Source of the DNA: an uncultured Phascolarctobacterium sp.
Lineage (GTDB): Bacteria > Bacillota > Negativicutes > Acidaminococcales > Acidaminococcaceae
DNA length: 57,755 nt
Reading direction: 5' to 3'
NCBI GenBank assembly: GCA_949299135.1
Contig: CASFZG010000008.1
Location: 1-57,755, forward strand
Position numbers and translations under genes: made by a program
Shown: piece after piece, positions 1 through 57,755 of the stretch
How positions within the stretch are numbered: position 1 is the stretch's first letter
Layout of the letters: each line of letters begins with the position of its first letter
Notes under the pieces: generated by a model
Seen by the model: the letters and a program-made list of their open reading frames with translations, nothing else
Databases searched by the model: none
What the model was told of the DNA's origin: nothing

Positions 1-1053
1 AAGCGAGCGGGAAATTTCGGAAACCTCCTGCTGGCGGTCGCCGCTTAAATTGCGTTTGCCGCTGCCCTGCATCAATTGCAGGTAATCGACGACGATTAAA
101 TCCAGCCCGTGTTCGGCCTTTAACCGGCGCGCACGGCTGCGCATTTCCATCGCCGTTATGCCCGCCGTGTCGTCGATATAAATCTGCGCCGCACTGAGTG
201 CGTCAGCCGTTTGTATCAGCTGCATCCAGTCTTCGTCGCGCAGTTCGCCGATACGCAGGCGCTGCGAATCTATATTGGCTTCGGCACAGAGCATACGCTG
301 CACCAGCTGTTCCTTGCTCATTTCCAAGCTGAAAAAGGCAACAACTTTCGGCTTGCCGTCCGTCTGCCTGCCGCTGCGGATAGCCACGTTCTGCACAATG
401 TTCAGCGAAAGCGCCGTTTTACCCATGGAAGGGCGCGCTGCCAGAATGATAAAATCACTGCCGTGCAGGCCGCTGGTCAAATTATCAAAATCCACAAAGC
501 CGGTTGGCAGACCCGTCAGCCCGTTTTTGTTGTTCATCAGGGCTTCCAGGTCCTTAAAGGAATCCATGACGATGTTGTTAATCGGCACAAAGTCGGTGTC
601 CTTTTTGCGGTTGGAAATATCCAGTATTTTCTTTTCTGCAGAATCAATAATGTCGCTGACGTCCTCGCTGCCTTCGTAGCCCAGTTCGGCAATCTCGGTA
701 GCGCTGCGCACCAGCTGGCGCAGAATGGATTTTTCTTCGACGATGCCGGCATGGTACACCACGTTGGCCGCCGTCGGCACGGCGTTAGCCAGCGAAGTAA
801 CGTAAGCAATGCCTCCCACGTCCTCCAGCTTGCCGTTTTTCTTCAAAACCTCCGTCACCGTTACCAGATCGACGGCTTCGTTGCGGTTGTAAAGCTCCAG
901 CATTGCGTTAAAAATTACCTTGTGCGCCTCGCGGTAAAAATCTTCGGAACGCAGCTTTTCCATTACTTTGGCAATCGCCTCGCGCTCCAGCAGCATTGCG
1001 CCAAGCACGGCCTGTTCTGCTTCTATGTTTTGCGGTGGTACTCTGTCAATCAT
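1..1053 (-). CDS. dnaB: Replicative DNA helicase DnaB (3' end outside window)
   Basis: Hexameric 5'-3' helicase that unwinds DNA at the replication fork and recruits primase. The reverse strand encodes about 351 residues running off the left edge. They include the N-terminal primase-binding domain (residues 1 to about 110), a Walker A motif ARPSMGKT near residue 210, and a Walker B/H3 region LIVVDYLQLM near residue 325. The missing C-terminus would hold the rest of the RecA-like ATPase. The start ATG at 1053 gives MIDRVPPQNIEAEQ, the usual DnaB beginning. It lies 10 bp after the rplI stop with only a weak ribosome-binding site (AAGG), so translation is probably coupled to rplI. It is the last visible gene of the yybS-gdpP-rplI-dnaB run, a standard Firmicute arrangement. 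Confidence 0.95.
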   Translation of the reverse strand, partial: MIDRVPPQNIEAEQAVLGAMLLEREAIAKVMEKLRSEDFYREAHKVIFNAMLELYNRNEAVDLVTVTEVLKKNGKLEDVGGIAYVTSLANAVPTAANVVYHAGIVEEKSILRQLVRSATEIAELGYEGSEDVSDIIDSAEKKILDISNRKKDTDFVPINNIVMDSFKDLEALMNNKNGLTGLPTGFVDFDNLTSGLHGSDFIILAARPSMGKTALSLNIVQNVAIRSGRQTDGKPKVVAFFSLEMSKEQLVQRMLCAEANIDSQRLRIGELRDEDWMQLIQTADALSAAQIYIDDTAGITAMEMRSRARRLKAEHGLDLIVVDYLQLMQGSGKRNLSGDRQQEVSEISRSL

Positions 1054-1063
1054 GGCGCTCGCC

Positions 1064-1510
1064 TTATTCCGCAGCAACGGTTACGGCAAACTCTGCGGAA
1101 ATTTCCGGGTGCAGTTTGGCAACCGCGGTGTATTCGCCCACGCCTTTAACGGCAGATTTAAGTTCAACCTTGCGGCGGTCGATGTCCATCTTGGTCTGCT
1201 CAATCAAGGCTTCGGCAACGTCCTTGCTGGTTACACTGCCAAACATCTTGCCGTTGTCGCCCACGCGCACTTTAACAATAACATGCACTTTTTTCAGCTG
1301 GGCTGCCAGCATAACTGCTTCGTCCTTGCGCTGTGCTGCGCGGTGTGCTTCGGTAGCCTTGTTCTGTTTAGCTTCGTTTAAGTTAGCGGCGTTGGCTTCC
1401 TTGGCCATTTTGCGCGGCAGCAGGTAGTTGCGGCCGTAGCCTTCCGCAGTTTCAACAATATCGCCTTTTTTGCCTAAATTTTTAACGTCCTGCAACAGAA
1501 TTACTTTCAT
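1064..1510 (-). CDS. rplI: 50S ribosomal protein L9
   Basis: Binds 23S rRNA near the L1 stalk and helps keep reading frame. The protein has 148 residues. The N-terminal domain carries the hallmark MKVILLQDVKNLGKKG and the N-L-L-P-R signature (YGRNYLLPRKMA), followed by the connecting helix rich in Ala and Lys and the C-terminal domain. An in-frame ATG nine bases upstream (1519) is less likely because it sits directly against the GAGGAG ribosome-binding site, whereas the ATG at 1510 has about 10 bases of spacing. The start lies inside the end of gdpP (29-bp overlap), pointing to translational coupling. Length and sequence are normal for the family. Confidence 0.95.
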   Translation of the reverse strand: MKVILLQDVKNLGKKGDIVETAEGYGRNYLLPRKMAKEANAANLNEAKQNKATEAHRAAQRKDEAVMLAAQLKKVHVIVKVRVGDNGKMFGSVTSKDVAEALIEQTKMDIDRRKVELKSAVKGVGEYTAVAKLHPEISAEFAVTVAAE

Positions 1511-3557
1511 TGTTCTCATTCTCCTCTAACTGTTTTTTCGCCAGTGCGATTATCTGTTTTTTAACTTCTTCAACACTGATATTTTTAAGCTGCACGCCGG
1601 CCACCGTCTGGTGCCCGCCGCCGCCAAGTTCTTCCATTATAATCTGCACGTTTACCGTGCCGTCGCTGCGCGCGCTTACGCCGATGGAATTGTCTGCCGT
1701 ATATTCCGTAATGACAACGCTCATGCACACGCCGGTAATGTAAATCATCGTATCGGCAGCCTGCGCTGCGATAACTGACGACCGTACTTCCTTCGGCGCG
1801 TCGTTGTAAACCGAAATCATCATGCCCGGCTCCGGCATTTCCGCTTCCGCCACAAGGCGCGATTTGATCTGCACGGAATCAAGGTCATCCTTAAACAGCT
1901 GCCTTACCATGTTCGGGTCGGCACCGCTGCGGCGCAGAAGCGCGGCCGCTTCAAAAGTACGCTCGCCCGTCTGCACGGCAAAGTTTTTGGTATCTACCAC
2001 AATACCGGCATACAGCGCCGTTGCCTCGCCCTTGGTAAATTCCAGGCGGTCGTTAAAGTAGCCCACAAGCTCCGTAACCAGTTCGCTGGTCGATGACGAT
2101 GACGGTTCCATATACTGCAAGGTGGTATTTTTAATAGCGTCCTCCGCTCTGCGGTGATGGTCAATGATAATTCGCAGCGGTATTGCCTCCAGCACCTTCT
2201 GGCTGGCGCAAAGCATTTTGCGGTGATGGTCAACCAGTACCAGCAGCGACTTGGGCGTAATATGCTTCAGCGCTTCTTCTTCTTCAACCATGATATCGGC
2301 GTAAACATCGTCCTCGTCCATCAGCTTCATATCGTTGCTGCGCAGGGCTTCGGCAATTTTAGTTACCGATTCGTTCTGACCGCTGACGACGATGTAGGTT
2401 TCCTTGTTCAGGCTGCGCGCCATCTTGGCCATGCCAATCGCACTGCCGACAGCGTCAAAATCTTCCATGGTATGCCCCATGATAAAGATTTTTTCGGCGT
2501 TAGCCATCATCTCATGCACGGTATGCGCCACAATGCGGGCACGCACGCGCGTGCTTTTGGCTGTAACGGTTGTAACGCCGCCAAAAAACTGCATGTTGCC
2601 GCCGATGGTGACAACCACCTGGTCGCCACCGCGCCCAAGTGCCAGATCAAGCGCTTTGGCAGCGTTAAGGCTTACTTCCTCAAGGCTGCGCCCGTCGCAG
2701 GAAATACCCACGCTGATAGTCGGCGTAATTTTGTTGCCAACCTGTATTTCATGTATCCTGTCAAGGACAGGGAATTTCTTTTCCATTAAATCCTGCAAGG
2801 ATGCCTGATTGATGCCGATAAGGTAGCTTTCCTTATTATTGGCAAGGATGAAGCCGCTTTCTTCTTCGGCCCATTTGCTCAAAACCTCGTTAACCTCGCC
2901 GGAGATATTGGCGCGCGCGCTTTCAACCATGCCCTTGGTAACGTCCTCGTAGTTATCAAAACGCACATAGGCCAGGCACAGCTTTTCGTTGGCGTATTTC
3001 TGGCGCAGCAGTTCAAAATCCGTTACGTCGGTCAGGTAAAAAATCAGGCTGTAGGCTTTGCCGCCGTCCTTTTTGCTGTTGCCGCCCGCAGGCACGCGGC
3101 AGTGGCGCAGCTTGTAATAACGCCCGTCTATCAAAAGCAGGCGTTCTCCGTCCTTAATGCTTAAAGTGTCAAAGGCGTTTTCCGGCAGGTCAAAAATTTC
3201 TTCCGGGCGTTTGCCGTCCACGTTTTTAACACCGGCGTACCCGGCATATTCGGCAAACAGCTCGTTTTTCCACTGCAATTTGCCGTCCTGGCCGAACACC
3301 GCCATTGCCACGTCAAGGTTCTGCACGGCGTAATGGCTGGTGCGCTCAATGTTGCGCACAATGTTGTCAAGGTAGCCGTTAAACTGGATTTCCTTATTAT
3401 AAAAGCTGCGGCGGCTGTACCAGTATAAACCACCCATCGCAGCTAAACCCACAGGCAGCCACCACCAGCCGTAATACGTTAAAATTACGGTAAAACCCGC
3501 CGTAATGCTTAACGGCACCTTCATGTCGTTCCAAAAGTTCCAGATTTTATTAAACAT
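1482..3557 (-). CDS. gdpP: Cyclic-di-AMP phosphodiesterase GdpP-like, DHH/DHHA1 family
   Basis: Membrane-bound enzyme that hydrolyses the second messenger c-di-AMP to pApA, affecting osmolyte balance and cell-wall stress responses. The 691 residues follow the GdpP order. Two membrane segments lie at about residues 10-50, then a PAS-like region and a degenerate GGDEF domain (GRGGDQVVV in place of the signature). The DHH phosphoesterase domain follows (MGHTMEDFDAVGSAIGMAK, then VDHHRK), and a DHHA1 domain ends with GGGGHQTVAG. The degenerate GGDEF motif is normal in this family and suggests no diguanylate cyclase activity. It lies between the DUF2232 gene (14-bp gap) and rplI (overlap), the conserved Firmicute context. 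Confidence 0.93.
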   Translation of the reverse strand: MFNKIWNFWNDMKVPLSITAGFTVILTYYGWWWLPVGLAAMGGLYWYSRRSFYNKEIQFNGYLDNIVRNIERTSHYAVQNLDVAMAVFGQDGKLQWKNELFAEYAGYAGVKNVDGKRPEEIFDLPENAFDTLSIKDGERLLLIDGRYYKLRHCRVPAGGNSKKDGGKAYSLIFYLTDVTDFELLRQKYANEKLCLAYVRFDNYEDVTKGMVESARANISGEVNEVLSKWAEEESGFILANNKESYLIGINQASLQDLMEKKFPVLDRIHEIQVGNKITPTISVGISCDGRSLEEVSLNAAKALDLALGRGGDQVVVTIGGNMQFFGGVTTVTAKSTRVRARIVAHTVHEMMANAEKIFIMGHTMEDFDAVGSAIGMAKMARSLNKETYIVVSGQNESVTKIAEALRSNDMKLMDEDDVYADIMVEEEEALKHITPKSLLVLVDHHRKMLCASQKVLEAIPLRIIIDHHRRAEDAIKNTTLQYMEPSSSSTSELVTELVGYFNDRLEFTKGEATALYAGIVVDTKNFAVQTGERTFEAAALLRRSGADPNMVRQLFKDDLDSVQIKSRLVAEAEMPEPGMMISVYNDAPKEVRSSVIAAQAADTMIYITGVCMSVVITEYTADNSIGVSARSDGTVNVQIIMEELGGGGHQTVAGVQLKNISVEEVKKQIIALAKKQLEENENNESNSVAGR

Positions 3558-3571
3558 TTTTACCGCTCCCT

Positions 3572-4522
3572 TTACAGGCTGCGTTCTGTTAATTTACGGT
3601 AGTCAAAAACGGATTCAAACGCGCCCAAAAGTACTATCATTATGGAAAACACCTGCACCGCAAATGCCAGAATAACTGCTATTGTGCCCCACCACTGCGG
3701 CTTCTGGTTTTTATTAATCCACCAGTAAACAACTGCCAGCCCCTGAACGAAAAAGACAACGCTGACAACCATTTGCAGGTTCATTGCCAAATCATAAACA
3801 AGCTGCGGCGCATCACGCCAGAACGAAACCACCATAACAGATAAACCATACGGCCAGATAAAATATTCCGGCACGCGCCAGTGCGTAAACGGCGGCAGCG
3901 GCTCAAACGCCACGCCCATTTTGCCGAGAATTTTACGCGCCGCCATGTAGTTGGCAAACGCCAGTATCGGCGAGCATACCACCAGCGAACCCGGCAGGAT
4001 TAAACGGATAGTTTGAAGCAGGTTCTGGTTATCCTTAACGGCAGCGGCAATCTGCTCCTCGCTCATACCGGCTTCACGGTAATAAACGGTGCTTTCCTGC
4101 ATCGCCTGCTCCATGCCTTCAAACATCAGGTTCACCGGGTCAGTGCCCAGCACCAGCATGCCAAGGCCGATGCTTAATATAATGGAAATAAGTGTCGCCA
4201 CCGATGAAAACAGCAGCGTTTTAACCGGCCTGTAACCGCGGTGCAGGCACTCGCCAAGCACCAGCCCCATCAGGCCGAACATTGCCATAATGGAAAGCGA
4301 CTGCAAAGGCCCCAGCAGCGAACCGATTACCGCGCAGGCGACGATTAAAGTCATCACGCTCCAGCGCAGGCCGTTGCGCATGCCGCACACTGCTACCGGC
4401 ACCGGCCACAGCAAATTAAACAGCGCGCCCAGCACGGGCAGATATGCGCCAAGAATGGCAAACAAAACGGCAACCGCCGCTAAAATACCGGCTTCCACCA
4501 TTTCCGAAGTTTTTCTTACCAA
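3572..4522 (-). CDS. DUF2232 membrane protein (YybS-like)
   Basis: Multi-pass membrane protein of 316 residues with no established biochemical role. It resembles the YybS/DUF2232 family, which is found upstream of gdpP-rplI-dnaB in many Firmicutes. Hydrophobic stretches alternate through the whole length, with an early AGILAAVAVLFAILGAYLP segment, and I estimate eight or so membrane spans. The start is TTG at 4522, six bases after a strong AAGGAGG ribosome-binding site; no ATG is better placed. It is the first gene of the leftward operon, so the promoter predicted at 4566-4593 probably serves the whole cluster. Confidence 0.85.
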   Translation of the reverse strand: MVRKTSEMVEAGILAAVAVLFAILGAYLPVLGALFNLLWPVPVAVCGMRNGLRWSVMTLIVACAVIGSLLGPLQSLSIMAMFGLMGLVLGECLHRGYRPVKTLLFSSVATLISIILSIGLGMLVLGTDPVNLMFEGMEQAMQESTVYYREAGMSEEQIAAAVKDNQNLLQTIRLILPGSLVVCSPILAFANYMAARKILGKMGVAFEPLPPFTHWRVPEYFIWPYGLSVMVVSFWRDAPQLVYDLAMNLQMVVSVVFFVQGLAVVYWWINKNQKPQWWGTIAVILAFAVQVFSIMIVLLGAFESVFDYRKLTERSL

Positions 4523-4543
4523 AGTTTTCCTCCTTAATTAACA

Positions 4544-4593
4544 GGGCATATGCCCACGTAATTATATTGTACCGCAAAAAGGCAAAAAAGCAA
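4544..4593 (-). promoter_or_regulatory. Promoter and palindrome upstream of the DUF2232-gdpP-rplI-dnaB operon
   Basis: On the reverse strand a TTGCTT box (4588-4593) and a TACAAT box (4566-4571) are 16 bp apart, a reasonable housekeeping promoter. A perfect 12-bp palindrome GGGCATATGCCC lies at 4544-4555, between this promoter and the ribosome-binding site. It could be an operator or a short RNA hairpin. No factor is identified. Confidence 0.5.
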
Positions 4594-4676
4594 AGTAAAA
4601 CAAAGCGGCGAAAGAGCTGTAAAAATTGGCAAATCAATGTTAAAATGAAGGTAATTAACGTTAAAGGAGCTTAACA

Positions 4677-5624
4677 ATGGCTGAAAATAAAATCTGCGGG
4701 CGTTTTGCGCCGTCGCCCAGCGGCAGAATGCACCTTGGCAACATTTTTTGCGCACTGCTGGCGTGGCTTAGCGCGCGCAGCCAAAACGGCAACATGCTGC
4801 TGCGCATTGAAGACCTTGACACCTCGCGCTGCACGGAAGAAAAAGCGCGCGTGCTGATGGATGATTTACTGTGGCTTGGTTTGGACTGGGATTACGGCGC
4901 AGCGCCGGACAAACCTGCTGACGGATATTACCAGAGCCGCCGCAGCGGGATATATAAAAAATACTTTGATGAACTTGCGGCGCAGGATTTAATTTACCCC
5001 TGCTTTTGCAGCCGCGCCGAGCTGCATGCCGCCAGCGCACCGCACGCCAGCGACGGGCATTTTGTGTACCCCGGCACCTGCCGCCGCTTAACGGCGGCAC
5101 AGCGCGCCGCAAAGCTTGCGGGCGCGCACAAATGCGCATGGCGCATTAAGGTGCCGGCTGCTGATGTTACATTTGACGATTTGCATTACGGCAGGCAAAG
5201 CCTTAACCTTGCGCGTGAATGGGGCGACTTCATCGTACGCCGCAGCGACGGCATCTACGCATACCAGCTTGCCGTCGTCATCGACGATGCGCTGATGGGG
5301 GTAACGGAAGTTATCCGCGGCAGCGATTTACTGACTTCTACAGCACCGCAGCTTTATCTGTACAGGCAGCTTGGCTTTAACGCGCCGCAGTTTGGGCACC
5401 TGCCGCTGCTGACAGCGCCGGACAGACGCCGCCTTGCCAAACGCGACCTTGATTTGGACATGGGCGCGCTGCGCCAGCGCTACAAAACGCCGGAAGCCGT
5501 TATTGGCAAACTCGCTTTTCTTGCAGGGCTGCTTGAAAAAGAAGAACCGATCAAAGCCGCTGAACTCATCCCACTGTTTGACTGGCAAAAAGTACCGAAG
5601 GAAAATATAGTTGTAAAATTTTAA
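4677..5624 (+). CDS. gluQRS: Glutamyl-Q tRNA(Asp) synthetase
   Basis: A truncated glutamyl-tRNA synthetase paralogue that attaches glutamate to the queuosine base of tRNA-Asp. The 315 residues contain the class I HIGH-type motif HLGN (19-22) inside GRFAPSPSGRMHLGN. A zinc-binding insertion carries CFC followed further on by YPGTC, and the KMSKS-type loop reads LAKRDLD. The anticodon-binding domain of full GluRS is absent, as is usual for GluQRS. The start follows AAAGGAGCTTAACA. It is the only gene here between the leftward dnaB cluster and the integrated element, and it lies immediately beyond the left attachment repeat. Confidence 0.92.
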   Translation: MAENKICGRFAPSPSGRMHLGNIFCALLAWLSARSQNGNMLLRIEDLDTSRCTEEKARVLMDDLLWLGLDWDYGAAPDKPADGYYQSRRSGIYKKYFDELAAQDLIYPCFCSRAELHAASAPHASDGHFVYPGTCRRLTAAQRAAKLAGAHKCAWRIKVPAADVTFDDLHYGRQSLNLAREWGDFIVRRSDGIYAYQLAVVIDDALMGVTEVIRGSDLLTSTAPQLYLYRQLGFNAPQFGHLPLLTAPDRRRLAKRDLDLDMGALRQRYKTPEAVIGKLAFLAGLLEKEEPIKAAELIPLFDWQKVPKENIVVKF

Positions 5625-5662
5625 AATTACAACAAAAAATAACCATCGTAAAAAACAAAAAA

Positions 5663-5690
5663 CGCACCCGCAATTACTTGCAAGTGCGCA
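5663..5690. terminator. Original terminator hairpin at the left junction
   Basis: An imperfect hairpin (CGCAC...GCAA ttac TTGC...GTGCG) is flanked on the left by A-rich sequence, which is T-rich on the reverse strand. It sits where the tRNA-Arg transcript would have ended before the element inserted, and it is downstream of gluQRS on the plus strand. It was probably the original tRNA-Arg terminator. Confidence 0.5.
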
Positions 5691-5742
5691 TATTTACTGG
5701 TGATCCCGGGCAGATTCGAACTGCCGACCTACCGCTTAGGAG
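5686..5742. repeat. Left attachment repeat (attL), 3' half of tRNA-Arg
   Basis: A 57-bp sequence identical to 19626-19682. It contains the CCA end, the T arm and the 3' side of the anticodon arm of the intact tRNA-Arg(CCT) at the right end. The identity stops at the anticodon loop, after which this copy continues into unrelated sequence. It is a remnant and cannot form a tRNA. The arrangement is the usual product of tyrosine-integrase insertion into the 3' part of a tRNA gene. Confidence 0.9.
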
Positions 5743-5897
5743 TACGGTACCATTTCGTAAATTGTTCATATCATATCTTCCAGTATTGTTTCTTCGCAAA
5801 TTGTGTTGCCTGAAAGCAGGTCAATTTGCACAAAATTCCCTGAAATGCTGCCTTACAACGGCTTTTCAAATGTCGTATTAGCAAGGGAGTTAGTTTT

Positions 5898-6105
5898 ATG
5901 AGTACTAACGAAAAAGGAATTCCCCAAAGCAGAACATACACCGAGAATGACATCGCATCCATTATCAGATCGGGCGCGGCTCAGCCTATAACTTGCCAAC
6001 TCCAGATTGTTCAAGACGATCAGCATCTGCAACATGATCCGCATCTCCAGAAAGTCCTTTGATGATTGGCTGAAGGCGAAGGGGTTGGACGACGAAATCA
6101 TATAG
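5898..6105 (+). pseudogene. Excisionase-like HTH protein, frameshifted
   Basis: ATG at 5898 follows AAGGGAGTT. The first frame reads MSTNEKGIPQSRTYTENDIA, typical of the start of excisionase/HTH-17 proteins. After about 30 codons the frame is lost. The expected continuation (YNL, then RLFKTISICNMIRISRKSF and DDWLKAKGLDDEII) appears in two other frames, ending at TAG 6103-6105. At least two frameshifts are therefore needed to rebuild a protein of about 70 residues. Its position next to the attachment repeat fits an Xis, but the integrase that usually follows is missing; the vsr locus begins instead. Confidence 0.6.
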
Positions 6106-6109
6106 TTAT

Positions 6110-6140
6110 AAAAGCACCATGGAAATCCCATGATGCTTTT
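6110..6140. terminator. Bidirectional terminator between xis remnant and vsr
   Basis: A hairpin AAAAGCACCATGG / CCCATGATGCTTTT with a short loop has T-rich sequence on both sides. It could end transcription of the excisionase remnant (plus strand) and of the vsr gene (minus strand). Confidence 0.65.
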
Positions 6141-6148
6141 AGCTCCGA

Positions 6149-6568
6149 CTAGTCCCGAGAATGATCTGCAAAGTAATTTTTCAAAATATCTTCAAAAGAG
6201 CCATCTTTAACTTGGCATTCCCATATGACCAATACATTCCAACCGCTACATTCAAGTTTTTCAATATTTCTTTTGTCGCGGGCAACATTTTGACAGAACT
6301 TTTCTTCCCAGAAAGCAACATTTGTTGCAGGTGTTGAGGCATATTTGCATCCTGGATGCCTGTGCCAGTAGCAACCATTAACAAAAATAATTAAATAATG
6401 TTTTTTTAAGACTATATCAGGCTTTCCAGGTAAGTTTGCGCATTGTATCCTAAAACGGTATCCGTGTCTATGTAGCCATGAGCGAACAATCAGTTCTGGT
6501 TTGGTGTTTTTGCCTTTGATATTCGACATACATTTGTGCCGTTGTTCTGATGTAAGTACATCAGACAT
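6149..6568 (-). CDS. vsr: Vsr-type very-short-patch-repair/restriction endonuclease
   Basis: Nuclease of the PD-(D/E)XK-related Vsr family. Classical Vsr nicks T:G mismatches created when 5-methylcytosine deaminates, while relatives act as restriction nucleases with C5 methyltransferases. The 139 residues carry PDIVL (Asp51), the FVNGCYWHRH core with Cys66, His69 and His71, and Cys74 and Cys118, which correspond to the zinc and catalytic positions of E. coli Vsr. E. coli Thr63 is Val here. The ribosome-binding site is AAAGGAG. Intact and AT-rich, it is separated from the methyltransferase by the DUF6017 remnant. Whether it repairs or restricts cannot be told from sequence. Confidence 0.92.
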   Translation of the reverse strand: MSDVLTSEQRHKCMSNIKGKNTKPELIVRSWLHRHGYRFRIQCANLPGKPDIVLKKHYLIIFVNGCYWHRHPGCKYASTPATNVAFWEEKFCQNVARDKRNIEKLECSGWNVLVIWECQVKDGSFEDILKNYFADHSRD

Positions 6569-6846
6569 TCTGTTCGTCTCCTTTAAACATTAATTTTTCA
6601 TTTGGCCATTCAAGTCATAAAAACAATTCTAAAATATGGAAATCTTACTTCTATTGTAAGTAAATATATCTACAATATCATTCAGAACTGTATTGAAATG
6701 GGTCAAAAATTCTGCACTTTTCCTTCTGCAATGGGCCAGAAGACCACCGCCCATAGGTTTTCCCCTCCATGGCATCTGGGCGGCATAGAGGCTGCCTTTC
6801 CTACGAAAACGAGCACTTTTCCAAACCGCTGAAAGGATGTGATACC

Positions 6847-7711
6847 ATGGCGGTATTTCGCATCGAGAAAACCCGTGACTACACGGTGATGTCCAACCAC
6901 CACTTGCGGAATGCGGGGCTATCCCTGAAATCCAAAGAGCTGCTCTCCATTATGCTGTCCTTGCCGGAGGACTGGAACTACACCACCAGGGGCCTAGCCA
7001 AAATCTGCAAGGAAGGTACAGACAGCATCGGATCAACCCTGAAGAAGCTGGAACGGGCCGGATACATAGTCCGCAATCGGCTACGGGACAGCAAAGGCAA
7101 GATCGTGGATGTGAAGTATGTCATTTACGAGACACCCATTACCCAGACACGTGCCAGCCGTGTTAGGACGAACCGGATACGGCTTGTCCAGATACGGAAA
7201 ACCTGGATATGGATAACACATGTCTGGCGGCCGCAATTAAATAAAGAGAAAAGAAATCCTGAAGAACAAAATACTAATTCATCAAGTACGGAAGGATCAA
7301 ATCCTATCCAATCAACCCCCCGCAGGGGCCAAACGGATCGGACAGGACTGGATGCGGGAGCGAGAGAGCTATCGGGAATTGATTTTGGAGAACATCGAAT
7401 ATGACATCCTCGTACAGAACGAGTGCATGGACCGTGACCGTCTGGACGAGTTGGTGGAGCTCATGGTGGACACCGTCTGTTCCCGAAGGGAGGCAATCCG
7501 CATTGCTGGGGACGACTATCCGGCGGAAGTGGTCAAATCCCGGTTTCTGAAGCTGAACAATTCTCACATCGAGTATGTGTTGGACCGTATGCGGGAAAAC
7601 ACCACCTATGTCAGCAACATCAAGAAATATCTGCTGGCTGCCCTTTATAATACCCTGGCCACCATTGACAGCTACTATGCGTCCTTGGTGAACCATGATC
7701 TGTATGGTTAA
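6847..7711 (+). pseudogene. DUF6017/RepA-N-like HTH protein of conjugative elements, frameshifted
   Basis: Starts MAVFRIEKTRDYTVMSNHHL with a winged-helix domain (SLKSKELLSIMLSLPEDWNY, then GLAKICKEG), as in the replication-associated protein of Tn1549/CTn2-type elements. The first frame holds to about codon 100. A short stretch then reads correctly only in another frame (DTENLDMDN), and the original frame resumes (QLNKEKRNPEEQ). From about 7350 the C-terminal DUF6017 domain continues in a third register (ENIEYDILVQNECMDRDRLD and onward, ending SLVNHDLYG at 7711). At least three frameshifts are required, so a functional product is unlikely. Confidence 0.85.
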
Positions 7712-7738
7712 CACAATTCGTTGTAAATGTGGGGATTT

Positions 7739-8794
7739 TTAAGATGGAGATCGTTCAGAAAGCATGGCATTTTTTGCACTACGGACAATGTATTTGCCCA
7801 TTGCTTCTGCCATTTTGACAGGAACAGCATTTCCGATTTGCCTACCAATGGATACAAAAGTCCCGTAGAATACATATTCATCGGAAAAAGATTGAAGTGC
7901 AGCTGCTTCTCGCAATGATATCGCTCTATCTTGTGTTGGATGACCATATCTCCCATTGGACAGACTATAGCATCGCGCTGTAAGCGTAGGTGCCACTTTC
8001 TCCCAATCCATTCTGCCATATACATCTGTATGTCCTGTATGCCCATTGTTGTGACATTTAAGAATTAACCGAGGGGGCCAAGAGCGTCTATCTCCACCAG
8101 AATGGGGTGTATGCTGTATGCGCTCTAAATTTATAGCAGATAAAGCCGATGCCTGATGGTTTGGAACAGAGTCATTATGACCACCAGCACTAATCTCTGG
8201 AAATTTTGCAATTGCATCTCTGACGGTGCGATATGGTGTTTTCCCTGCGCCAAATGTTCCTTCTGGTATTGTGGGTTTGAAGAACCGTGATGCAATTAAT
8301 ACAAATCGCTGACGATTTTGAGGTACACCATAATCCTTTGCGTTTACAACTTTATAGTCATACAAATATCCACTTTTTTCTAGTACAGAAATAAAAGAGT
8401 CAATAACTTGTTTCCCTTTTCCACGAATACCGGGCACATTTTCAACGAAAACATGAGCCGGTTTAATTGCCTCAACAATCCTACCAAATTCAACAAGCAA
8501 ATTGACATCTTTATGAACTGTCTTTGCATGTCTTTGCGAACTGAACGGCTGACAGGGAGCGCACCCGGAAAAAAGCAACTGATCCTCTTTACCCTTAATT
8601 GCTGGAAAGTCTCCGCAAATTTGCTCTGCATTTACATTTCGTATATCTGCACATATAAATTTTGCTTTATTATTTTTTTCATAAGTATCTTTGTAGTCAG
8701 GACAACTATCATATCCCCCGAGCACAGATATGCCTGCTCCTATGAGCCCGTTCGTCAGACCGCCCCCACCACAAAAAAAGTCAATTGCAATCAT
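7739..8794 (-). CDS. DNA (cytosine-5)-methyltransferase
   Basis: Transfers methyl from SAM to C5 of cytosine in a specific, unknown site. The 351 residues contain the family motifs in order: FFCGGGGLTNG (motif I), CAPCQPF with catalytic Cys81 (IV), FVENVPGI with Glu118 (VI), QNRQRFVLIAS (VIII), a target-recognition region, and GNAVPVKMAEA (X). Motif X has Val where Pro is usual. The start ATG at 8794 overlaps the stop of the receiver gene as ATGA, showing translational coupling. An upstream in-frame start would add 20 residues inside the receiver gene and is not needed. It is the last gene of the kinase-receiver-methyltransferase operon, and its partner nuclease may be the Vsr protein. Confidence 0.93.
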   Translation of the reverse strand: MIAIDFFCGGGGLTNGLIGAGISVLGGYDSCPDYKDTYEKNNKAKFICADIRNVNAEQICGDFPAIKGKEDQLLFSGCAPCQPFSSQRHAKTVHKDVNLLVEFGRIVEAIKPAHVFVENVPGIRGKGKQVIDSFISVLEKSGYLYDYKVVNAKDYGVPQNRQRFVLIASRFFKPTIPEGTFGAGKTPYRTVRDAIAKFPEISAGGHNDSVPNHQASALSAINLERIQHTPHSGGDRRSWPPRLILKCHNNGHTGHTDVYGRMDWEKVAPTLTARCYSLSNGRYGHPTQDRAISLREAAALQSFSDEYVFYGTFVSIGRQIGNAVPVKMAEAMGKYIVRSAKNAMLSERSPS

Positions 8795-9864
8795 GGTTTC
8801 ATTAATTCCTTTGCCCACAGGTCCATATTTCGGTCTGGCATACCAGGTCTGCAAGAATTAATCATATAGGCCCATACAATTTGTTCTCTAAACGGGCTGT
8901 CAACAGATGCCACTCGAAAATAATCGTGTTGTTCTGGCTTAATGCTCTCAACATTCAATGCAACTTTATCAAGTGGTATAAACTCCAATTGTTTGAGGTC
9001 AACTGTCAAATATGGTAACGATTCAGGAAATGCAGGTAGTGAGACATAATTGTTATGATAACCAGCATTCAGATGGCTTGTTATGCTGTTAATCTGACCG
9101 TTAGTAGGGTTATCTCTAGGAGTGTACGAATGAAAAACATTTTTATCGTAACACTTTGCACATAGAGCATGAGTCACTTTATTTTGTGCTATGTCGCAAG
9201 AAGGAGTTAAGATCAAATGATACTCGTCTGGTTCTCCTATTTTCAGCAGGTCATCTTTGGTAGGAGAAACTTTTTTTATGATATCACAAACACACAAAGA
9301 TTTAGCAATAGGAGGACAAATATATTGAATCCATGGTGGTGCATTCTCACTGCAATTCTCATCGAAATAGTTTGACACTCTTTTTGCAAGGACAAAGCGC
9401 ATAACACCGTCTGTAATACCATCTGTCTTGCTCATGGGTATAATTGAATTGAGAGCCACAATAAGTGCATCATTAAAATCGTGTTTTAACGTGGAAATCG
9501 TAGAAACAAATTTTTCAATAGTATCCAGATATTTAATTACCGGATCTTCATCACCTTTTGATTGAATTTTCACCAGATTACTAGAAGTATACTTTTGGTC
9601 CAATGTAATTAAATCTGCATAACCGGAAAAAATAATAACAGGCTTAAATCCGTTTTCCCACATTCTTTCTAATAGGGTGTTACCTTCCATATCGCCTGAT
9701 GCGTCATCTTTCCAATCTAGAACTACCACATCTGGATCAAACTCTGGAAATTCACGATCAAACTGATCAAACGAAATGGGTTTGCATTCCCATCCACTAT
9801 CATCACAATGGTCTTTTATACCTCTGACAGCTTCAGGCCTGTCATCAATTATAAGCACCTTCAT
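8791..9864 (-). CDS. Receiver-domain protein with unassigned C-terminal domain
   Basis: 357 residues. The N-terminal 125 or so form a receiver domain with every key position: acidic pair Asp7-Asp8, phospho-acceptor Asp50 (VVVLDWKD), Ser80 (IIFSGYAD) and Lys103 (KIQSKGDE). The remaining 230 residues match no output domain I recognise. They contain a conserved-looking HLILTPSCDIAQNKVTHALC stretch and several Cys residues (CDI, CAKC), which might bind metal. No HTH or nuclease motif is evident. The start ATG at 9864 follows AAAGGA with 8-base spacing. It lies 22 bp after the GHKL kinase-like gene and overlaps the methyltransferase start, so it is the likely phosphorelay partner of that kinase. 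Confidence 0.8.
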   Translation of the reverse strand: MKVLIIDDRPEAVRGIKDHCDDSGWECKPISFDQFDREFPEFDPDVVVLDWKDDASGDMEGNTLLERMWENGFKPVIIFSGYADLITLDQKYTSSNLVKIQSKGDEDPVIKYLDTIEKFVSTISTLKHDFNDALIVALNSIIPMSKTDGITDGVMRFVLAKRVSNYFDENCSENAPPWIQYICPPIAKSLCVCDIIKKVSPTKDDLLKIGEPDEYHLILTPSCDIAQNKVTHALCAKCYDKNVFHSYTPRDNPTNGQINSITSHLNAGYHNNYVSLPAFPESLPYLTVDLKQLEFIPLDKVALNVESIKPEQHDYFRVASVDSPFREQIVWAYMINSCRPGMPDRNMDLWAKELMKP

Positions 9865-9886
9865 CAGCAATATCCTTTCTCTATAT

Positions 9887-12010
9887 TCATGCTATAGGTA
9901 CATCGAAAACAAAAGTTGCCCCACCCAATGTTCCAGGAACAATAGTTGCTATTTTACCATTATAATAATTCAGTAATTCCGTAACAATCGTTAATCCCAT
10001 TCCTATTCCATGAGGTTTGGCCGTAACTCCAGCATCGAAAATCAACTGCGCATCGCTCTCTTTTATGCCAGGACCATTATCACTTATTGTTATCTGCAGC
10101 CTGTCTTTATTAACAATCTTATATTCAAGTGATATTTGTTTGGAGCCTTGATTGCTTTTCATCCAGTAGCATGCGTTATCAATAAGATTTACAAAAACTG
10201 TCTGCAATTCACCTTCATGCATTCCAATATTGATTTCAGGCACATTATCAATTTTAATGCTGACATCTTTTGCATATTTTTGCCCTTGCACCAGTCTTAC
10301 ACTACTAAGCAAAGTGTTTCGCAATATACATTGATTTTTTCTGTTCCTTAAGTCCGCTCGATACAGAGGCGCAAAACTTTTTGCAACTTCCAATAACCGT
10401 GTATGGCTTTTTCCCGCATCTCTATAGTATTCTTCTGTTCTGGAATCAAACGGAGAATACTCTTTAGAAACACGGCGTAAAAAGCGCTTGATTACTGTCA
10501 TTCCAGTCAAGATTTCATGGAGAATAACAATGGCAACTGACCCAAGAGAAGCGGTTTGGGCATAATATGTAAGCCTGGATTGAAGCGCTTCAATTCCCTT
10601 TTCATTCTGGCTTGAATATTCTCTGACATATTCAAGAATATTCTCATATTTTTCTCCATTGTCTACAGCTCGCTCGATTTTTTGCACAAGCACTTGAGCG
10701 GAAAGCGGTGCCATCAAGCTATTGATGCTTGGCTTTTCACGGTGATCTTCAGTATTTTTATCAGTATTTCTTAGTTTCTCCAATTGAGAAATTACTGTTT
10801 CGACAATTTTGGAAAACTGCTTGTATTCCTCAGTATCAACCAATTTCTCGCGATCCGTTGTGTCCCGTATTTCGGGATTTTCTGACGACGAAACATTAAT
10901 AATTCCAATTATTTGATTAGTGCTTATACGGGTACCGATGCTACTGACACGCCGCAAGTCAATACCAAGCCAATCTTTTGATGCACTCGATTTTGGCAAT
11001 ACCAAAACATCATCACGATATATTGATAAACCTTTATATTGATTGATTGTGTTCCTGATTGCGCGCCTTTTCAAGCCAAAAGTCGAGGTCAAATCTTCCA
11101 AACTATTATTGTCTAAATCCCAACAACGGATTTCAAAAGTAAACTTTCCAGCTCTGTATGAAGGAAGGCTATTTTCCTCCAAAATCAGAACATTCGTATT
11201 GAATCCTCGACTTGCTTCTTCCCATAAAATTTTCCCGTCTCGCGTTTGAGGATTCTGATGCTTGTTTTTGGGCTCAAAAATGTAGTTCCAATTTACTACG
11301 CCATCACTATTCACATCTCCCCAAATCCGATAAGTAGGGTGTTCAATAAAATCTGATGGCTTTATTTCTATTGGAGCATCGTAGAATGGAGAAGTGAGAG
11401 TGATTTCAAATTGATCGACCTTCTTGAATGGAGATATCAGTCTTGATAAATTCTCACGCAGTTCATCAATTTTCTTTTGATCCCATTCGGATGTCAATTT
11501 TCGAATTCTTAAAATTGTTCCAGATTGTTCAAATACACAATCATCATCGTCCAATGTTTCGATTAATATTTTGCAATCATTGACATTATTTGACTCTACA
11601 AAAGAATTCCAGTCCATTTTTGCGTGAAGGAAGTTGTCACCATCACTTTTTGTCCACATGTGCATTATGTTACCAAGCCTTGCAGCAGAAAAACGACCTA
11701 ATCCTTTGTTACCGGAAACCCTCCTGATTTTCCCGTTCCTATAAACAACAGGATTCTTTTCTTTGTAAGGTGTGGCTATAACTGCCCAAGAGTTTTCAAT
11801 TATACCACTAGTCATTCCTAGCCCGTCATCAGTGATTTGGATGTATTTTCCGCGCTTATCCTCGCCGAACTCAACTTGTACATGATATGCAAATGCATCA
11901 TAACAATTTTTCACTAATTCAGTAACAGCAACCGTATCGTTGGTTACCAAATCTGCTCCAAAGGCAGCAAATGCTCTGGGATGAAATTGCATGGATATTG
12001 TTTTTTTCAT
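9887..12010 (-). CDS. Double-GHKL ATPase with histidine-kinase core
   Basis: About 707 residues with two GHKL ATP-binding modules. The N-terminal one resembles MutL/Hsp90/MORC ATPases: ELVKNCYDA near 32-40, ITDDGLGM near 60, GNKGLGRFSAARLG near 100-115. The C-terminal one is of histidine-kinase type: FVNLIDNACYW near 612 (N box), ISDNGPGI near 646 (G1) and HGIGMGLTIV near 669 (G2). Between them, near residue 497, AIVILHEILTGM looks like a dimerisation/phospho-acceptor helix with a candidate His. No membrane segments are seen, so it is probably cytosolic. ATGs at 12016 and 12028 are alternative starts; 12010 has the best spacing (10 bases) from GAGGTG. The gene is intact, AT-rich and followed closely by the receiver protein. 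Confidence 0.85.
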   Translation of the reverse strand: MKKTISMQFHPRAFAAFGADLVTNDTVAVTELVKNCYDAFAYHVQVEFGEDKRGKYIQITDDGLGMTSGIIENSWAVIATPYKEKNPVVYRNGKIRRVSGNKGLGRFSAARLGNIMHMWTKSDGDNFLHAKMDWNSFVESNNVNDCKILIETLDDDDCVFEQSGTILRIRKLTSEWDQKKIDELRENLSRLISPFKKVDQFEITLTSPFYDAPIEIKPSDFIEHPTYRIWGDVNSDGVVNWNYIFEPKNKHQNPQTRDGKILWEEASRGFNTNVLILEENSLPSYRAGKFTFEIRCWDLDNNSLEDLTSTFGLKRRAIRNTINQYKGLSIYRDDVLVLPKSSASKDWLGIDLRRVSSIGTRISTNQIIGIINVSSSENPEIRDTTDREKLVDTEEYKQFSKIVETVISQLEKLRNTDKNTEDHREKPSINSLMAPLSAQVLVQKIERAVDNGEKYENILEYVREYSSQNEKGIEALQSRLTYYAQTASLGSVAIVILHEILTGMTVIKRFLRRVSKEYSPFDSRTEEYYRDAGKSHTRLLEVAKSFAPLYRADLRNRKNQCILRNTLLSSVRLVQGQKYAKDVSIKIDNVPEINIGMHEGELQTVFVNLIDNACYWMKSNQGSKQISLEYKIVNKDRLQITISDNGPGIKESDAQLIFDAGVTAKPHGIGMGLTIVTELLNYYNGKIATIVPGTLGGATFVFDVPIA

Positions 12011-12371
12011 TGTCATAATGCACCTCATAAGTAAGGAGATGGAACTGTGAATTCTCTATTTTATCTGTTAGTAAAAACAGAATATTTTTTCTTGACAGAG
12101 TCAACGAAAGCACAGCAAGATTAAAGTCCTATTGTATGGAATATGCCGATTACACATGCTCCATTTTAGAAGCATTGGGTAAGTTCAGAATTCGACATAT
12201 TGAAAAATGCATACTGGCTCAAGAACATTATGCATTCAATGACGCTTTTAATAAAGCAAAGAATAACAAGTTTATTTTTTGCAATAAAAATGCTAATTCA
12301 GTTACAGAATTGGTTTTGGTCGATATTCTCAATAATCCCTGGCACTATGCAATAGCAATCGTCCACTGCAG
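12011..12371. other. Gene-poor leader region with a TTGAC-type palindrome
   Basis: No convincing gene is seen between the GHKL gene and the small HTH gene. A perfect inverted repeat TTGAC-AGA-GTCAA lies at 12092-12104 and a second, CTGTT-N6-AACAG, at 12065-12080. Both are upstream of the GHKL gene and could be operators for the neighbouring HTH protein. A plus-strand open frame of 80 codons (12136-12378) has no ribosome-binding site and no recognisable homology. Confidence 0.4.
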
Positions 12372-12545
12372 TCATTGATTTTTCTTGAGCCGCTTATCAA
12401 TTGGTTTTTGTGCACTACTAGGAATCGCCCATGATTTTCCAAGTCTCTGCACACCAGCTATTCGCCCTTGCTCACAGAGAACTTGAACTCGACGTTCAGA
12501 AATTCCCCATTTTTGTGCAGTTTCTTTTGCCGTCAAGTATTCCAT
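12372..12545 (-). CDS. Small helix-turn-helix regulator (57 aa)
   Basis: A complete small gene on the reverse strand encoding 57 residues. It starts MEYLTAKETAQKWGISERRV and continues with CEQGRIAGVQRLGKSWAIP. This is the HTH-17/excisionase-like winged helix seen in small regulators that often precede restriction-modification or defence operons. The ATG at 12545 is five bases after AGGTG; the directly preceding ATG is too close to it. It has its own promoter (12577-12605) and is oriented toward the GHKL-receiver-methyltransferase operon, so it is a plausible controller of that operon. It could instead be a leftover Xis-like protein of the element. Confidence 0.75.
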   Translation of the reverse strand: MEYLTAKETAQKWGISERRVQVLCEQGRIAGVQRLGKSWAIPSSAQKPIDKRLKKNQ

Positions 12546-12576
12546 CATAACACCTCATGATTGAATTAACAGTCTT

Positions 12577-12605
12577 ATTATATACGAAATTCCGAATAAA
12601 AGCAA
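12577..12605 (-). promoter_or_regulatory. Promoter of the small HTH gene
   Basis: Reverse-strand TTGCTT (12600-12605) and TATAAT (12577-12582) are separated by 17 bp, close to the sigma-70 consensus. The spacer is AT-rich. It is the best promoter upstream of the HTH-kinase-receiver-methyltransferase set. Confidence 0.65.
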
Positions 12606-12681
12606 TGGAGTTATCTATATCTAAGCACAACAAACCGTATGAGAGATACGCATTCCAAGTAGAAAAGGAGGTAGTTACTTT

Positions 12682-13045
12682 ATGCAGGAAGAAGTCACTC
12701 AGCGCACCGTTGCCCTCTGTGTGGAATCCACCAAACTCTCCGCCGGAATGCTGCAACAGGCCATGAAAAAAGTGCTGGACGAGATGCAGAAAAGAGTGAC
12801 CAGCTACAAGACCAAGATACACCACGGAAAGCAGACCCTCCAGCAGTTGATGAAGCACAACATCAGCGTTTCCAACATCGAGATCACCGACCAGAATATC
12901 TGGACCTTTTCTGCTACCGCCAAGAAGTACGGCATTGACTTCGCGCTGAAAAAGGACGCCAGCAGCGAGATACCCCGCTACCTAGTGTTCTGGATGCCGA
13001 TGTCATCACGGCGTCCTTCCGTGAGTTCTCCGCAAAGAACCTGGA
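12682..13045 (+). pseudogene. pcfB: PcfB family protein (DUF3801), truncated
   Basis: Accessory protein of conjugative elements, thought to work with the VirD4 coupling protein. It starts MQEEVTQRTVALCVESTKLS after AAAAGGAGG. The family features follow (HHGKQTLQQLMKHN, then VSNIEITDQNIWTF and KYGIDFALKKDASS). The frame breaks after RYLVFW near 13000; the expected DADVITASFREFSAKNLEK is read in the next frame. Directly after this, N-terminal VirD4 sequence begins. The C-terminal part of PcfB and the usual start of VirD4 have therefore been lost by a deletion that joined the two genes. Confidence 0.8.
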
Positions 13046-14890
13046 GAAAGACTCTCATCCTCAACCTCCCGTATCTGCTGTTCGTGTATCTCTTTGATAA
13101 GCTCTGCCAGGCGGTGCGCCTTGCGCCCGGTCTTGACACTTCTGAAAAGTTCCTGCATTTGAGCCAGGGCTTTACGGAGGTGTTTTCTTATGCGGCGCCC
13201 AGCCTGCACCCCTAGACCTGCTGATGGACATCGCCGAGGCGATCATTGTCCTGCTAGCGGTGTACGCCAAAGGGAAAACGCCCGCAAATACCGCAAAGTC
13301 ATTGAGTACGGCAGCGCCCGACGGGGCACGGTAGTGGATATTGCCTCCCATGTCGATCCTGTCACCAACTGGAACATCCCTTTGACCCAGACGGAAAAGC
13401 TCACCATGTCCAGCCGACCGAAAAATCCCAAGTACGCCCTGGACAAAAACATTCTGGTCATCGGCGGAAGCGGCAGCGGCAAGACCCGGTTCTTCGTGAA
13501 GCCCTCCCTCATACAGATGCACAGCTCCTATGTAGTCACCGATCCCAAAGAACAGCTTTTGTCCAAAGTGAGGACCATGCTGCTCCGGGGGAGCTCCCAA
13601 GCTGGACGAAAACGGAAAACCCATGCGGGACGCCCGCAGAAAGTTCATCTATGAGCCGTACCACATCAAGATCCTCACCACCATCAACTTCAAAAAGAGC
13701 ATGAAATACAATCCCTTCGCCTACATCCACAACGAAAAGTATATTTTGAAACTGGCCAATGTCATCATCGCCAACACTAAAGGCGACGGAGAAAAATCCT
13801 TGGAAGATTTTTGGGTGAAGACCGAGCGGTTTTTGTACTGTGCCCTGATCGAGTACATCTGGTACGAGGCGAAGCTGGAGGAAAAGAACTTCCTCACACT
13901 GCTGGAACTTATCAACGCATCGGAGTCCAGAGAAGACGACGTGGAATTTCAGTCGCCCGTGGATATTCTGCTCGCCAAGCTGGAGAAGGAACACCTGGAC
14001 TACTTCGCCGTGAAGCAGTACCGCAAATTCAAATTAGCCGTCGGCAAGACCCTGAAATCCATCCTTATTAGCTGCGGCTCCCGCCTTGCTCCCTTCGATA
14101 TTGCGGAGCTGCGGAAAATCATGTCGGACGATGAACTGGAGTTGGATGCCCTAGGCGACCGAAAAACGGTGCTGTTCCTCATTATGAACGACGTGGACAC
14201 CACTTTCAACTTGTTATCGCCATGCTGCAAAGCCAGCTATTCAACCTCTTTTGTGATAAGGCGGACGACGTGTACGGCGGCAGGCTGCCCGTCCATGTGC
14301 GGTGCCTTCTGGACGAGTTTGCCAACATACGGCAGATGCCCAACTTAGACAAGTTGATCGCCACCATCCAGAACCGGGGAATATCGGCTTCTATTATTTT
14401 GCACTCCCAAAGCCAGTTAAAGACCATTTACAAGGACGCCACATATACTATTGTGGGCAACTGCGACACCACCTTGTTTCTGGGAGACAAGGAGAAATCT
14501 ACCCTAAAAGAAATCTCGGAGTTGCTGGGCAAGGAGCCCATCGAGAGTTTCAATCAATCCGAGAACCGGGGCAGCTAGGTTTCCCACGGCCTCAACTATC
14601 AGAAATTAGGAAAGGAACTGATGACTCAGGGCGAGATCGTGATGATGGACGGTGGCAAGTGCATCTTGCAGCTGCGAAAGGCGCGGCCGTTTTTCAGCGA
14701 CAAGTTTGATATAACGAAGCATCCCCGCTACAAATACCTTGCCGACGCCGACAAGAAAAACACCTTTGACATTGAACGGTACATGAAACGCAGACCGGTC
14801 ATCGTGAAACCAGACGAGCCTTTCGATCTGTACGAATTGAAAGCCACCGATCTTGAATCCGACAATTCAACTGAACGAAAGGAACTGTAA
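13046..14890 (+). pseudogene. virD4: VirD4-like conjugal coupling protein (CD1115 family), multiply broken
   Basis: In intact elements this membrane ATPase brings the DNA-relaxase complex to the transfer channel. The first membrane segment (NLPYLLFVYLFDKL) is present, but the frame shifts after 13210. The Walker A block VIGGSGSGKTRFFVKPS survives in the next fragment (13270-13610). A shift near 13620 leads to YEPYHIKILTTINFKKSMKY, and another near 14215 leads to LQSQLFNLFCDKADDVYGG and LLDEFANI. An in-frame TAG at 14576 interrupts the sequence before SHGLNYQKLGKELM. The tail ends at 14890. Several independent lesions make this a clear pseudogene. Confidence 0.88.
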
Positions 14891-14892
14891 AT

Positions 14893-15168
14893 ATGAACTT
14901 TTTTATTAACGCTATCGACGTTTTGCAGACTCTGGTCATCGCTCTAGGCGGCGGCCTGTGCGTGTGATCGCATCAACCTTCTGGAAGGTTACGGCTAGGA
15001 CAACCCTGCCTCCAAAGTCAGGGCATCAAGCAGCTTATGGCGGGCGGCGGCGTTGCCGGCGACAACATATCCGCAGCCATTTTGGGCTGCATGCTATACA
15101 CGCTTCTGTTATGTTACACCTTGTTCAAGACCGGCAGCCTCGCAAAATCCCTGTTCGGTGCTCACTAA
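14893..15168 (+). pseudogene. Maff2 family protein joined to a VirB6-like C-terminal remnant
   Basis: The start MNFFINAIDVLQTLVIALGG is typical of Maff2, a small membrane protein always found between virD4 and virB6 in this element type. A TGA follows at codon 25. The rest of Maff2 (NLLEGYG, then GIKQLMAGGGVA) is scattered over two other frames and then runs into an unrelated hydrophobic tail (AAILGCMLYTLLLCYTLFKT, ending SLFGAH). That tail resembles the end of the large VirB6-type protein that normally comes next. A deletion of nearly all of virB6 is inferred. Confidence 0.7.
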
Positions 15169-15173
15169 AGGAG

Positions 15174-15202
15174 ATGAATAGTTAGGGATTCTATGATACA
15201 AT
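15174..15202 (+). promoter_or_regulatory. Extended -10 promoter of the HNH gene
   Basis: TGATACAAT (TG at 15194-15195, TACAAT at 15197-15202) forms an extended -10 with a weak ATGAAT at -35 and 17-bp spacing. It starts right after the truncated VirB6 tail, so the HNH gene seems to carry its own promoter. Confidence 0.5.
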
Positions 15203-15221
15203 CTTCTCAGGTGGTGATTGT

Positions 15222-15971
15222 ATGGGGCAAATTAAACGGCCAGGTAGCACTGATGGCATTGGTTATTATACTGCTTGGGAAAAATCCTCTGAAAACGGAT
15301 GCATATATTGCGGCAAACCTGCATTTACACGAGAGCATGTGCCATCAAAGGCATTTTTGACAAAGCCATATCCTCAGGATTTGGCGACGGTGCCTGCATG
15401 TTTTGAATGTAATAACGGATTTTCTAGCGACGAAAAATATGTTTCATGTTTTCTGGATATTCTAAAAGAGTCTGTCTATCAAGGCTATACTCGGAGAGCT
15501 GACACTTCCAAACGTTTAAGCGATGACATAAACCTTTCGAATTTAATCGCTGAGCAAATAAAACCGATTGACGGAAAGGTCAAATTTGTTGTTGATGAGA
15601 ATAAACTGCGCCGCATTCTCCTAAAATTAGCGCAAGGTCACGCTGGTTATGAGTTCGACCATATCAATTTTGATAACTCCAATATTACAATATGGTATGA
15701 GTTTGCTTTTAACCTATCCCTAGACATAGAGCAAGAATTTGAAGAAATTCCTGAAATGGCTTTTATGCCCGAAGTGGGGTCAAGAAGCTGTGTAACACCA
15801 TTCATCTTACAAAATGTCGAAACGGGTGAAGCACTCGCTTTTATGCTCTGGAATGAGGTTCAGGAGGACCAATACCGTTACCAGGTGTTTTACAATGAAG
15901 CAGGAGGTGTTTCCGTAAAAATCGTGATATATGAACTTCTGTATGCACGCATAGATTTTGGCTTGAGCTAA
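15222..15971 (+). CDS. HNH-like zinc-finger protein (putative nuclease)
   Basis: 249 residues, uninterrupted. The N-terminal part has a treble-clef zinc site typical of HNH nucleases: CIYC (27-30), REHVPSKAF with His39, then CFECNNGF (Cys60, Cys63, Asn64-65). After this come about 170 residues with no recognised domain, mostly alpha/beta in character (IKPIDGKVKFVV, then YEFAFNLSLDIEQEF). The start ATG follows AGGTGG with 7-base spacing. It is far more AT-rich than the conjugation genes around it, has its own promoter and terminator, and sits exactly between the virB6 and prgI positions. A defence or anti-plasmid role is possible but is inference only. Confidence 0.75.
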   Translation: MGQIKRPGSTDGIGYYTAWEKSSENGCIYCGKPAFTREHVPSKAFLTKPYPQDLATVPACFECNNGFSSDEKYVSCFLDILKESVYQGYTRRADTSKRLSDDINLSNLIAEQIKPIDGKVKFVVDENKLRRILLKLAQGHAGYEFDHINFDNSNITIWYEFAFNLSLDIEQEFEEIPEMAFMPEVGSRSCVTPFILQNVETGEALAFMLWNEVQEDQYRYQVFYNEAGGVSVKIVIYELLYARIDFGLS

Positions 15972-15982
15972 TTTATATATAA

Positions 15983-16014
15983 AGGCAATCGCTATAGCGG
16001 TTGCCTTTTTGTTT
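15983..16014 (+). terminator. Rho-independent terminator after the HNH gene
   Basis: The hairpin GGCAATCGC-TAT-AGCGGTTGCC is followed by TTTTTG, 12 bp after the HNH stop and directly before the prgI ribosome-binding site. It closes the self-contained HNH cassette. Confidence 0.8.
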
Positions 16015-16028
16015 CAAAGAGGTGAGTT

Positions 16029-16415
16029 ATGGCTTATGTAACAATTCCGAAAGACCTGAGCCAGATACAGAGCACGGTCCTGTTCGGGCTGGTCAAACGA
16101 CTAGTGATCTGTTTCGGAGCGGCGGCACTGGTAGGCATGCCGCTTTTCTTTTTGGCAAAAGCGAACCTGGGGACCATCACGGCAGCGCTGTGCATGATTA
16201 TGATGATGCTGCCCTTTTTCCTATTCGCCATGTACGAGAAGAACGGGCAGCCGCCGGAAGTGTTCTTGGGCCATCTCATCCAGAACAAATTCATTCGGTC
16301 TAAGATGCACATCTACCAGACCAACAATCTTTATTCCGCCCTGGTGCAACAATCCCAACTGGAACAGGTGGTGAAGCGGATTGCGAGAAAAGGCAGAAAA
16401 ACCAGCAAAGCGTAA
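16029..16415 (+). CDS. prgI: PrgI family protein
   Basis: Small membrane protein of Gram-positive type IV secretion systems (VirB3-like), expected to sit with VirB4 at the mating channel. The 128 residues start MAYVTIPKDLSQIQSTVLFG, the family signature. Two adjacent membrane segments follow at about 30-52 and 55-75, then a cytoplasmic Lys/Arg-rich tail. It is the only transfer gene of the element that is still fully open. It overlaps the start of the virB4 remnant by about 35 bp. With its partners broken it is unlikely to function in transfer. Confidence 0.88.
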   Translation: MAYVTIPKDLSQIQSTVLFGLVKRLVICFGAAALVGMPLFFLAKANLGTITAALCMIMMMLPFFLFAMYEKNGQPPEVFLGHLIQNKFIRSKMHIYQTNNLYSALVQQSQLEQVVKRIARKGRKTSKA

Positions 16416-18773
16416 GCTCACCCGTGCCGAGCACAAGCAGATTGAGGCGGTGATCCAGCAGGCAAAAGGCGACATAAAAACCCATACGGTGCAGGACAGT
16501 ATCCCGTTTCAGAACATGTTTCCCGGTGGGCTGTGCAGGCTGGATGGGGGCACCTTCTCCAAGACCATCTCCTTTGAGGATATTACCACCTGGTGGGGCC
16601 GTAGACCAGCGGAGCATCTTTGAAAGCCTCTGCGATTTCTATAATGGCTATGATCCCTCCATCGGCGTCCAGATCACTTTGGACAGCCGCAGCGGAGGCA
16701 GCGCCGCCGATGAACTGTTCGGCATCCGCAGGCAGGGCAACGACTTGGGCCCCATCCAGGACGAGGCGGTGGACATCCTGCGGATGCAGTACAGCTGGGA
16801 CAACAATGACTATGTGAAAACCAAGTATGTGACCCTGTCCATCGAAGCGGAGAAACTTCCGGTAGCGCTAGCGCGGTTTGCCCACATTGAAACCGACACC
16901 CTCAACCGCTTCAAGCTCATGGGTGCGGCGGCACATGTGATGGGCAGAAAGGAACGTCTGGAGCTGCTTTACAACATCCTCCACCCAGAGGGCGGGCAGT
17001 TCGCCTTTGAATGTGACTGGCTCCCGACCAGCGGCCTTTCGTTGAAGGACTTCATCTCTCCATCCTCCTTCCACTTCGGGGAGACCCGCACCTTCCGCAT
17101 CGGCAGACGGTTCGGGGCGGTGTCCTTCCTGCAAATTCTGGCGCTAGGGATGCACGACCGTATCCTCACCGACTTCATGGAGGCGGATGGGAATATCATG
17201 GTGACCATGCACATCCGGGACATCTACCAGGACGAAGCTATCAAAATGATCAAACGGAAAATCACCGACCTGGACACCATGAAGATACAGGAGCAGAAGC
17301 AGGCTGTGCGCAGCGGCTACGATATGGACATCCTTCCTTCGGACCTCTCTCTACCTACGGCGGTGTTGTGAAAGACCTTCTCACCGATCTGCAATCTCGC
17401 AACGAGAGAATGTTCAACATGACCTTCCTAGTGCTGCACACGGCGGAAACCAAGCAAAAGCTGGAGATCGCCGTTTCCCAAACCGCCAGCGTCGCCCAGA
17501 CCTACAACTGCCTTCTGACCCGGTTGGACTTTCAGCAAGAGGATGGGCTGATGTTCACTTTACCCCTGAGTCTCAGCCGCATCAAGATTGAACGGAGCCT
17601 GACCACTTCGGACCTAGCAGTGTTCGTCCCCTTCATCACCCAGGAGGTGTTTATGAGTGAAGACGCCATGTACTACGGTCTCAACGCCCTCTCCAACAAC
17701 ATGATCCTGCTGAACCGCAAGCAATCCCATTGTCCCAACGGTCTTATGTTCGGAACGCCGACAGCGGCAAACCAACGAGCTGCCAGCGGAAGATCACGTT
17801 CATCATCCTAATGACCCGGGATAATGTTATCATCTGTGACTTAGAGGACGAGTATTCGCCCCTAGTAAAGCGATTGGGCAGTCAGGTGATCCGGCCGTCT
17901 CCGTCCAGCACCGACTATGTGTACCCCCGGACATCAACCTCAACTACTCCGAGGAAGAAAACCCGCTGGCGCTGAAAATAGATTTCGTGCTGTCCTTCTG
18001 CGAGCTCATCATGAACAGCAAGACAGGACTTGAGGCCATTGAGAAAACCATTATCGACCGGGCGGTGCAGATGATCTACCAGCCCTACTTTGCTGACCCT
18101 CGGCCGGAGAATATGTCGATTTTGGGCAACCTGATGAACGCCCTGCTGTCCCAACATATCCTGAAGGCCGACCGGGTGGTCCAAGCGCTTGACCTCTATG
18201 TGAACGGTTCGCTGAACTTCTTCATCCACCGTGGACATCTCCAACCGCCTAGTCTGCTTTGACATCAAGGGACTGGGCAATAACATGAAAAAGCTAGGGA
18301 TGCTCATTGTTCAGGACGCGGTGTGGAACACCATTAACATCAACCGAGCTATCGGGCGCTCCACTTGGTACTTTGTTGACGAATTTCACCTTCTGCTGAA
18401 GGAGGAACAGACCGCGGCGTACAGCGCCGAGATTTGGAAGCAGTTCCGCAAGTGGGGCGGTATCCTCACTGGGGCTACCCAGAACCCCAAAGACTTGGTT
18501 TCCTCCCCAGAGGTCGAAAACATCATGGAAAACAGCGATTTCATCTATATGCTCAACCAGGCGGCAGGCGACCGGAAGATACTGGCAGAGCGGCTGAACA
18601 TTTCGTCGAAGCAGCTTGCCTATGTGACCAATTCCGAGCCTGTTCACGGGTTGCTGTTTTTCAACAATGTCATCCTGCCCTTTGCGGATGACTTCCCGAA
18701 GGATACCGAGCTCTACAAACTGCTCACCACCAAGCCCAGCGAGGTGGAACATGACAAACCAAGAGGAAAGTGA
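16381..18773 (+). pseudogene. virB4: VirB4-like conjugal transfer ATPase (CD1110 family), multiply broken
   Basis: Type IV secretion ATPase that powers substrate transfer. The N-terminus (PAKRKLTRAEHKQIEAVIQQ) begins at a TTG inside prgI. Frames then change near 16600, near 17350, 17750, 17935 and 18235. Between them family segments are recognisable: VKTKYVTLSIEAEKLP, SFHFGETRTFRIG, RNERMFNMTFLVL, NVIICDLEDEYSPLV, WYFVDEFHLLLKEEQ and FIYMLNQAAGDRKILAERL. The Walker A site, normally GTPGSGKS, is split by a shift and reads DSGKPTS. The C-terminus ends at 18773. It is non-functional as it stands. Confidence 0.88.
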
Positions 18774-18779
18774 TATAAT
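18751..18779 (+). promoter_or_regulatory. Promoter of the unknown cargo gene
   Basis: ATGACA (18751-18756) and TATAAT (18774-18779) are separated by 17 bp, with TGA directly before the -10 (extended -10). The TGA of the virB4 remnant forms part of the extended element, so the cassette begins right at the virB4 stop. Confidence 0.65.
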
Positions 18780-18804
18780 CCATATATAACAGGAGGTGGA
18801 TGTC

Positions 18805-19509
18805 ATGAATTTGAGTATTGTTTTGACCGACTTTCTAGAAAAGCAGGGAATACTTAAAACATATAGATTCATTCCTACCAATGAGTGGAATCGTGTAGTC
18901 GTTGATAGAATTGACGATATTGATTCTGATGTTAAAGGCAATACAGATCAGGATATTGGTTTGCTCAGAGTATATAACTCTGATAAGTGCCAATTAATCA
19001 CCACCTCTTGCAAGATCAAGAATTTCGAGCAACAGCAAAATAGCTGTATTAGTTTCCAGTTTGAACATATGTATGTTCCAGTCGAAACCTCAAGGTATGG
19101 CGGTTGTGGAGAGTACAGTTTTATTCTCCCTTTTGGATTTAGATTGACTGACTTACATATTGTAGATCCTTTCGATAAATCCTCTCCAAACATCGAAGAG
19201 AAGAAACATTTTAGATATAACATCTACTGGGATGCTCAAAAGAAAATCCAAGCGGTTCAAATGACACTTCTTTCAAGCCGCGGCAGTTTTTCTTTTATCG
19301 TCAAAGGTGTGGCAGAAGAATACAATCAAGAGTCTATATATTTACCATGCATTGAGAATAATATGGTTCTTGACCGGGATCTTTCGGAGAAATGCTTTGA
19401 TCGTGGCATTAAAAAATCATTTTGGCGCAATTTGAAAGATTCTATAATCCTCGAACCTAATTTTAATGGAATTGGTATCGATCTAAAGAATTTGTTCAAA
19501 AAACAGTAA
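18805..19509 (+). CDS. Hypothetical cargo protein (234 aa)
   Basis: I do not recognise this protein. It has 234 residues, is uninterrupted and AT-rich, with no membrane segments and no obvious catalytic motif. It starts MNLSIVLTDFLEKQGILKTY and has a mid-section with several aromatic residues (SYRFIPTNEW-like and FEHMYVPVETSRYGG) followed by FILPFGFRLTDLHIVDPFD. The tail is basic (FKKQ). The start ATG at 18805 is 8 bases after AGGAGG; a GTG at 18796 overlaps the ribosome-binding site. It has its own promoter and terminator and occupies the position after virB4 where a cell-wall hydrolase gene normally lies. That makes it accessory cargo of unknown role. Confidence 0.7.
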   Translation: MNLSIVLTDFLEKQGILKTYRFIPTNEWNRVVVDRIDDIDSDVKGNTDQDIGLLRVYNSDKCQLITTSCKIKNFEQQQNSCISFQFEHMYVPVETSRYGGCGEYSFILPFGFRLTDLHIVDPFDKSSPNIEEKKHFRYNIYWDAQKKIQAVQMTLLSSRGSFSFIVKGVAEEYNQESIYLPCIENNMVLDRDLSEKCFDRGIKKSFWRNLKDSIILEPNFNGIGIDLKNLFKKQ

Positions 19510-19522
19510 GGGATTTACTAAC

Positions 19523-19546
19523 CCGCCTCAACAGAGGCGGTTTTTT
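19523..19546 (+). terminator. Terminator after the unknown cargo gene
   Basis: A perfect hairpin CCGCCTC-AACA-GAGGCGG followed by six T residues, 13 bp after the stop codon at 19509. Confidence 0.88.
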
Positions 19547-19601
19547 GTATACTTCGCGATTTAGTCTTGAATTTAGTCTTGTTGTTGTAAAACCAATAAA
19601 A

Positions 19602-19628
19602 AACGCCCTTCCAAAAACTGGAAAGGCG
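19602..19628 (-). terminator. Element-borne terminator for tRNA-Arg at the right junction
   Basis: On the reverse strand, just past the tRNA CCA end, the hairpin CGCC-TTTCC...GGAA-GGGCG is followed by a T tract. It takes the place of the chromosomal terminator now displaced to 5663-5690 and shares its first bases with the 57-bp repeat. Confidence 0.6.
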
Positions 19629-19682
19629 CATATTTACTGGTGATCCCGGGCAGATTCGAACTGCCGACCTACCGCTTAGGAG
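19626..19682. repeat. Right attachment repeat (attR), inside intact tRNA-Arg
   Basis: 57 bp identical to 5686-5742. It covers the CCA end to the anticodon loop of the tRNA plus 12 bp beyond the CCA end. Confidence 0.9.
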
Positions 19683-19714
19683 GCGGTTGCTCTATCCTGC
19701 TGAGCTACGGAACC
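19638..19714 (-). tRNA. tRNA-Arg (anticodon CCT)
   Basis: The reverse strand folds as a full cloverleaf of 77 nt with encoded CCA. The acceptor stem is GGTTCCG/CGGGATC with two G-U pairs. The D arm contains TAGCTCAGCAGGATAGAGCA. The anticodon stem ACCGC/GCGGT encloses CTCCTAA (anticodon CCT), and the T arm contains GTTCGAATC. It is the integration target of the element, which left it functional by supplying an identical 3' half. Confidence 0.95.
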
Positions 19715-19755
19715 AAAATAAGCTGTTAAATTAAAACAAATCTGCCACACGGCAA

Positions 19756-20061
19756 TTACAGTTCTGCCATTGCTCCGGGAGGCATGCTCCACTCAACCCT
19801 GACATCGGTATTAACCCAAAGCCTGCCAAGGCAAACCTTAAAGTTTTCCAGGCTTTCAAGCGGCATTAAGGTTTTGGTTACAAACTGGCGGATGGTATCG
19901 CCTTCCGGCAAATCCAGCGTCAGCGGTTTCTGCAAAAATTCTTCAACGCGCGCCTTTGCTTCGGGCACGTCAAGGCAAACATTTGCCGTTTTTGTTGCGG
20001 GGTCATATTCAACGCAGCCATAATGGGCATGGCAATTTAATGTAACAATAAACTTTTCCAT
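19756..20061 (-). CDS. Hypothetical protein (101 aa)
   Basis: Not recognised. 101 residues starting MEKFIVTLNCHAHYGCVEYD, mostly beta in character, with CHAHYGC near the N-terminus. That group of Cys and His might bind metal, but there is no second cluster to support this. The gene follows a GGAGGTACGATATG-type start region on the reverse strand. Base composition and codon use resemble the chromosome rather than the element. It stands alone between tRNA-Arg and the rubrerythrin gene. Confidence 0.7.
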   Translation of the reverse strand: MEKFIVTLNCHAHYGCVEYDPATKTANVCLDVPEAKARVEEFLQKPLTLDLPEGDTIRQFVTKTLMPLESLENFKVCLGRLWVNTDVRVEWSMPPGAMAEL

Positions 20062-20201
20062 ATCGTACCTCCGGTATCTTCTGTATATTATAGCAAGTTC
20101 TGCGTCATTCTACAATAGTAACGCTAAATTTTGCCTTATCCCGCCGCGGCGGATATTTTAACTGCATTTCACAAAAATTTTAATTTAAAAATGCGTCAAT
20201 A

Positions 20202-20244
20202 AATAATAATTATTATTGACAACTTATCACTGCCGTGTTACAAT
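20202..20244 (+). promoter_or_regulatory. Strong promoter with PerR/Fur-like palindrome upstream of rubrerythrin
   Basis: TTGACA (20216-20221) and TACAAT (20239-20244) have the ideal 17-bp spacing. A perfect 16-bp palindrome AATAATAATTATTATT (20202-20217) overlaps the -35 box. Its AT-rich form resembles PerR/Fur boxes, so peroxide- or iron-dependent repression of the downstream gene is likely. Confidence 0.75.
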
Positions 20245-20317
20245 CAATAATGTAAGCGGTACTGATTACCGCACAAAACAATTTACACTTTATTGTACTT
20301 TAATGGAGGAATGAATA

Positions 20318-20863
20318 ATGAAAAAATTTGTTTGCCAGGTTTGTGGCTATGTTTATGAAGGTGAAGCTGCTCCGGAATACTGCCCGCAGTGCAAAGCTCC
20401 GGCTTCCAAATTTGTAGAAATGAAAGGTGAAATGACCTGGGCTGCCGAACATTTTGTTGGCGTAGCTAAAGACGTTCCCGAAGATATTAAAAACGACCTG
20501 CGCGCTAACTTCAACGGCGAATGCTGCGAAGTAGGCATGTACCTTGCTATGGCTCGCGTTGCTCATCGCGAAGGTTATCCTGAAATCGGCCTGTACTGGG
20601 AAAAAGCTGCTTACGAAGAAGCAGAACATGCAGCTAAATTTGCTGAACTGCTCGGCGAAGTTGTTACCGACAGCACCAAAAAGAACCTTGAAATGCGCGT
20701 AGAAGCAGAAAACGGCGCAACCGCAGGCAAAACCGACCTTGCAAAACGCGCTAAAGAACTCGGCCTCGACGCTATCCATGACACCGTTCATGAAATGGCA
20801 CGTGACGAAGCTCGCCATGGCAGAGCTTTCGCAGGCCTGCTTGCCCGTTACTTCAACAAATAA
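20318..20863 (+). CDS. Reverse rubrerythrin (NADH/rubredoxin-linked peroxidase)
   Basis: Non-haem di-iron peroxidase that detoxifies H2O2 in anaerobes. The 181 residues have the domain order reversed relative to classical rubrerythrin. An N-terminal rubredoxin-like iron site (CQVCGY near 6-9 and CPQC near 24-27) precedes a ferritin-like four-helix domain. The di-iron ligands are seen in [36 protein letters not shown] and [11 protein letters not shown]. It uses highly biased codons, suggesting strong expression, and has an excellent promoter and a ribosome-binding site TGGAGGA. It is a monocistronic gene with its own terminator. The palindrome over its promoter suggests oxidative-stress control. 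Confidence 0.92.
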
Positions 20864-20893
20864 TTTAACGGTTATTTAAGCAATAAGCAAAAC

Positions 20894-20932
20894 AAACACC
20901 TGTTACCGTAAAGTAGCAGGTGTTTTTGTTTT
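20894..20932. terminator. Terminator shared by rubrerythrin and M48 peptidase genes
   Basis: The hairpin AACACCTG...CAGGTGTT with T-rich tails on both strands lies between the two convergent genes. Confidence 0.8.
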
Positions 20933-20949
20933 GCGTTTTATTTTGCGTT

Positions 20950-22059
20950 TTAGTCTTTGGATTTCTTCTTTTTATCCTTATCTTTGTCATTATCTGCTGC
21001 GTCGTTGGCGTTGGCAATGGGTGCCCATTCGCGCAGAAGCTGGCTGCACGCGTTGGCGTAGCTGCCCGCGTCGCCGAAGCCTGCGGCGTAAGCGTCCTGA
21101 TTATACACGGTTAATAGCTGAATGTCCTCGTAATACAGCGTTGCGCTGCCGCCGTTGTCGTACACAATAAAGCGGTACGGGTCAATCGGTCCGCGCTGGC
21201 GCGCTACATACAGCGAACCTGCCAGCATATAGGCACGGTATTCCGGCTTGTCGTTGCCGATTTTTTCGCTGATGTTAAAAGTCCAATCGCCTTCATGCAC
21301 GGTTGCCGTACCATCTTCATGCACGGTGATATCCGGGTGCGGGTCCAGCTTTTTAATCTGTTTCATCACGCGTTTCAGGCGTTCTTCCGGTTCCGGATGG
21401 CTGCTGAACAGGCCATAGCCCGGGTTGCCTTTTTCCTTGGACAAATCTTCCAGCTTGTTAATGGTCAGCACCATGCTGTACGGATTATAGCCCGCCGCCA
21501 CGCACAGGTTAAAGCCTTCTTTGTCAGCGCCGCGTTCATCGGTACGGCTGTAACCTGCTGCCAAAGCCTGCGATGCCAGCCCCGTCAGCCCCATATCGCC
21601 CTTGGTGGCAACGGCTAAAAGCAGCGTCGTCAAAAGCTGCTTTTCAATCTGGTGTACGGTATGCTTTTTAACAACGTGGCTTACCTCGTGCCCAAGCACG
21701 CCCGCCAGTTCAGCGTCGCTCGGCATGTAATCAATAAGCCCCTTAAACACATACACAAAACCGCCCGGGCACGCCAGAGCGTTGACTTCGTCGCAGTTCA
21801 GCACCTTAAAGCTGTACTCCAAATCCTGCCTGTCGCTGACGGCAACAAGGCTTTGCCCGATACGGTTGACGCGCTCCTGCAATTCGTAGTCCTGCACCAC
21901 GCCGTATTTCGCTTCCAGCGCCATCGCGGTTTCGCGCCCCATTTCAATTTCCTGCTGTTTGCTGATGATGCCCGCTTCTGCCGGAAGCACGCTGCCGAGC
22001 AGCAGATACACGGCAAACAGCAGCCCGCCCAGTAATTTGCCTATATTTTTTAATGCCAT
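20950..22059 (-). CDS. M48 family metallopeptidase with signal peptide
   Basis: Zinc endopeptidase, probably in the cell envelope. Residues 1-30 form a signal peptide (LLFAVYLLLGSVLPAEAG). The catalytic motif is HEVSH inside AGVLGHEVSHVVKKH, and the third ligand region is DERGADKEGFNLC, as in BepA/YfgC-type M48B proteases. A C-terminal domain of about 130 residues follows, ending in a Lys/Asp-rich tail (DNDKDKDKKKKSKD). The 369-residue length is normal. The start codon directly abuts the stop of the CoA-transferase gene (TGAATG), so the two genes are co-transcribed. BepA-type proteases maintain outer-membrane proteins, which fits a diderm host. Confidence 0.88.
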   Translation of the reverse strand: MALKNIGKLLGGLLFAVYLLLGSVLPAEAGIISKQQEIEMGRETAMALEAKYGVVQDYELQERVNRIGQSLVAVSDRQDLEYSFKVLNCDEVNALACPGGFVYVFKGLIDYMPSDAELAGVLGHEVSHVVKKHTVHQIEKQLLTTLLLAVATKGDMGLTGLASQALAAGYSRTDERGADKEGFNLCVAAGYNPYSMVLTINKLEDLSKEKGNPGYGLFSSHPEPEERLKRVMKQIKKLDPHPDITVHEDGTATVHEGDWTFNISEKIGNDKPEYRAYMLAGSLYVARQRGPIDPYRFIVYDNGGSATLYYEDIQLLTVYNQDAYAAGFGDAGSYANACSQLLREWAPIANANDAADNDKDKDKKKKSKD

Positions 22060-23217
22060 TCAAATCTCTCCTTTTGCGCGCATGGCGGCGATTTCTTCCG
22101 TTGTATAGCCAAGCCCCGCCAGCACTTCGTCCGTGTGCTCGCCCAGATACGGTGCGCGGCGGTTGATTGTGCCCTCCGTTTCAGACAGCTTCACCGCCGG
22201 TTTTACATAAGTATAATTGCCAAAGTCTTCTTTCTTCGTCAGCAGCATGTCACACTGCTCCGTCGTTAAATCGCTGTCCAAAGCCTCAAGCAAAGTACGC
22301 ACAGGCGTTACGCAAAACTCGTCCTTGCCGATAAGCTCCAGCCATTCCGCCTGCGTTTTCTGCCGGAAGGCATCAGCCAGAATCTTTTTCAGCTCTGCCG
22401 AATGGGCAAAATCAAACTGGCGGTCTTTTAATTCCGGTTTTTCAATCAGTTCGCACATTTTCTGCCAGAACTTCGGCTCAATCGTGCCGATGCTGAGCCA
22501 ACGCCCGTCTTTGGTTTGGTAAACACTGTAATAATGCGATGCCGTACGCCCGAAGGAAGGCATACCCGTTTCGCGGCAACCGATGACGCTGCTGATGCCG
22601 GTAATCTGCGTGTTGATGGCAGTGCTGTATAAATCAATGTTCACCGCCTGCCCTTTGCCGGTGCGCTCACGCGCGAACAATGCCAACAGAATACCGCTGA
22701 CGGCGTTCAGACTGCTGCCCAGCGCCGCAACCTGCACCGAAGGCACACTGATATCAGTACCGTCCTCCTGCGCATCGACGCCCGCCAGCCCGACGACGTT
22801 CAAATCGTGCGAAGGCATGTGCTTGTATTTGCCATCCGGCCCGAAGCCGGTAATGGAACAGTAAATAAGCCGCGGGTTAATTTTGCCGACGGTTTCGTAA
22901 TCAAGCCCCAGCATTTTTAAATAACCCGGGCGGAAGCCTTCCAGAAAAACATCGGCTTCTTTTAAAAGGCGCAGCAGCACTTCGCGCCCCGCCTGTGTTT
23001 TAAGGTTGACGGTAATGCCGCGCTTGTTGCGGTTCAGCATTAAATGCCAGTAGCTCATGCCCGGCTCTTTTTCCGGCGTAAAGCCGCGCGTAACATCGCC
23101 CTTAACGTCCTCAACCTTAATTACATCCGCGCCGAAGTCGCCCAGCGTCATACCGGCGTACTGCCCCGGCAGCCATTTGCTGAAATCTATAACCTTTATT
23201 CCGTTTAAAACCTGCAT
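22060..23217 (-). CDS. CaiB/BaiF family CoA-transferase
   Basis: Class III CoA-transferase or racemase that moves CoA between carboxylic acids; the substrate is not predictable from sequence. About 385 residues start MQVLNGIKVIDFSKWLPGQY. Family blocks follow: GDFGADVIKVEDVKGD (with the conserved Asp/Glu region), LNRNKRGITVNLKT, EGFRPGYLKMLGLDYE, GFGPDGKYKHMPSHDLN and RERTGKGQAVNIDLY. The ATG at 23217 follows GGAGGG with proper spacing; the upstream ATG at 23232 lies in the ribosome-binding site. It is the first gene of a two-gene operon with the M48 peptidase, a pairing I cannot explain functionally. Confidence 0.9.
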   Translation of the reverse strand: MQVLNGIKVIDFSKWLPGQYAGMTLGDFGADVIKVEDVKGDVTRGFTPEKEPGMSYWHLMLNRNKRGITVNLKTQAGREVLLRLLKEADVFLEGFRPGYLKMLGLDYETVGKINPRLIYCSITGFGPDGKYKHMPSHDLNVVGLAGVDAQEDGTDISVPSVQVAALGSSLNAVSGILLALFARERTGKGQAVNIDLYSTAINTQITGISSVIGCRETGMPSFGRTASHYYSVYQTKDGRWLSIGTIEPKFWQKMCELIEKPELKDRQFDFAHSAELKKILADAFRQKTQAEWLELIGKDEFCVTPVRTLLEALDSDLTTEQCDMLLTKKEDFGNYTYVKPAVKLSETEGTINRRAPYLGEHTDEVLAGLGYTTEEIAAMRAKGEI

Positions 23218-23382
23218 ATAAAATCCCTCCAAAGGCTGCTTGCTGTAAATATGCTTATATAATTCTACACGGCGGGACGTTTTCCTTTTTATCTTGCGGC
23301 GGCAAGTATAAATATGTATAATATTATTGTGGTAAAATTATAGCTGAAACTTTTGTCATTTTTATGTTTTGGAGTGATTTTA

Positions 23383-23889
23383 ATGAACATTCATAAATTA
23401 ACTTTGGCGGCGCTGCTCGTCGCTATCGGCGCATTAAGCGCGCACATTGTTTACATCCCGGCAGGCGCTTCCAAGTGCTTTCCCGTCCAGCACGCCATCA
23501 ACGTGCTGTGCGCCGTTATTTTAGGGCCGAAGGAAGCCGTTTCCGTCGCGTTTGTCATCAGCTGCCTGCGCAACATGGCAGGCACCGGTTCGCTGCTCGC
23601 ATTCCCCGGCAGCATGATTGGCGCGCTGCTGGCAGGCCTTGCTTACCGCCGTTTTAACAGCACCGGCGCGGCCATGGCCGGAGAAATTTTCGGCACCGGT
23701 ATTTTAGGCGGCCTTGCAGCATGGGTTATTGCCTGGGCAATACTAGACAGCAAAGCGGCAGCGTGGTTTTTTGTGCCCCCGTTTTTAATCAGCACCGTCG
23801 GTGGCAGCATTATTGCCGGGCTTTTAATTAAAAGCGGCGTGCTCAGCCACATCATGCCAACGCAGCTTTCCAGCAAGGCAGGTAAATGA
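23383..23889 (+). CDS. thiW: ECF transporter S component, ThiW family
   Basis: Substrate-binding membrane subunit of an energy-coupling-factor importer, thought to take up the thiazole precursor of thiamine. The 168 residues include the family start LAALLVAIGALSAHIVYIPA, then CFPVQHAINVLCAVILGPKE and about five to six membrane helices. No ECF ATPase or T subunit genes are nearby, so a shared module elsewhere is assumed. The ATG at 23383 follows TTTTGGAGTGATTTTA. No TPP riboswitch is recognisable in the 150-bp leader. It overlaps the next gene by 4 bp (ATGA). Confidence 0.85.
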   Translation: MNIHKLTLAALLVAIGALSAHIVYIPAGASKCFPVQHAINVLCAVILGPKEAVSVAFVISCLRNMAGTGSLLAFPGSMIGALLAGLAYRRFNSTGAAMAGEIFGTGILGGLAAWVIAWAILDSKAAAWFFVPPFLISTVGGSIIAGLLIKSGVLSHIMPTQLSSKAGK

Positions 23890-24152
23890 TGGATTTTAAC
23901 CTTGATAATTTACTTTCGCAAATTCTATACGTGCTCAGCGGTTTTTTCTTCGGCATTTTTGCCTCGCGTTACAGCGTGCTGGCATGGCGTGCCGTCCGCT
24001 CGCGCGGATTATTGAGCGCTATTGTGCAGCTTTGCGTGCTGTTTCTGGCGTTCATCGTGTTCCCGCTGTTATTTTCAACCCGCACCGTGATGGGCAGCTT
24101 TGTGTATTACGCCGTACTGCTTTTCTTTTTCAGCAAGGGCATTAAGAGGTGA
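23886..24152 (+). CDS. Small membrane protein (88 aa)
   Basis: Not recognised. 88 residues with three hydrophobic stretches (ILYVLSGFFFGIFAS, IVQLCVLFLAFIVFPLLF and FVYYAVLLFFF), so it is an integral membrane protein. The start overlaps the thiW stop by 4 bp (ATGATG), and the stop lies just before the ArsR gene. The three genes therefore look like one operon. A role as an accessory subunit of the transporter is possible but unsupported. Confidence 0.75.
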   Translation: MMDFNLDNLLSQILYVLSGFFFGIFASRYSVLAWRAVRSRGLLSAIVQLCVLFLAFIVFPLLFSTRTVMGSFVYYAVLLFFFSKGIKR

Positions 24153-24156
24153 GATT

Positions 24157-24480
24157 ATGAGTGAAGAAAAAACTTTAAAACTGGACGTGCCCATTGCCGA
24201 AAAATTTGTGCAGCCCATGGCTGATACCTTTAAAGTGCTGGGCGACCCGACGCGCATCCGTATTCTGGCACTGCTTGCCGAAGGCCAAGCCTGCGTGACA
24301 AATATCGCGGATTCTTTGGAGATGACGCAATCCGCCATTTCGCATCAGTTAAGGCTTTTGCGCCATGCGGGATTGGTTAAATTTACCAAAACAGGCAAAG
24401 AAGTGTTTTACAGCCTTGACGACCAGCATGTATTAACCCTGTTCGCCCAGGCGCTGGACCATATCAAACACCGTGTATAA
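24157..24480 (+). CDS. ArsR/SmtB family metal-sensing repressor (CzrA-like)
   Basis: Winged-helix repressor of 107 residues. The core DPTRIRILALLAEGQACVTN and recognition helix TQSAISHQLRLLRHAGLV are typical. The C-terminal helix has the full alpha-5 metal motif D-x-H-x10-H-x-x-H (Asp89, His91, His102, His105), which in CzrA/SmtB binds Zn or Co and releases DNA. The alpha-3 Cys motif of arsenic/cadmium sensors is absent. The start ATG at 24157 follows AAGAGGTGAG. Its operon partners are ThiW and a small membrane protein, an unexpected pairing for a zinc/cobalt sensor. Confidence 0.9.
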   Translation: MSEEKTLKLDVPIAEKFVQPMADTFKVLGDPTRIRILALLAEGQACVTNIADSLEMTQSAISHQLRLLRHAGLVKFTKTGKEVFYSLDDQHVLTLFAQALDHIKHRV

Positions 24481-24483
24481 GCA

Positions 24484-24508
24484 AAAAGCAGGCCTTAAGC
24501 CTGCTTTT
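24484..24508. terminator. Terminator between ArsR and AsmA-like genes
   Basis: Hairpin AAAAGCAGGC-CTTAA-GCCTGCTTTT, symmetrical and usable in both directions. It overlaps the stop codon of the AsmA-like gene. Confidence 0.85.
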
Positions 24509-25820
24509 ATTTTATCTGTATCCTCTGTCCTTGCGGGGCTGTGAGGAAAATATCTTTAATATGCACGCGCCCTTTAACGATTTCAAAAGCGTCGCTGGTT
24601 ACTTCCCCCAGCGGCGTTTTTATTTTTACGTCTGTAAATTGCAGCACGCCGTTCTGGTCGCTGAAGCTGCCGCTGATACTTTCAAACGGTATCAGGCTGT
24701 AAGTGCCCGCGCCGCCGGTAAAGCTGCCGTAAGTCAGCACGTTATGCGGGTTGCCGTCGCTGCGCATTTTTAAATCCAGCTCCACACGGCAGTTAATTTT
24801 ACTGGTTTTGGCAGCGACGGAAGCCATCAAGTCATGCCCCAGCGCGTCAATAGTGTAAGCGCGGCTGTCGATGTCGTAAGTTCCTGTCGCTTCCACCGTG
24901 CCACCGTAAATGCCGCCCGTCACGTTGCTAAAGTCAATATGCCCATCCTCATACAAAAAGTCGCCGTTCACCTTGTAAAAACGCAGCGCCGGTATGTTCA
25001 GCTCCGCAAATTCAATGCGCCCGTCGATAACAGGTCCCGCCAAAGGCCCGGTGGCATGCCCGTATACGCTGGCGGTGTCCTTAACCTTGCCCAGCCCCAG
25101 CGATTCCGGCACGACGTTTTTCAGCGACAGGTACAAATCACATTGCGGCTCGCCGCCGTTAAGCAGCACCTTGCCGCTGATGCCCAGCTCATCGCCAATC
25201 ATCATGCCGCCAAGGTTATTGGCCGTAATTTTCAGCTTCAGCTCGTCCGCCTTTTCGCTGCGTGCAGCAATATTAACACCGCTTAACACAAAATAGCGGT
25301 GCCTGTAACTGGCGGTCAGTGTGCAGTTATTTATTTTTATGCTGCTCTGCGGCAAATTATCCGGCAGGTTGATGTGCAGCCCGCGCTTACGCGGATTAGC
25401 CGCACCGTCCTGTTTCTTCTCCGCCTTAGGCAAAAACGTTGGGCGCATTTCCTTGTTAAAACGGATGGCAATAACCGGATTGTTCAGCTCCGCCTCCTGC
25501 AAGCTGCACAGCTTAACGCTGCCGGTGACAACGTCCCACGGCTTAACCTTAAAACGCCCGTCCGGCACAAACACCACCGGCTCGCCGTCCGCGTCCAGCC
25601 ATTTCAGCCCGCTAAAAGCCACGTTACCCCACATATCGGCGCTGATGCTTTCCACCGCCACACTGCCTTCCAGCAAATGCTGCCTCGCCATTTCGCGGTT
25701 AAAAATCTCCAGCGCCTTATCGCCCGCCAGGCGGCACAGCCAAAAGTAAGCGCCCGTCAGCGCCAGCGCGATAACTACAAGCACGATATATAATTGGGGA
25801 TGGTAAAATTTTTTCAGCAT
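24507..25820 (-). CDS. AsmA-like envelope protein
   Basis: 437 residues with one N-terminal membrane anchor (IVLVVIALALTGAYFWL) followed by a long beta-rich region. Features are typical of the AsmA/TamB/YdbH superfamily: FSGLKWLDADGEPVVF near 70, DGRIEFAELNIPALRFYKVN and GGIYGGTVEATGTYD. These proteins bridge inner and outer membranes and move phospholipids or assist outer-membrane assembly. Its presence supports a diderm cell. It is shorter than the large TamB proteins. It stands alone, reads leftward, and converges with the ArsR gene. Confidence 0.8.
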   Translation of the reverse strand: MLKKFYHPQLYIVLVVIALALTGAYFWLCRLAGDKALEIFNREMARQHLLEGSVAVESISADMWGNVAFSGLKWLDADGEPVVFVPDGRFKVKPWDVVTGSVKLCSLQEAELNNPVIAIRFNKEMRPTFLPKAEKKQDGAANPRKRGLHINLPDNLPQSSIKINNCTLTASYRHRYFVLSGVNIAARSEKADELKLKITANNLGGMMIGDELGISGKVLLNGGEPQCDLYLSLKNVVPESLGLGKVKDTASVYGHATGPLAGPVIDGRIEFAELNIPALRFYKVNGDFLYEDGHIDFSNVTGGIYGGTVEATGTYDIDSRAYTIDALGHDLMASVAAKTSKINCRVELDLKMRSDGNPHNVLTYGSFTGGAGTYSLIPFESISGSFSDQNGVLQFTDVKIKTPLGEVTSDAFEIVKGRVHIKDIFLTAPQGQRIQIK

Positions 25821-25880
25821 AACTACCTCAACATTATTATACCTTGATTATATTTTTAATCAGCCGTGCGCGTCAAGTAA

Positions 25881-25912
25881 AAAACGGCAGCCCAATTTAC
25901 GGACTGCCGTTT
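25881..25912 (-). terminator. thiD terminator
   Basis: Reverse-strand hairpin AACGGCAG...CTGCCGTT followed by a T run, about 30 bp after the thiD stop. Confidence 0.8.
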
Positions 25913-25941
25913 ATTTTATCTGCTTATGCTATTTATAAGTT

Positions 25942-26742
25942 TTACTTATGCCATTTGCAGTGGTCGGTTGCGCCGCTGAACTGGTTTAAACGGAAGGAAT
26001 TTTTCAGCGCCACGGTAATGAACTCCTTGGCTTCTGCCAGCGCGTCCTTAACGCTCAAGCCCTTGGCCAGCGCTGCGGTGATGGCCGCCGAGAAAGTGCA
26101 GCCTGCGCCGTGGTTAAAGCAGCCTTCCAGCTTCTTTTCCGCGTTGACGGTGTAATCCTTGCCGTCGTACAAAACGTCAACCGCTTCGTCGCTATTATTG
26201 CGCGAGCCACTTTTAATAACAACATAGCCTGCGCCCATCTGCTGAATGCGGGCAGCCGCTTCTTTAATTTCGTCCAGCGTTTCCACTTTATCCATACCGG
26301 CAAGATAAGCTGCTTCCAAGGTGTTCGGCGTAATAACGTCGGCGCGGCTTACCAGCACCTCTTTAATCGCGGCGGCAGCATCCGGCACCATAATCGCATC
26401 AATGCCCTTGCACACCATTACCGGGTCGATAACCACGTTCTTCAAATTATATTTGTCAATCGTGTCGGCAACAAGCTGCACAAGCTCCGCGCTGCCCAGC
26501 ATGCCTGTTTTCATCGCGTCGATGCCGATGCCTTCCACAATCGTCTTAATCTGTTTTTCAATAACGTCCATGCCGATGGGGTACATCTCGTGCGCCCAGT
26601 CCTTCGGATTCTGCGCCACAATAACGGTCAGCGCCGTCATGCCGTAAACGCCCATCGCCGTAAAGGTTTTTAAATCGGCCTCCATACCCGCGCCGCCGCT
26701 GGTATCGCTGCCTGCAATAGTCATAGCCTTATGTAATGCCAT
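25942..26742 (-). CDS. thiD: Hydroxymethylpyrimidine/phosphomethylpyrimidine kinase (ThiD/PdxK type)
   Basis: PfkB-like kinase that phosphorylates HMP and HMP-P for thiamine synthesis; some Firmicute members also phosphorylate pyridoxal. 266 residues with AGSDTSGGAGMEADLKTF at the start, VVIDPVMVCKG in the middle and the anion-hole/catalytic motif HGAGCTFSAAITAALAKG near 213. The gene diverges from a MocR/PdxR-type regulator across a 113-bp gap. MocR proteins often control vitamin B6 genes, so a pyridoxal-kinase role should be considered alongside HMP-P kinase. Confidence 0.9.
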   Translation of the reverse strand: MALHKAMTIAGSDTSGGAGMEADLKTFTAMGVYGMTALTVIVAQNPKDWAHEMYPIGMDVIEKQIKTIVEGIGIDAMKTGMLGSAELVQLVADTIDKYNLKNVVIDPVMVCKGIDAIMVPDAAAAIKEVLVSRADVITPNTLEAAYLAGMDKVETLDEIKEAAARIQQMGAGYVVIKSGSRNNSDEAVDVLYDGKDYTVNAEKKLEGCFNHGAGCTFSAAITAALAKGLSVKDALAEAKEFITVALKNSFRLNQFSGATDHCKWHK

Positions 26743-26855
26743 TTTTAAGCCCCCAATATTACAAAAAAATTATGTTTTTAACACAGCTCTTATGATATAC
26801 TAAAACTGTAATTAAAAAAATAGCCAGAATTTACATTTTTAAAGAGGACAGTTTT
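26743..26855. promoter_or_regulatory. Divergent thiD/mocR intergenic control region
   Basis: A 113-bp AT-rich gap between divergent genes. It holds overlapping candidate -10 elements (TATCAT on the minus strand, TATACT on the plus strand) and an ACAG...CTGT inverted pair spanning them. The arrangement suits autoregulation and co-regulation by the MocR protein. Confidence 0.4.
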
Positions 26856-28217
26856 ATGCTTATCACCCTGCCGCAGGCAGAAGGAACCGCGCCACTGTAC
26901 CTGCGCTTAATCAACAAAATAAAACAGCAAATCCACAGCGGTGAAATCGCCGCCGGCGAAAAAATGCCATCCTTGCGCCACCTGGCGGATGATTTGAGCG
27001 TCAGCCGCACCACGGCGGAAGCAGCCTACAACCAGCTTGTCGCCGAAGGCTACCTGCTTGCCGAGCCAAAACGCGGCTACTTTGCCGCCGGTATCGCCGC
27101 CCGCCCCATGGCAGAAGTTGACTTACCAAGCACGCCAACCAACACAACGCCAATGCGTTACGATTTTGGCAATAACTACATCGACAGCAGCTTATTCCCC
27201 GCCGCCGTATGGAAACGCTGCCTTGGGCACGCACTGCAAAACGCGCCGCTGCTTGCCGGTTACGGCGACCCGCAGGGCGAACCCTACCTGCGCCAGACCC
27301 TTGCGCGTTACAGCCACGAAGCCCGCAGCGTCATCTGCACGCCGCAGCAAATCGTCATCGGCGCGGGCATACAAAGCCTTTTGCAAATACTGCTCGCCGT
27401 GCTTGATGAAGCGCCGCACGCCGTCGCCTTTGAAGAACCGGGTTTCACCAAAGCCGAACAGCTTTTTAAAACGGCGGTATGGCAGGTCAGCCACTTCGAT
27501 TCGGAACAGCTCACGCAAAACCTGCCGCCGCTGTTATACGTCAGCCCCTCCAACCCGTACAAAGGGCGCTCATTATCGCCGCAAGGCAGGCTGAACCTTT
27601 TGCAGTGGGCGCGCCAAAGCGGCAGCTACATTTTAGAAGACGACTACAACGGCGAGTTCCGCTATTTTACGCACCCCATCTCGTCACTGCAAGGCATGAG
27701 CGGCGGGCAGAACGTAATTTACTGCGGCTCGTTCTCGCGCATATTGCTGCCCAGCCTGCGCATCAGCTACCTGGTGCTGCCGCAAAGCCTGCTGCCCGCG
27801 TACAGCCGCGTTAAAAACCTGTACAATCAAACCTCGTCCAGCATCGAACAATTCGCGCTGGCAGAATTTATCGCTTCCGGCAACCTGCGCCGCCACATAA
27901 AAAAAATGCGCCGCCGTTATGCAGTTAAAAACACGCTTTTACGCAGCGCGCTGGCCAAAATCTTCGGCGGCAAAATCAGCATCATGGCGTACGAATCAGG
28001 CCTGCATATCCGCTTGGCCGTACACACCAACAGCACGGCACAACGCCTTGCACAACAGGCAGCAGGTGCAGGCATCCACATCCTGCCCGTAAGCCCCACC
28101 ACCGCTTACGCGGATAACAAACCAGCTGCACCGGAGATTTTGCTCTCCTTCGCAGGCATCGCCGAAGACGACATTGAACCCGCACTGCAAGAACTGCAAA
28201 AAGTGTGGAGGTTATAA
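26856..28217 (+). CDS. MocR/PdxR-type GntR regulator with aminotransferase-like domain
   Basis: 453 residues: an N-terminal GntR winged helix (residues about 10-80: LRLINKIKQQIHSGEIAAGE, then MPSLRHLADDLSVSRTTAEAA) and a C-terminal fold-type I PLP-binding domain. That domain has DPQGEPYLRQTLARY, FEEPGFTKAEQLF, YVSPSNPYKG and the expected Lys/Arg region near YCGSFSRILLPSLRISYLV. In the last segment the usual SFSK lysine position reads SFSR, so the Schiff-base lysine appears to be Arg, which would alter PLP binding. It diverges from thiD and converges with phnW, so thiD is the likelier target. Confidence 0.88.
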   Translation: MLITLPQAEGTAPLYLRLINKIKQQIHSGEIAAGEKMPSLRHLADDLSVSRTTAEAAYNQLVAEGYLLAEPKRGYFAAGIAARPMAEVDLPSTPTNTTPMRYDFGNNYIDSSLFPAAVWKRCLGHALQNAPLLAGYGDPQGEPYLRQTLARYSHEARSVICTPQQIVIGAGIQSLLQILLAVLDEAPHAVAFEEPGFTKAEQLFKTAVWQVSHFDSEQLTQNLPPLLYVSPSNPYKGRSLSPQGRLNLLQWARQSGSYILEDDYNGEFRYFTHPISSLQGMSGGQNVIYCGSFSRILLPSLRISYLVLPQSLLPAYSRVKNLYNQTSSSIEQFALAEFIASGNLRRHIKKMRRRYAVKNTLLRSALAKIFGGKISIMAYESGLHIRLAVHTNSTAQRLAQQAAGAGIHILPVSPTTAYADNKPAAPEILLSFAGIAEDDIEPALQELQKVWRL

Positions 28218-28256
28218 AAAAACAGGACTTTGACAAAATCAAAGCCCTGTTTTTTA
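28216..28256. terminator. Bidirectional terminator between mocR and phnW
   Basis: Hairpin AAAACAGGACTTTGAC...TCAAAGCCCTGTTTT with A/T tracts on both sides, between convergent genes. Confidence 0.85.
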
Positions 28257-28271
28257 TTTGGTTAAGCAGAC

Positions 28272-29375
28272 TTACTTCTTCAACCCTGTAAACTCTTTAA
28301 AAATGGCAAGAATTTTTTCCACGTCATCCATGTAGATTTCGCCGATGTTGCCAAGGCGGAAGGTTTCCGCGTCGGTCAGCTTGCCGGGGTAGATTACATA
28401 ACCGTGTTCTTTTAAGTAAGCATACATTTCCGCAAAGGCAAATTTGCAGTCCGCCGGGTAAAAGAAGGTAGTAATAATCGGCCCCTGATGGGCTTCGTCG
28501 ATATAGGCCTTAAAGCCAAGTTCTTCCATGCCTTTGCGCAGGGCGCGGTTGGTTGCGGCATAGCGTGCATTCCTTGCGGTAACACCGCCTTCCGCTTCCA
28601 GCTCATGCATGGCCTGTGCAAACGCCGCCACAACATGAGTCGGCGAGGTAAAACGCCACTTGCCGCCGTCGTTTTCCATGGTTTCCCACTGGGCGTATAA
28701 ATCCAGCGACAGGCTGCGGGCAAGGCCTTTGGTTTTCTTTAAATCTTCAACATTGGCAATGATGAAGCTGAAACCCGGCACGCCCTGAATGCATTTATTG
28801 GCGCTGCTTACAAGGTAGGTAATGCCAAGCTGCGGCACGTTGATATACAAGCCGCCGAAACTGCTCATGGCGTCAACAATAAACTTTTTGTTGTATTTCT
28901 GCGCCAGCGCGCCGATAGAAGCAATGTCGTTCAAGAGTCCGCTGGTGGTTTCGCTGTGTACCATGGCGATATGGGTAATATTGCCGTCGCTTTTTAAAAC
29001 GTCCTCCACAATTTTCGGGTCGGGGATATGCGCATAATCTTCTTCGTAAACCACGTATTTAATGCCGTGGTAGTCGCACATTTCCACCATGCGTTTGCTG
29101 TAAGCGCCGTTTTGCAGCACTAGCACCTTGTCCGTACTGCTGATAACGCTGGAAAGCACGCTCTCCACGCCGAAGGTGCCGCTGCCCTGCATCAGCACGG
29201 TGGTGTAAGCGCCGTTATCCGCATGGGCGAGCTTTAACAGCCCGCTGCGGATGCCCTGCGTCATGCTTTTGTAGTCTTCGTCCCAGGTGCAGCGGTCAAT
29301 CTGCATCGCTTCCTTAACGGTTGCGGTGGTTGTTAAAGGGCCGGGGGTTAAAAGTTTGTAAGTGTTTTTGTCCAT
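28272..29375 (-). CDS. phnW: 2-Aminoethylphosphonate-pyruvate transaminase
   Basis: PLP enzyme that converts 2-aminoethylphosphonate plus pyruvate to phosphonoacetaldehyde plus alanine, the first step of AEP use. 367 residues start MDKNTYKLLTPGPLTTTATV. The family blocks are GSGTFGVESVLSSVI, MVHSETTSGLLNDI, DAMSSFGG, and the PLP lysine in SSANKCIQGVPGFSF near residue 190. The ATG at 29375 is preceded by AGGTG; an upstream GTG (29384) is less well spaced. It is the last gene of the AEP transport operon, 19 bp after the binding-protein stop. Confidence 0.95.
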   Translation of the reverse strand: MDKNTYKLLTPGPLTTTATVKEAMQIDRCTWDEDYKSMTQGIRSGLLKLAHADNGAYTTVLMQGSGTFGVESVLSSVISSTDKVLVLQNGAYSKRMVEMCDYHGIKYVVYEEDYAHIPDPKIVEDVLKSDGNITHIAMVHSETTSGLLNDIASIGALAQKYNKKFIVDAMSSFGGLYINVPQLGITYLVSSANKCIQGVPGFSFIIANVEDLKKTKGLARSLSLDLYAQWETMENDGGKWRFTSPTHVVAAFAQAMHELEAEGGVTARNARYAATNRALRKGMEELGFKAYIDEAHQGPIITTFFYPADCKFAFAEMYAYLKEHGYVIYPGKLTDAETFRLGNIGEIYMDDVEKILAIFKEFTGLKK

Positions 29376-29394
29376 TTGGGTCACCTGTTATAAA

Positions 29395-30390
29395 TTATTT
29401 TTTAATAAGTTCCTGATGTTTCTGCAAAAGTTCAACGGTCAGGGGCTCTTTGTAAACTTTCGGGTTAGCCGGTTTGTTGGCGTCGTCAACTTTTTCGCCT
29501 TCAAACAGCGCTACCGGGTAAATTTTTAAAAGTTCCGGGCGCGCGTTTTTAGCAATGCATTCGGCAATTTTCATAGCCTGTTCATTTTCGGCAGCGTTTT
29601 TGTCAATAACGGCAACGGCTTCGGTCAGCATAAAGTTGCCTTCCACGGGGTCAACATAGTCAACGGGCAGGCCTTTGGCTTTATCGGCCACAGCCTGATG
29701 GCGCAAACCAAAACCTACTGCAACTTCGCCTGCGCGGATTTTTTTCAGCGGGCCGGAGCCGGATTTTTCAAGATGCGGCATAGCGTTGGCTTCGATTTGT
29801 TTCATAATTTTGGCGCCTTCTTCGTCGCCGTATTCGTTAAGTACTGCCTGGGTCATCAGCCATGCGGTGGAAGAACCGGTGATATCGGGCACGGAGATAT
29901 GGCCTTTGTACATCGGGTCAGCCAGGTCTTTGATGGCTTTCGGCATCGGCAGATTTGCTTTTCTAAGTTCTTCGGTATTTACAAACAGCGCACCGCAGTT
30001 GCCAAGCACCGGTACATAAAAATCGGGGTGCTGCACAAGCGGTTTAGCGGGGTCGGCAATTTTTACAAACATGGGGTGCTGTTTCTGGTCGCTGTCCAGA
30101 TAGTAGCTGGTCATGGTTACTACGTTGGCTTCGATGTTTTTGCCTTCAGCTGCAAGTTTGCCGCCAAGTTCGGAAGTGCCGAAGGACTGCATAATATATT
30201 TGCCTTCAAAGCCGTTTTTATCAAGGGCGGTTTTCATGGCAACCTGTGCTTCTTCATCGCTGTTGGTGTAAATTACGGTTTGTTTTACGTTGGCGGCTTC
30301 TTTGGTTTCGCTGCCGCCGCAGCCTGCAATGCCCACGGCAAGGCAGCCAATCATCAGGGCGGTGCTCATCAGTTTAGCAAAATTTTTCAT
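29395..30390 (-). CDS. phnS: 2-Aminoethylphosphonate ABC transporter substrate-binding lipoprotein
   Basis: Periplasmic iron/AEP-type binding protein (family of PhnS and FbpA). 331 residues; the signal peptide ends in the lipobox VGIAGC (MIGCLAVGIAGCGG), so the mature protein is lipid-anchored. The mature region starts near TVIYTNSDEEAQVAMKTAL. A mid segment, DITGSSTAWLMTQAVLNEYG, is typical of this family. The ATG at 30390 follows AAAGGAGAACACCA and lies inside the end of the permease gene (17-bp overlap). Substrate assignment rests on its position between the permease and phnW. Confidence 0.9.
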   Translation of the reverse strand: MKNFAKLMSTALMIGCLAVGIAGCGGSETKEAANVKQTVIYTNSDEEAQVAMKTALDKNGFEGKYIMQSFGTSELGGKLAAEGKNIEANVVTMTSYYLDSDQKQHPMFVKIADPAKPLVQHPDFYVPVLGNCGALFVNTEELRKANLPMPKAIKDLADPMYKGHISVPDITGSSTAWLMTQAVLNEYGDEEGAKIMKQIEANAMPHLEKSGSGPLKKIRAGEVAVGFGLRHQAVADKAKGLPVDYVDPVEGNFMLTEAVAVIDKNAAENEQAMKIAECIAKNARPELLKIYPVALFEGEKVDDANKPANPKVYKEPLTVELLQKHQELIKK

Positions 30391-32056
30391 TGGTGTTCTC
30401 CTTTGCGTTGAATAGATTTTTGATTTTTTTATACAGAGGGATTTCCTCCTGTTCAGCAAGCATGTCGAAGAAAGTTTTTGCCACCACGTTGGTAAAGAAA
30501 ATTAAGAGCGACAGTACAAAAACAGCGTCAAACTTTTCAAAGTATTGCAGCTCTTTGATTTTGGTGGTAATAACCATCGTCCGCGCGCCTGCCAGAAAAA
30601 CAATGGCGCTGATTGTTACCATGGCGTTGACGAAAAAGTAGCTCAACATCTGGCAGATGGTTGCCCGCGAGTTGGGGATTACTACTTTGATAACAGTTTT
30701 CAGCCAGGTATCGCCCATTAAAAGGCCCGTCGTTTCCCAACTTTCATTCATTTTGGAAAGCGACGATTTTATCATTAAATACGGCGTGGTAAAAAAGTGC
30801 AGGATGTTGGCGATAATCAAAATGGCAAACGTGCTTTGCAGCGGCGTACCCGAGAAGATGAAGATAAACGCAACGCCAAGCACCATGCCCGGCACCGTAT
30901 TGGTAACCATGGCGATAACATCCATGATGATTTTGCAGTATTTGTTTAAATCGCTGCGCGCGTTAACCATGGCTGCCGCGTAGCACAAAACCGTGCCCAG
31001 CACCGCCGTTATGCCCGCCACCATCAGCGAGTTGGCGTAAACGTCAACCAGTGCGCTGTCGCTGAACACACGCTTTAAGGTATCCAGCGTGAACACCGGC
31101 TGGTACGGCCAGCTTTTTACAAACGGCACAATGAACATAATGGCGAAAACCGAAACAAACAGCAGCGTCACCGCCGCAAAAAACAGGCTGAAAGCACCGT
31201 CGCGCACAAAAGAGCGCTGCACTTCGTAACGGCTGATTTTATTGTAACGGAAGTTGAATTTTTCCATATAGCGCAGCAGCATTACGCTGATAATGGAAGG
31301 CACCAGCATCGCCATGGCGATTACGCTGCCGCTTTCAAAATCGGGCAGCGCGCCCATCATCTTCATGTACAGCTCAACGGCAATTACCTCGTATTCGCCG
31401 CCGATGGAAACCGGAATACCGAAATCCGTAAAGCTGAGGAAGAACGACAGGATGAACGCCGCCATCAGGCTGCCCAGAAACGGGCGCACGCTCGTCATCC
31501 AGAAGGTACGCAGCGGGCTGTCGCCCATGATTTTGGAAACCGTGATGAAGTTTTTGTCAATATAGAAAAAGGCGTTGTACAAAACCAGAAACGCCGGCGG
31601 CAGGGTGTACACAATATAGGAGATGAGCAGTCCCCAGAAGCCGTAAATCGGGAACAGCTGCTCGCCGATAAGTTTTGTTATCAGCCCCTGCTTGCCGAAG
31701 GAATAAATAACGGCAAAACCGTAAGTGATGGAAGGCAGGAACATCGGCATCATAATGATGAGCTGCAGGCCTTCTTTAATTTTGCCCGGTATGCGCGTTA
31801 AATGCAGCCCGTAAGCCAGCATAAAGGCAACAACAACGGTTATCGCCGCCTCCAGCGCGGATATTACAAAGCTGTTGCGGAACGCTTCGATAAAAGTTGC
31901 GTCCGTTAAAATGCGGCTGTAATTGGCAAGGCCGATTGCATTGCCGCTTTGCAGCGATTTATAAGCCAGGTTTGCCAGCGGCACGCCCAAAAAGAAGGCG
32001 AAGGCAATGCAGACAAACCAGAAGCAGAATTTCAGTTCAAAACTTTTTCTGTTCAT
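30374..32056 (-). CDS. 2-Aminoethylphosphonate ABC transporter permease (two fused permease domains)
   Basis: Inner-membrane channel, 560 residues with about 12 membrane helices in two repeated permease domains, as in FbpB-type and AEP transporters. Each half has an EAA-like loop (FITVSKIMGDSPLRTFWMTS in the first, WETTGLLMGDTWLKTVIKVV in the second). Because both halves are present, no second permease gene is required. The start overlaps the ATPase gene stop by 4 bp, and the end overlaps the binding-protein start, so the operon is tightly coupled. Confidence 0.9.
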   Translation of the reverse strand: MNRKSFELKFCFWFVCIAFAFFLGVPLANLAYKSLQSGNAIGLANYSRILTDATFIEAFRNSFVISALEAAITVVVAFMLAYGLHLTRIPGKIKEGLQLIIMMPMFLPSITYGFAVIYSFGKQGLITKLIGEQLFPIYGFWGLLISYIVYTLPPAFLVLYNAFFYIDKNFITVSKIMGDSPLRTFWMTSVRPFLGSLMAAFILSFFLSFTDFGIPVSIGGEYEVIAVELYMKMMGALPDFESGSVIAMAMLVPSIISVMLLRYMEKFNFRYNKISRYEVQRSFVRDGAFSLFFAAVTLLFVSVFAIMFIVPFVKSWPYQPVFTLDTLKRVFSDSALVDVYANSLMVAGITAVLGTVLCYAAAMVNARSDLNKYCKIIMDVIAMVTNTVPGMVLGVAFIFIFSGTPLQSTFAILIIANILHFFTTPYLMIKSSLSKMNESWETTGLLMGDTWLKTVIKVVIPNSRATICQMLSYFFVNAMVTISAIVFLAGARTMVITTKIKELQYFEKFDAVFVLSLLIFFTNVVAKTFFDMLAEQEEIPLYKKIKNLFNAKENTNEKFC

Positions 32057-32829
32057 CTTGCAACCCCTGCAATGGCGGCCGGCATATTATCGCCGAAAAG
32101 GCGGAAAATGTTATCGCGCTTAATGCGCAGCTGCGAAAGAATAAAGTTTTCGACAAACTGAGTGCGCGGCGCGTTGACGATAACGTGCGGCCGGTCGTAC
32201 TGGGAGATTTGCCCTGCGTTGATAATCAGCACCTTGTCTGACAGGGTCAGCGCTTCTTCCGGGTCGTGCGTAACGATGATGGTCGTTAAATGGTACTGCT
32301 TGGCAATCAGCTGGATGCGCTCTTTAATGGACTCTTTGATAACGCCGTCCAGCGCGCTTAAAGGCTCGTCCAGAAGCAGGATTTTCGGCTTCATCACCAG
32401 CGTGCGTGCCAGCGCCACCCTTTGCTTCTGCCCGCCGCTCAGCTGGTCGATGCGTTTGTTTAAATGCTCCTTCAAGCCCAAAAGCTCAATCAGCTCTTTT
32501 ACTTCGTCCGGCGTGGAGATATTGGGCTTGTTGCGCAGCCCGTAAACGATGTTTTCGTAAGCGTTCAGGTTCGGAAACAGCGCGTAATCCTGAAACACGA
32601 TATTAAAGCCGCGGTCCTTCATCGGCACGCCCGTTAAATCCTTACCGTCAAAAACAATGCGGCCGCCGTCAATTTCCGTCAGCCCTAAAATAGCGTTTAA
32701 CAAAGTGGTTTTGCCGCTGCCGGAAGGCCCTAAAATAGAAACTATTTCGCCGTCGTTAATATCCAGCGAAATTCCGTCAAGTATAACCTTGCCGTCATAC
32801 GATTTGTGGATATCCTGTAATTGCAGCAT
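32053..32829 (-). CDS. phnT: AEP ABC transporter ATP-binding protein (PhnT-like, short)
   Basis: ATPase that drives AEP import. 258 residues with Walker A GPSGSGKTTLL (about 35-45), Q loop, signature LSGGQKQRVALARTL, Walker B ILLLDEPLSALD and the H loop VTHDPEEA. PhnT/FbpC proteins usually have about 350 residues with a C-terminal TOBE regulatory domain. Here the protein ends soon after the ABC core (about 40 residues), so that domain is missing or very reduced. It is the first gene of the AEP operon, with ribosome-binding site GGAGG. Confidence 0.9.
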   Translation of the reverse strand: MLQLQDIHKSYDGKVILDGISLDINDGEIVSILGPSGSGKTTLLNAILGLTEIDGGRIVFDGKDLTGVPMKDRGFNIVFQDYALFPNLNAYENIVYGLRNKPNISTPDEVKELIELLGLKEHLNKRIDQLSGGQKQRVALARTLVMKPKILLLDEPLSALDGVIKESIKERIQLIAKQYHLTTIIVTHDPEEALTLSDKVLIINAGQISQYDRPHVIVNAPRTQFVENFILSQLRIKRDNIFRLFGDNMPAAIAGVAR

Positions 32830-33003
32830 TTTTCAATCCTCCATAATCTGCTTAAAACTGTTATAACTTTGCGTCTTCCCCACTATTGTAACCAGCCAAA
32901 ACATGCTCTGCAAGGGCATTTACAGCCTTTTAACCATACTTTGCAGAGGTTTTACATTACTAACAAAAACGCAACAAAGGCTTAATAAACTTTTACCAAA
33001 AAT
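32830..33003. promoter_or_regulatory. Upstream region of the AEP operon with an inverted repeat
   Basis: Non-coding leader of the phnT-permease-phnS-phnW operon. An inverted repeat CTCTGCAAGG (32906-32915) / CTTTGCAGAG (32939-32948) matches at 9 of 10 positions and is spaced by 23 bp. It could bind a dimeric regulator. No dedicated regulator gene is adjacent. Confidence 0.35.
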
Positions 33004-33039
33004 AAAAAAAGCAGGCAGTGCAATAAACACTGTCTGCTT
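33004..33039 (-). terminator. ychF terminator
   Basis: Reverse-strand hairpin GCAGACAGTG...CACTGCCTGC followed by seven T residues, about 20 bp after the ychF stop. Confidence 0.85.
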
Positions 33040-33058
33040 ATAATTTGTTTTAAATTGT

Positions 33059-34165
33059 TTATACGTTAAAGCGGAACTCTACCACGTCGCCGTCCTGCAT
33101 AACGTAGTCCTTGCCTTCAAGGCGCACAAGGCCTTTATCGCGCGCCGCCGCCTTGCTGCCGCAAGCCACAAGGTCGTCGTAGGATACAATTTCGGCACGG
33201 ATAAAGCCGCGTTCAAAATCACTGTGGATTTTTCCTGCCGCCTGCGGTGCCTTGGTGCCCTGCTTAATCGTCCACGCGCGGCTTTCCGTTTCACCTGCGG
33301 TTAAATAGGTCATCAGGCCCAAAAGCTTAAAGCCCGCTTTGATTAAACGGTCAAGGCCGGTTTCTTCAAGCCCTGCCATTTCCAAAAACTCTTTGGCTTC
33401 GTCATCGGGCAGTTCGGCAATTTCCGATTCCATTTTAGCGGATACGGTAATCGTTTCCGCGCCTTCTTCGGCGGCGTATTTCATAACTGCCTGCACATGC
33501 GGGTTCTGTTCCGGCGTTGCCACTTCGTCTTCAGCGACGTTAGCCACATACAGCACCGGTTTCATCGTGAGCAAGTGCAGCTCGGTCAAAAATTCCTTTT
33601 CTTCATCGGTCAAGCCCAAACGGCGCGCCGGGATTGCTTCGCCCAAACCTTCCATAACTTTATCCAGCACGGCTTTTTCTACCGGCACTTTTTTATCGCC
33701 GGTTTTAAGCAGCTTAACAAGGCGTTCCTGGCGTTTTTCAACGGTTTCCATATCAGCCAGGCACAGCTCGGTGTTGATGATTTCAATATCGCGCAGCGGG
33801 TCGATGCTGCCTTCAACGTGGGTAATGTTGCCGTCTTCAAAGCAGCGCACAACCTGCGCAACAGCGTCTACCTCGCGGATATGCGCAAGGAATTTGTTGC
33901 CGAGTCCCTCGCCTTTGGACGCACCCTTAACCAGCCCTGCGATATCGACAAAGCGCATCGCCGCCGGTACAATCTTTTTGGATTTGAACATCTCGCCCAG
34001 CACATTTAAACGCGCGTCCGGCACATCTACAACGCCGACGTTCGGCTCAATGGTGCAGAACGGGTAGTTGGCCGCCTCCGCACCGGCCTTGGTAATAGCG
34101 TTAAACAAAGTGCTTTTGCCGACATTAGGCAGGCCGACAATACCTACTTCTAAATTTGTACTCAC
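33059..34165 (-). CDS. ychF: Redox-responsive ATPase YchF (Obg family)
   Basis: Universally conserved P-loop protein that binds ribosomes and prefers ATP to GTP. 368 residues: G1 motif GLPNVGKSTLFNAITK (10-25), G3 region DIAGLVKGASKGEGLGNKFL, a coiled-coil insertion around 130-200, and a C-terminal TGS domain (SRAWTIKQGTKAPQAAGKIH, then EGKDYVMQDGDVVEFRFNV). Length and ends are standard. It sits between phnX and the AEP transport operon, each with its own terminator, so it is a housekeeping gene interrupting the phosphonate cluster. Confidence 0.95.
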   Translation of the reverse strand: MSTNLEVGIVGLPNVGKSTLFNAITKAGAEAANYPFCTIEPNVGVVDVPDARLNVLGEMFKSKKIVPAAMRFVDIAGLVKGASKGEGLGNKFLAHIREVDAVAQVVRCFEDGNITHVEGSIDPLRDIEIINTELCLADMETVEKRQERLVKLLKTGDKKVPVEKAVLDKVMEGLGEAIPARRLGLTDEEKEFLTELHLLTMKPVLYVANVAEDEVATPEQNPHVQAVMKYAAEEGAETITVSAKMESEIAELPDDEAKEFLEMAGLEETGLDRLIKAGFKLLGLMTYLTAGETESRAWTIKQGTKAPQAAGKIHSDFERGFIRAEIVSYDDLVACGSKAAARDKGLVRLEGKDYVMQDGDVVEFRFNV

Positions 34166-34243
34166 ATCTATCGCTCCTTAGGTTTTCAATCTTACTATCT
34201 TATTATTTTACAATAATTACCGCTAAAAAGCAAAAGAAAGCGA

Positions 34244-34280
34244 TAAAAAGCCCCAAAGGAAAATCCTTCGGGGCTTTTTG
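34244..34280. terminator. Terminator between phnX and ychF
   Basis: Strong hairpin AAAAGCCCCAAAGGA...TCCTTCGGGGCTTTTT with A/T tracts on both sides. It ends the phnX transcript. Confidence 0.9.
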
Positions 34281-34303
34281 CCGTAAATTTATGCTGTTAA
34301 ATT

Positions 34304-35104
34304 TTATTTTGCAAGTTCGGCGTTGATTTTTGCAATAACTCCCGGCAGTCCGGTAATGTCTTCGATTACATAATCGGCGCCGGCTTCCATATAAGTCTTT
34401 CTTGCTTTTTCGTGCAGCTCTTTGCGTTCTGCTTCACTCAATGCATTATATTCTGCTTCGCTTAAACCAACCACACTGCTGCCTTTAATAATGCCGACAG
34501 ACCATGCACCTGCGTTTTTGCCTTCCAGAATATCCATTACGGTATCGCCTGCCTTAACAACCAGCTTCGGCGGATATACATTAAGCTGGCGCATGCATTC
34601 AAACACCATGAACGGGGTCGGGCGGCTGTATTCGGTAACGTCCGGCGTTACACAGCAATCAGGTTCATAGCCCTGCTTTTTGGCAACCGGCAGCACATAC
34701 TGCATAATCTCTGTGGTGTAACCGGTGGTAGAACCTATTTTTAATCCCATTTCTCTCAATTTATCAACGGTTTCCTTTACGCCGGGGATGAGTTTAGCAT
34801 ATTCGGCAACAACGGTACGCAGGTTTGCTTCAAAGCACTGATAAACTTCTTCGATATCGTCATCGTTCCAGCTGCGGCTGTAATTTTCCTGCCAAAGCTG
34901 CCTGCCTCTTTCGGTGCTGAGCATGCTGGTGATATGCGCTTTCTTTTCCATGCCCATCGGCGCGTTAATTTCGTCTTTGGTAAATACCAGGCCTTTCTGG
35001 CGGAAGGTTCTGTCGAAAACGTCAACCGGCGCCTGAGAACCGAAATCCGTCGTTGTGCCTGCCCAGTCGAATACTACTAATTTAATCTGCTGTTTTTCAG
35101 TCAT
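34304..35104 (-). CDS. phnX: Phosphonoacetaldehyde hydrolase (phosphonatase)
   Basis: HAD-superfamily enzyme that cleaves phosphonoacetaldehyde to acetaldehyde and phosphate, completing AEP breakdown after PhnW. 266 residues. The nucleophile motif is VVFDWAGTTTDFGSQAPVD, with the catalytic Asp near residue 14. The Schiff-base lysine lies in the cap domain (MGMEKKAHI, near 54). The second HAD lysine/Asp motifs are VVKAGDTVMDILEGKNAG. It has its own leader and terminator and is separated from the other AEP genes by ychF. Confidence 0.95.
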   Translation of the reverse strand: MTEKQQIKLVVFDWAGTTTDFGSQAPVDVFDRTFRQKGLVFTKDEINAPMGMEKKAHITSMLSTERGRQLWQENYSRSWNDDDIEEVYQCFEANLRTVVAEYAKLIPGVKETVDKLREMGLKIGSTTGYTTEIMQYVLPVAKKQGYEPDCCVTPDVTEYSRPTPFMVFECMRQLNVYPPKLVVKAGDTVMDILEGKNAGAWSVGIIKGSSVVGLSEAEYNALSEAERKELHEKARKTYMEAGADYVIEDITGLPGVIAKINAELAK

Positions 35105-35235
35105 TGGCTATTGCTCCTTTGTAAAGGTTTGTACCGTTTTATCATAGCTCAGGCAGGCGGGGCAAACAAGCAAATGCAGTTTAAGCGTTTTTAAAATCCG
35201 CGTAAAATCACGGCACCTCCCCAAAAATACGCAAA

Positions 35236-35262
35236 AAAAAAGCCCTTACGAGAAGGGCCAAA
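35236..35262 (-). terminator. Terminator of the LCP transcript
   Basis: Reverse-strand hairpin GCCCTTCTCGTAAGGGC followed by nine T residues, about 100 bp after the LCP stop. Apart from this, the 260 bp between the LCP and phnX genes show nothing clear. Confidence 0.85.
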
Positions 35263-35364
35263 TGAGGGGCTATTTGATGATTTAAGTATAACATCTTTAT
35301 CACTAATTAGCAAGGGGTAATTATAAAAAACTTTTAATTTTTGTTGCTTATGAAACAGTTTTGC

Positions 35365-36852
35365 TTATTTATAGTCTTTGCCGACGTAAACAATACCGTC
35401 AAAATCGGCACCGGGATTGCGGCTGATGCTCATGCCATGCACAAACGGCGCTTCCGTCAGGCGGGTTACTACGCGCCCGCTGGTTGTTGTTGAAACTATC
35501 AGCGTTTCCTCGCGTGCATTGCCGCTGCCGCCGTCCGTTACGCTCATGCCCATGCCTGCAAGGCGTTCTCGCGCACTGGCTGCTTTGGCGGGGTCGCCGC
35601 TGCAATCAATTACAACCACGCGGATAACGCCGCCGTAAGTCTGCTTGGGCGTTTCTTTTACAACGGGTGCTTCTTTGGCGGGTTCTTTAGCAGGTTCTTT
35701 GGGGCGTTCACCGGCAAATTCCTGTGCGGCGCGTTTAGCGCTGCGGCGGCTGTCGGTCTTTTTGCTTTCTTTAACAGCTTTCTTTTCAGCTTTTTCTTCT
35801 TCGCTGCCCTTTACCTGCTCTTTATCTTCGTCAGCCTTTTTGTCCTTATCTTCGTCCTCGTCGCTGTCAACGCCGTTCAGCTCGTCCTCAATCGCCTGTT
35901 TGGCGCGTTCAAGGTTACGCACATATTCGGCTTCCATGCGTTCTGCGCCGCGGCGGAAGCGGTCGGTCATCTGCGCGCCCTGCATTTCTGCCATCTGCTG
36001 GCGCAAATCGGTGATATCGGGAATCCAGTAGCTGATGCCGTCGATGTATTCCGGTAAACCGGGCACCGTCGCCGTTTGCAGCTTGCCGTGTTTTTCCATC
36101 ATGCCGTGCAGGGCCTGCGCCAAATCCATCATGTCGCCAAGGGAAAGGTCGGTGTCAATCATGTCATTGGCCTGTTTTACCAGCGCCGGCAGGTGCGAGA
36201 TAATCTCAACGGAAGTTACCTTATCGTAAACGGCGCGCAAAAATTTCTGCTGCCTGCGGATACGGCCGATATCGCCTTCATCATCGCGGTAGCGCACGTA
36301 CTGAATGGCTTTGTCGCCGTCCATGTGCTGCATACCGGGCGCAAGGTCAATGGTAAAGCCGTCCCACTCGTCGTAGTAGCTCATCGGCTTTTCAACTTCA
36401 ATATCCACGCCGCCGATAGCGTCCACCAGCCCTTTAAAACCGGTAAAGTCAATCATAACATAGTTGTTAATGCGGATGCCGAGCAGCTGTTCCGTGGTTT
36501 CCTGCGTCAGCTTGTGCCCGCCGAAGGCAAAGGCGTGGTTGATTTTATCCCAGCCGTAACCGGGGATTTTCACCCTCGTATCGCGCGGCACGGAAAGCAG
36601 CGAAACATTGTCCTCGTCCGTATCCAGCATCACCACAAACAGCGTATCGCTGCGCCCCGTATCTTCTTCGGAAGGGCGCTCGTCAACGCCAAGCACTACA
36701 ATGTTCTTTTTCAAGTCAAGGCGTTCTTCACGCGTTAAATTATCCAGCGGGCTTTCGTCGCCGCCGTCGATAAACGAATAAGACCAGTAGCTGGCCGCCG
36801 CAATTAAAATCAGCGCCAGCACCAGTATTTTTTTTACATGCGCTGTCAGCAA
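35365..36852 (-). CDS. LytR-CpsA-Psr family cell-wall ligase with LytR_C domain
   Basis: Membrane-anchored enzyme that attaches glycopolymers to peptidoglycan or a related acceptor. 495 residues: an N-terminal membrane helix (ILVLALILIAAASYW), then the LCP catalytic domain with VVLGVDERPSEEDTGRSDTL, LLSVPRDTRVKIPGYGWDKI, NHAFAFGG and QYVRYRDDEGDIGRIRRQQK. A highly charged Lys/Glu-rich linker (about 325-390) is followed by a C-terminal LytR_C domain (IRVVVIDCSGDPAKAASARE). The start is TTG at 36852 after AGAGGGGGAAG, overlapping the Nudix gene stop by 7 bp. A nearby GTG-type start would shorten only a few residues. Confidence 0.9.
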   Translation of the reverse strand: MLTAHVKKILVLALILIAAASYWSYSFIDGGDESPLDNLTREERLDLKKNIVVLGVDERPSEEDTGRSDTLFVVMLDTDEDNVSLLSVPRDTRVKIPGYGWDKINHAFAFGGHKLTQETTEQLLGIRINNYVMIDFTGFKGLVDAIGGVDIEVEKPMSYYDEWDGFTIDLAPGMQHMDGDKAIQYVRYRDDEGDIGRIRRQQKFLRAVYDKVTSVEIISHLPALVKQANDMIDTDLSLGDMMDLAQALHGMMEKHGKLQTATVPGLPEYIDGISYWIPDITDLRQQMAEMQGAQMTDRFRRGAERMEAEYVRNLERAKQAIEDELNGVDSDEDEDKDKKADEDKEQVKGSEEEKAEKKAVKESKKTDSRRSAKRAAQEFAGERPKEPAKEPAKEAPVVKETPKQTYGGVIRVVVIDCSGDPAKAASARERLAGMGMSVTDGGSGNAREETLIVSTTTSGRVVTRLTEAPFVHGMSISRNPGADFDGIVYVGKDYK

Positions 36853-37514
36853 GATGCTTCCCCCTCTAACGCCGCTTTAAGCTGTGCGGCAAACCTGTTT
36901 AAAAATCCGTGCAGAATACGCGCCGTCAAACCCCAGATTACGTGCCCGCCGTATTCGTAAAAATAAACGCTGTAACCTTTGCGCTTGCGCCATTCGCGCG
37001 GCTGGCGCGGAAGCAGGTCAAACGGAAAATCGTCGCCCGCCTTGTTGGCCAGTTCCATATGTGCCACGCGCGGCGGATTATTAAGCAAAAACGCCAGCGG
37101 CACGGTAAAAATTTCGTCCACTTCGTCTTTGTTAAAATTAATTTTGTTGATGTCTTTAATGCAGCCCACATAGGGGTGGATAATCGGACCCATGTGCGTT
37201 ACAAGGTAGTTCAGCCCACCAATCAGCTGTACGCCGTCCGCGTCAAGCCCCAGCTCCTCGCAGGTTTCGCGCAGTGCCGTTGCCGCAAAGCTGTCGTCGC
37301 TGCATTCCGCCCTGCCACCGGGAAAGCACACATCACCCGGCTGCCAGCCAAGCTTTGCCGCCCTTACTTCAAACAATACGCTGATGCCGTCCGGTGTGTT
37401 GACCAAAGGCAAAAGCACGGCGGCGTCCCATAAATTATCATCGCGGTCAGGTTCAGGCTCGCGCCCGCGCAACCCGTTTTCTATTGTCGCGGCAAGTCTT
37501 TCCAGCGCTTCCAT
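36846..37514 (-). CDS. Nudix hydrolase, CoA-pyrophosphatase type (NudL-like)
   Basis: Predicted to cleave CoA or its derivatives to phosphopantetheine and 3',5'-ADP. 222 residues. The CoA-associated motif precedes the Nudix box (AKLGWQPGDVCFPGGRAE). The Nudix helix is SFAATALRETCEELGLD, with REXXEE-type residues present. The first Glu expected in the loop reads Asp. The gene overlaps the LCP start and is probably co-transcribed with it. Confidence 0.88.
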   Translation of the reverse strand: MEALERLAATIENGLRGREPEPDRDDNLWDAAVLLPLVNTPDGISVLFEVRAAKLGWQPGDVCFPGGRAECSDDSFAATALRETCEELGLDADGVQLIGGLNYLVTHMGPIIHPYVGCIKDINKINFNKDEVDEIFTVPLAFLLNNPPRVAHMELANKAGDDFPFDLLPRQPREWRKRKGYSVYFYEYGGHVIWGLTARILHGFLNRFAAQLKAALEGEASC

Positions 37515-37596
37515 AAACTACCTCTTTTCCATACTTAACTATTTTTCTGCGCATGGCGGTATTTTCCTGCTTTGGCGTTTGTAAATTCACTGTGAA

Positions 37597-37626
37597 ATAA
37601 AAAGACGGTATGCCGCCATACCGCCT
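37597..37626 (-). terminator. Terminator after the liv-CBS-DUF951 run
   Basis: Reverse-strand hairpin GGCGGTATGGCGGCATACCGTC followed by TTTTT, just past the DUF951 stop. Confidence 0.8.
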
Positions 37627-37632
37627 TTATCG

Positions 37633-37833
37633 TCATTTTTCAGCTCCTGCCGTAACAATTGCTTTTACGGCTTTTTCAAATTTGGGGCGCGCCAGCATTA
37701 CAAAATGCCCGCAGCCGCGGCACTTAATGCCAAAGTCCATGCCCGTGCGCAAAATTTCCCATTCATAGCTGCCGCACGGGTGGGGCTTTTTCATTTTTAC
37801 CACGTCGCCCACCTTAAAGCTTTTCGGTTCCAT
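37633..37833 (-). CDS. DUF951 protein
   Basis: 66 residues, starting with FKVGDVVKMKKPHPCGSYEW and ending in a basic tail. It has paired Cys-containing turns (HPCGSYEW and IKCRGCGH), suggesting a small zinc-binding fold. DUF951 proteins are common in Firmicutes and their function is unknown. It begins directly after the CBS-ACT gene stop and is the last gene of that transcript. Confidence 0.88.
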   Translation of the reverse strand: MEPKSFKVGDVVKMKKPHPCGSYEWEILRTGMDFGIKCRGCGHFVMLARPKFEKAVKAIVTAGAEK

Positions 37834-37834
37834 C

Positions 37835-38494
37835 TCAGCCTCTGCTTTTTACGTTGGTAATATCGGTTACATAGTAGCCTGCTTCACGCAGCTGCTCGAT
37901 GATTTCCAAACCTTTGCCGCCCAGCTCCGCGCGGATGGTAAGCTCGGTTTTCACATCGGTTTCCGGTTTTGCCACAATGCTGATAATGTTGATGCCGTTG
38001 TCGCGGAACATTGCGCCGATATCGGCGATAACGCCCACTTTATCGGTAACGTCGATGGTGATACGGGTACTGGTGCGTGCCAGGCCCATAATATCAACAA
38101 ACGCGCGGAAAATATCGCTGTCGGTAATAATGCCGCACAGTTTGTTTTCGTCGTTAACTACCGGCAAAGCGTTGATTTTGTTTTTGTACAGCATGTAGGC
38201 TGCATCCTCAACGCCGCTGTCCTCGTGTACGGTGATGACGTTTTTGGTCATAACGTCGTGTACTTTCAGCTTGCCCAGAAGGTAGTTGGCTTCGTAGCGG
38301 GAAAGCGTCGTAGCGTCAGTCGGGGAAGTACGGCTTACGTCGGCGTCGGTAATAATGCCGCGCACACGGTTAATGTCGTCCACAACGGGCAGGCGGCGCT
38401 TATCGGTGCTGCGCATAAGCTCCCTTACTTCCAGCATGTTTTTATCTTCGCTCGTGGTAATAACGTCTTTGGTCATAAACTCTTTAACTAACAT
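37835..38494 (-). CDS. CBS-pair and ACT domain protein
   Basis: Probable ligand-sensing protein. 220 residues: a CBS pair (MLVKEFMTKDVITTSEDKN to FRAFVDIMGL) that usually binds adenine nucleotides, followed by a C-terminal ACT domain (ITIDVTDKVGVIADIGAMFR) typical of amino-acid sensing. The ATG at 38494 has GGAGGATTTGTT upstream; a longer open frame to 38599 runs into livF and is ignored. Its place 19 bp after livF suggests a sensor for branched-chain amino acids or nucleotide charge linked to the transporter. This is inference from position. Confidence 0.85.
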   Translation of the reverse strand: MLVKEFMTKDVITTSEDKNMLEVRELMRSTDKRRLPVVDDINRVRGIITDADVSRTSPTDATTLSRYEANYLLGKLKVHDVMTKNVITVHEDSGVEDAAYMLYKNKINALPVVNDENKLCGIITDSDIFRAFVDIMGLARTSTRITIDVTDKVGVIADIGAMFRDNGINIISIVAKPETDVKTELTIRAELGGKGLEIIEQLREAGYYVTDITNVKSRG

Positions 38495-38513
38495 AACAAA
38501 TCCTCCTCCGGCA

Positions 38514-39218
38514 TCAGCCGCCCAGATATGCTTTGCGGACCGCTTCGCTGCTTGCCAGCTCCTGCGCAGTGCCTGCCAGCGCAATGCGCCCGGTTTCAAG
38601 CACGTATGCCTTATCGGCGATGGACAGCGCCATGTTGGCGTTCTGTTCTACCAGCAGCACGGTTGTTCCGCTTTCGTTTATTTCTTTTATTATATTAAAA
38701 ATTTCCTTAACAAGCAACGGGGCAAGGCCCATAGAAGGTTCGTCCAGAAGGAGCAGGCGCGGACGGCTCATCAGCGCGCGCCCCATAGCAAGCATCTGCT
38801 GCTCGCCGCCGGAAAGCGTACCGGCAACCTGCGTTTTACGTTCCAGAAGGCGCGGGAATTTCTGGAAAATTTTATCCATATCTTCGGCAATGCCTGCCTT
38901 GTCGCTGCGCAGGTAAGCGCCCAGCTCAAGGTTTTCCATAACCGTCATGTTGGCAAAAACGTGGCGGCCTTCAGGCACCTGGCACAGCCCCATGCCGACG
39001 ATTTTATGCGCCGCCATGCCGGTAATGTCGGTGTCTTCAAAAACAATGCTGCCGTTTTTCGGCTTGATTAAACCGGAAATGGTATGCAGCGTTGTGCTTT
39101 TGCCCGCACCGTTGGAGCCGATAAGGGTAACGATTTCCCCGTCCGGCACTTCAAGGCTGACATCCTTAATGGCGTGGATGGCACCATAGTATACATCAAG
39201 ATTGCTGACCTTTAACAT
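38514..39218 (-). CDS. livF: Branched-chain amino-acid ABC transporter ATPase LivF
   Basis: One of two ATPases powering Liv import. 234 residues: Walker A IGSNGAGKSTTLHTISGL, Q loop, signature TLSGGEQQMLAMGRALMSRP, Walker B LLLLDEPSMGLAPLLVKEIF and H loop VEQNANMAL. The sequence GEQQMLAMGRAL is typical of LivF rather than LivG. Its stop and the following gene are close, and its start codon overlaps the livG stop region. Confidence 0.95.
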   Translation of the reverse strand: MLKVSNLDVYYGAIHAIKDVSLEVPDGEIVTLIGSNGAGKSTTLHTISGLIKPKNGSIVFEDTDITGMAAHKIVGMGLCQVPEGRHVFANMTVMENLELGAYLRSDKAGIAEDMDKIFQKFPRLLERKTQVAGTLSGGEQQMLAMGRALMSRPRLLLLDEPSMGLAPLLVKEIFNIIKEINESGTTVLLVEQNANMALSIADKAYVLETGRIALAGTAQELASSEAVRKAYLGG

Positions 39219-39988
39219 TACAGTACCTCCTCGCCCAAATATGCTTCGATAACGCGCTTGTTATGCTTGATTTCGTCCGGCGTGCCGTTGGCGATGCACA
39301 GCCCGTATTCCAAAACGTAAATGCGTTCGCACACGCCCATAACAAGACCCATATCGTGTTCAATCAAAAGGATTGCCAAATCAAATTTTTCGCGTATCCA
39401 GCGGATAAGCTCCATCAGTTCTTTCGTTTCCTGCGGGTTCATGCCTGCCGCCGGTTCGTCCAAAAGCAAAAGCTTCGGGCCGGTTGCCAGCGCACGCGCA
39501 ATTTCCAGACGGCGCTGCTCGCCGTAAGGCAGGTTTTTGGCAAGTTCGTCCGCCTTGTCTTCCAGATGGAAAATTTTCAGCAAATCCATTGCCATTTCGG
39601 TAATTTTGTCTTCCTCGTCAAAATAACGCCCGAAGCGGCCGATTGCTTCAACCAAACCGTATTTAACGTGCATGTTGTAGGCAACCTTTACGTTGTCGAT
39701 AACGGAAAGCTCAGAGAACAGGCGGATATTCTGGAAGGTACGCGCCATGCCCAGCTGCGTTACCTGATAGGATTTTTTGCCGCTGGTTTTGGTGCCGTTA
39801 AAAATAATCTCGCCTTCGGTCGGCGTATAAACGCCGGTAATCATGTTAAACGCCGTTGTTTTACCGGCGCCGTTAGGGCCGATAAGGCCAATCAGCTCGC
39901 CCTTGTTAATCGTCATGCTGAAGTTGGAGACGGCACGCAAACCGCCGAAAACCATGGAAATATCATTTACTTTCAGCAGTTCTTCCAT
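39218..39988 (-). CDS. livG: Branched-chain amino-acid ABC transporter ATPase LivG
   Basis: Second ATPase of the Liv transporter. 256 residues: FGGLRAVSNFSMTINKGEL, Walker A GPNGAGKTTAFNMITGV, signature NLPYGEQRRLEIARALATGP, Walker B LLLLDEPAAGMNPQETKEL and H loop IEHDMGLVMGVCERIYVLEY. The NLPYGEQRRLEIARAL motif is the LivG hallmark. The ATG at 39988 follows GGGAGGTGGCAAAG and lies 26 bp inside the livM end. Confidence 0.95.
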   Translation of the reverse strand: MEELLKVNDISMVFGGLRAVSNFSMTINKGELIGLIGPNGAGKTTAFNMITGVYTPTEGEIIFNGTKTSGKKSYQVTQLGMARTFQNIRLFSELSVIDNVKVAYNMHVKYGLVEAIGRFGRYFDEEDKITEMAMDLLKIFHLEDKADELAKNLPYGEQRRLEIARALATGPKLLLLDEPAAGMNPQETKELMELIRWIREKFDLAILLIEHDMGLVMGVCERIYVLEYGLCIANGTPDEIKHNKRVIEAYLGEEVL

Positions 39989-40922
39989 CTTTGCCACCTC
40001 CCAGTCCAAACATCTTCATGCTCAATTCCTTATTGCCAAACAGCCCCTGCGGACGGTGCAGCATCAGGACAATCATCGTTGCGGAATAAATAATCATGCG
40101 CCATTCCGGATATTCCGCAAGGTAAGCTGAAATAAAGGTCAGCAGCACCGCGCCGGTGATGGAACCGGTCATGGAGCCGAGGCCGCCCAGAACAACCATC
40201 GTTAAAATATCGAAGGAGCGCATAAAGGTAAAGGACGCCGGATGCGCAATATAGAAATAATGCGAGAACAATACGCCCGCCGTGCCCGCAAAGGCAGCGC
40301 CCAGCGTAAACGCCATTACCTTGTATTTGGTAGTGTCGATGCCCATGGTATCCGCAGCAATTTCGTTCTCGCGGATAGCAAGGCAGCAGCGCCCATAGGA
40401 CGAATTTTTAAAGTTCTTGATAAAGAAGATTACGAAAATCATAATCCAGAACACCCATGCAAAGGTGGTAAAACGGGGGATGCCCATCAAACCGGAAGCG
40501 CCGCCCACATAGTCGATGTTCAGGATGCAGATACGGATAATTTCGCCAAGACCCAAAGTTGCAATGGCAAGATAGTCGCCGTTAAGCCTTAAAGTCGGCA
40601 GGCCGATTAAAAAGCCTAAAAAGCCTGCGGCAACGGTGCCAACAACAAGCGCAACCTCAAACGGGAAGCCCAGCTTAACCGTCATAATAGCGCCGGTGTA
40701 AGCGCCGACAGCCAAAAATCCGGCATGGCCGATGGAGAACTGGCCGGTGTAGCCGTTGATAAGGTTAAGGCTGACCGCCAGAATAATGTTAATACAGATA
40801 AGAACGATATTCAGTTCCCAGAACGGGCCGATGATTTCAGCAAACAAAAGACCCTGCACTGCGGCGAACAAAATGGCGCAGGCTACTATTCTTTTTAAAT
40901 CTGATTTGCGGAGAATATTCAT
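39963..40922 (-). CDS. livM: Branched-chain amino-acid ABC transporter permease LivM
   Basis: Integral membrane permease of the Liv system. About 320 residues with eight or more membrane helices. Typical LivM segments are LNLINGYTGQFSIGHAGFLA, GLPTLRLNGDYLAIATLGLG and the cytoplasmic loop CLAIRENEIAADTMGIDTTK. The ATG at 40922 follows AGGTGGCAGCT; a GTG three codons earlier is an alternative. It is closely linked to livH upstream (9-bp gap). Confidence 0.93.
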   Translation of the reverse strand: MNILRKSDLKRIVACAILFAAVQGLLFAEIIGPFWELNIVLICINIILAVSLNLINGYTGQFSIGHAGFLAVGAYTGAIMTVKLGFPFEVALVVGTVAAGFLGFLIGLPTLRLNGDYLAIATLGLGEIIRICILNIDYVGGASGLMGIPRFTTFAWVFWIMIFVIFFIKNFKNSSYGRCCLAIRENEIAADTMGIDTTKYKVMAFTLGAAFAGTAGVLFSHYFYIAHPASFTFMRSFDILTMVVLGGLGSMTGSITGAVLLTFISAYLAEYPEWRMIIYSATMIVLMLHRPQGLFGNKELSMKMFGLGGGKDGRTAESK

Positions 40923-40931
40923 AGCTGCCAC

Positions 40932-41828
40932 CTACACTTTCTCGCGTACATTCTTGCCGAAAATGCCGGCAGGCTTGTACAGAAGAATGATAATCAAAAT
41001 GCCGAAGGCCGCCGCGTCACGGAACGTGGAAGAAATAAAGCCGCTGACCATGGCCTCTACAACGCCGAGGATAATGCCGCCGACCATTGCGCCCGGGATA
41101 ATGCCAATACCGCCGAGAACTGCGGCAACGAAGGCTTTAATGCCCGGTACCATGCCCATCAGGGGGTCGATAGAGTTATAGTAAATGCCGACCAGCACGC
41201 CGCCTGCTGCTGCAAGGGCAGAGCCCAGCGCGAAGGTTGCGGAAATAACGCGGTCGATGTTAATGCCCATCAGGCGGGCAGCATCAGTATCGAAGGATAC
41301 GGCACGCATGGCCTTGCCGATTTTGGTGTACTGCACGATGTAAGTTAAAATAGCCATTAAGATAATTGCACTTACAAGAATAACAATCTGCTGGCTGTTA
41401 ACTACCAGCGGACCGAAATGATAAACATCGGCAGCAAATACAGCCGGGAAAGTACGCGGCTGCGGAGAGGCAATCAGCATCATGCCATATTCAAGCAAAA
41501 ACGAAACACCGATAGCGGTAATCAAAATGGCAATACGCGGTGCGTTGCGCATCGGGCGGTAAGCAATACGCTCGATAATGATACCGGCAATGGCCGCGCC
41601 AACCATGGCAAAAATAATCGCCGGCACAAACGAAAAGCCCAGCATCGTGGTAGCCACAAAACCGAAATACGCGCCCAGCATGTAAATATCGCCGTGGGCA
41701 AAGTTTATCAGCTTCAGGATGCCGTAAATCATGGTATAGCCAAGGGCAATCAGCGCGTAAATACTGCCCAGCGAGATACCGTTAATCAGCTGCTGCAAAA
41801 ACTGGTGCAGAAGCGAACCCATATCCAT
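40932..41828 (-). CDS. livH: Branched-chain amino-acid ABC transporter permease LivH
   Basis: Partner permease to LivM. 298 residues, all membrane-spanning. The family motifs are INGISLGSIYALIALGYTMI, KLINFAHGDIYMLGAYFGFV and the EAA-like loop KAMRAVSFDTDAARLMGINI. The ATG at 41828 follows GGGAGGAAATTTT; the longer open frame to 41843 includes the ribosome-binding site. It is the first of the four downstream liv genes, preceded by an RNA hairpin that separates it from the binding-protein genes. Confidence 0.94.
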   Translation of the reverse strand: MDMGSLLHQFLQQLINGISLGSIYALIALGYTMIYGILKLINFAHGDIYMLGAYFGFVATTMLGFSFVPAIIFAMVGAAIAGIIIERIAYRPMRNAPRIAILITAIGVSFLLEYGMMLIASPQPRTFPAVFAADVYHFGPLVVNSQQIVILVSAIILMAILTYIVQYTKIGKAMRAVSFDTDAARLMGINIDRVISATFALGSALAAAGGVLVGIYYNSIDPLMGMVPGIKAFVAAVLGGIGIIPGAMVGGIILGVVEAMVSGFISSTFRDAAAFGILIIILLYKPAGIFGKNVREKV

Positions 41829-41893
41829 AAAATTTCCTCCCATTCACAAATTTAAGCCTGCCGCGCCGTGGCAGGCGCTTTAAGCAAAATAAC

Positions 41894-41922
41894 GAAAGGC
41901 TGTGGCCAAACCGCAGCCTTTC
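41894..41922 (-). terminator. Hairpin between binding-protein and permease genes
   Basis: The strong stem GAAAGGCTG...CAGCCTTTC lies between livJ and livH. The following T tract is weak, so it probably stops part of the transcription and stabilises the binding-protein message, giving more binding protein than permease. Confidence 0.6.
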
Positions 41923-41949
41923 TGTTAAAACAAAATAATTTATTGGTTA

Positions 41950-43116
41950 TCAAGGATTAATTTTCGTCTTTAAAGCCTGTTTGCCGTCAACATATTCCAG
42001 AATAACGGCACTCTTAACAGGGTTATGCTGCGCGTCGAAGGTTACGGTGCCCGATACGCCCTGGAAACCGTTAATTTTTGCCAGTGCCTCGCTGATTTTA
42101 GCAGGTTCAGCGCTGCCTGCGTTTTTAATGGCTTCGGCAACCAGAAGCGCCGAATCGTAAGACAGTGCCGCAAAAACGTCCGGCTTGCTGCCGTAGGCTT
42201 TTTCGTACGCAGCTACAAAGTTTTTGTTGATATCGGAAGCATCGTCAGGCGAATACAGGCTGGAAAAATAAGTGTTGTTCAAAGAAGCAGCGCCTGCAAT
42301 CTCCGGCAGTTTCGCGCTGTCCCAGCCGTCGCCGCCGGCAATCGGCATCCTCATGCCAAGCTCGCGCGCCTGTTTAACAATCATGCCAACTTCCTGATAA
42401 TAACCAGGCACATATAAAAAGTCCGGATTGCCTGCTTTAATTTTGGTTAAAGTTGCTTTAAAATCAGTATCCTTCTGCAGGTAAGATTCTTCCGCAGTAA
42501 CCGTGCCGCCGTTTTTAACAAAGTTCTCTTTAAAGAACTGCGCCAGACCTTTGGCATAGTCGGAAGAATTGTCAATCAAAATCGCCGCACTGCCCGCATT
42601 CAGGTCATCCTTGGCAAAAGTTGCCATTACAGTTCCCTGGAACGGGTCAATAAAGCAGGTGCGGTAGTTAAAATCCCTTGTTTTGCCGGTGGCCGGGTCT
42701 ACCGTGATGTTCGGGTTGGTGCCCATCGGCGTAATATCCGGCACTTTGGCGCCGTTATTGATTGCCGAAGCCGCAATTACCGAAGAAGAAAGGTTCGGCC
42801 CGATAACCGCCACAACATTGTCCTGAGAAATCAGCTTCTGCATGGCGTTGGCAGCTTCCGCCGCTTCGGATTTGTTATCCGCAACAACCAGCTCCAGCTT
42901 TTTGCCGTTAATGCCGCCCTTGTCGTTAAGCTCCTTAAACGCCAGGTCAATCGCGTTTTTGGACGAAATGCCAAAAGTCGCGCTGCCGCCGGTCAGCTCA
43001 AGGTTAGCGCCCACCTTAATGGTATCGGCGCTTTTCTCGCCGCCGCAGCCGGTTAAACCCGCCGTTAAAAGCGAAGCACAAACTAAAGCCGCTAAAGCTT
43101 TGGATACCCTTTTCAT
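41950..43116 (-). CDS. livJ: Branched-chain amino-acid ABC transporter binding lipoprotein (copy 1)
   Basis: Captures Leu/Ile/Val or related amino acids outside the inner membrane for LivHMGF. 388 residues with a lipoprotein signal (LLTAGLTGC), then the type I periplasmic fold: IKVGANLELTGGSATFGISS, VAVIGPNLSSSVIAASAIN, RTCFIDPFQGTVMATFAKDD, YAKGLAQFFKENFVKNGG and VPGYYQEVGMIVKQARELGM. It is clearly paralogous to the next gene, with the same motifs in the same order. Confidence 0.92.
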   Translation of the reverse strand: MKRVSKALAALVCASLLTAGLTGCGGEKSADTIKVGANLELTGGSATFGISSKNAIDLAFKELNDKGGINGKKLELVVADNKSEAAEAANAMQKLISQDNVVAVIGPNLSSSVIAASAINNGAKVPDITPMGTNPNITVDPATGKTRDFNYRTCFIDPFQGTVMATFAKDDLNAGSAAILIDNSSDYAKGLAQFFKENFVKNGGTVTAEESYLQKDTDFKATLTKIKAGNPDFLYVPGYYQEVGMIVKQARELGMRMPIAGGDGWDSAKLPEIAGAASLNNTYFSSLYSPDDASDINKNFVAAYEKAYGSKPDVFAALSYDSALLVAEAIKNAGSAEPAKISEALAKINGFQGVSGTVTFDAQHNPVKSAVILEYVDGKQALKTKINP

Positions 43117-43245
43117 ATTAAATTCCCCCTCATTTGTGTTTCATTTTATTTTTAAAATAGTCCGGAAACCTGAAACAACAGTTCCCGGACTACGAAAAGC
43201 AAAACAGTTTAAATTAAAATTTGAGTTCTATATTTTTAGTGTTAA

Positions 43246-44427
43246 TTACAGGGCAATTTTTTCTTTGAAGCTCTGTACGCCGTCTTTCATTTCGATTATG
43301 ATAGCAGCGATAATCGGGTTGTGGTCTTTATCATAGGTCAGCTTGCCGCTTGCAACCGGCAGGTCTTTGGTAGCTGCAATAGCTGCTGCAAGTTTGGTGC
43401 CGTCAGCGCCGTCGCCTGCACGTTTAAGAGCATCGGCAAGAACGAGGCCTGCGTTATAACCCTGCATGCAGAAGATATCCGGGTCTTTCTGGTACATTGC
43501 TTTGTAGTCGGCAATGAATTTCTGAACGGATTCGGTCTGGTCCTGAACAGAGAAAGCACTGGAGAAGTAAGTGTTGTTCAAAGCTTCGGGTCCTGCGATT
43601 TCAACAAGTTTCGGGCTGTCCCAGCCGTCGCAGCCGATAAGCGGAACATTCAAACCAAGTTCGCGGGTCTGTTTAACGATTTTGGCAACTTCTTCATAGT
43701 AACCGGGGATGTAGATTGCTTCCGGGTTAGCAGCTTTGATTTTGGTCAGAGCAGCTTTGAAGTCGATATCTTTAGCAAGGAATGCTTCTTTGGCAACAAC
43801 CTTGCCGCCTTTTTCGTTCAGGGTTTTTTCAAATACTTCTGCAAGGCCTTTGGAATAATCGCTGGAAGCGTCATGCAGAATTGCTACGTTTTTAACGCCC
43901 AAAGTCTTGTCGGCAAATTCAGCCATTACGCGGCCCTGAAACGGGTCGATGAAGCAGGCGCGGAAGATGAATTCCTTAACCTGGCCGTTATCAACGGTAA
44001 TTGCCGGTGCGGTAGCGCACGGTGCGATAAGAGGTACTTTATTGCTGGTTACAACCGGGGTTGCAGCAAATACGCAGCCGCTGGTAGCAGGGCCAACAAC
44101 AGCCACAACTTTATCCTGAGTAATAAGTTTGGTTACGGAGTTGCCGGATTCGGCAGGCTCGGATTTGTTGTCGCTTTCAACAACAACAAGCTGTTTGCCG
44201 TTAACGCCGCCTGCTTTGTTAACCTGGTCAACAGCCAGTTTCAAGCCGGACAGCGTGGATTTGCCGTAGTTGGCAACGTTGCCGGTCAGCTCAAAGCTTG
44301 CGCCGATTACATAGCTGTTAGAATTGGCAGCAGCCTGTTCCTTCTTTTCTCCGCCGCAGCCTGCAAGTAAAGTTGCGCTTAATGCTGCAACCAGGCAGGC
44401 ACTTGTAAATTTTTTCCATTTCTTCAT
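43246..44427 (-). CDS. livJ: Branched-chain amino-acid ABC transporter binding lipoprotein (copy 2)
   Basis: Paralogue of the preceding binding protein. 393 residues; lipobox SATLLAGC, then YVIGASFELTGNVANYGKST, VAVVGPATSGCVFAATPVVT, FRACFIDPFQGRVMAEFADK, YSKGLAEVFEKTLNEKGG and IPGYYEEVAKIVKQTRELGL. Codon use is more biased than in copy 1, suggesting higher expression. It lies nearest the strong promoter at 44527-44555, so this copy is probably the main binding protein, while copy 1 may have a different specificity. Confidence 0.93.
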   Translation of the reverse strand: MKKWKKFTSACLVAALSATLLAGCGGEKKEQAAANSNSYVIGASFELTGNVANYGKSTLSGLKLAVDQVNKAGGVNGKQLVVVESDNKSEPAESGNSVTKLITQDKVVAVVGPATSGCVFAATPVVTSNKVPLIAPCATAPAITVDNGQVKEFIFRACFIDPFQGRVMAEFADKTLGVKNVAILHDASSDYSKGLAEVFEKTLNEKGGKVVAKEAFLAKDIDFKAALTKIKAANPEAIYIPGYYEEVAKIVKQTRELGLNVPLIGCDGWDSPKLVEIAGPEALNNTYFSSAFSVQDQTESVQKFIADYKAMYQKDPDIFCMQGYNAGLVLADALKRAGDGADGTKLAAAIAATKDLPVASGKLTYDKDHNPIIAAIIIEMKDGVQSFKEKIAL

Positions 44428-44526
44428 GTGTCTTTCCCCTTTTCGTTAAAATAAATTATGCCGCTGTGGGCAGTTAAGCTCTCCCCTCATTGCTTAAAAA
44501 ACTGCCCCGCAACTATCTTGTTCACC

Positions 44527-44555
44527 ATTGTAATAATTTTTTACATTTTTGTCAA
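44527..44555 (-). promoter_or_regulatory. Strong promoter of the liv operon
   Basis: Reverse-strand TTGACA (44550-44555) and TACAAT (44527-44532) are 17 bp apart, near-perfect consensus. The transcript would have a leader of about 90 nt before the copy 2 binding-protein gene. The rest of the 44428-44799 gap is AT-rich with no recognised feature. Confidence 0.8.
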
Positions 44556-44799
44556 TGTTTTTTTTAATTTTACATACAGATTTTCAATATTTTTTCAGCA
44601 TTTTTGTTAATTTTCGATAGATTTTTATTTTTGTCCGTTTTTAAAGGAATTTTGTTTTGTATGCAACTACACATTTTGCCGTGTGTTTCTGTCACAAACA
44701 TAGTGCTTTTACTTAAAACCAATAAAACCGGGGCAGTAATTTTACCCCGGCTATTGTATCATGTTTTGCAGTTTTGGGAAGTATCTTCTAATATATCGC

Positions 44800-45138
44800 T
44801 TATTTTCCATTCACGATTAGCGATACCGAAGGTTGGCTGATGTTGAACAAATTGCCGAGGAAAACCTGCGACAAGCCTTCTTCATGGTACAGGCGATAAA
44901 TTTCTGCATTACGCTCAGCACGTGTTTTAAACGGATTTATTTGAATCTGGTCTTTCTGCACCTGAAAGCCATAATCACGCACTATAATAACCTTCCGTGT
45001 TCCGTCAGAATTTAAAACTTTCAATTCCCACGTTTGCATACCGCTTTTATTACGTTGATTGTACAGGCAATACTCTATTTTTCCATCACCCACAGCGTCT
45101 TTTAAAAGCACATTTTTCATAGGGATTTCCTGCTCCAT
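44800..45138 (-). CDS. Small protein with C-terminal HTH (112 aa)
   Basis: No family assigned. 112 residues starting MEQEIPMKNVLLKDAVGDGK. The first 60 or so look like a compact beta domain (TWELKVLNSDGTRKVIIVRD). The C-terminal third is a helix-turn-helix: YRLYHEEGLSQVFLGNLFNI, then SQPSVSLIVNGK, where SQPSVS looks like the recognition helix. A DNA-binding role is likely. The ATG at 45138 follows GAGGTGAAAATA. It lies downstream of the autotransporter gene and reads the same way, but hairpins between them suggest separate transcripts. Confidence 0.7.
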   Translation of the reverse strand: MEQEIPMKNVLLKDAVGDGKIEYCLYNQRNKSGMQTWELKVLNSDGTRKVIIVRDYGFQVQKDQIQINPFKTRAERNAEIYRLYHEEGLSQVFLGNLFNISQPSVSLIVNGK

Positions 45139-45187
45139 TATTTTCACCTCATCTCATAATTTATAAGCCAATATTAATTTCTTCATT

Positions 45188-45222
45188 TATTAAAAGAGGG
45201 CTTTTATGCCCTCTTTTTTGTA
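45188..45222 (-). terminator. Terminator downstream of the autotransporter
   Basis: Hairpin AAAAGAGGGC-TTTTAT-GCCCTCTTTTTT, symmetrical and usable in both directions. It separates the autotransporter transcript from the small HTH gene. Confidence 0.85.
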
Positions 45223-45232
45223 ACTTTATAAA

Positions 45233-45299
45233 TAACTGCCTGCAAATATGGGAAAGATTGGACAGACCTTAAAATAGCTTGTAGGTTTGCAGGCAGTTA
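45233..45299. repeat. 14-bp perfect inverted repeat after the autotransporter gene
   Basis: TAACTGCCTGCAAA (45233-45246) and its exact reverse complement (45286-45299) flank a 39-bp spacer, 8 bp past the autotransporter stop codon. In RNA it would form a long stem with a large loop. It has no T tract of its own, and a conventional terminator already lies next to it. Confidence 0.75.
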
Positions 45300-45307
45300 C
45301 TTTCTAA

Positions 45308-48265
45308 TTAGAACGTCCAGCGCATACCTGCGTTCCATTGCCAGTCTTTTTCAAAATCACCGCCTGCGGTTTTTACAAAGTCAAAGTACAGGTGGTTGTT
45401 TTTGCCGGTCTTTAATGCAGCGCCAACGCCATACTCAAACCATGTGTCGTTAAAGCTTGCGCTTTCGGCGCGATGGTTGCCTGCACCGTCGTACATATCA
45501 ATATCGTAATCGCCTGCAAATTCATGCAGCAGGTTTGCTTTGGCATAAATTACGCCGCTGTTGCCAAGTTCTCTGCCGATATTGAAGCCTACACGCCCAA
45601 GCACACTGGCAATGCCGCTTTGGTCTACGCTGATGCCATTGCTGGTTTCGTATTCATCGCCACCAAAGTAGCCAAGCGTTAACTGTGCCTGCGGTTCAAC
45701 ATACCAGCCATGTTTCAATTCGTTTTTGCGTCCGTATTCCGCGCTTACGCTAATGCCGGTGTTTTTGTATTCGCCTGTTATTTTTTGTCCCGCAGTATCA
45801 AATACACTAAAATCATTATCCATATTGGCATACTTAAATACCAAATCAAGGTAGTGCCCGCTGCGGTAAAGGTCTGTATTATAAAAGCTAAGCGCTTTGC
45901 TGTGGTTTTCGCCATTGCCGCTGTCGTAGCTGCTGCTACCATCGGTGTAACTTAAAGCTGCGCCGGTATAACGCACCATATCTTTTGTTTCTTTGGTAAG
46001 CTGGTCGTAACCAAGTTCATAAGTAGTGTATTTATTTTCAAAACCGGCAATGTCGTCATGGCTTATTTTGCTGCCGTGTACTCTAAACCATGCGCCCTGT
46101 TCGTCGCCGTTATTGTTGCGAAGCTCACCCATGCGGCGCATAAGCTGGTCGTTTTCTGCACGCCATGTATGGTAGTTCAAAGCGTTTGCACCAATAATGG
46201 TATCGACGGAGGTGGTAGCATCAGCTTTTTGGTTTACTGCCGAAATTTTCCAATCTTTATCATAACCAGCTACTTCGCTTTCTACAGCTTCTAATTCAAA
46301 ACTGTTCCAATACAATGCGCCTTCTACATCATTTGCTTTAAACTCGCCTGTTTCATTAGCAACATTTACCAATACTTTGCCAACAACAGCATCACTATTT
46401 TCACTACCATTAATAACATTTAAATTGATATAATGTGTTCCGCTATGTGTACCTGCAACAATTAAGCTGTCATTATTTGCAACTTCAGTTGCGTCAACAT
46501 CCATTTTAATAATGCCGTTGTCACCTTTCATATCTCCGGTTACATAAAGTATGCTATTTGCCCCACTATCTTTAGTCATATCAAGCAATGCATTATTGGC
46601 AATATTAAAATCGCGCATTTCACTGTTACCGGTTAAATTCCAGTAAGATTCATTATTATTAAGGTTCATATCAACCGAACTGCCATTGCCCATTTCCATA
46701 TGAGTAACGCCATTATATTGAACAACGCCATTACCGGAAGAATTGACTGTAACTATACCGCCACCCATAGCTTGGAGCTGGGTTGCAGCAACATTACCGG
46801 CAATGAGTCCTTTATCAAAAGTAATTTTAGAATCTGCACCGGTAGCTCGGGCGGCTATAACAGCTTCTATATCCGCATTTCCACTAAATGTTACATTTGA
46901 AGCTACCCCACCTACAGTTTTAGATATTACACCAAAAGCGTTTTTACCGGATGCTTCAATTTGTGCATCAACAGCATTTACCGTACCACCGTTTGCATAA
47001 ATAGCATAGTTTCCAGTAGTACCATTTATCGCTTTAACTTCTAATAAATTTTGTGATTCAAATGTTCCGTTCTGACTAGTAAGAACACCATATGTATGTG
47101 TACCATTTTCTGCGTTAATAGTTGATTTATTGCCATTCATTTCAACTTTTGAAGCCTCTGCATAAATACCATAATTATATGTTGTCGCATTTTTTGCATT
47201 AATTTCTATTTGACCCGTTGTTTCAATAGAGCTTCCCTGCTGCGCCATAAGGCCATAAGTTTTATTGCCACCTTCGGCTGTAATACTGCCATTTCCTAAT
47301 TTTGCCTGACCAGTATAATTCCCCTTACTCCATGTCCAAATGCCTGCAGTTCTTTCTGTACCGTTTTTAACAGTTATATTTGCATTTTCAAGAACAGCAA
47401 TACCACCATGTACTTGCATACCATGGCTTTTCTCGCCACCGCTGACGGTAGCTTCTAAATCTTTCAAATGCAAATTTTCTTTGCTATTATCTGTAGAACC
47501 AACAATAATACCGTAATTCTCTTTAGCATCTTTTATATTTAAAGTTACTTTATCAGTAGCTGATAATTCTGCACCTGTTAGTGAGTAAATACCTACAGCG
47601 CTTGCAGTAGCATTACCGTTGCCGGTTACTTCAATATTGGCGCCGTTATTTAAATATAATTTTGATTCATCATAATTTTTACGTAAATCAATACCGCTTA
47701 TATAAAGATTGTTGTTTTCTGCAGACATCTTTATGTCAACAAAACCATTAGCTGTAAAAATACCGCCTTCCTGATTAACACCCCTTATCCAATCACCAGT
47801 GCCATCTTTTACAGTCATATTAATGGATAATCCGCCCGAGCCTAATTCAACTTTAGAATTATTGCCTGTCAGATATAATCCGTTCATTCCATCATAATTT
47901 GTAGTTCCGGATGTTTGTGCATCCATATCTATTTCTAAATGCGTATTATCTTTAATTATTAATGAACCACTGCTAACATTTTGGTCACTAAAACTATCAG
48001 CACCAATAGAAATTGCGTCACCGCCGGCATTTTTATCTATAATAAGTTTTCCGTTTCCATCAACAGTAACACTACCGCCATTAACAGCAGTTAAACCCAC
48101 TTGAGTTGTATCATTGATTAAAATTGTTGAATCCTGTCCTGTTGTAGTTGTAATAGTTTCCTGCGTTCCATCTGCTTTTACAGGATTTTCTGCATATGCG
48201 GCACCATGCAAGCTCATCAGCATAACCGTTAACAAAACTGCCTTTTCCAAATTTTTCCGTTTCAT
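45308..48265 (-). CDS. Autotransporter with outer-membrane beta-barrel (type V secretion)
   Basis: Secreted surface protein, 985 residues. A signal peptide (about 1-25: VLLTVMLMSLHGAAYAEN) precedes a passenger of roughly 650 residues with repeated beta-helix-like strands rich in Asn, Gly and Thr (for example KTYGLMAQQGSSIETTGQIE). The last 280 or so residues form the 12-stranded autotransporter barrel, ending in an aromatic residue (GMRWTF). The order of passenger then barrel, with the linker around GANALNYHTWRAENDQLMRR, is classic. The passenger shows no catalytic motif, so an adhesin-like role is likely. The RBS is AGGAGG. The promoter region contains an eight-base homopolymer (see the findings). 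Confidence 0.92.
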   Translation of the reverse strand: MKRKNLEKAVLLTVMLMSLHGAAYAENPVKADGTQETITTTTGQDSTILINDTTQVGLTAVNGGSVTVDGNGKLIIDKNAGGDAISIGADSFSDQNVSSGSLIIKDNTHLEIDMDAQTSGTTNYDGMNGLYLTGNNSKVELGSGGLSINMTVKDGTGDWIRGVNQEGGIFTANGFVDIKMSAENNNLYISGIDLRKNYDESKLYLNNGANIEVTGNGNATASAVGIYSLTGAELSATDKVTLNIKDAKENYGIIVGSTDNSKENLHLKDLEATVSGGEKSHGMQVHGGIAVLENANITVKNGTERTAGIWTWSKGNYTGQAKLGNGSITAEGGNKTYGLMAQQGSSIETTGQIEINAKNATTYNYGIYAEASKVEMNGNKSTINAENGTHTYGVLTSQNGTFESQNLLEVKAINGTTGNYAIYANGGTVNAVDAQIEASGKNAFGVISKTVGGVASNVTFSGNADIEAVIAARATGADSKITFDKGLIAGNVAATQLQAMGGGIVTVNSSGNGVVQYNGVTHMEMGNGSSVDMNLNNNESYWNLTGNSEMRDFNIANNALLDMTKDSGANSILYVTGDMKGDNGIIKMDVDATEVANNDSLIVAGTHSGTHYINLNVINGSENSDAVVGKVLVNVANETGEFKANDVEGALYWNSFELEAVESEVAGYDKDWKISAVNQKADATTSVDTIIGANALNYHTWRAENDQLMRRMGELRNNNGDEQGAWFRVHGSKISHDDIAGFENKYTTYELGYDQLTKETKDMVRYTGAALSYTDGSSSYDSGNGENHSKALSFYNTDLYRSGHYLDLVFKYANMDNDFSVFDTAGQKITGEYKNTGISVSAEYGRKNELKHGWYVEPQAQLTLGYFGGDEYETSNGISVDQSGIASVLGRVGFNIGRELGNSGVIYAKANLLHEFAGDYDIDMYDGAGNHRAESASFNDTWFEYGVGAALKTGKNNHLYFDFVKTAGGDFEKDWQWNAGMRWTF

Positions 48266-48297
48266 AATACATCCTCCTCATTATGATTTTCATCGAT

Positions 48298-48328
48298 ATT
48301 ATAATACCATAGTTGTCCCCCCCCGCAA
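48298..48328 (-). promoter_or_regulatory. Autotransporter promoter with G8 tract in the spacer
   Basis: Reverse-strand -10 candidates TATTAT (48301-48306) or TATAAT (48298-48303) and a poor -35 TTGCGG (48323-48328). Between them are eight consecutive G residues (C on the plus strand, 48317-48324). A change of one or two bases would alter the -35/-10 spacing. Confidence 0.5.
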
Positions 48329-48537
48329 GACTTTTACAGAGAAATAATTCTTACTTTTACTAGTCTTGCAACTGGTAACCTTTTTTGTGTTAAGCGTAAA
48401 CTTTTTAGTTTAGCACATATAATTTTTCAAAAACAGTCTTGTTTTTTTGCTTTTCTTTTCGGTATAATGATTTTTGCCGCGCTTTAAAGGTGCACCAAAA
48501 AGCAGGTAAAAATATTTAGAAAGGGGATTTTATATCC
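48329..48537. other. Intergenic region between autotransporter and sigma factor
   Basis: AT-rich divergent region. GCAAGACT (48325-48332) and AGTCTTGC (48362-48369) form an inverted repeat. A third AGTCTTG copy occurs near 48434. A TATAAT lies near 48463 with no good -35, so the sigma gene may use a weak or activator-dependent promoter. Confidence 0.4.
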
Positions 48538-49212
48538 ATGACTCAAAAACAAAAGCTTAATATTTTTAACCATGTTGCAGGTGCCAAATGCGACCACCCA
48601 CCTCATCGTAATTTATCCGCCGCAGGCGCAAATGCTTTTGCCAAAATGCCCACGGATTATGACGAGCAGGCAAAATTAACGCAGCAATTAGTTGCCGCCG
48701 CGCAAAACGGCGATAAGGAAGCATTGGAAAGGCTTTGTATTTTTTACGAGCCTTTGTTCCGTAAGGAGATGCGGAGAGAGATTTTTTATAACTCTATCGG
48801 CTACGAAGAAGGTTTAAGTTTGGCGCGACTTAAATTTATAGAAATTGTTTTAAATTATAACGGCGCTGATTTTACGCATTTTGCCGGTTATGTCCGCTGC
48901 CGGATTCATTTCGCATTATATGATGAAATGAAAAAAGCGTGGGCGCGTGAGAACAACGAAACCGCTATCCCCATCGGCGATGATACAGATACGCCAGCCC
49001 TTGCCGATAACATGATTGAGCGCGAGGAACTTGCCATATTATTAAAGCTGGCACTTAAAAAGCTGACTGAAAAGCAGCGCAATACAATAAAAGCCTTATA
49101 CTTTGAAGGTTACAGCGGTAAGGAACTTGCCGCCAAACAAAAAATAACGCCTGCTATGGTTAGTAACAACCATAAACAGGCGTTAAAAATTTTACGCGGT
49201 AATATTGCGTAA
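48538..49212 (+). CDS. Sigma-70 family RNA polymerase sigma factor (divergent)
   Basis: 224 residues. Region 2-like sequence is recognisable but divergent (AKLTQQLVAAAQNGDKEALE, then RLCIFYEPLFRKEMRR and GYEEGLSLARLKFIEIVLNY). Region 4 is clearer: LKLALKKLTEKQRNTIKALY followed by the HTH GYSGKELAAKQKITPAMVSN and NHKQALKILRG. This layout resembles small alternative sigma factors that direct a few promoters; no anti-sigma gene is adjacent. An N-terminal extension of about 40 residues includes AGAKCDHPPHR. The start follows AAAGGGGA. It diverges from the autotransporter gene, which may be its target. Confidence 0.8.
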   Translation: MTQKQKLNIFNHVAGAKCDHPPHRNLSAAGANAFAKMPTDYDEQAKLTQQLVAAAQNGDKEALERLCIFYEPLFRKEMRREIFYNSIGYEEGLSLARLKFIEIVLNYNGADFTHFAGYVRCRIHFALYDEMKKAWARENNETAIPIGDDTDTPALADNMIEREELAILLKLALKKLTEKQRNTIKALYFEGYSGKELAAKQKITPAMVSNNHKQALKILRGNIA

Positions 49213-49228
49213 CGAACTTATAAAGATA

Positions 49229-49263
49229 AAAAGCTTTCATACAAAAGTATGAGAGCTTTTTGG
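49229..49263 (+). terminator. Sigma factor gene terminator
   Basis: Hairpin AAGCTTTCATAC-AAAA-GTATGAGAGCTT followed by TTTTT, about 20 bp after the stop. Confidence 0.9.
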
Positions 49264-49268
49264 TTTAT

Positions 49269-49296
49269 TTGACTTTTTGGTTTTGTTTGTTATAAT
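49269..49296 (+). promoter_or_regulatory. Promoter of the antisense RNA
   Basis: TTGACT (49269-49274) and TATAAT (49291-49296) are spaced 16 bp, a strong promoter facing the 3' end of the small toxin-like gene on the other strand. Confidence 0.75.
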
Positions 49297-49302
49297 AATT
49301 AT

Positions 49303-49409
49303 AGAAATGCAAATGGCTGCCGATAGACGGTCAGCCCTTAAATTTAATAGTTATTAACAAGATAACAACCGTTCAACTTACCAGGCTGTGGCGGTTGTTA
49401 CTTGTTTTT
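49303..49409 (+). ncRNA. Predicted antisense antitoxin RNA
   Basis: About 107 nt from the promoter at 49269-49296 to a perfect 9-bp terminator hairpin (TAACAACCG 49363-49371 / CGGTTGTTA 49392-49400) followed by CTTGTTTTT. It overlaps the stop codon and 3' untranslated part of the reverse-strand 32-residue gene by tail-to-tail pairing. A second hairpin (GGCTGCCGATAGACGGTCAGCC, 49315-49336 region) is near its 5' end. The layout resembles RatA/TxpA and SR4/BsrG. It is inferred from sequence only. Confidence 0.6.
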
Positions 49410-49496
49410 CCGCGAGATATCTTTACCAAGGGAATAACCAAGGCTAAATACCGCTATTGTATAACCGATTATGGTTAACATTTCAAAAACGTTCAC
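49398..49496 (-). CDS. Small hydrophobic toxin-like peptide (32 aa)
   Basis: A 32-residue peptide that begins MNVFEMLTIIGYTIAVFSLG and ends with a basic tail (KDISRKNK). It has a single membrane helix and resembles the short holin-like toxins of type I toxin-antitoxin loci in Firmicutes. The start is GTG at 49496, seven bases after a strong AGGAGGG ribosome-binding site. The long, structured leader (about 120 nt) and the opposing RNA support the assignment. It is too short to be found by usual gene callers. Confidence 0.65.
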   Translation of the reverse strand: MNVFEMLTIIGYTIAVFSLGYSLGKDISRKNK

Positions 49497-49655
49497 GTTA
49501 TTCCCTCCTTTATAGTATTTCCGGCTTTCGGCAATGCCTTAAGCCGGATTTCTATTTATCGGAGGGTCACAGTCCCTCCGTTGGAGGGCTAACCGCCTAC
49601 CGTTATGGCAGCACATTTGCTTGTTTATAATAACAGAAAAATATAAACGTGTAAA
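49497..49655 (-). promoter_or_regulatory. Promoter and structured leader of the toxin-like gene
   Basis: Reverse-strand TTTACA (49650-49655) and TATTAT (49627-49632) are 17 bp apart. The leader carries a strong hairpin GGAGGGACTGTGACCCTCC (49560-49578) whose CCCTCC half could also pair with the GGAGGG ribosome-binding site, a common way to delay toxin translation. Confidence 0.6.
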
Positions 49656-49662
49656 GATACAA

Positions 49663-49700
49663 AAATCCCTTTTACCGTGCTGCCACAGTAAAAGGGATTT
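49663..49700 (-). terminator. rpsR operon terminator
   Basis: Reverse-strand hairpin AAATCCCTTTTAC...GTAAAAGGGATTT followed by T residues, 36 bp after the rpsR stop. Confidence 0.88.
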
Positions 49701-49735
49701 GCTTGTTATTTTCCGCTGTGCTTTAAGCCAGGCGG

Positions 49736-49966
49736 TTATTCGCAGGTAAACGGCAGCAATGCTACGTTACGTGCGCGTTTAATTGCAGTGGTCATCTGGC
49801 GCTGATGTTTTGCGCAGTTGCCGGAAATGCGGCGCGGTAAAATTTTGCCGCGTTCGGTGATATAACGGCGCAGTCTTGCTACGTCCTTATAATCGATTTC
49901 TTCAACTTTATCAACACAGAAGCTGCAAACTTTTCTTCTCGGTCTTCTGCCTCTTTCGCGTTTCAT
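49736..49966 (-). CDS. rpsR: 30S ribosomal protein S18
   Basis: Small-subunit protein that binds with S6 near the platform of the 30S. 76 residues, starting [20 protein letters not shown] with the N-terminal Cys pair (KVCSFC) seen in zinc-binding (C+) S18 forms. Then come [20 protein letters not shown] and the final [20 protein letters not shown]. It is the last gene of rpsF-ssb-rpsR, 18 bp after ssb. Confidence 0.97.
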
Positions 49967-49984
49967 TCGCTTAAACCCTCCTTG

Positions 49985-50398
49985 TTAAAATGGGATTTCC
50001 TCATCGAAAGGAACCTGCGAGCCGAAGGATTCCATATCGCTTCTGCCGCTGCCTGCGTCACCGCCGTTACCCGGCGTATAGCCCTTGCGTTCGATAAATT
50101 CCACGCCGTTAGCGACAACTTCGGTAACATAATGTTTGTTGCCGTCCTTGCCGTCATAGCTGCGGATCTGCAAGCGGCCGTCCACAAGCACCCTGTGCCC
50201 TTTCATAAGGCTGTTCCCGCATAATTCTGCCGTTTTACCCCATACAACGATGTTGATAAAATCAGCTTCTCTTTGCCCGTCCTGATTAGTAAAAGGCCTG
50301 TCAACCGCCAGCGTGAACTGGCATACAACCTTGCCGGTAGTGGTATAACGCACTTCCGGGTCACGCACCAGGCGGCCCAATAACATAATCTTGTTCAT
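49985..50398 (-). CDS. ssb: Single-stranded DNA-binding protein
   Basis: Coats single-stranded DNA in replication and repair. 137 residues: an OB fold starting MNKIMLLGRLVRDPEVRYTT and including FTLAVDRPF, FINIVVWGKTAELCGNSLMK and GHRVLVDGRLQIRSYDG. A glycine-rich linker follows, with the acidic C-terminal tail ending DEEIPF that docks partner proteins. It is flanked by rpsF and rpsR in the conserved order. Confidence 0.97.
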   Translation of the reverse strand: MNKIMLLGRLVRDPEVRYTTTGKVVCQFTLAVDRPFTNQDGQREADFINIVVWGKTAELCGNSLMKGHRVLVDGRLQIRSYDGKDGNKHYVTEVVANGVEFIERKGYTPGNGGDAGSGRSDMESFGSQVPFDEEIPF

Positions 50399-50418
50399 AA
50401 CTTTACGTTACCTCCGGA

Positions 50419-50706
50419 TTACTCGCCTTTTTTAATAACCATGTGGCGCATTACTTCGTCGGTAATTTTCATTACACGGTCAAGTTCTTTAACAGCTTTG
50501 GGTTCTGCGCTGAAAGTTACGAGTACATACTGACCTTCGGTGAAATCCTGGATTTCATAAGCGAGGCGTTTTTTGCCCCAGCGGTCGGTTTTTTCTACAG
50601 TACCACCGTTTGCGGTGATGAGGTTTTCAAATTTAGCTACAACAGCTTCAAATGCTTCTTCCTCTACAACCGGTTTAACGATGTACATGACTTCGTAATT
50701 GTTCAC
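50419..50706 (-). CDS. rpsF: 30S ribosomal protein S6
   Basis: Partner of S18 in the 30S platform. 95 residues: MNNYEVMYIVKPVVEEEAFE, then ENLITANGGTVEKTDRWGKK, RLAYEIQDFTEGQYVL and VMKITDEVMRHMVIKK. The start codon is GTG at 50706, six bases after GGAGGAGGT. It is the first gene of the operon. Confidence 0.97.
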   Translation of the reverse strand: MNNYEVMYIVKPVVEEEAFEAVVAKFENLITANGGTVEKTDRWGKKRLAYEIQDFTEGQYVLVTFSAEPKAVKELDRVMKITDEVMRHMVIKKGE

Positions 50707-50810
50707 GAAATCACCTCCTCCTTTGGACTTTGGCCCCCGTTTGGGAGCAGGGGAATTGTATATATCTATACAAGCTTAAATATTATATCATCCGCTTTGG
50801 CGTTTTGCAA
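50707..50810 (-). promoter_or_regulatory. rpsF operon promoter and structured leader
   Basis: Reverse-strand TTGCAA (50805-50810) and TATAAT (50782-50787) are spaced 17 bp. The leader of about 70 nt folds as TTGTATA-GATA-TATACAA (50756-50773) and then CCCC...GGGG before the ribosome-binding site. Many bacteria use an S6:S18-binding leader here; I cannot confirm the CCG-bulge consensus by eye. Confidence 0.6.
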
Positions 50811-50826
50811 GCTGTATTTTAAATTT

Positions 50827-52197
50827 TTACAGCTCTTTTAAAACTGCGGCTGCGGCTTTTTCAACTTCTGCCCTGTAAGCGGCGCCGTTTGCGGCAAGCA
50901 CGGCTTTAACCTTAGCGGCAAAGCCTGCTTCGGGGTTCAGCAGTTTTTTATAAGCCAGCGCCCATGCGCGATTAGCTTCGTCCGCGGGTAAAATCTGCAT
51001 GCCGGTAAAATCGGGCAGCTGTGCAAAGTTTTGCATTTCTTTCAGCAGGGTTTCGTCCTGCGCCTTAACGATGTTTAAAGCTGCCAGCCACAGCAGGTTG
51101 CCGGTTTTAAAGCAGGCCTGACCTTTGAAGGCTTTGGCAAGCGCGCCCAGCTCTTTGGCATACAGGTCGGCGTTTAAAAGGCTCAGCCTGTAACCGAATG
51201 TTGCGGCAATTTCGCCGTACACTTTCATGCCTTCGGGGTCGGCGGCAGCCTGTGCGCCGTCCAGTTCCATAGAAGCCATTTTAATGCCGTTGCGCTGCAG
51301 CTCGTTGCTGATTAAATACAGCTCCTGCGGCGTCATCAGTTTATCGGCCTTGGCCAGTTTCAGCTCAAAGTCAATATCCCACGGAGTATTTTTTAAATAG
51401 GTGTTGTAAATGTACTGGGTGTGCATAATCGCTTCACCGAATTCCAGCACGATGCGCTGCAATTGTTCAGGCTCAAAATGCACAACGGTGTCGCCAGCTT
51501 TAAAGTTGGCTTCCAGATACGAGCCTTTCATCGCCTCGCGGAATTCTTCCGGCAGTTCGTTGTATTTGGCTGCCACTTCGTCGGCGCTCATGCTTTCGAT
51601 TTTGGTGTCGATTTTATCGCTGCAGTCAAAGCCAATCATGCTGTAACCGTACAGCAGTGCTTTAACGATTTCCTCTTCCGTCGTCAGCCCGGCAGCGTTA
51701 GCGCCGTAGCCTTCCTTGTAGCCAAGTTCCAGCACGCCCCAGGTTGCGGTGTCTACTGCTTCCAAAAAGTTGCGTTTTAAAACATCCGCATTGGCGGCGG
51801 CGTAATCTACCAGCACCGGGCGAGCCTGGCGCAGTTTAAACTGCGGTGCGGCGTAAGCGGCGGCAGCACCCAGCCAGTCGCTGAAGGCCAAGCTGATGCC
51901 CTTGCCGTTTTGTGCCTGCGGCGCAGTCCATTTTACATAGCGGCGCACCACGGCGGCGTTGTTGGGGTTCAGCTCCATTACGTCTACCGTGATATCCTTA
52001 ACCTTGCCGCTTTCTTTTTTGGCAAACAGGCCTGCAAAAGCACATTCGCCCTTGTAAGCGCAAGCCAGCACGCGGCCTGCTTCCGTATCAAGCAGCGCCA
52101 GCCATGCGCCCTGCACTTCGCTTAACGATGCGGTTACCACCTTGCCGCCCGTAATTTCTTCCATCGCCTGTACGGCGTCTAACTGTTTTATAGCCAT
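50827..52197 (-). CDS. Tagaturonate epimerase-like protein (UxaE family, tentative)
   Basis: 456 residues. The best match I can make is the UxaE family, which converts tagaturonate to fructuronate in galacturonate use. Supporting segments are ADVLKRNFLEAVDTATWGVL, LTTEEEIVKALLYGYSMIGF followed by DCSDKID, and YIYNTYLKNTPWDIDFEL. No other hexuronate genes are nearby, and the C-terminal half (NAAYAKEL-type helices, AAVLKEL end) is Ala-rich. The sequence diverges enough that a different sugar epimerase or isomerase role is possible. It has its own promoter with an operator-like palindrome. Confidence 0.5.
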   Translation of the reverse strand: MAIKQLDAVQAMEEITGGKVVTASLSEVQGAWLALLDTEAGRVLACAYKGECAFAGLFAKKESGKVKDITVDVMELNPNNAAVVRRYVKWTAPQAQNGKGISLAFSDWLGAAAAYAAPQFKLRQARPVLVDYAAANADVLKRNFLEAVDTATWGVLELGYKEGYGANAAGLTTEEEIVKALLYGYSMIGFDCSDKIDTKIESMSADEVAAKYNELPEEFREAMKGSYLEANFKAGDTVVHFEPEQLQRIVLEFGEAIMHTQYIYNTYLKNTPWDIDFELKLAKADKLMTPQELYLISNELQRNGIKMASMELDGAQAAADPEGMKVYGEIAATFGYRLSLLNADLYAKELGALAKAFKGQACFKTGNLLWLAALNIVKAQDETLLKEMQNFAQLPDFTGMQILPADEANRAWALAYKKLLNPEAGFAAKVKAVLAANGAAYRAEVEKAAAAVLKEL

Positions 52198-52231
52198 TAA
52201 AATGCCTCCATTAATTTAGTCATCCTTATAT

Positions 52232-52260
52232 ATTATCGCCAAAAATGGCGTTTTACGCAA
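52232..52260 (-). promoter_or_regulatory. Promoter with operator palindrome upstream of the UxaE-like gene
   Basis: Reverse-strand TTGCGT (52255-52260) and GATAAT (52232-52237) are spaced 17 bp. A palindrome CGCCA-AAAA-TGGCG (52237-52250) fills the spacer, as expected for repressor control. No repressor gene is adjacent. Confidence 0.55.
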
Positions 52261-52263
52261 GCA

Positions 52264-52325
52264 AAAAAACAAGTGCCCACCAAAAGGCTCCGGTAATATC
52301 AACCGATAAATTTACCGGCAGGCAC
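52264..52325 (-). terminator. Structured element/terminator upstream of the UxaE-like gene
   Basis: The reverse strand can form nested stems (GTGCC...GGCAC enclosing CCGGTAA...TTACCGG) followed by a run of T residues. It could end transcripts coming from rarD or be a leader element. I recognise no riboswitch class. Confidence 0.45.
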
Positions 52326-52364
52326 AAGATACTGTGTTTTTAATTTGCAGAACTTGCCGGTCAG

Positions 52365-52498
52365 TTATCGACATTTTCCACATACTTTTCCACAGTTTAC
52401 TCTGTTTTTATAAACTAACCGTCAAATTTTCTTACTTTTTTACAGCCTTTTGCAGTTTTACTCAAAGTTTATCCACAGTTTTCAACACATTATCAACA
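52365..52498 (+). promoter_or_regulatory. Cluster of DnaA-box-like sequences
   Basis: Six 9-mers on the plus strand: TTATCGACA (52365), TTTTCCACA (52374 and 52386), TTATCCACA (52469, exact consensus), TTTTCAACA (52479) and TTATCAACA (52490). They are followed by a GC-rich patch (GCCGCTTGTGCGG, near 52516) and an AT-rich stretch containing TTACTACTATATA. The rest of 52198-52599 is AT-rich and non-coding. Confidence 0.6.
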
Positions 52499-52599
52499 AA
52501 ATGTTAATAAGTTTGCCGCTTGTGCGGATAACTAACCTTACTACTATATATGCTGTTTGTAAATTTTTACAGCGGTTTTACATTACGCTTACAAACTGT

Positions 52600-53481
52600 T
52601 CAGTTGCTCCGCAGCTGCGAAACAACAAAAAGGGCAAGCGCTGCCCAAATCCAGCCGAAAGCCAGTAAATGGCTTGCTGTAAACGGTTCGCCGTAGACGA
52701 ACACGCCCAAAAACAGGGCCAGCGTAGGGTAAATATACTGCAAAAACCCGGTAATTTTCAGCGGCAGCAGCTTGGCTCCCTGCGTAAACATCAGCATTGG
52801 CACAGCAGTTACCACGCCCGCACCCGCCAAAAGGCATAGCACCGGCCAGTTGCCCGATGTGTAAAACGAAGCCTCCTGCGTAAGCAGCGTATATTCATAA
52901 GCCAGGGCGGCTGGCGAAGCCAAAAGCGTTTCCAGCATAATGCTGGTGGTGCTTGCCACGGGCAGCAGTTTTTTAAGCAGGCTGTACGAGGCAAAGGTAA
53001 CTGCTAAAAGCAGCGACAGCCACGGCAGGCTGCCGAAACTCCACACCATGCTGCCCACGCCGACGCCTGCGCACACCACGGCCGCCAATTGCAGCCTGCT
53101 TAATTTTTCGCGCAGGAATACAACGGCGAACAGCACGCTCATCAGCGGATTGATATAGTAGCCGATGCTGGTTTCTAAAATATGCCCGTTGTTGACGCCC
53201 CAGATGAACGTGCCCCAATTGACGCTGATGACAACGGCGGCTACTACCATAGCCGCGCCTGTTTTAAAGCTGCTGAACACCATTTTTACTTCTTTTACAA
53301 ACAGCGCCGTTTTGTTTTGCACAGCTATTACAAACGCCACAAACACCAGGCTCCACAATATACGCCCAGCCAGTATTTCAAACGGACTGACTGCGCTTAA
53401 AAGCTTCCAGTAAACCGGCAGAATGCCCCAGATAACATAGGCCCCTGCGCCGCACAAAAGCCCTTTTTTATAATCCGTCAT
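52600..53481 (-). CDS. rarD: EamA family transporter RarD
   Basis: Predicted drug/metabolite exporter of the inner membrane. 293 residues with about ten membrane helices in two EamA halves. The RarD start KKGLLCGAGAYVIWGILPVY and PFEILAGRILWSLVFVAFVI are diagnostic. Later segments are VNWGTFIWGVNNGHILETSI and YYINPLMSVLFAVVFLREKL. The transported molecule is unknown. It reads leftward and starts 11 bp after the MFS gene stop, so the two are probably co-transcribed. Confidence 0.9.
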   Translation of the reverse strand: MTDYKKGLLCGAGAYVIWGILPVYWKLLSAVSPFEILAGRILWSLVFVAFVIAVQNKTALFVKEVKMVFSSFKTGAAMVVAAVVISVNWGTFIWGVNNGHILETSIGYYINPLMSVLFAVVFLREKLSRLQLAAVVCAGVGVGSMVWSFGSLPWLSLLLAVTFASYSLLKKLLPVASTTSIMLETLLASPAALAYEYTLLTQEASFYTSGNWPVLCLLAGAGVVTAVPMLMFTQGAKLLPLKITGFLQYIYPTLALFLGVFVYGEPFTASHLLAFGWIWAALALFVVSQLRSN

Positions 53482-53492
53482 TGCGCCACCCC

Positions 53493-54674
53493 TTATTTTT
53501 GCATTCCCTGAGGAATGGGAATTTTAAACGCCACTGCGGCTGCCAGCACCGGCAGCACGGTAATAACCGTCATTACAAACGGCAGGCCGTAATAATCTGC
53601 CAAAAAGCCCAGCATCGTAACGCCAAAGCCGCCCATACCGACGCTGAAACCAATTGTCAGCCCGGCTGCCATGCCCACGTTATTGGGCAGCATCGTCTGC
53701 GCCAAAATCGTGGTTGTTGCAAACGAACCGATGATGGAAAACCCTGCCAGCGCTACGGCGAAAAGCACGGCGGCCGGCTGCGTTACGTTGGCAATCAGCC
53801 AGATGGCTGGAATGCTGCACAGCACCGAACCTAAAATAATGCGCCTTGCTCCCAGCTTATCGCTCAGCACCGCGCCGATATAAGTACCTGCCACGCCACC
53901 CAAAAGGAAGAATGACACCAACATGCTGGCAAATTCCGGCGCAGCGTCGCGGAAGTTGATGAAAAACAGCGGCAGATATGTAGAAAGCCCCGTGTGAATG
54001 GTGGAGCGCAGAAAGATAAACATCAGCACAAACGCCAGTCCGGCATAAGGTATTTTCTGTACCGCGCCGCTCTTTTTGGCAGCCTGCACCATCAAATTAT
54101 GTTCCAAATTAACGCGCTTGTATTCCGGCATGTACTTCATCATCAAGCCAAATACAAGTAAGCCCGGCAGCACAAAGTACATCGTATTATGCAAACCACC
54201 CGGCAGCGTCAATAAAAATGCCATTAGCAGCGAACCGGCTGCCATCCCGGCGTTGCCGCCCAGCGAAAACAGCCCCATGTTGGCAGCTTTGTTGTTGTCC
54301 GTACTTAAAAAATTGGTAGTTTTAGAAGCCTGCGGATGATAGGTTGCACTGGCAACGCCAATAACAACGACTGTACACATTAAAAGCGCATACGCCGGCA
54401 CCCAGCCGACAAAAGCAAAGCCCGCACCAGCCATAGCAGCGCAAAACGGCAGCATGCCCGGCAGCGATTTTTTATCGATAATATAGCCAAACAGCGGCTG
54501 AATGACGGATGAAGTTATATTCTGCGTCAGCACAATAAACGCCAGCTGTGAATAGCTTAAAGCAAACAGTTCTTTTAAATGCGGCAGCACGATAGGCAGC
54601 GCCCCTGCCTGCAAATCCGTTACCAAATGCCCCAGTGCCAATGCAACAACCGGCATACTGATATTTTTCAGCAT
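53493..54674 (-). CDS. MFS transporter, fosmidomycin-resistance (Fsr) type
   Basis: Inner-membrane efflux protein. 393 residues with 12 predicted membrane helices. The family start ALALGHLVTDLQAGALPIVL, helix 4 region ATYHPQASKTTNFLS (Fsr proteins have a similar HPEA motif) and GLFSLGGNAGMAAGSLLMAF support Fsr type. The exported compound is unknown. It is the upstream gene of the pair with rarD; the promoter must lie in 54675-54758, which is AT-rich with no clear boxes. Confidence 0.88.
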   Translation of the reverse strand: MLKNISMPVVALALGHLVTDLQAGALPIVLPHLKELFALSYSQLAFIVLTQNITSSVIQPLFGYIIDKKSLPGMLPFCAAMAGAGFAFVGWVPAYALLMCTVVVIGVASATYHPQASKTTNFLSTDNNKAANMGLFSLGGNAGMAAGSLLMAFLLTLPGGLHNTMYFVLPGLLVFGLMMKYMPEYKRVNLEHNLMVQAAKKSGAVQKIPYAGLAFVLMFIFLRSTIHTGLSTYLPLFFINFRDAAPEFASMLVSFFLLGGVAGTYIGAVLSDKLGARRIILGSVLCSIPAIWLIANVTQPAAVLFAVALAGFSIIGSFATTTILAQTMLPNNVGMAAGLTIGFSVGMGGFGVTMLGFLADYYGLPFVMTVITVLPVLAAAVAFKIPIPQGMQK

Positions 54675-54759
54675 AATTTTAACCTTCTTATTATATTTAT
54701 TAGTTTAAACTAATTGTAGCACAGAAAAAGAATTTTAACCATTGTAGTTTTAAAACAAA

Positions 54760-54794
54760 AACACCATGCATAATTGCATGGTGTTTTTGTTTAA
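54760..54794 (-). terminator. rRNA operon terminator
   Basis: Reverse-strand hairpin AAACACCATGC-AATTAT-GCATGGTGTTTT with a T tract, directly after the 5S gene. Confidence 0.9.
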
Positions 54795-54909
54795 CCGGCA
54801 GCTATCTATCCTCCCGGGCCGCTTCCAGCCAAGTACTTTCGACGTATAAGGGCTTAACTTCTGTGTTCGGGATAGGAACAGGTGGACCCCCTTAGCCATT
54901 ACCACCGGA
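54794..54909 (-). rRNA. rrf: 5S ribosomal RNA
   Basis: About 116 nt on the reverse strand, starting TCCGGTGGTAATGGC. The conserved core CCGAACACAGAAGTTAAGC is present, and the 3' end GCTGCCGGTT pairs with the 5' end. It lies about 45 bp after the 23S gene in the usual order. Confidence 0.95.
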
Positions 54910-54954
54910 TATTTAATTCTGAGAGCGAACCCTCAAAGCTATATAGAAGAAACT

Positions 54955-57729
<2,775 letters not shown>

Positions 57730-57755
57730 TTCTACTAAGTCCACACTTTCGTGTT

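What the first reader, a model, noticed from the sequence alone, without database searches (positions are those of the whole stretch)
6149..12545. Candidate defence system: cytosine methyltransferase and Vsr nuclease linked to a histidine-kinase/receiver pair
Seen: a small HTH gene, a double-GHKL protein with a histidine-kinase-like core, a complete receiver-domain protein, and a C5 methyltransferase share one strand. The last three are tightly packed (22-bp gap, then ATGA overlap), and a Vsr nuclease lies just beyond. Known: MutL/MORC-like GHKL ATPases and Vsr-type nucleases occur together in some restriction-modification operons, and phosphorelay-based defence (Detocs) exists. Inferred: modification or restriction here may be controlled by phosphotransfer from the kinase core to the receiver. 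The mix of kinase, receiver, methyltransferase and Vsr is not one I know as a named system.
Basis: partly seen in the sequence, partly recalled or inferred. Interest (0 to 1): 0.85.

Follow-up and report, generated by a model that had tools for sequence, protein, structure and literature searches.

The report
Phosphorelay pair with toxin-fold output, methylase-linked
A mobile element in this bacterium carries a kinase and a receiver protein next to a DNA methylase; relatives with the same layout occur across many bacterial groups, and the receiver's output domain is predicted to fold like a bacterial toxin, so the set may be a methylation-linked alarm against foreign DNA, which nobody has tested.

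Summary
The kinase (N-terminal MutL/MORC-like GHKL domain, then a complete histidine-kinase core), the receiver protein and the C5 methyltransferase form a tight operon. A standard Vsr lies beyond it, separated by a gene of the host element. The HTH gene is not conserved. The arrangement recurs in more than ten phyla: a C5 methylase lies within 5 kb of the kinase in 44 of 48 relatives with full flanks, and Vsr in 27 of 48 (about 0.3% expected). The kind was described computationally in 2021 (HEF_HK/Response_reg_2), without experiments; this branch scores below those Pfam cut-offs. New here: the receiver protein carries a conserved output domain with no Pfam or PDB sequence match. It is predicted at pLDDT 92 to have the MazF/CcdB toxin fold, without MazF's catalytic Arg/Thr and with its own conserved Cys-Asp and Arg. 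Kinase and receiver co-evolve tightly (rho 0.75), the methylase weakly (0.25), Vsr not at all. Six Vsr-less loci carry a mismatch-glycosylase-like (HhH-GPD) protein instead. Best reading: DNA state sensed by the kinase drives phosphotransfer to a toxin-fold effector; the methylase marks self; Vsr repairs. Sensing, phosphotransfer and effector activity are inferred.

The parts
5679..5742 (.). left direct repeat (att-like, partial tRNA-Arg) of the host element
   Evidence: 64-nt repeat, 95% identical to 19619-19682, which overlaps tRNA-Arg(CCT)
6149..6568 (-). Vsr mismatch endonuclease, 139 aa (accessory repair, not in the core operon)
   Evidence: TIGR00632 138.5 bits; aligned to E. coli Vsr 1cw0 over residues 3-121, E 3e-28
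7739..8794 (-). C5 cytosine DNA methyltransferase, 351 aa
   Evidence: PF00145 1e-54; motifs PCQ, ENV, QNRQR and GNAV readable in the sequence; 57% identical to the methylase of the nearest relative L020
8791..9864 (-). receiver (response-regulator) protein, 357 aa; ATG at 9864; overlaps the methylase start as ATGA
   Evidence: model pLDDT 91; receiver Z 14.6 to solved response regulators
9715..9717 (-). predicted phospho-acceptor Asp50 of the receiver
   Evidence: invariant in 40/40 aligned receivers
8848..9303 (-). output domain of the receiver protein, MazF/CcdB-like predicted fold (residues 188-339)
   Evidence: domain predicted alone at pLDDT 92.5; VIA Z 11.4, 2.4 A, 100 of 105 residues vs MazF-mt3; Foldseek E 6.6e-4 vs S. 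aureus MazF
9193..9198 (-). conserved Cys223-Asp224 of the output domain
   Evidence: Cys 40/40, Asp 36/40
8848..8850 (-). conserved Arg339 (RxGxP motif) of the output domain
   Evidence: 38/40; the two exceptions (L050, L052) have also lost Asp224
9887..12016 (-). double-GHKL histidine kinase, 709 aa from ATG 12016; no transmembrane stretch noticed by eye (not computed)
   Evidence: HATPase_c_3 plus HATPase_c; profile of residues 1-420 matches MutL/Hsp90 structures and the BbrUII/HgiDII restriction-enzyme family N-terminus
10517..10519 (-). predicted phospho-donor His500 of the kinase (ILHEI box)
   Evidence: invariant in 77/77 aligned kinases
12376..12545 (-). small excisionase-like HTH gene; judged not part of the system
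   Evidence: TIGR01764 17.6 bits, below cut-off; no counterpart adjacent to the kinase in relatives
19619..19682 (.). right direct repeat (att-like), overlapping tRNA-Arg(CCT) 19638-19714

Best explanation
The core is a two-protein signalling pair kept next to a DNA methylase. The kinase's N-terminal GHKL unit (MutL/MORC/Hsp90 type) probably acts as an ATP-driven clamp that senses DNA state, most simply unmethylated target DNA of an invader or of a host that has lost the methylase. Closure would switch on the C-terminal kinase, which phosphorylates itself on His500 and passes phosphate to Asp50 of the receiver protein. That would release the fused MazF/CcdB-fold output domain, which acts on nucleic acid or the replication machinery and stops growth or kills the invader. 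The C5 methylase marks self DNA; Vsr repairs deaminated 5mC. Shown by computation: operon, domain make-up, conserved residues, predicted fold, co-inheritance, linkage to C5 methylases. Inferred: what is sensed, phosphotransfer itself, what the output domain does, and that the role is defence or addiction.
For: C5 methylase within 5 kb in 44/48 relatives with full flanks. Kinase and receiver distances correlate at rho 0.745 over 69 loci (0/300 permutations), kinase-methylase 0.25, kinase-Vsr -0.01. GHKL-1 residues E33, N37, D63, G65, G67 and kinase residues H500, N610, N614, D646 invariant in 77/77. Receiver D8, D50, T/S80, K/R103 in 40/40. Output domain has the MazF/CcdB fold. Four-gene loci without a further recognised nuclease in the operon (L023, L024, L054; L027 followed by a DUF362 gene) leave kinase plus receiver as candidate effector. 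No recurrent restriction enzyme among extra in-operon genes. Separate MBL or HNH proteins follow short receiver-like proteins that lack the output domain, beside N6 methylases (L010, L012, L014). Carriage on a tRNA-flanked element here and on conjugative plasmids in Campylobacter. dN/dS of close pairs well below 1.
Against: No experiment exists. MazF's catalytic Arg and Thr are not conserved, and profile-profile comparison with MazF/PemK sequences finds no relation (2% probability), so toxin activity cannot be assumed from the fold. SH3-like barrels also serve as binding domains. Standalone relatives of the output domain (L107, L108) have no obvious kinase beside them. Some relatives carry a restriction enzyme next to the pair (L016, L017), so the pair may be accessory there.
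Confidence: 0.45

Rival explanations
1. The kinase and receiver form an ATP-dependent, methylation-sensitive restriction nuclease complex: the GHKL unit loads on unmethylated sites and the receiver's output domain, with its Cys-Asp and Arg, cuts DNA directly, rather than being a toxin against the host.
For: Kinase N-terminus is most like the N-terminus of BbrUII/HgiDII restriction enzymes (E 1.7e-21); minimal four-gene loci lack another recognised nuclease; sister loci use MBL or HNH proteins.
Against: The output domain matches no nuclease fold; the best matches are MazF and CcdB. A receiver and phosphorelay are not needed for a simple restriction enzyme.
Confidence: 0.22
2. The pair is a regulator of a neighbouring restriction-modification system: phosphorylation tunes expression or activity of the methylase or of a restriction enzyme (the speculation in PMC8011034).
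For: Two-component systems mostly regulate; a restriction enzyme gene adjoins the pair in L016 and L017; PMC8011034 proposed it.
Against: Output domain is not a known DNA-binding transcription fold; pair and methylase are only weakly co-inherited (rho 0.25), and no restriction enzyme is present in minimal loci.
Confidence: 0.18
3. A housekeeping or epigenetic circuit without a defence role, for example sensing mismatches or damage at 5mC sites together with Vsr.
For: MutL-like GHKL plus Vsr plus C5 methylase recall very-short-patch repair; Vsr within 5 kb in 27/48 loci.
Against: Patchy distribution: the output domain was found in 4 of 398 genomes of the phylum; carried on mobile elements; Vsr not co-inherited with the pair.
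Confidence: 0.08
4. One reading: Vsr is the restriction nuclease and the phosphorelay controls it.
For: Vsr lies near the operon and is enriched near relatives.
Against: Standard Vsr sequence; separated by an unrelated gene here; no co-evolution with the pair; absent from 21/48 loci with full flanks; HhH-GPD proteins in six Vsr-less loci.
Confidence: 0.04

Closest known systems
HEF_HK / Response_reg_2 TCS-like elements (Bellieny-Rabelo et al. 2021, PMC8011034; PF19191, PF19192)
   Same: HATPase_c_3 + DHp + HATPase_c kinase adjacent to a receiver protein, with C5 methylase and Vsr. A bona fide locus found here (L100) has the order Vsr, C5, kinase, receiver protein, and its receiver protein also ends in a weakly matching domain with LTPRCD and RIGLD.
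   Different: This branch scores 13.9 bits against PF19191 (cut-off 24.1) and nothing against PF19192. The paper does not describe the output domain or its fold.
paraMORC GHKL ATPases of restriction systems (Iyer et al. 2008, PMC2292703)
   Same: N-terminal GHKL ATPase linked to cytosine methylases and Vsr.
   Different: Here fused to a complete histidine-kinase core and paired with a receiver; the terms receiver and response regulator do not occur in that paper.
BbrUII/HgiDII family restriction enzymes (NF050001)
   Same: Related N-terminal GHKL domain.
   Different: 79 bits against a cut-off of 550, match limited to the first ~200 residues.
Detocs (DtcA/DtcB/DtcC)
   Same: Phosphorelay idea: kinase, receiver, effector (described in PMC11728103).
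   Different: No DtcB-like phosphate buffer and no nucleotide-phosphorylase effector here (the latter from general knowledge of Detocs); methylase-linked; effector fold differs.
MazF / Kid / CcdB toxins
   Same: Predicted fold of the receiver's output domain.
   Different: No sequence-level relation; catalytic Arg and Thr of MazF not conserved; conserved Cys-Asp and Arg instead; fused to a receiver, no antitoxin gene.

Membership tests
HEF_HK / Response_reg_2 TCS-like elements | kinase passes PF19191 (HEF_HK) gathering score | tested here: not met
   13.9 bits vs 24.1, at the right place (10355-10543)
HEF_HK / Response_reg_2 TCS-like elements | receiver passes PF19192 (Response_reg_2) | tested here: not met
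   no match at E <= 10
HEF_HK / Response_reg_2 TCS-like elements | architecture HATPase_c_3 + DHp + HATPase_c, receiver gene adjacent, C5 methylase and Vsr nearby | tested here: met
   same layout in bona fide locus L100
Two-component system | phospho-donor His and receiver Asp/Asp/Thr/Lys set | tested here: met
   H500 77/77; D8, D50, T/S80, K/R103 40/40
Two-component system | His-to-Asp phosphotransfer | not testable with these tools
   needs biochemistry
Type II restriction-modification system | methylase plus cognate restriction endonuclease | tested here: inconclusive
   C5 methylase present; no recognised REase in the window operon; the GHKL protein has a weak REase_II hit over its GHKL part only
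Detocs | DtcB buffer protein and phosphorylase-type effector | tested here: not met
   no such gene in the operon; kinase and receiver give no Detocs hit in PADLOC-DB, though whether that library holds Detocs models was not checked
MazF/PemK toxin | fold | tested here: met
   predicted model, Z 11.4, 2.4 A, 100 of 105 residues
MazF/PemK toxin | catalytic Arg and Thr, PF02452 sequence relation | tested here: not met
   no Pfam hit, hhalign 2%, residues vary in the alignment
Anti-phage defence system | protection against phage or plasmid | not testable with these tools
   no experiment; no named PADLOC system fits
Vsr | TIGR00632 over cut-off and alignment to E. coli Vsr | tested here: met

The most novel reading that the evidence does not exclude
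A phosphorelay-gated toxin: a MORC-like sensor kinase reads DNA methylation state and, by His-Asp phosphotransfer, unlocks a new family of MazF/CcdB-fold effector domain with a Cys-Asp/Arg site of its own. Methylation-dependent abortive infection or addiction would then be run by a two-component system in place of a restriction enzyme.
Probability: 0.38. Interest if true: 0.87.

Novelty: new variant of a known kind. Interest (0 to 1): 0.66.

Why it matters
If true, it joins three fields usually kept apart: two-component signalling, restriction-modification and toxin-fold effectors. It would give a testable answer to what the 2021 TCS-like elements do, and define a recurrent output domain that Pfam and the PDB do not contain by sequence. 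It would also mean that many C5 methylase plus Vsr pairs next to annotated sensor kinases are parts of an unrecognised system.

Tried and rejected
Close relatives by peptide patterns in viral contigs: none. Receiver protein in plasmids by tblastn: no match; the kinase gave 745 plasmid records. PADLOC named system for the set: none; methylase hits to DruM and DrmMII reflect general C5 similarity only. HTH gene as operon regulator: rejected, not conserved at that place. Vsr as effector: rejected. A hidden restriction enzyme shared by relatives: none recurrent among 48 extra genes scanned, mostly in-operon, including some divergent receiver candidates; single ResIII, HsdR, DUF4420, HNH_2 and PDDEXK_7 genes are sporadic. 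Sequence-level homology of the output domain to PDB chains or Pfam: none. Search with the whole receiver protein was filled by receivers, so the output domain was predicted alone. Homology to MazF by profile: not found; the fold match rests on predicted structure only. Viral structure library gave PemK-like phage proteins, weak. No paper found that describes a receiver fused to a MazF-like domain or an experiment on this kind of system; the library holds only part of the literature. Other folds for the output domain cannot be excluded from a list filled by one family.

Full report
WHAT IS THERE. On the minus strand lie a Vsr gene (6149-6568), a C5 cytosine methyltransferase (7739-8794), a receiver protein (8791-9864), a double-GHKL kinase (9887-12016) and a small HTH gene (12376-12545). 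Kinase and receiver genes are 22 bp apart, and the receiver and methylase genes overlap as ATGA. Between methylase and Vsr lies a plus-strand gene of the host element (HTH_36 and DUF6017 parts in two frames, 6769-7711). A 64-nt repeat at 5679-5742 and 19619-19682, the latter within tRNA-Arg(CCT), frames a 13.9-kb integrated element with conjugation-type genes that look broken.

PROTEIN MAKE-UP. The kinase has an N-terminal HATPase_c_3 domain and a C-terminal HATPase_c domain. A profile of residues 1-420 finds Hsp90/HtpG and MutL structures, and the closest NCBI family by its first ~200 residues is BbrUII/HgiDII restriction enzymes, far below cut-off. In 77 aligned kinases, E33, N37, D63, G65 and G67 of the first ATPase, the phospho-donor His500, and N610, N614, D646, G648, G650, G672 and G674 of the second are invariant. 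The receiver matches Pfam only weakly, but its AlphaFold model (pLDDT 91) matches solved response regulators at Z 14.6, 2.2 A over 113 residues. D8, D50, T/S80 and K/R103 hold in 40 of 40 sequences, D/E7 likewise. So both partners look competent for phosphotransfer; that it occurs is inferred.

THE OUTPUT DOMAIN. Residues 146-357 of the receiver protein are conserved but match no Pfam family and no PDB sequence. Predicted alone from 38 sequences (pLDDT 92.5), the domain's best structural matches are all MazF, Kid or CcdB: VIA Z 11.4, rmsd 2.4 A, 100 of 105 residues against MazF-mt3, Foldseek E 6.6e-4 against S. aureus MazF. This is above the best Z of 7-8 that the tool's note gives as typical for models without a clear match, but it rests on a predicted structure. 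Sequence profiles show no relation to MazF/PemK (2% probability), and MazF's catalytic Arg and Thr are not conserved. Instead Cys223, Pro277 and Gly341 are invariant (40/40), Asp224 36/40 and Arg339 38/40; the two sequences lacking Arg339 also lack Asp224. The same domain occurs in a longer receiver subfamily (hhalign 95%, E 1.8e-8), weakly in a bona fide Response_reg_2 protein (L100, motif LTPRCD and RIGLD), and as standalone 176-183-residue proteins (hhalign 98%, E 4e-14). A shared fold does not show a shared function.

RELATIVES. A scan of genome contigs with the kinase alignment kept the 80 best loci, chosen by kinase similarity and not by neighbours, from more than ten phyla. Among 48 with at least 5 kb on both sides, 44 have a C5 methylase within 5 kb and 27 a Vsr. 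In 37 of these genomes Vsr occurs 45 times in about 157 Mb (my sum), which predicts about 0.3% for such a window. The nearest relatives (L020-L030, L054; 38-48% kinase identity) keep kinase, receiver and C5 methylase, and in L023, L024 and L054 the set Vsr, kinase, receiver, C5 stands without another recognised nuclease in the operon; L027 adds a DUF362 gene downstream, and L030 is preceded by type-I-like genes. Scans of 48 extra, mostly in-operon genes found no recurrent restriction enzyme.

CO-INHERITANCE. Over 69 loci kinase and receiver distances correlate at rho 0.745 (0 of 300 permutations as high). Kinase and methylase correlate at 0.25, kinase and Vsr at -0.01. So the pair is the unit, the methylase is swapped, and Vsr comes and goes. 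In six loci without Vsr a HhH-GPD glycosylase-like protein is present, fused to the C5 methylase in two (L041, L043). HhH-GPD T:G glycosylases are known substitutes for Vsr (general knowledge), so Vsr here is best read as repair of deaminated 5mC. Related kinases also sit with N6 methylases and separate MBL or HNH proteins (L010, L012, L014), where the receiver-like protein is short and lacks the output domain: an apparent effector exchange.

MECHANISM. Most likely the kinase's MutL/MORC-like ATPase senses DNA state, the kinase core phosphorylates the receiver, and the toxin-fold domain acts; the methylase marks self. Confidence 0.45 for the whole chain. Absence of a restriction enzyme in minimal loci argues that the pair is the active arm; presence of one in L016 and L017 argues for caution.

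KNOWN OR NEW. [quoted passage not shown] no experiment was done. This window's kinase scores 13.9 bits against PF19191 (cut-off 24.1) and its receiver does not match PF19192. The Pfam models do hit, above cut-off, separate loci in two genomes that also carry window-type loci. So this is a sister branch of a described but untested kind, hence 'new variant of a known kind'. What I did not find described is the output domain and its predicted fold; the paper library is partial. paraMORC ATPases (PMC2292703) and Detocs are related ideas but fail defining features.

LIMITS. ORFs in relatives were called by script; some starts are too early. The locus sample leans towards window-like kinases. Identity-based distance correlations do not correct for shared ancestry beyond permutation. 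Coordinates of the model were not available, so whether Cys223, Asp224 and Arg339 cluster in space was not tested.

Noticed in passing
window 5679-5742 and 19619-19682: 64-nt direct repeat, right copy overlapping tRNA-Arg(CCT); frames a 13.9-kb integrated element whose VirD4/TraG- and VirB4-like genes look broken into several frames.
   Followed up: partly
window 6769-7711: Replication-type gene of the element: HTH_36 and DUF6017 parts lie in two overlapping frames, probably a frameshift.
   Followed up: no
own genome G000:C10:13846-15084: Second C5 methylase and Vsr, each reported in an open frame of 489 codons, possibly a methylase-Vsr fusion.
   Followed up: no
L041:5775-7709 and L043:7137-9059: C5 methylases that also match HhH-GPD glycosylase-like proteins (fusions), in loci without Vsr.
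   Followed up: partly
L107:6098-6628 and L108:6164-6715: Standalone small proteins made of the same output domain; L107 lies beside type I hsdM and hsdS genes. No Pfam or NCBIfam match.
   Followed up: partly
L010, L012, L015, L096; L014: Variant loci: kinase, short receiver-like protein and an MBL-fold protein (with an N6 methylase upstream in L010 and L012), or an HNH protein with an N6 methylase (L014).
   Followed up: partly
Campylobacter plasmids, e.g. NZ_CP092024.1 (L005); CP120313.1: Kinase, receiver and convergent dcm on conjugative plasmids; in one group of records the kinase is annotated in two pieces.
   Followed up: no
L008, L037, L039, L040, L045, L049, L082, L089, L094: Z1-domain proteins (MZA-like, with helicase or ATPase genes) recur within some kilobases of the kinase-receiver pair.
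   Followed up: no
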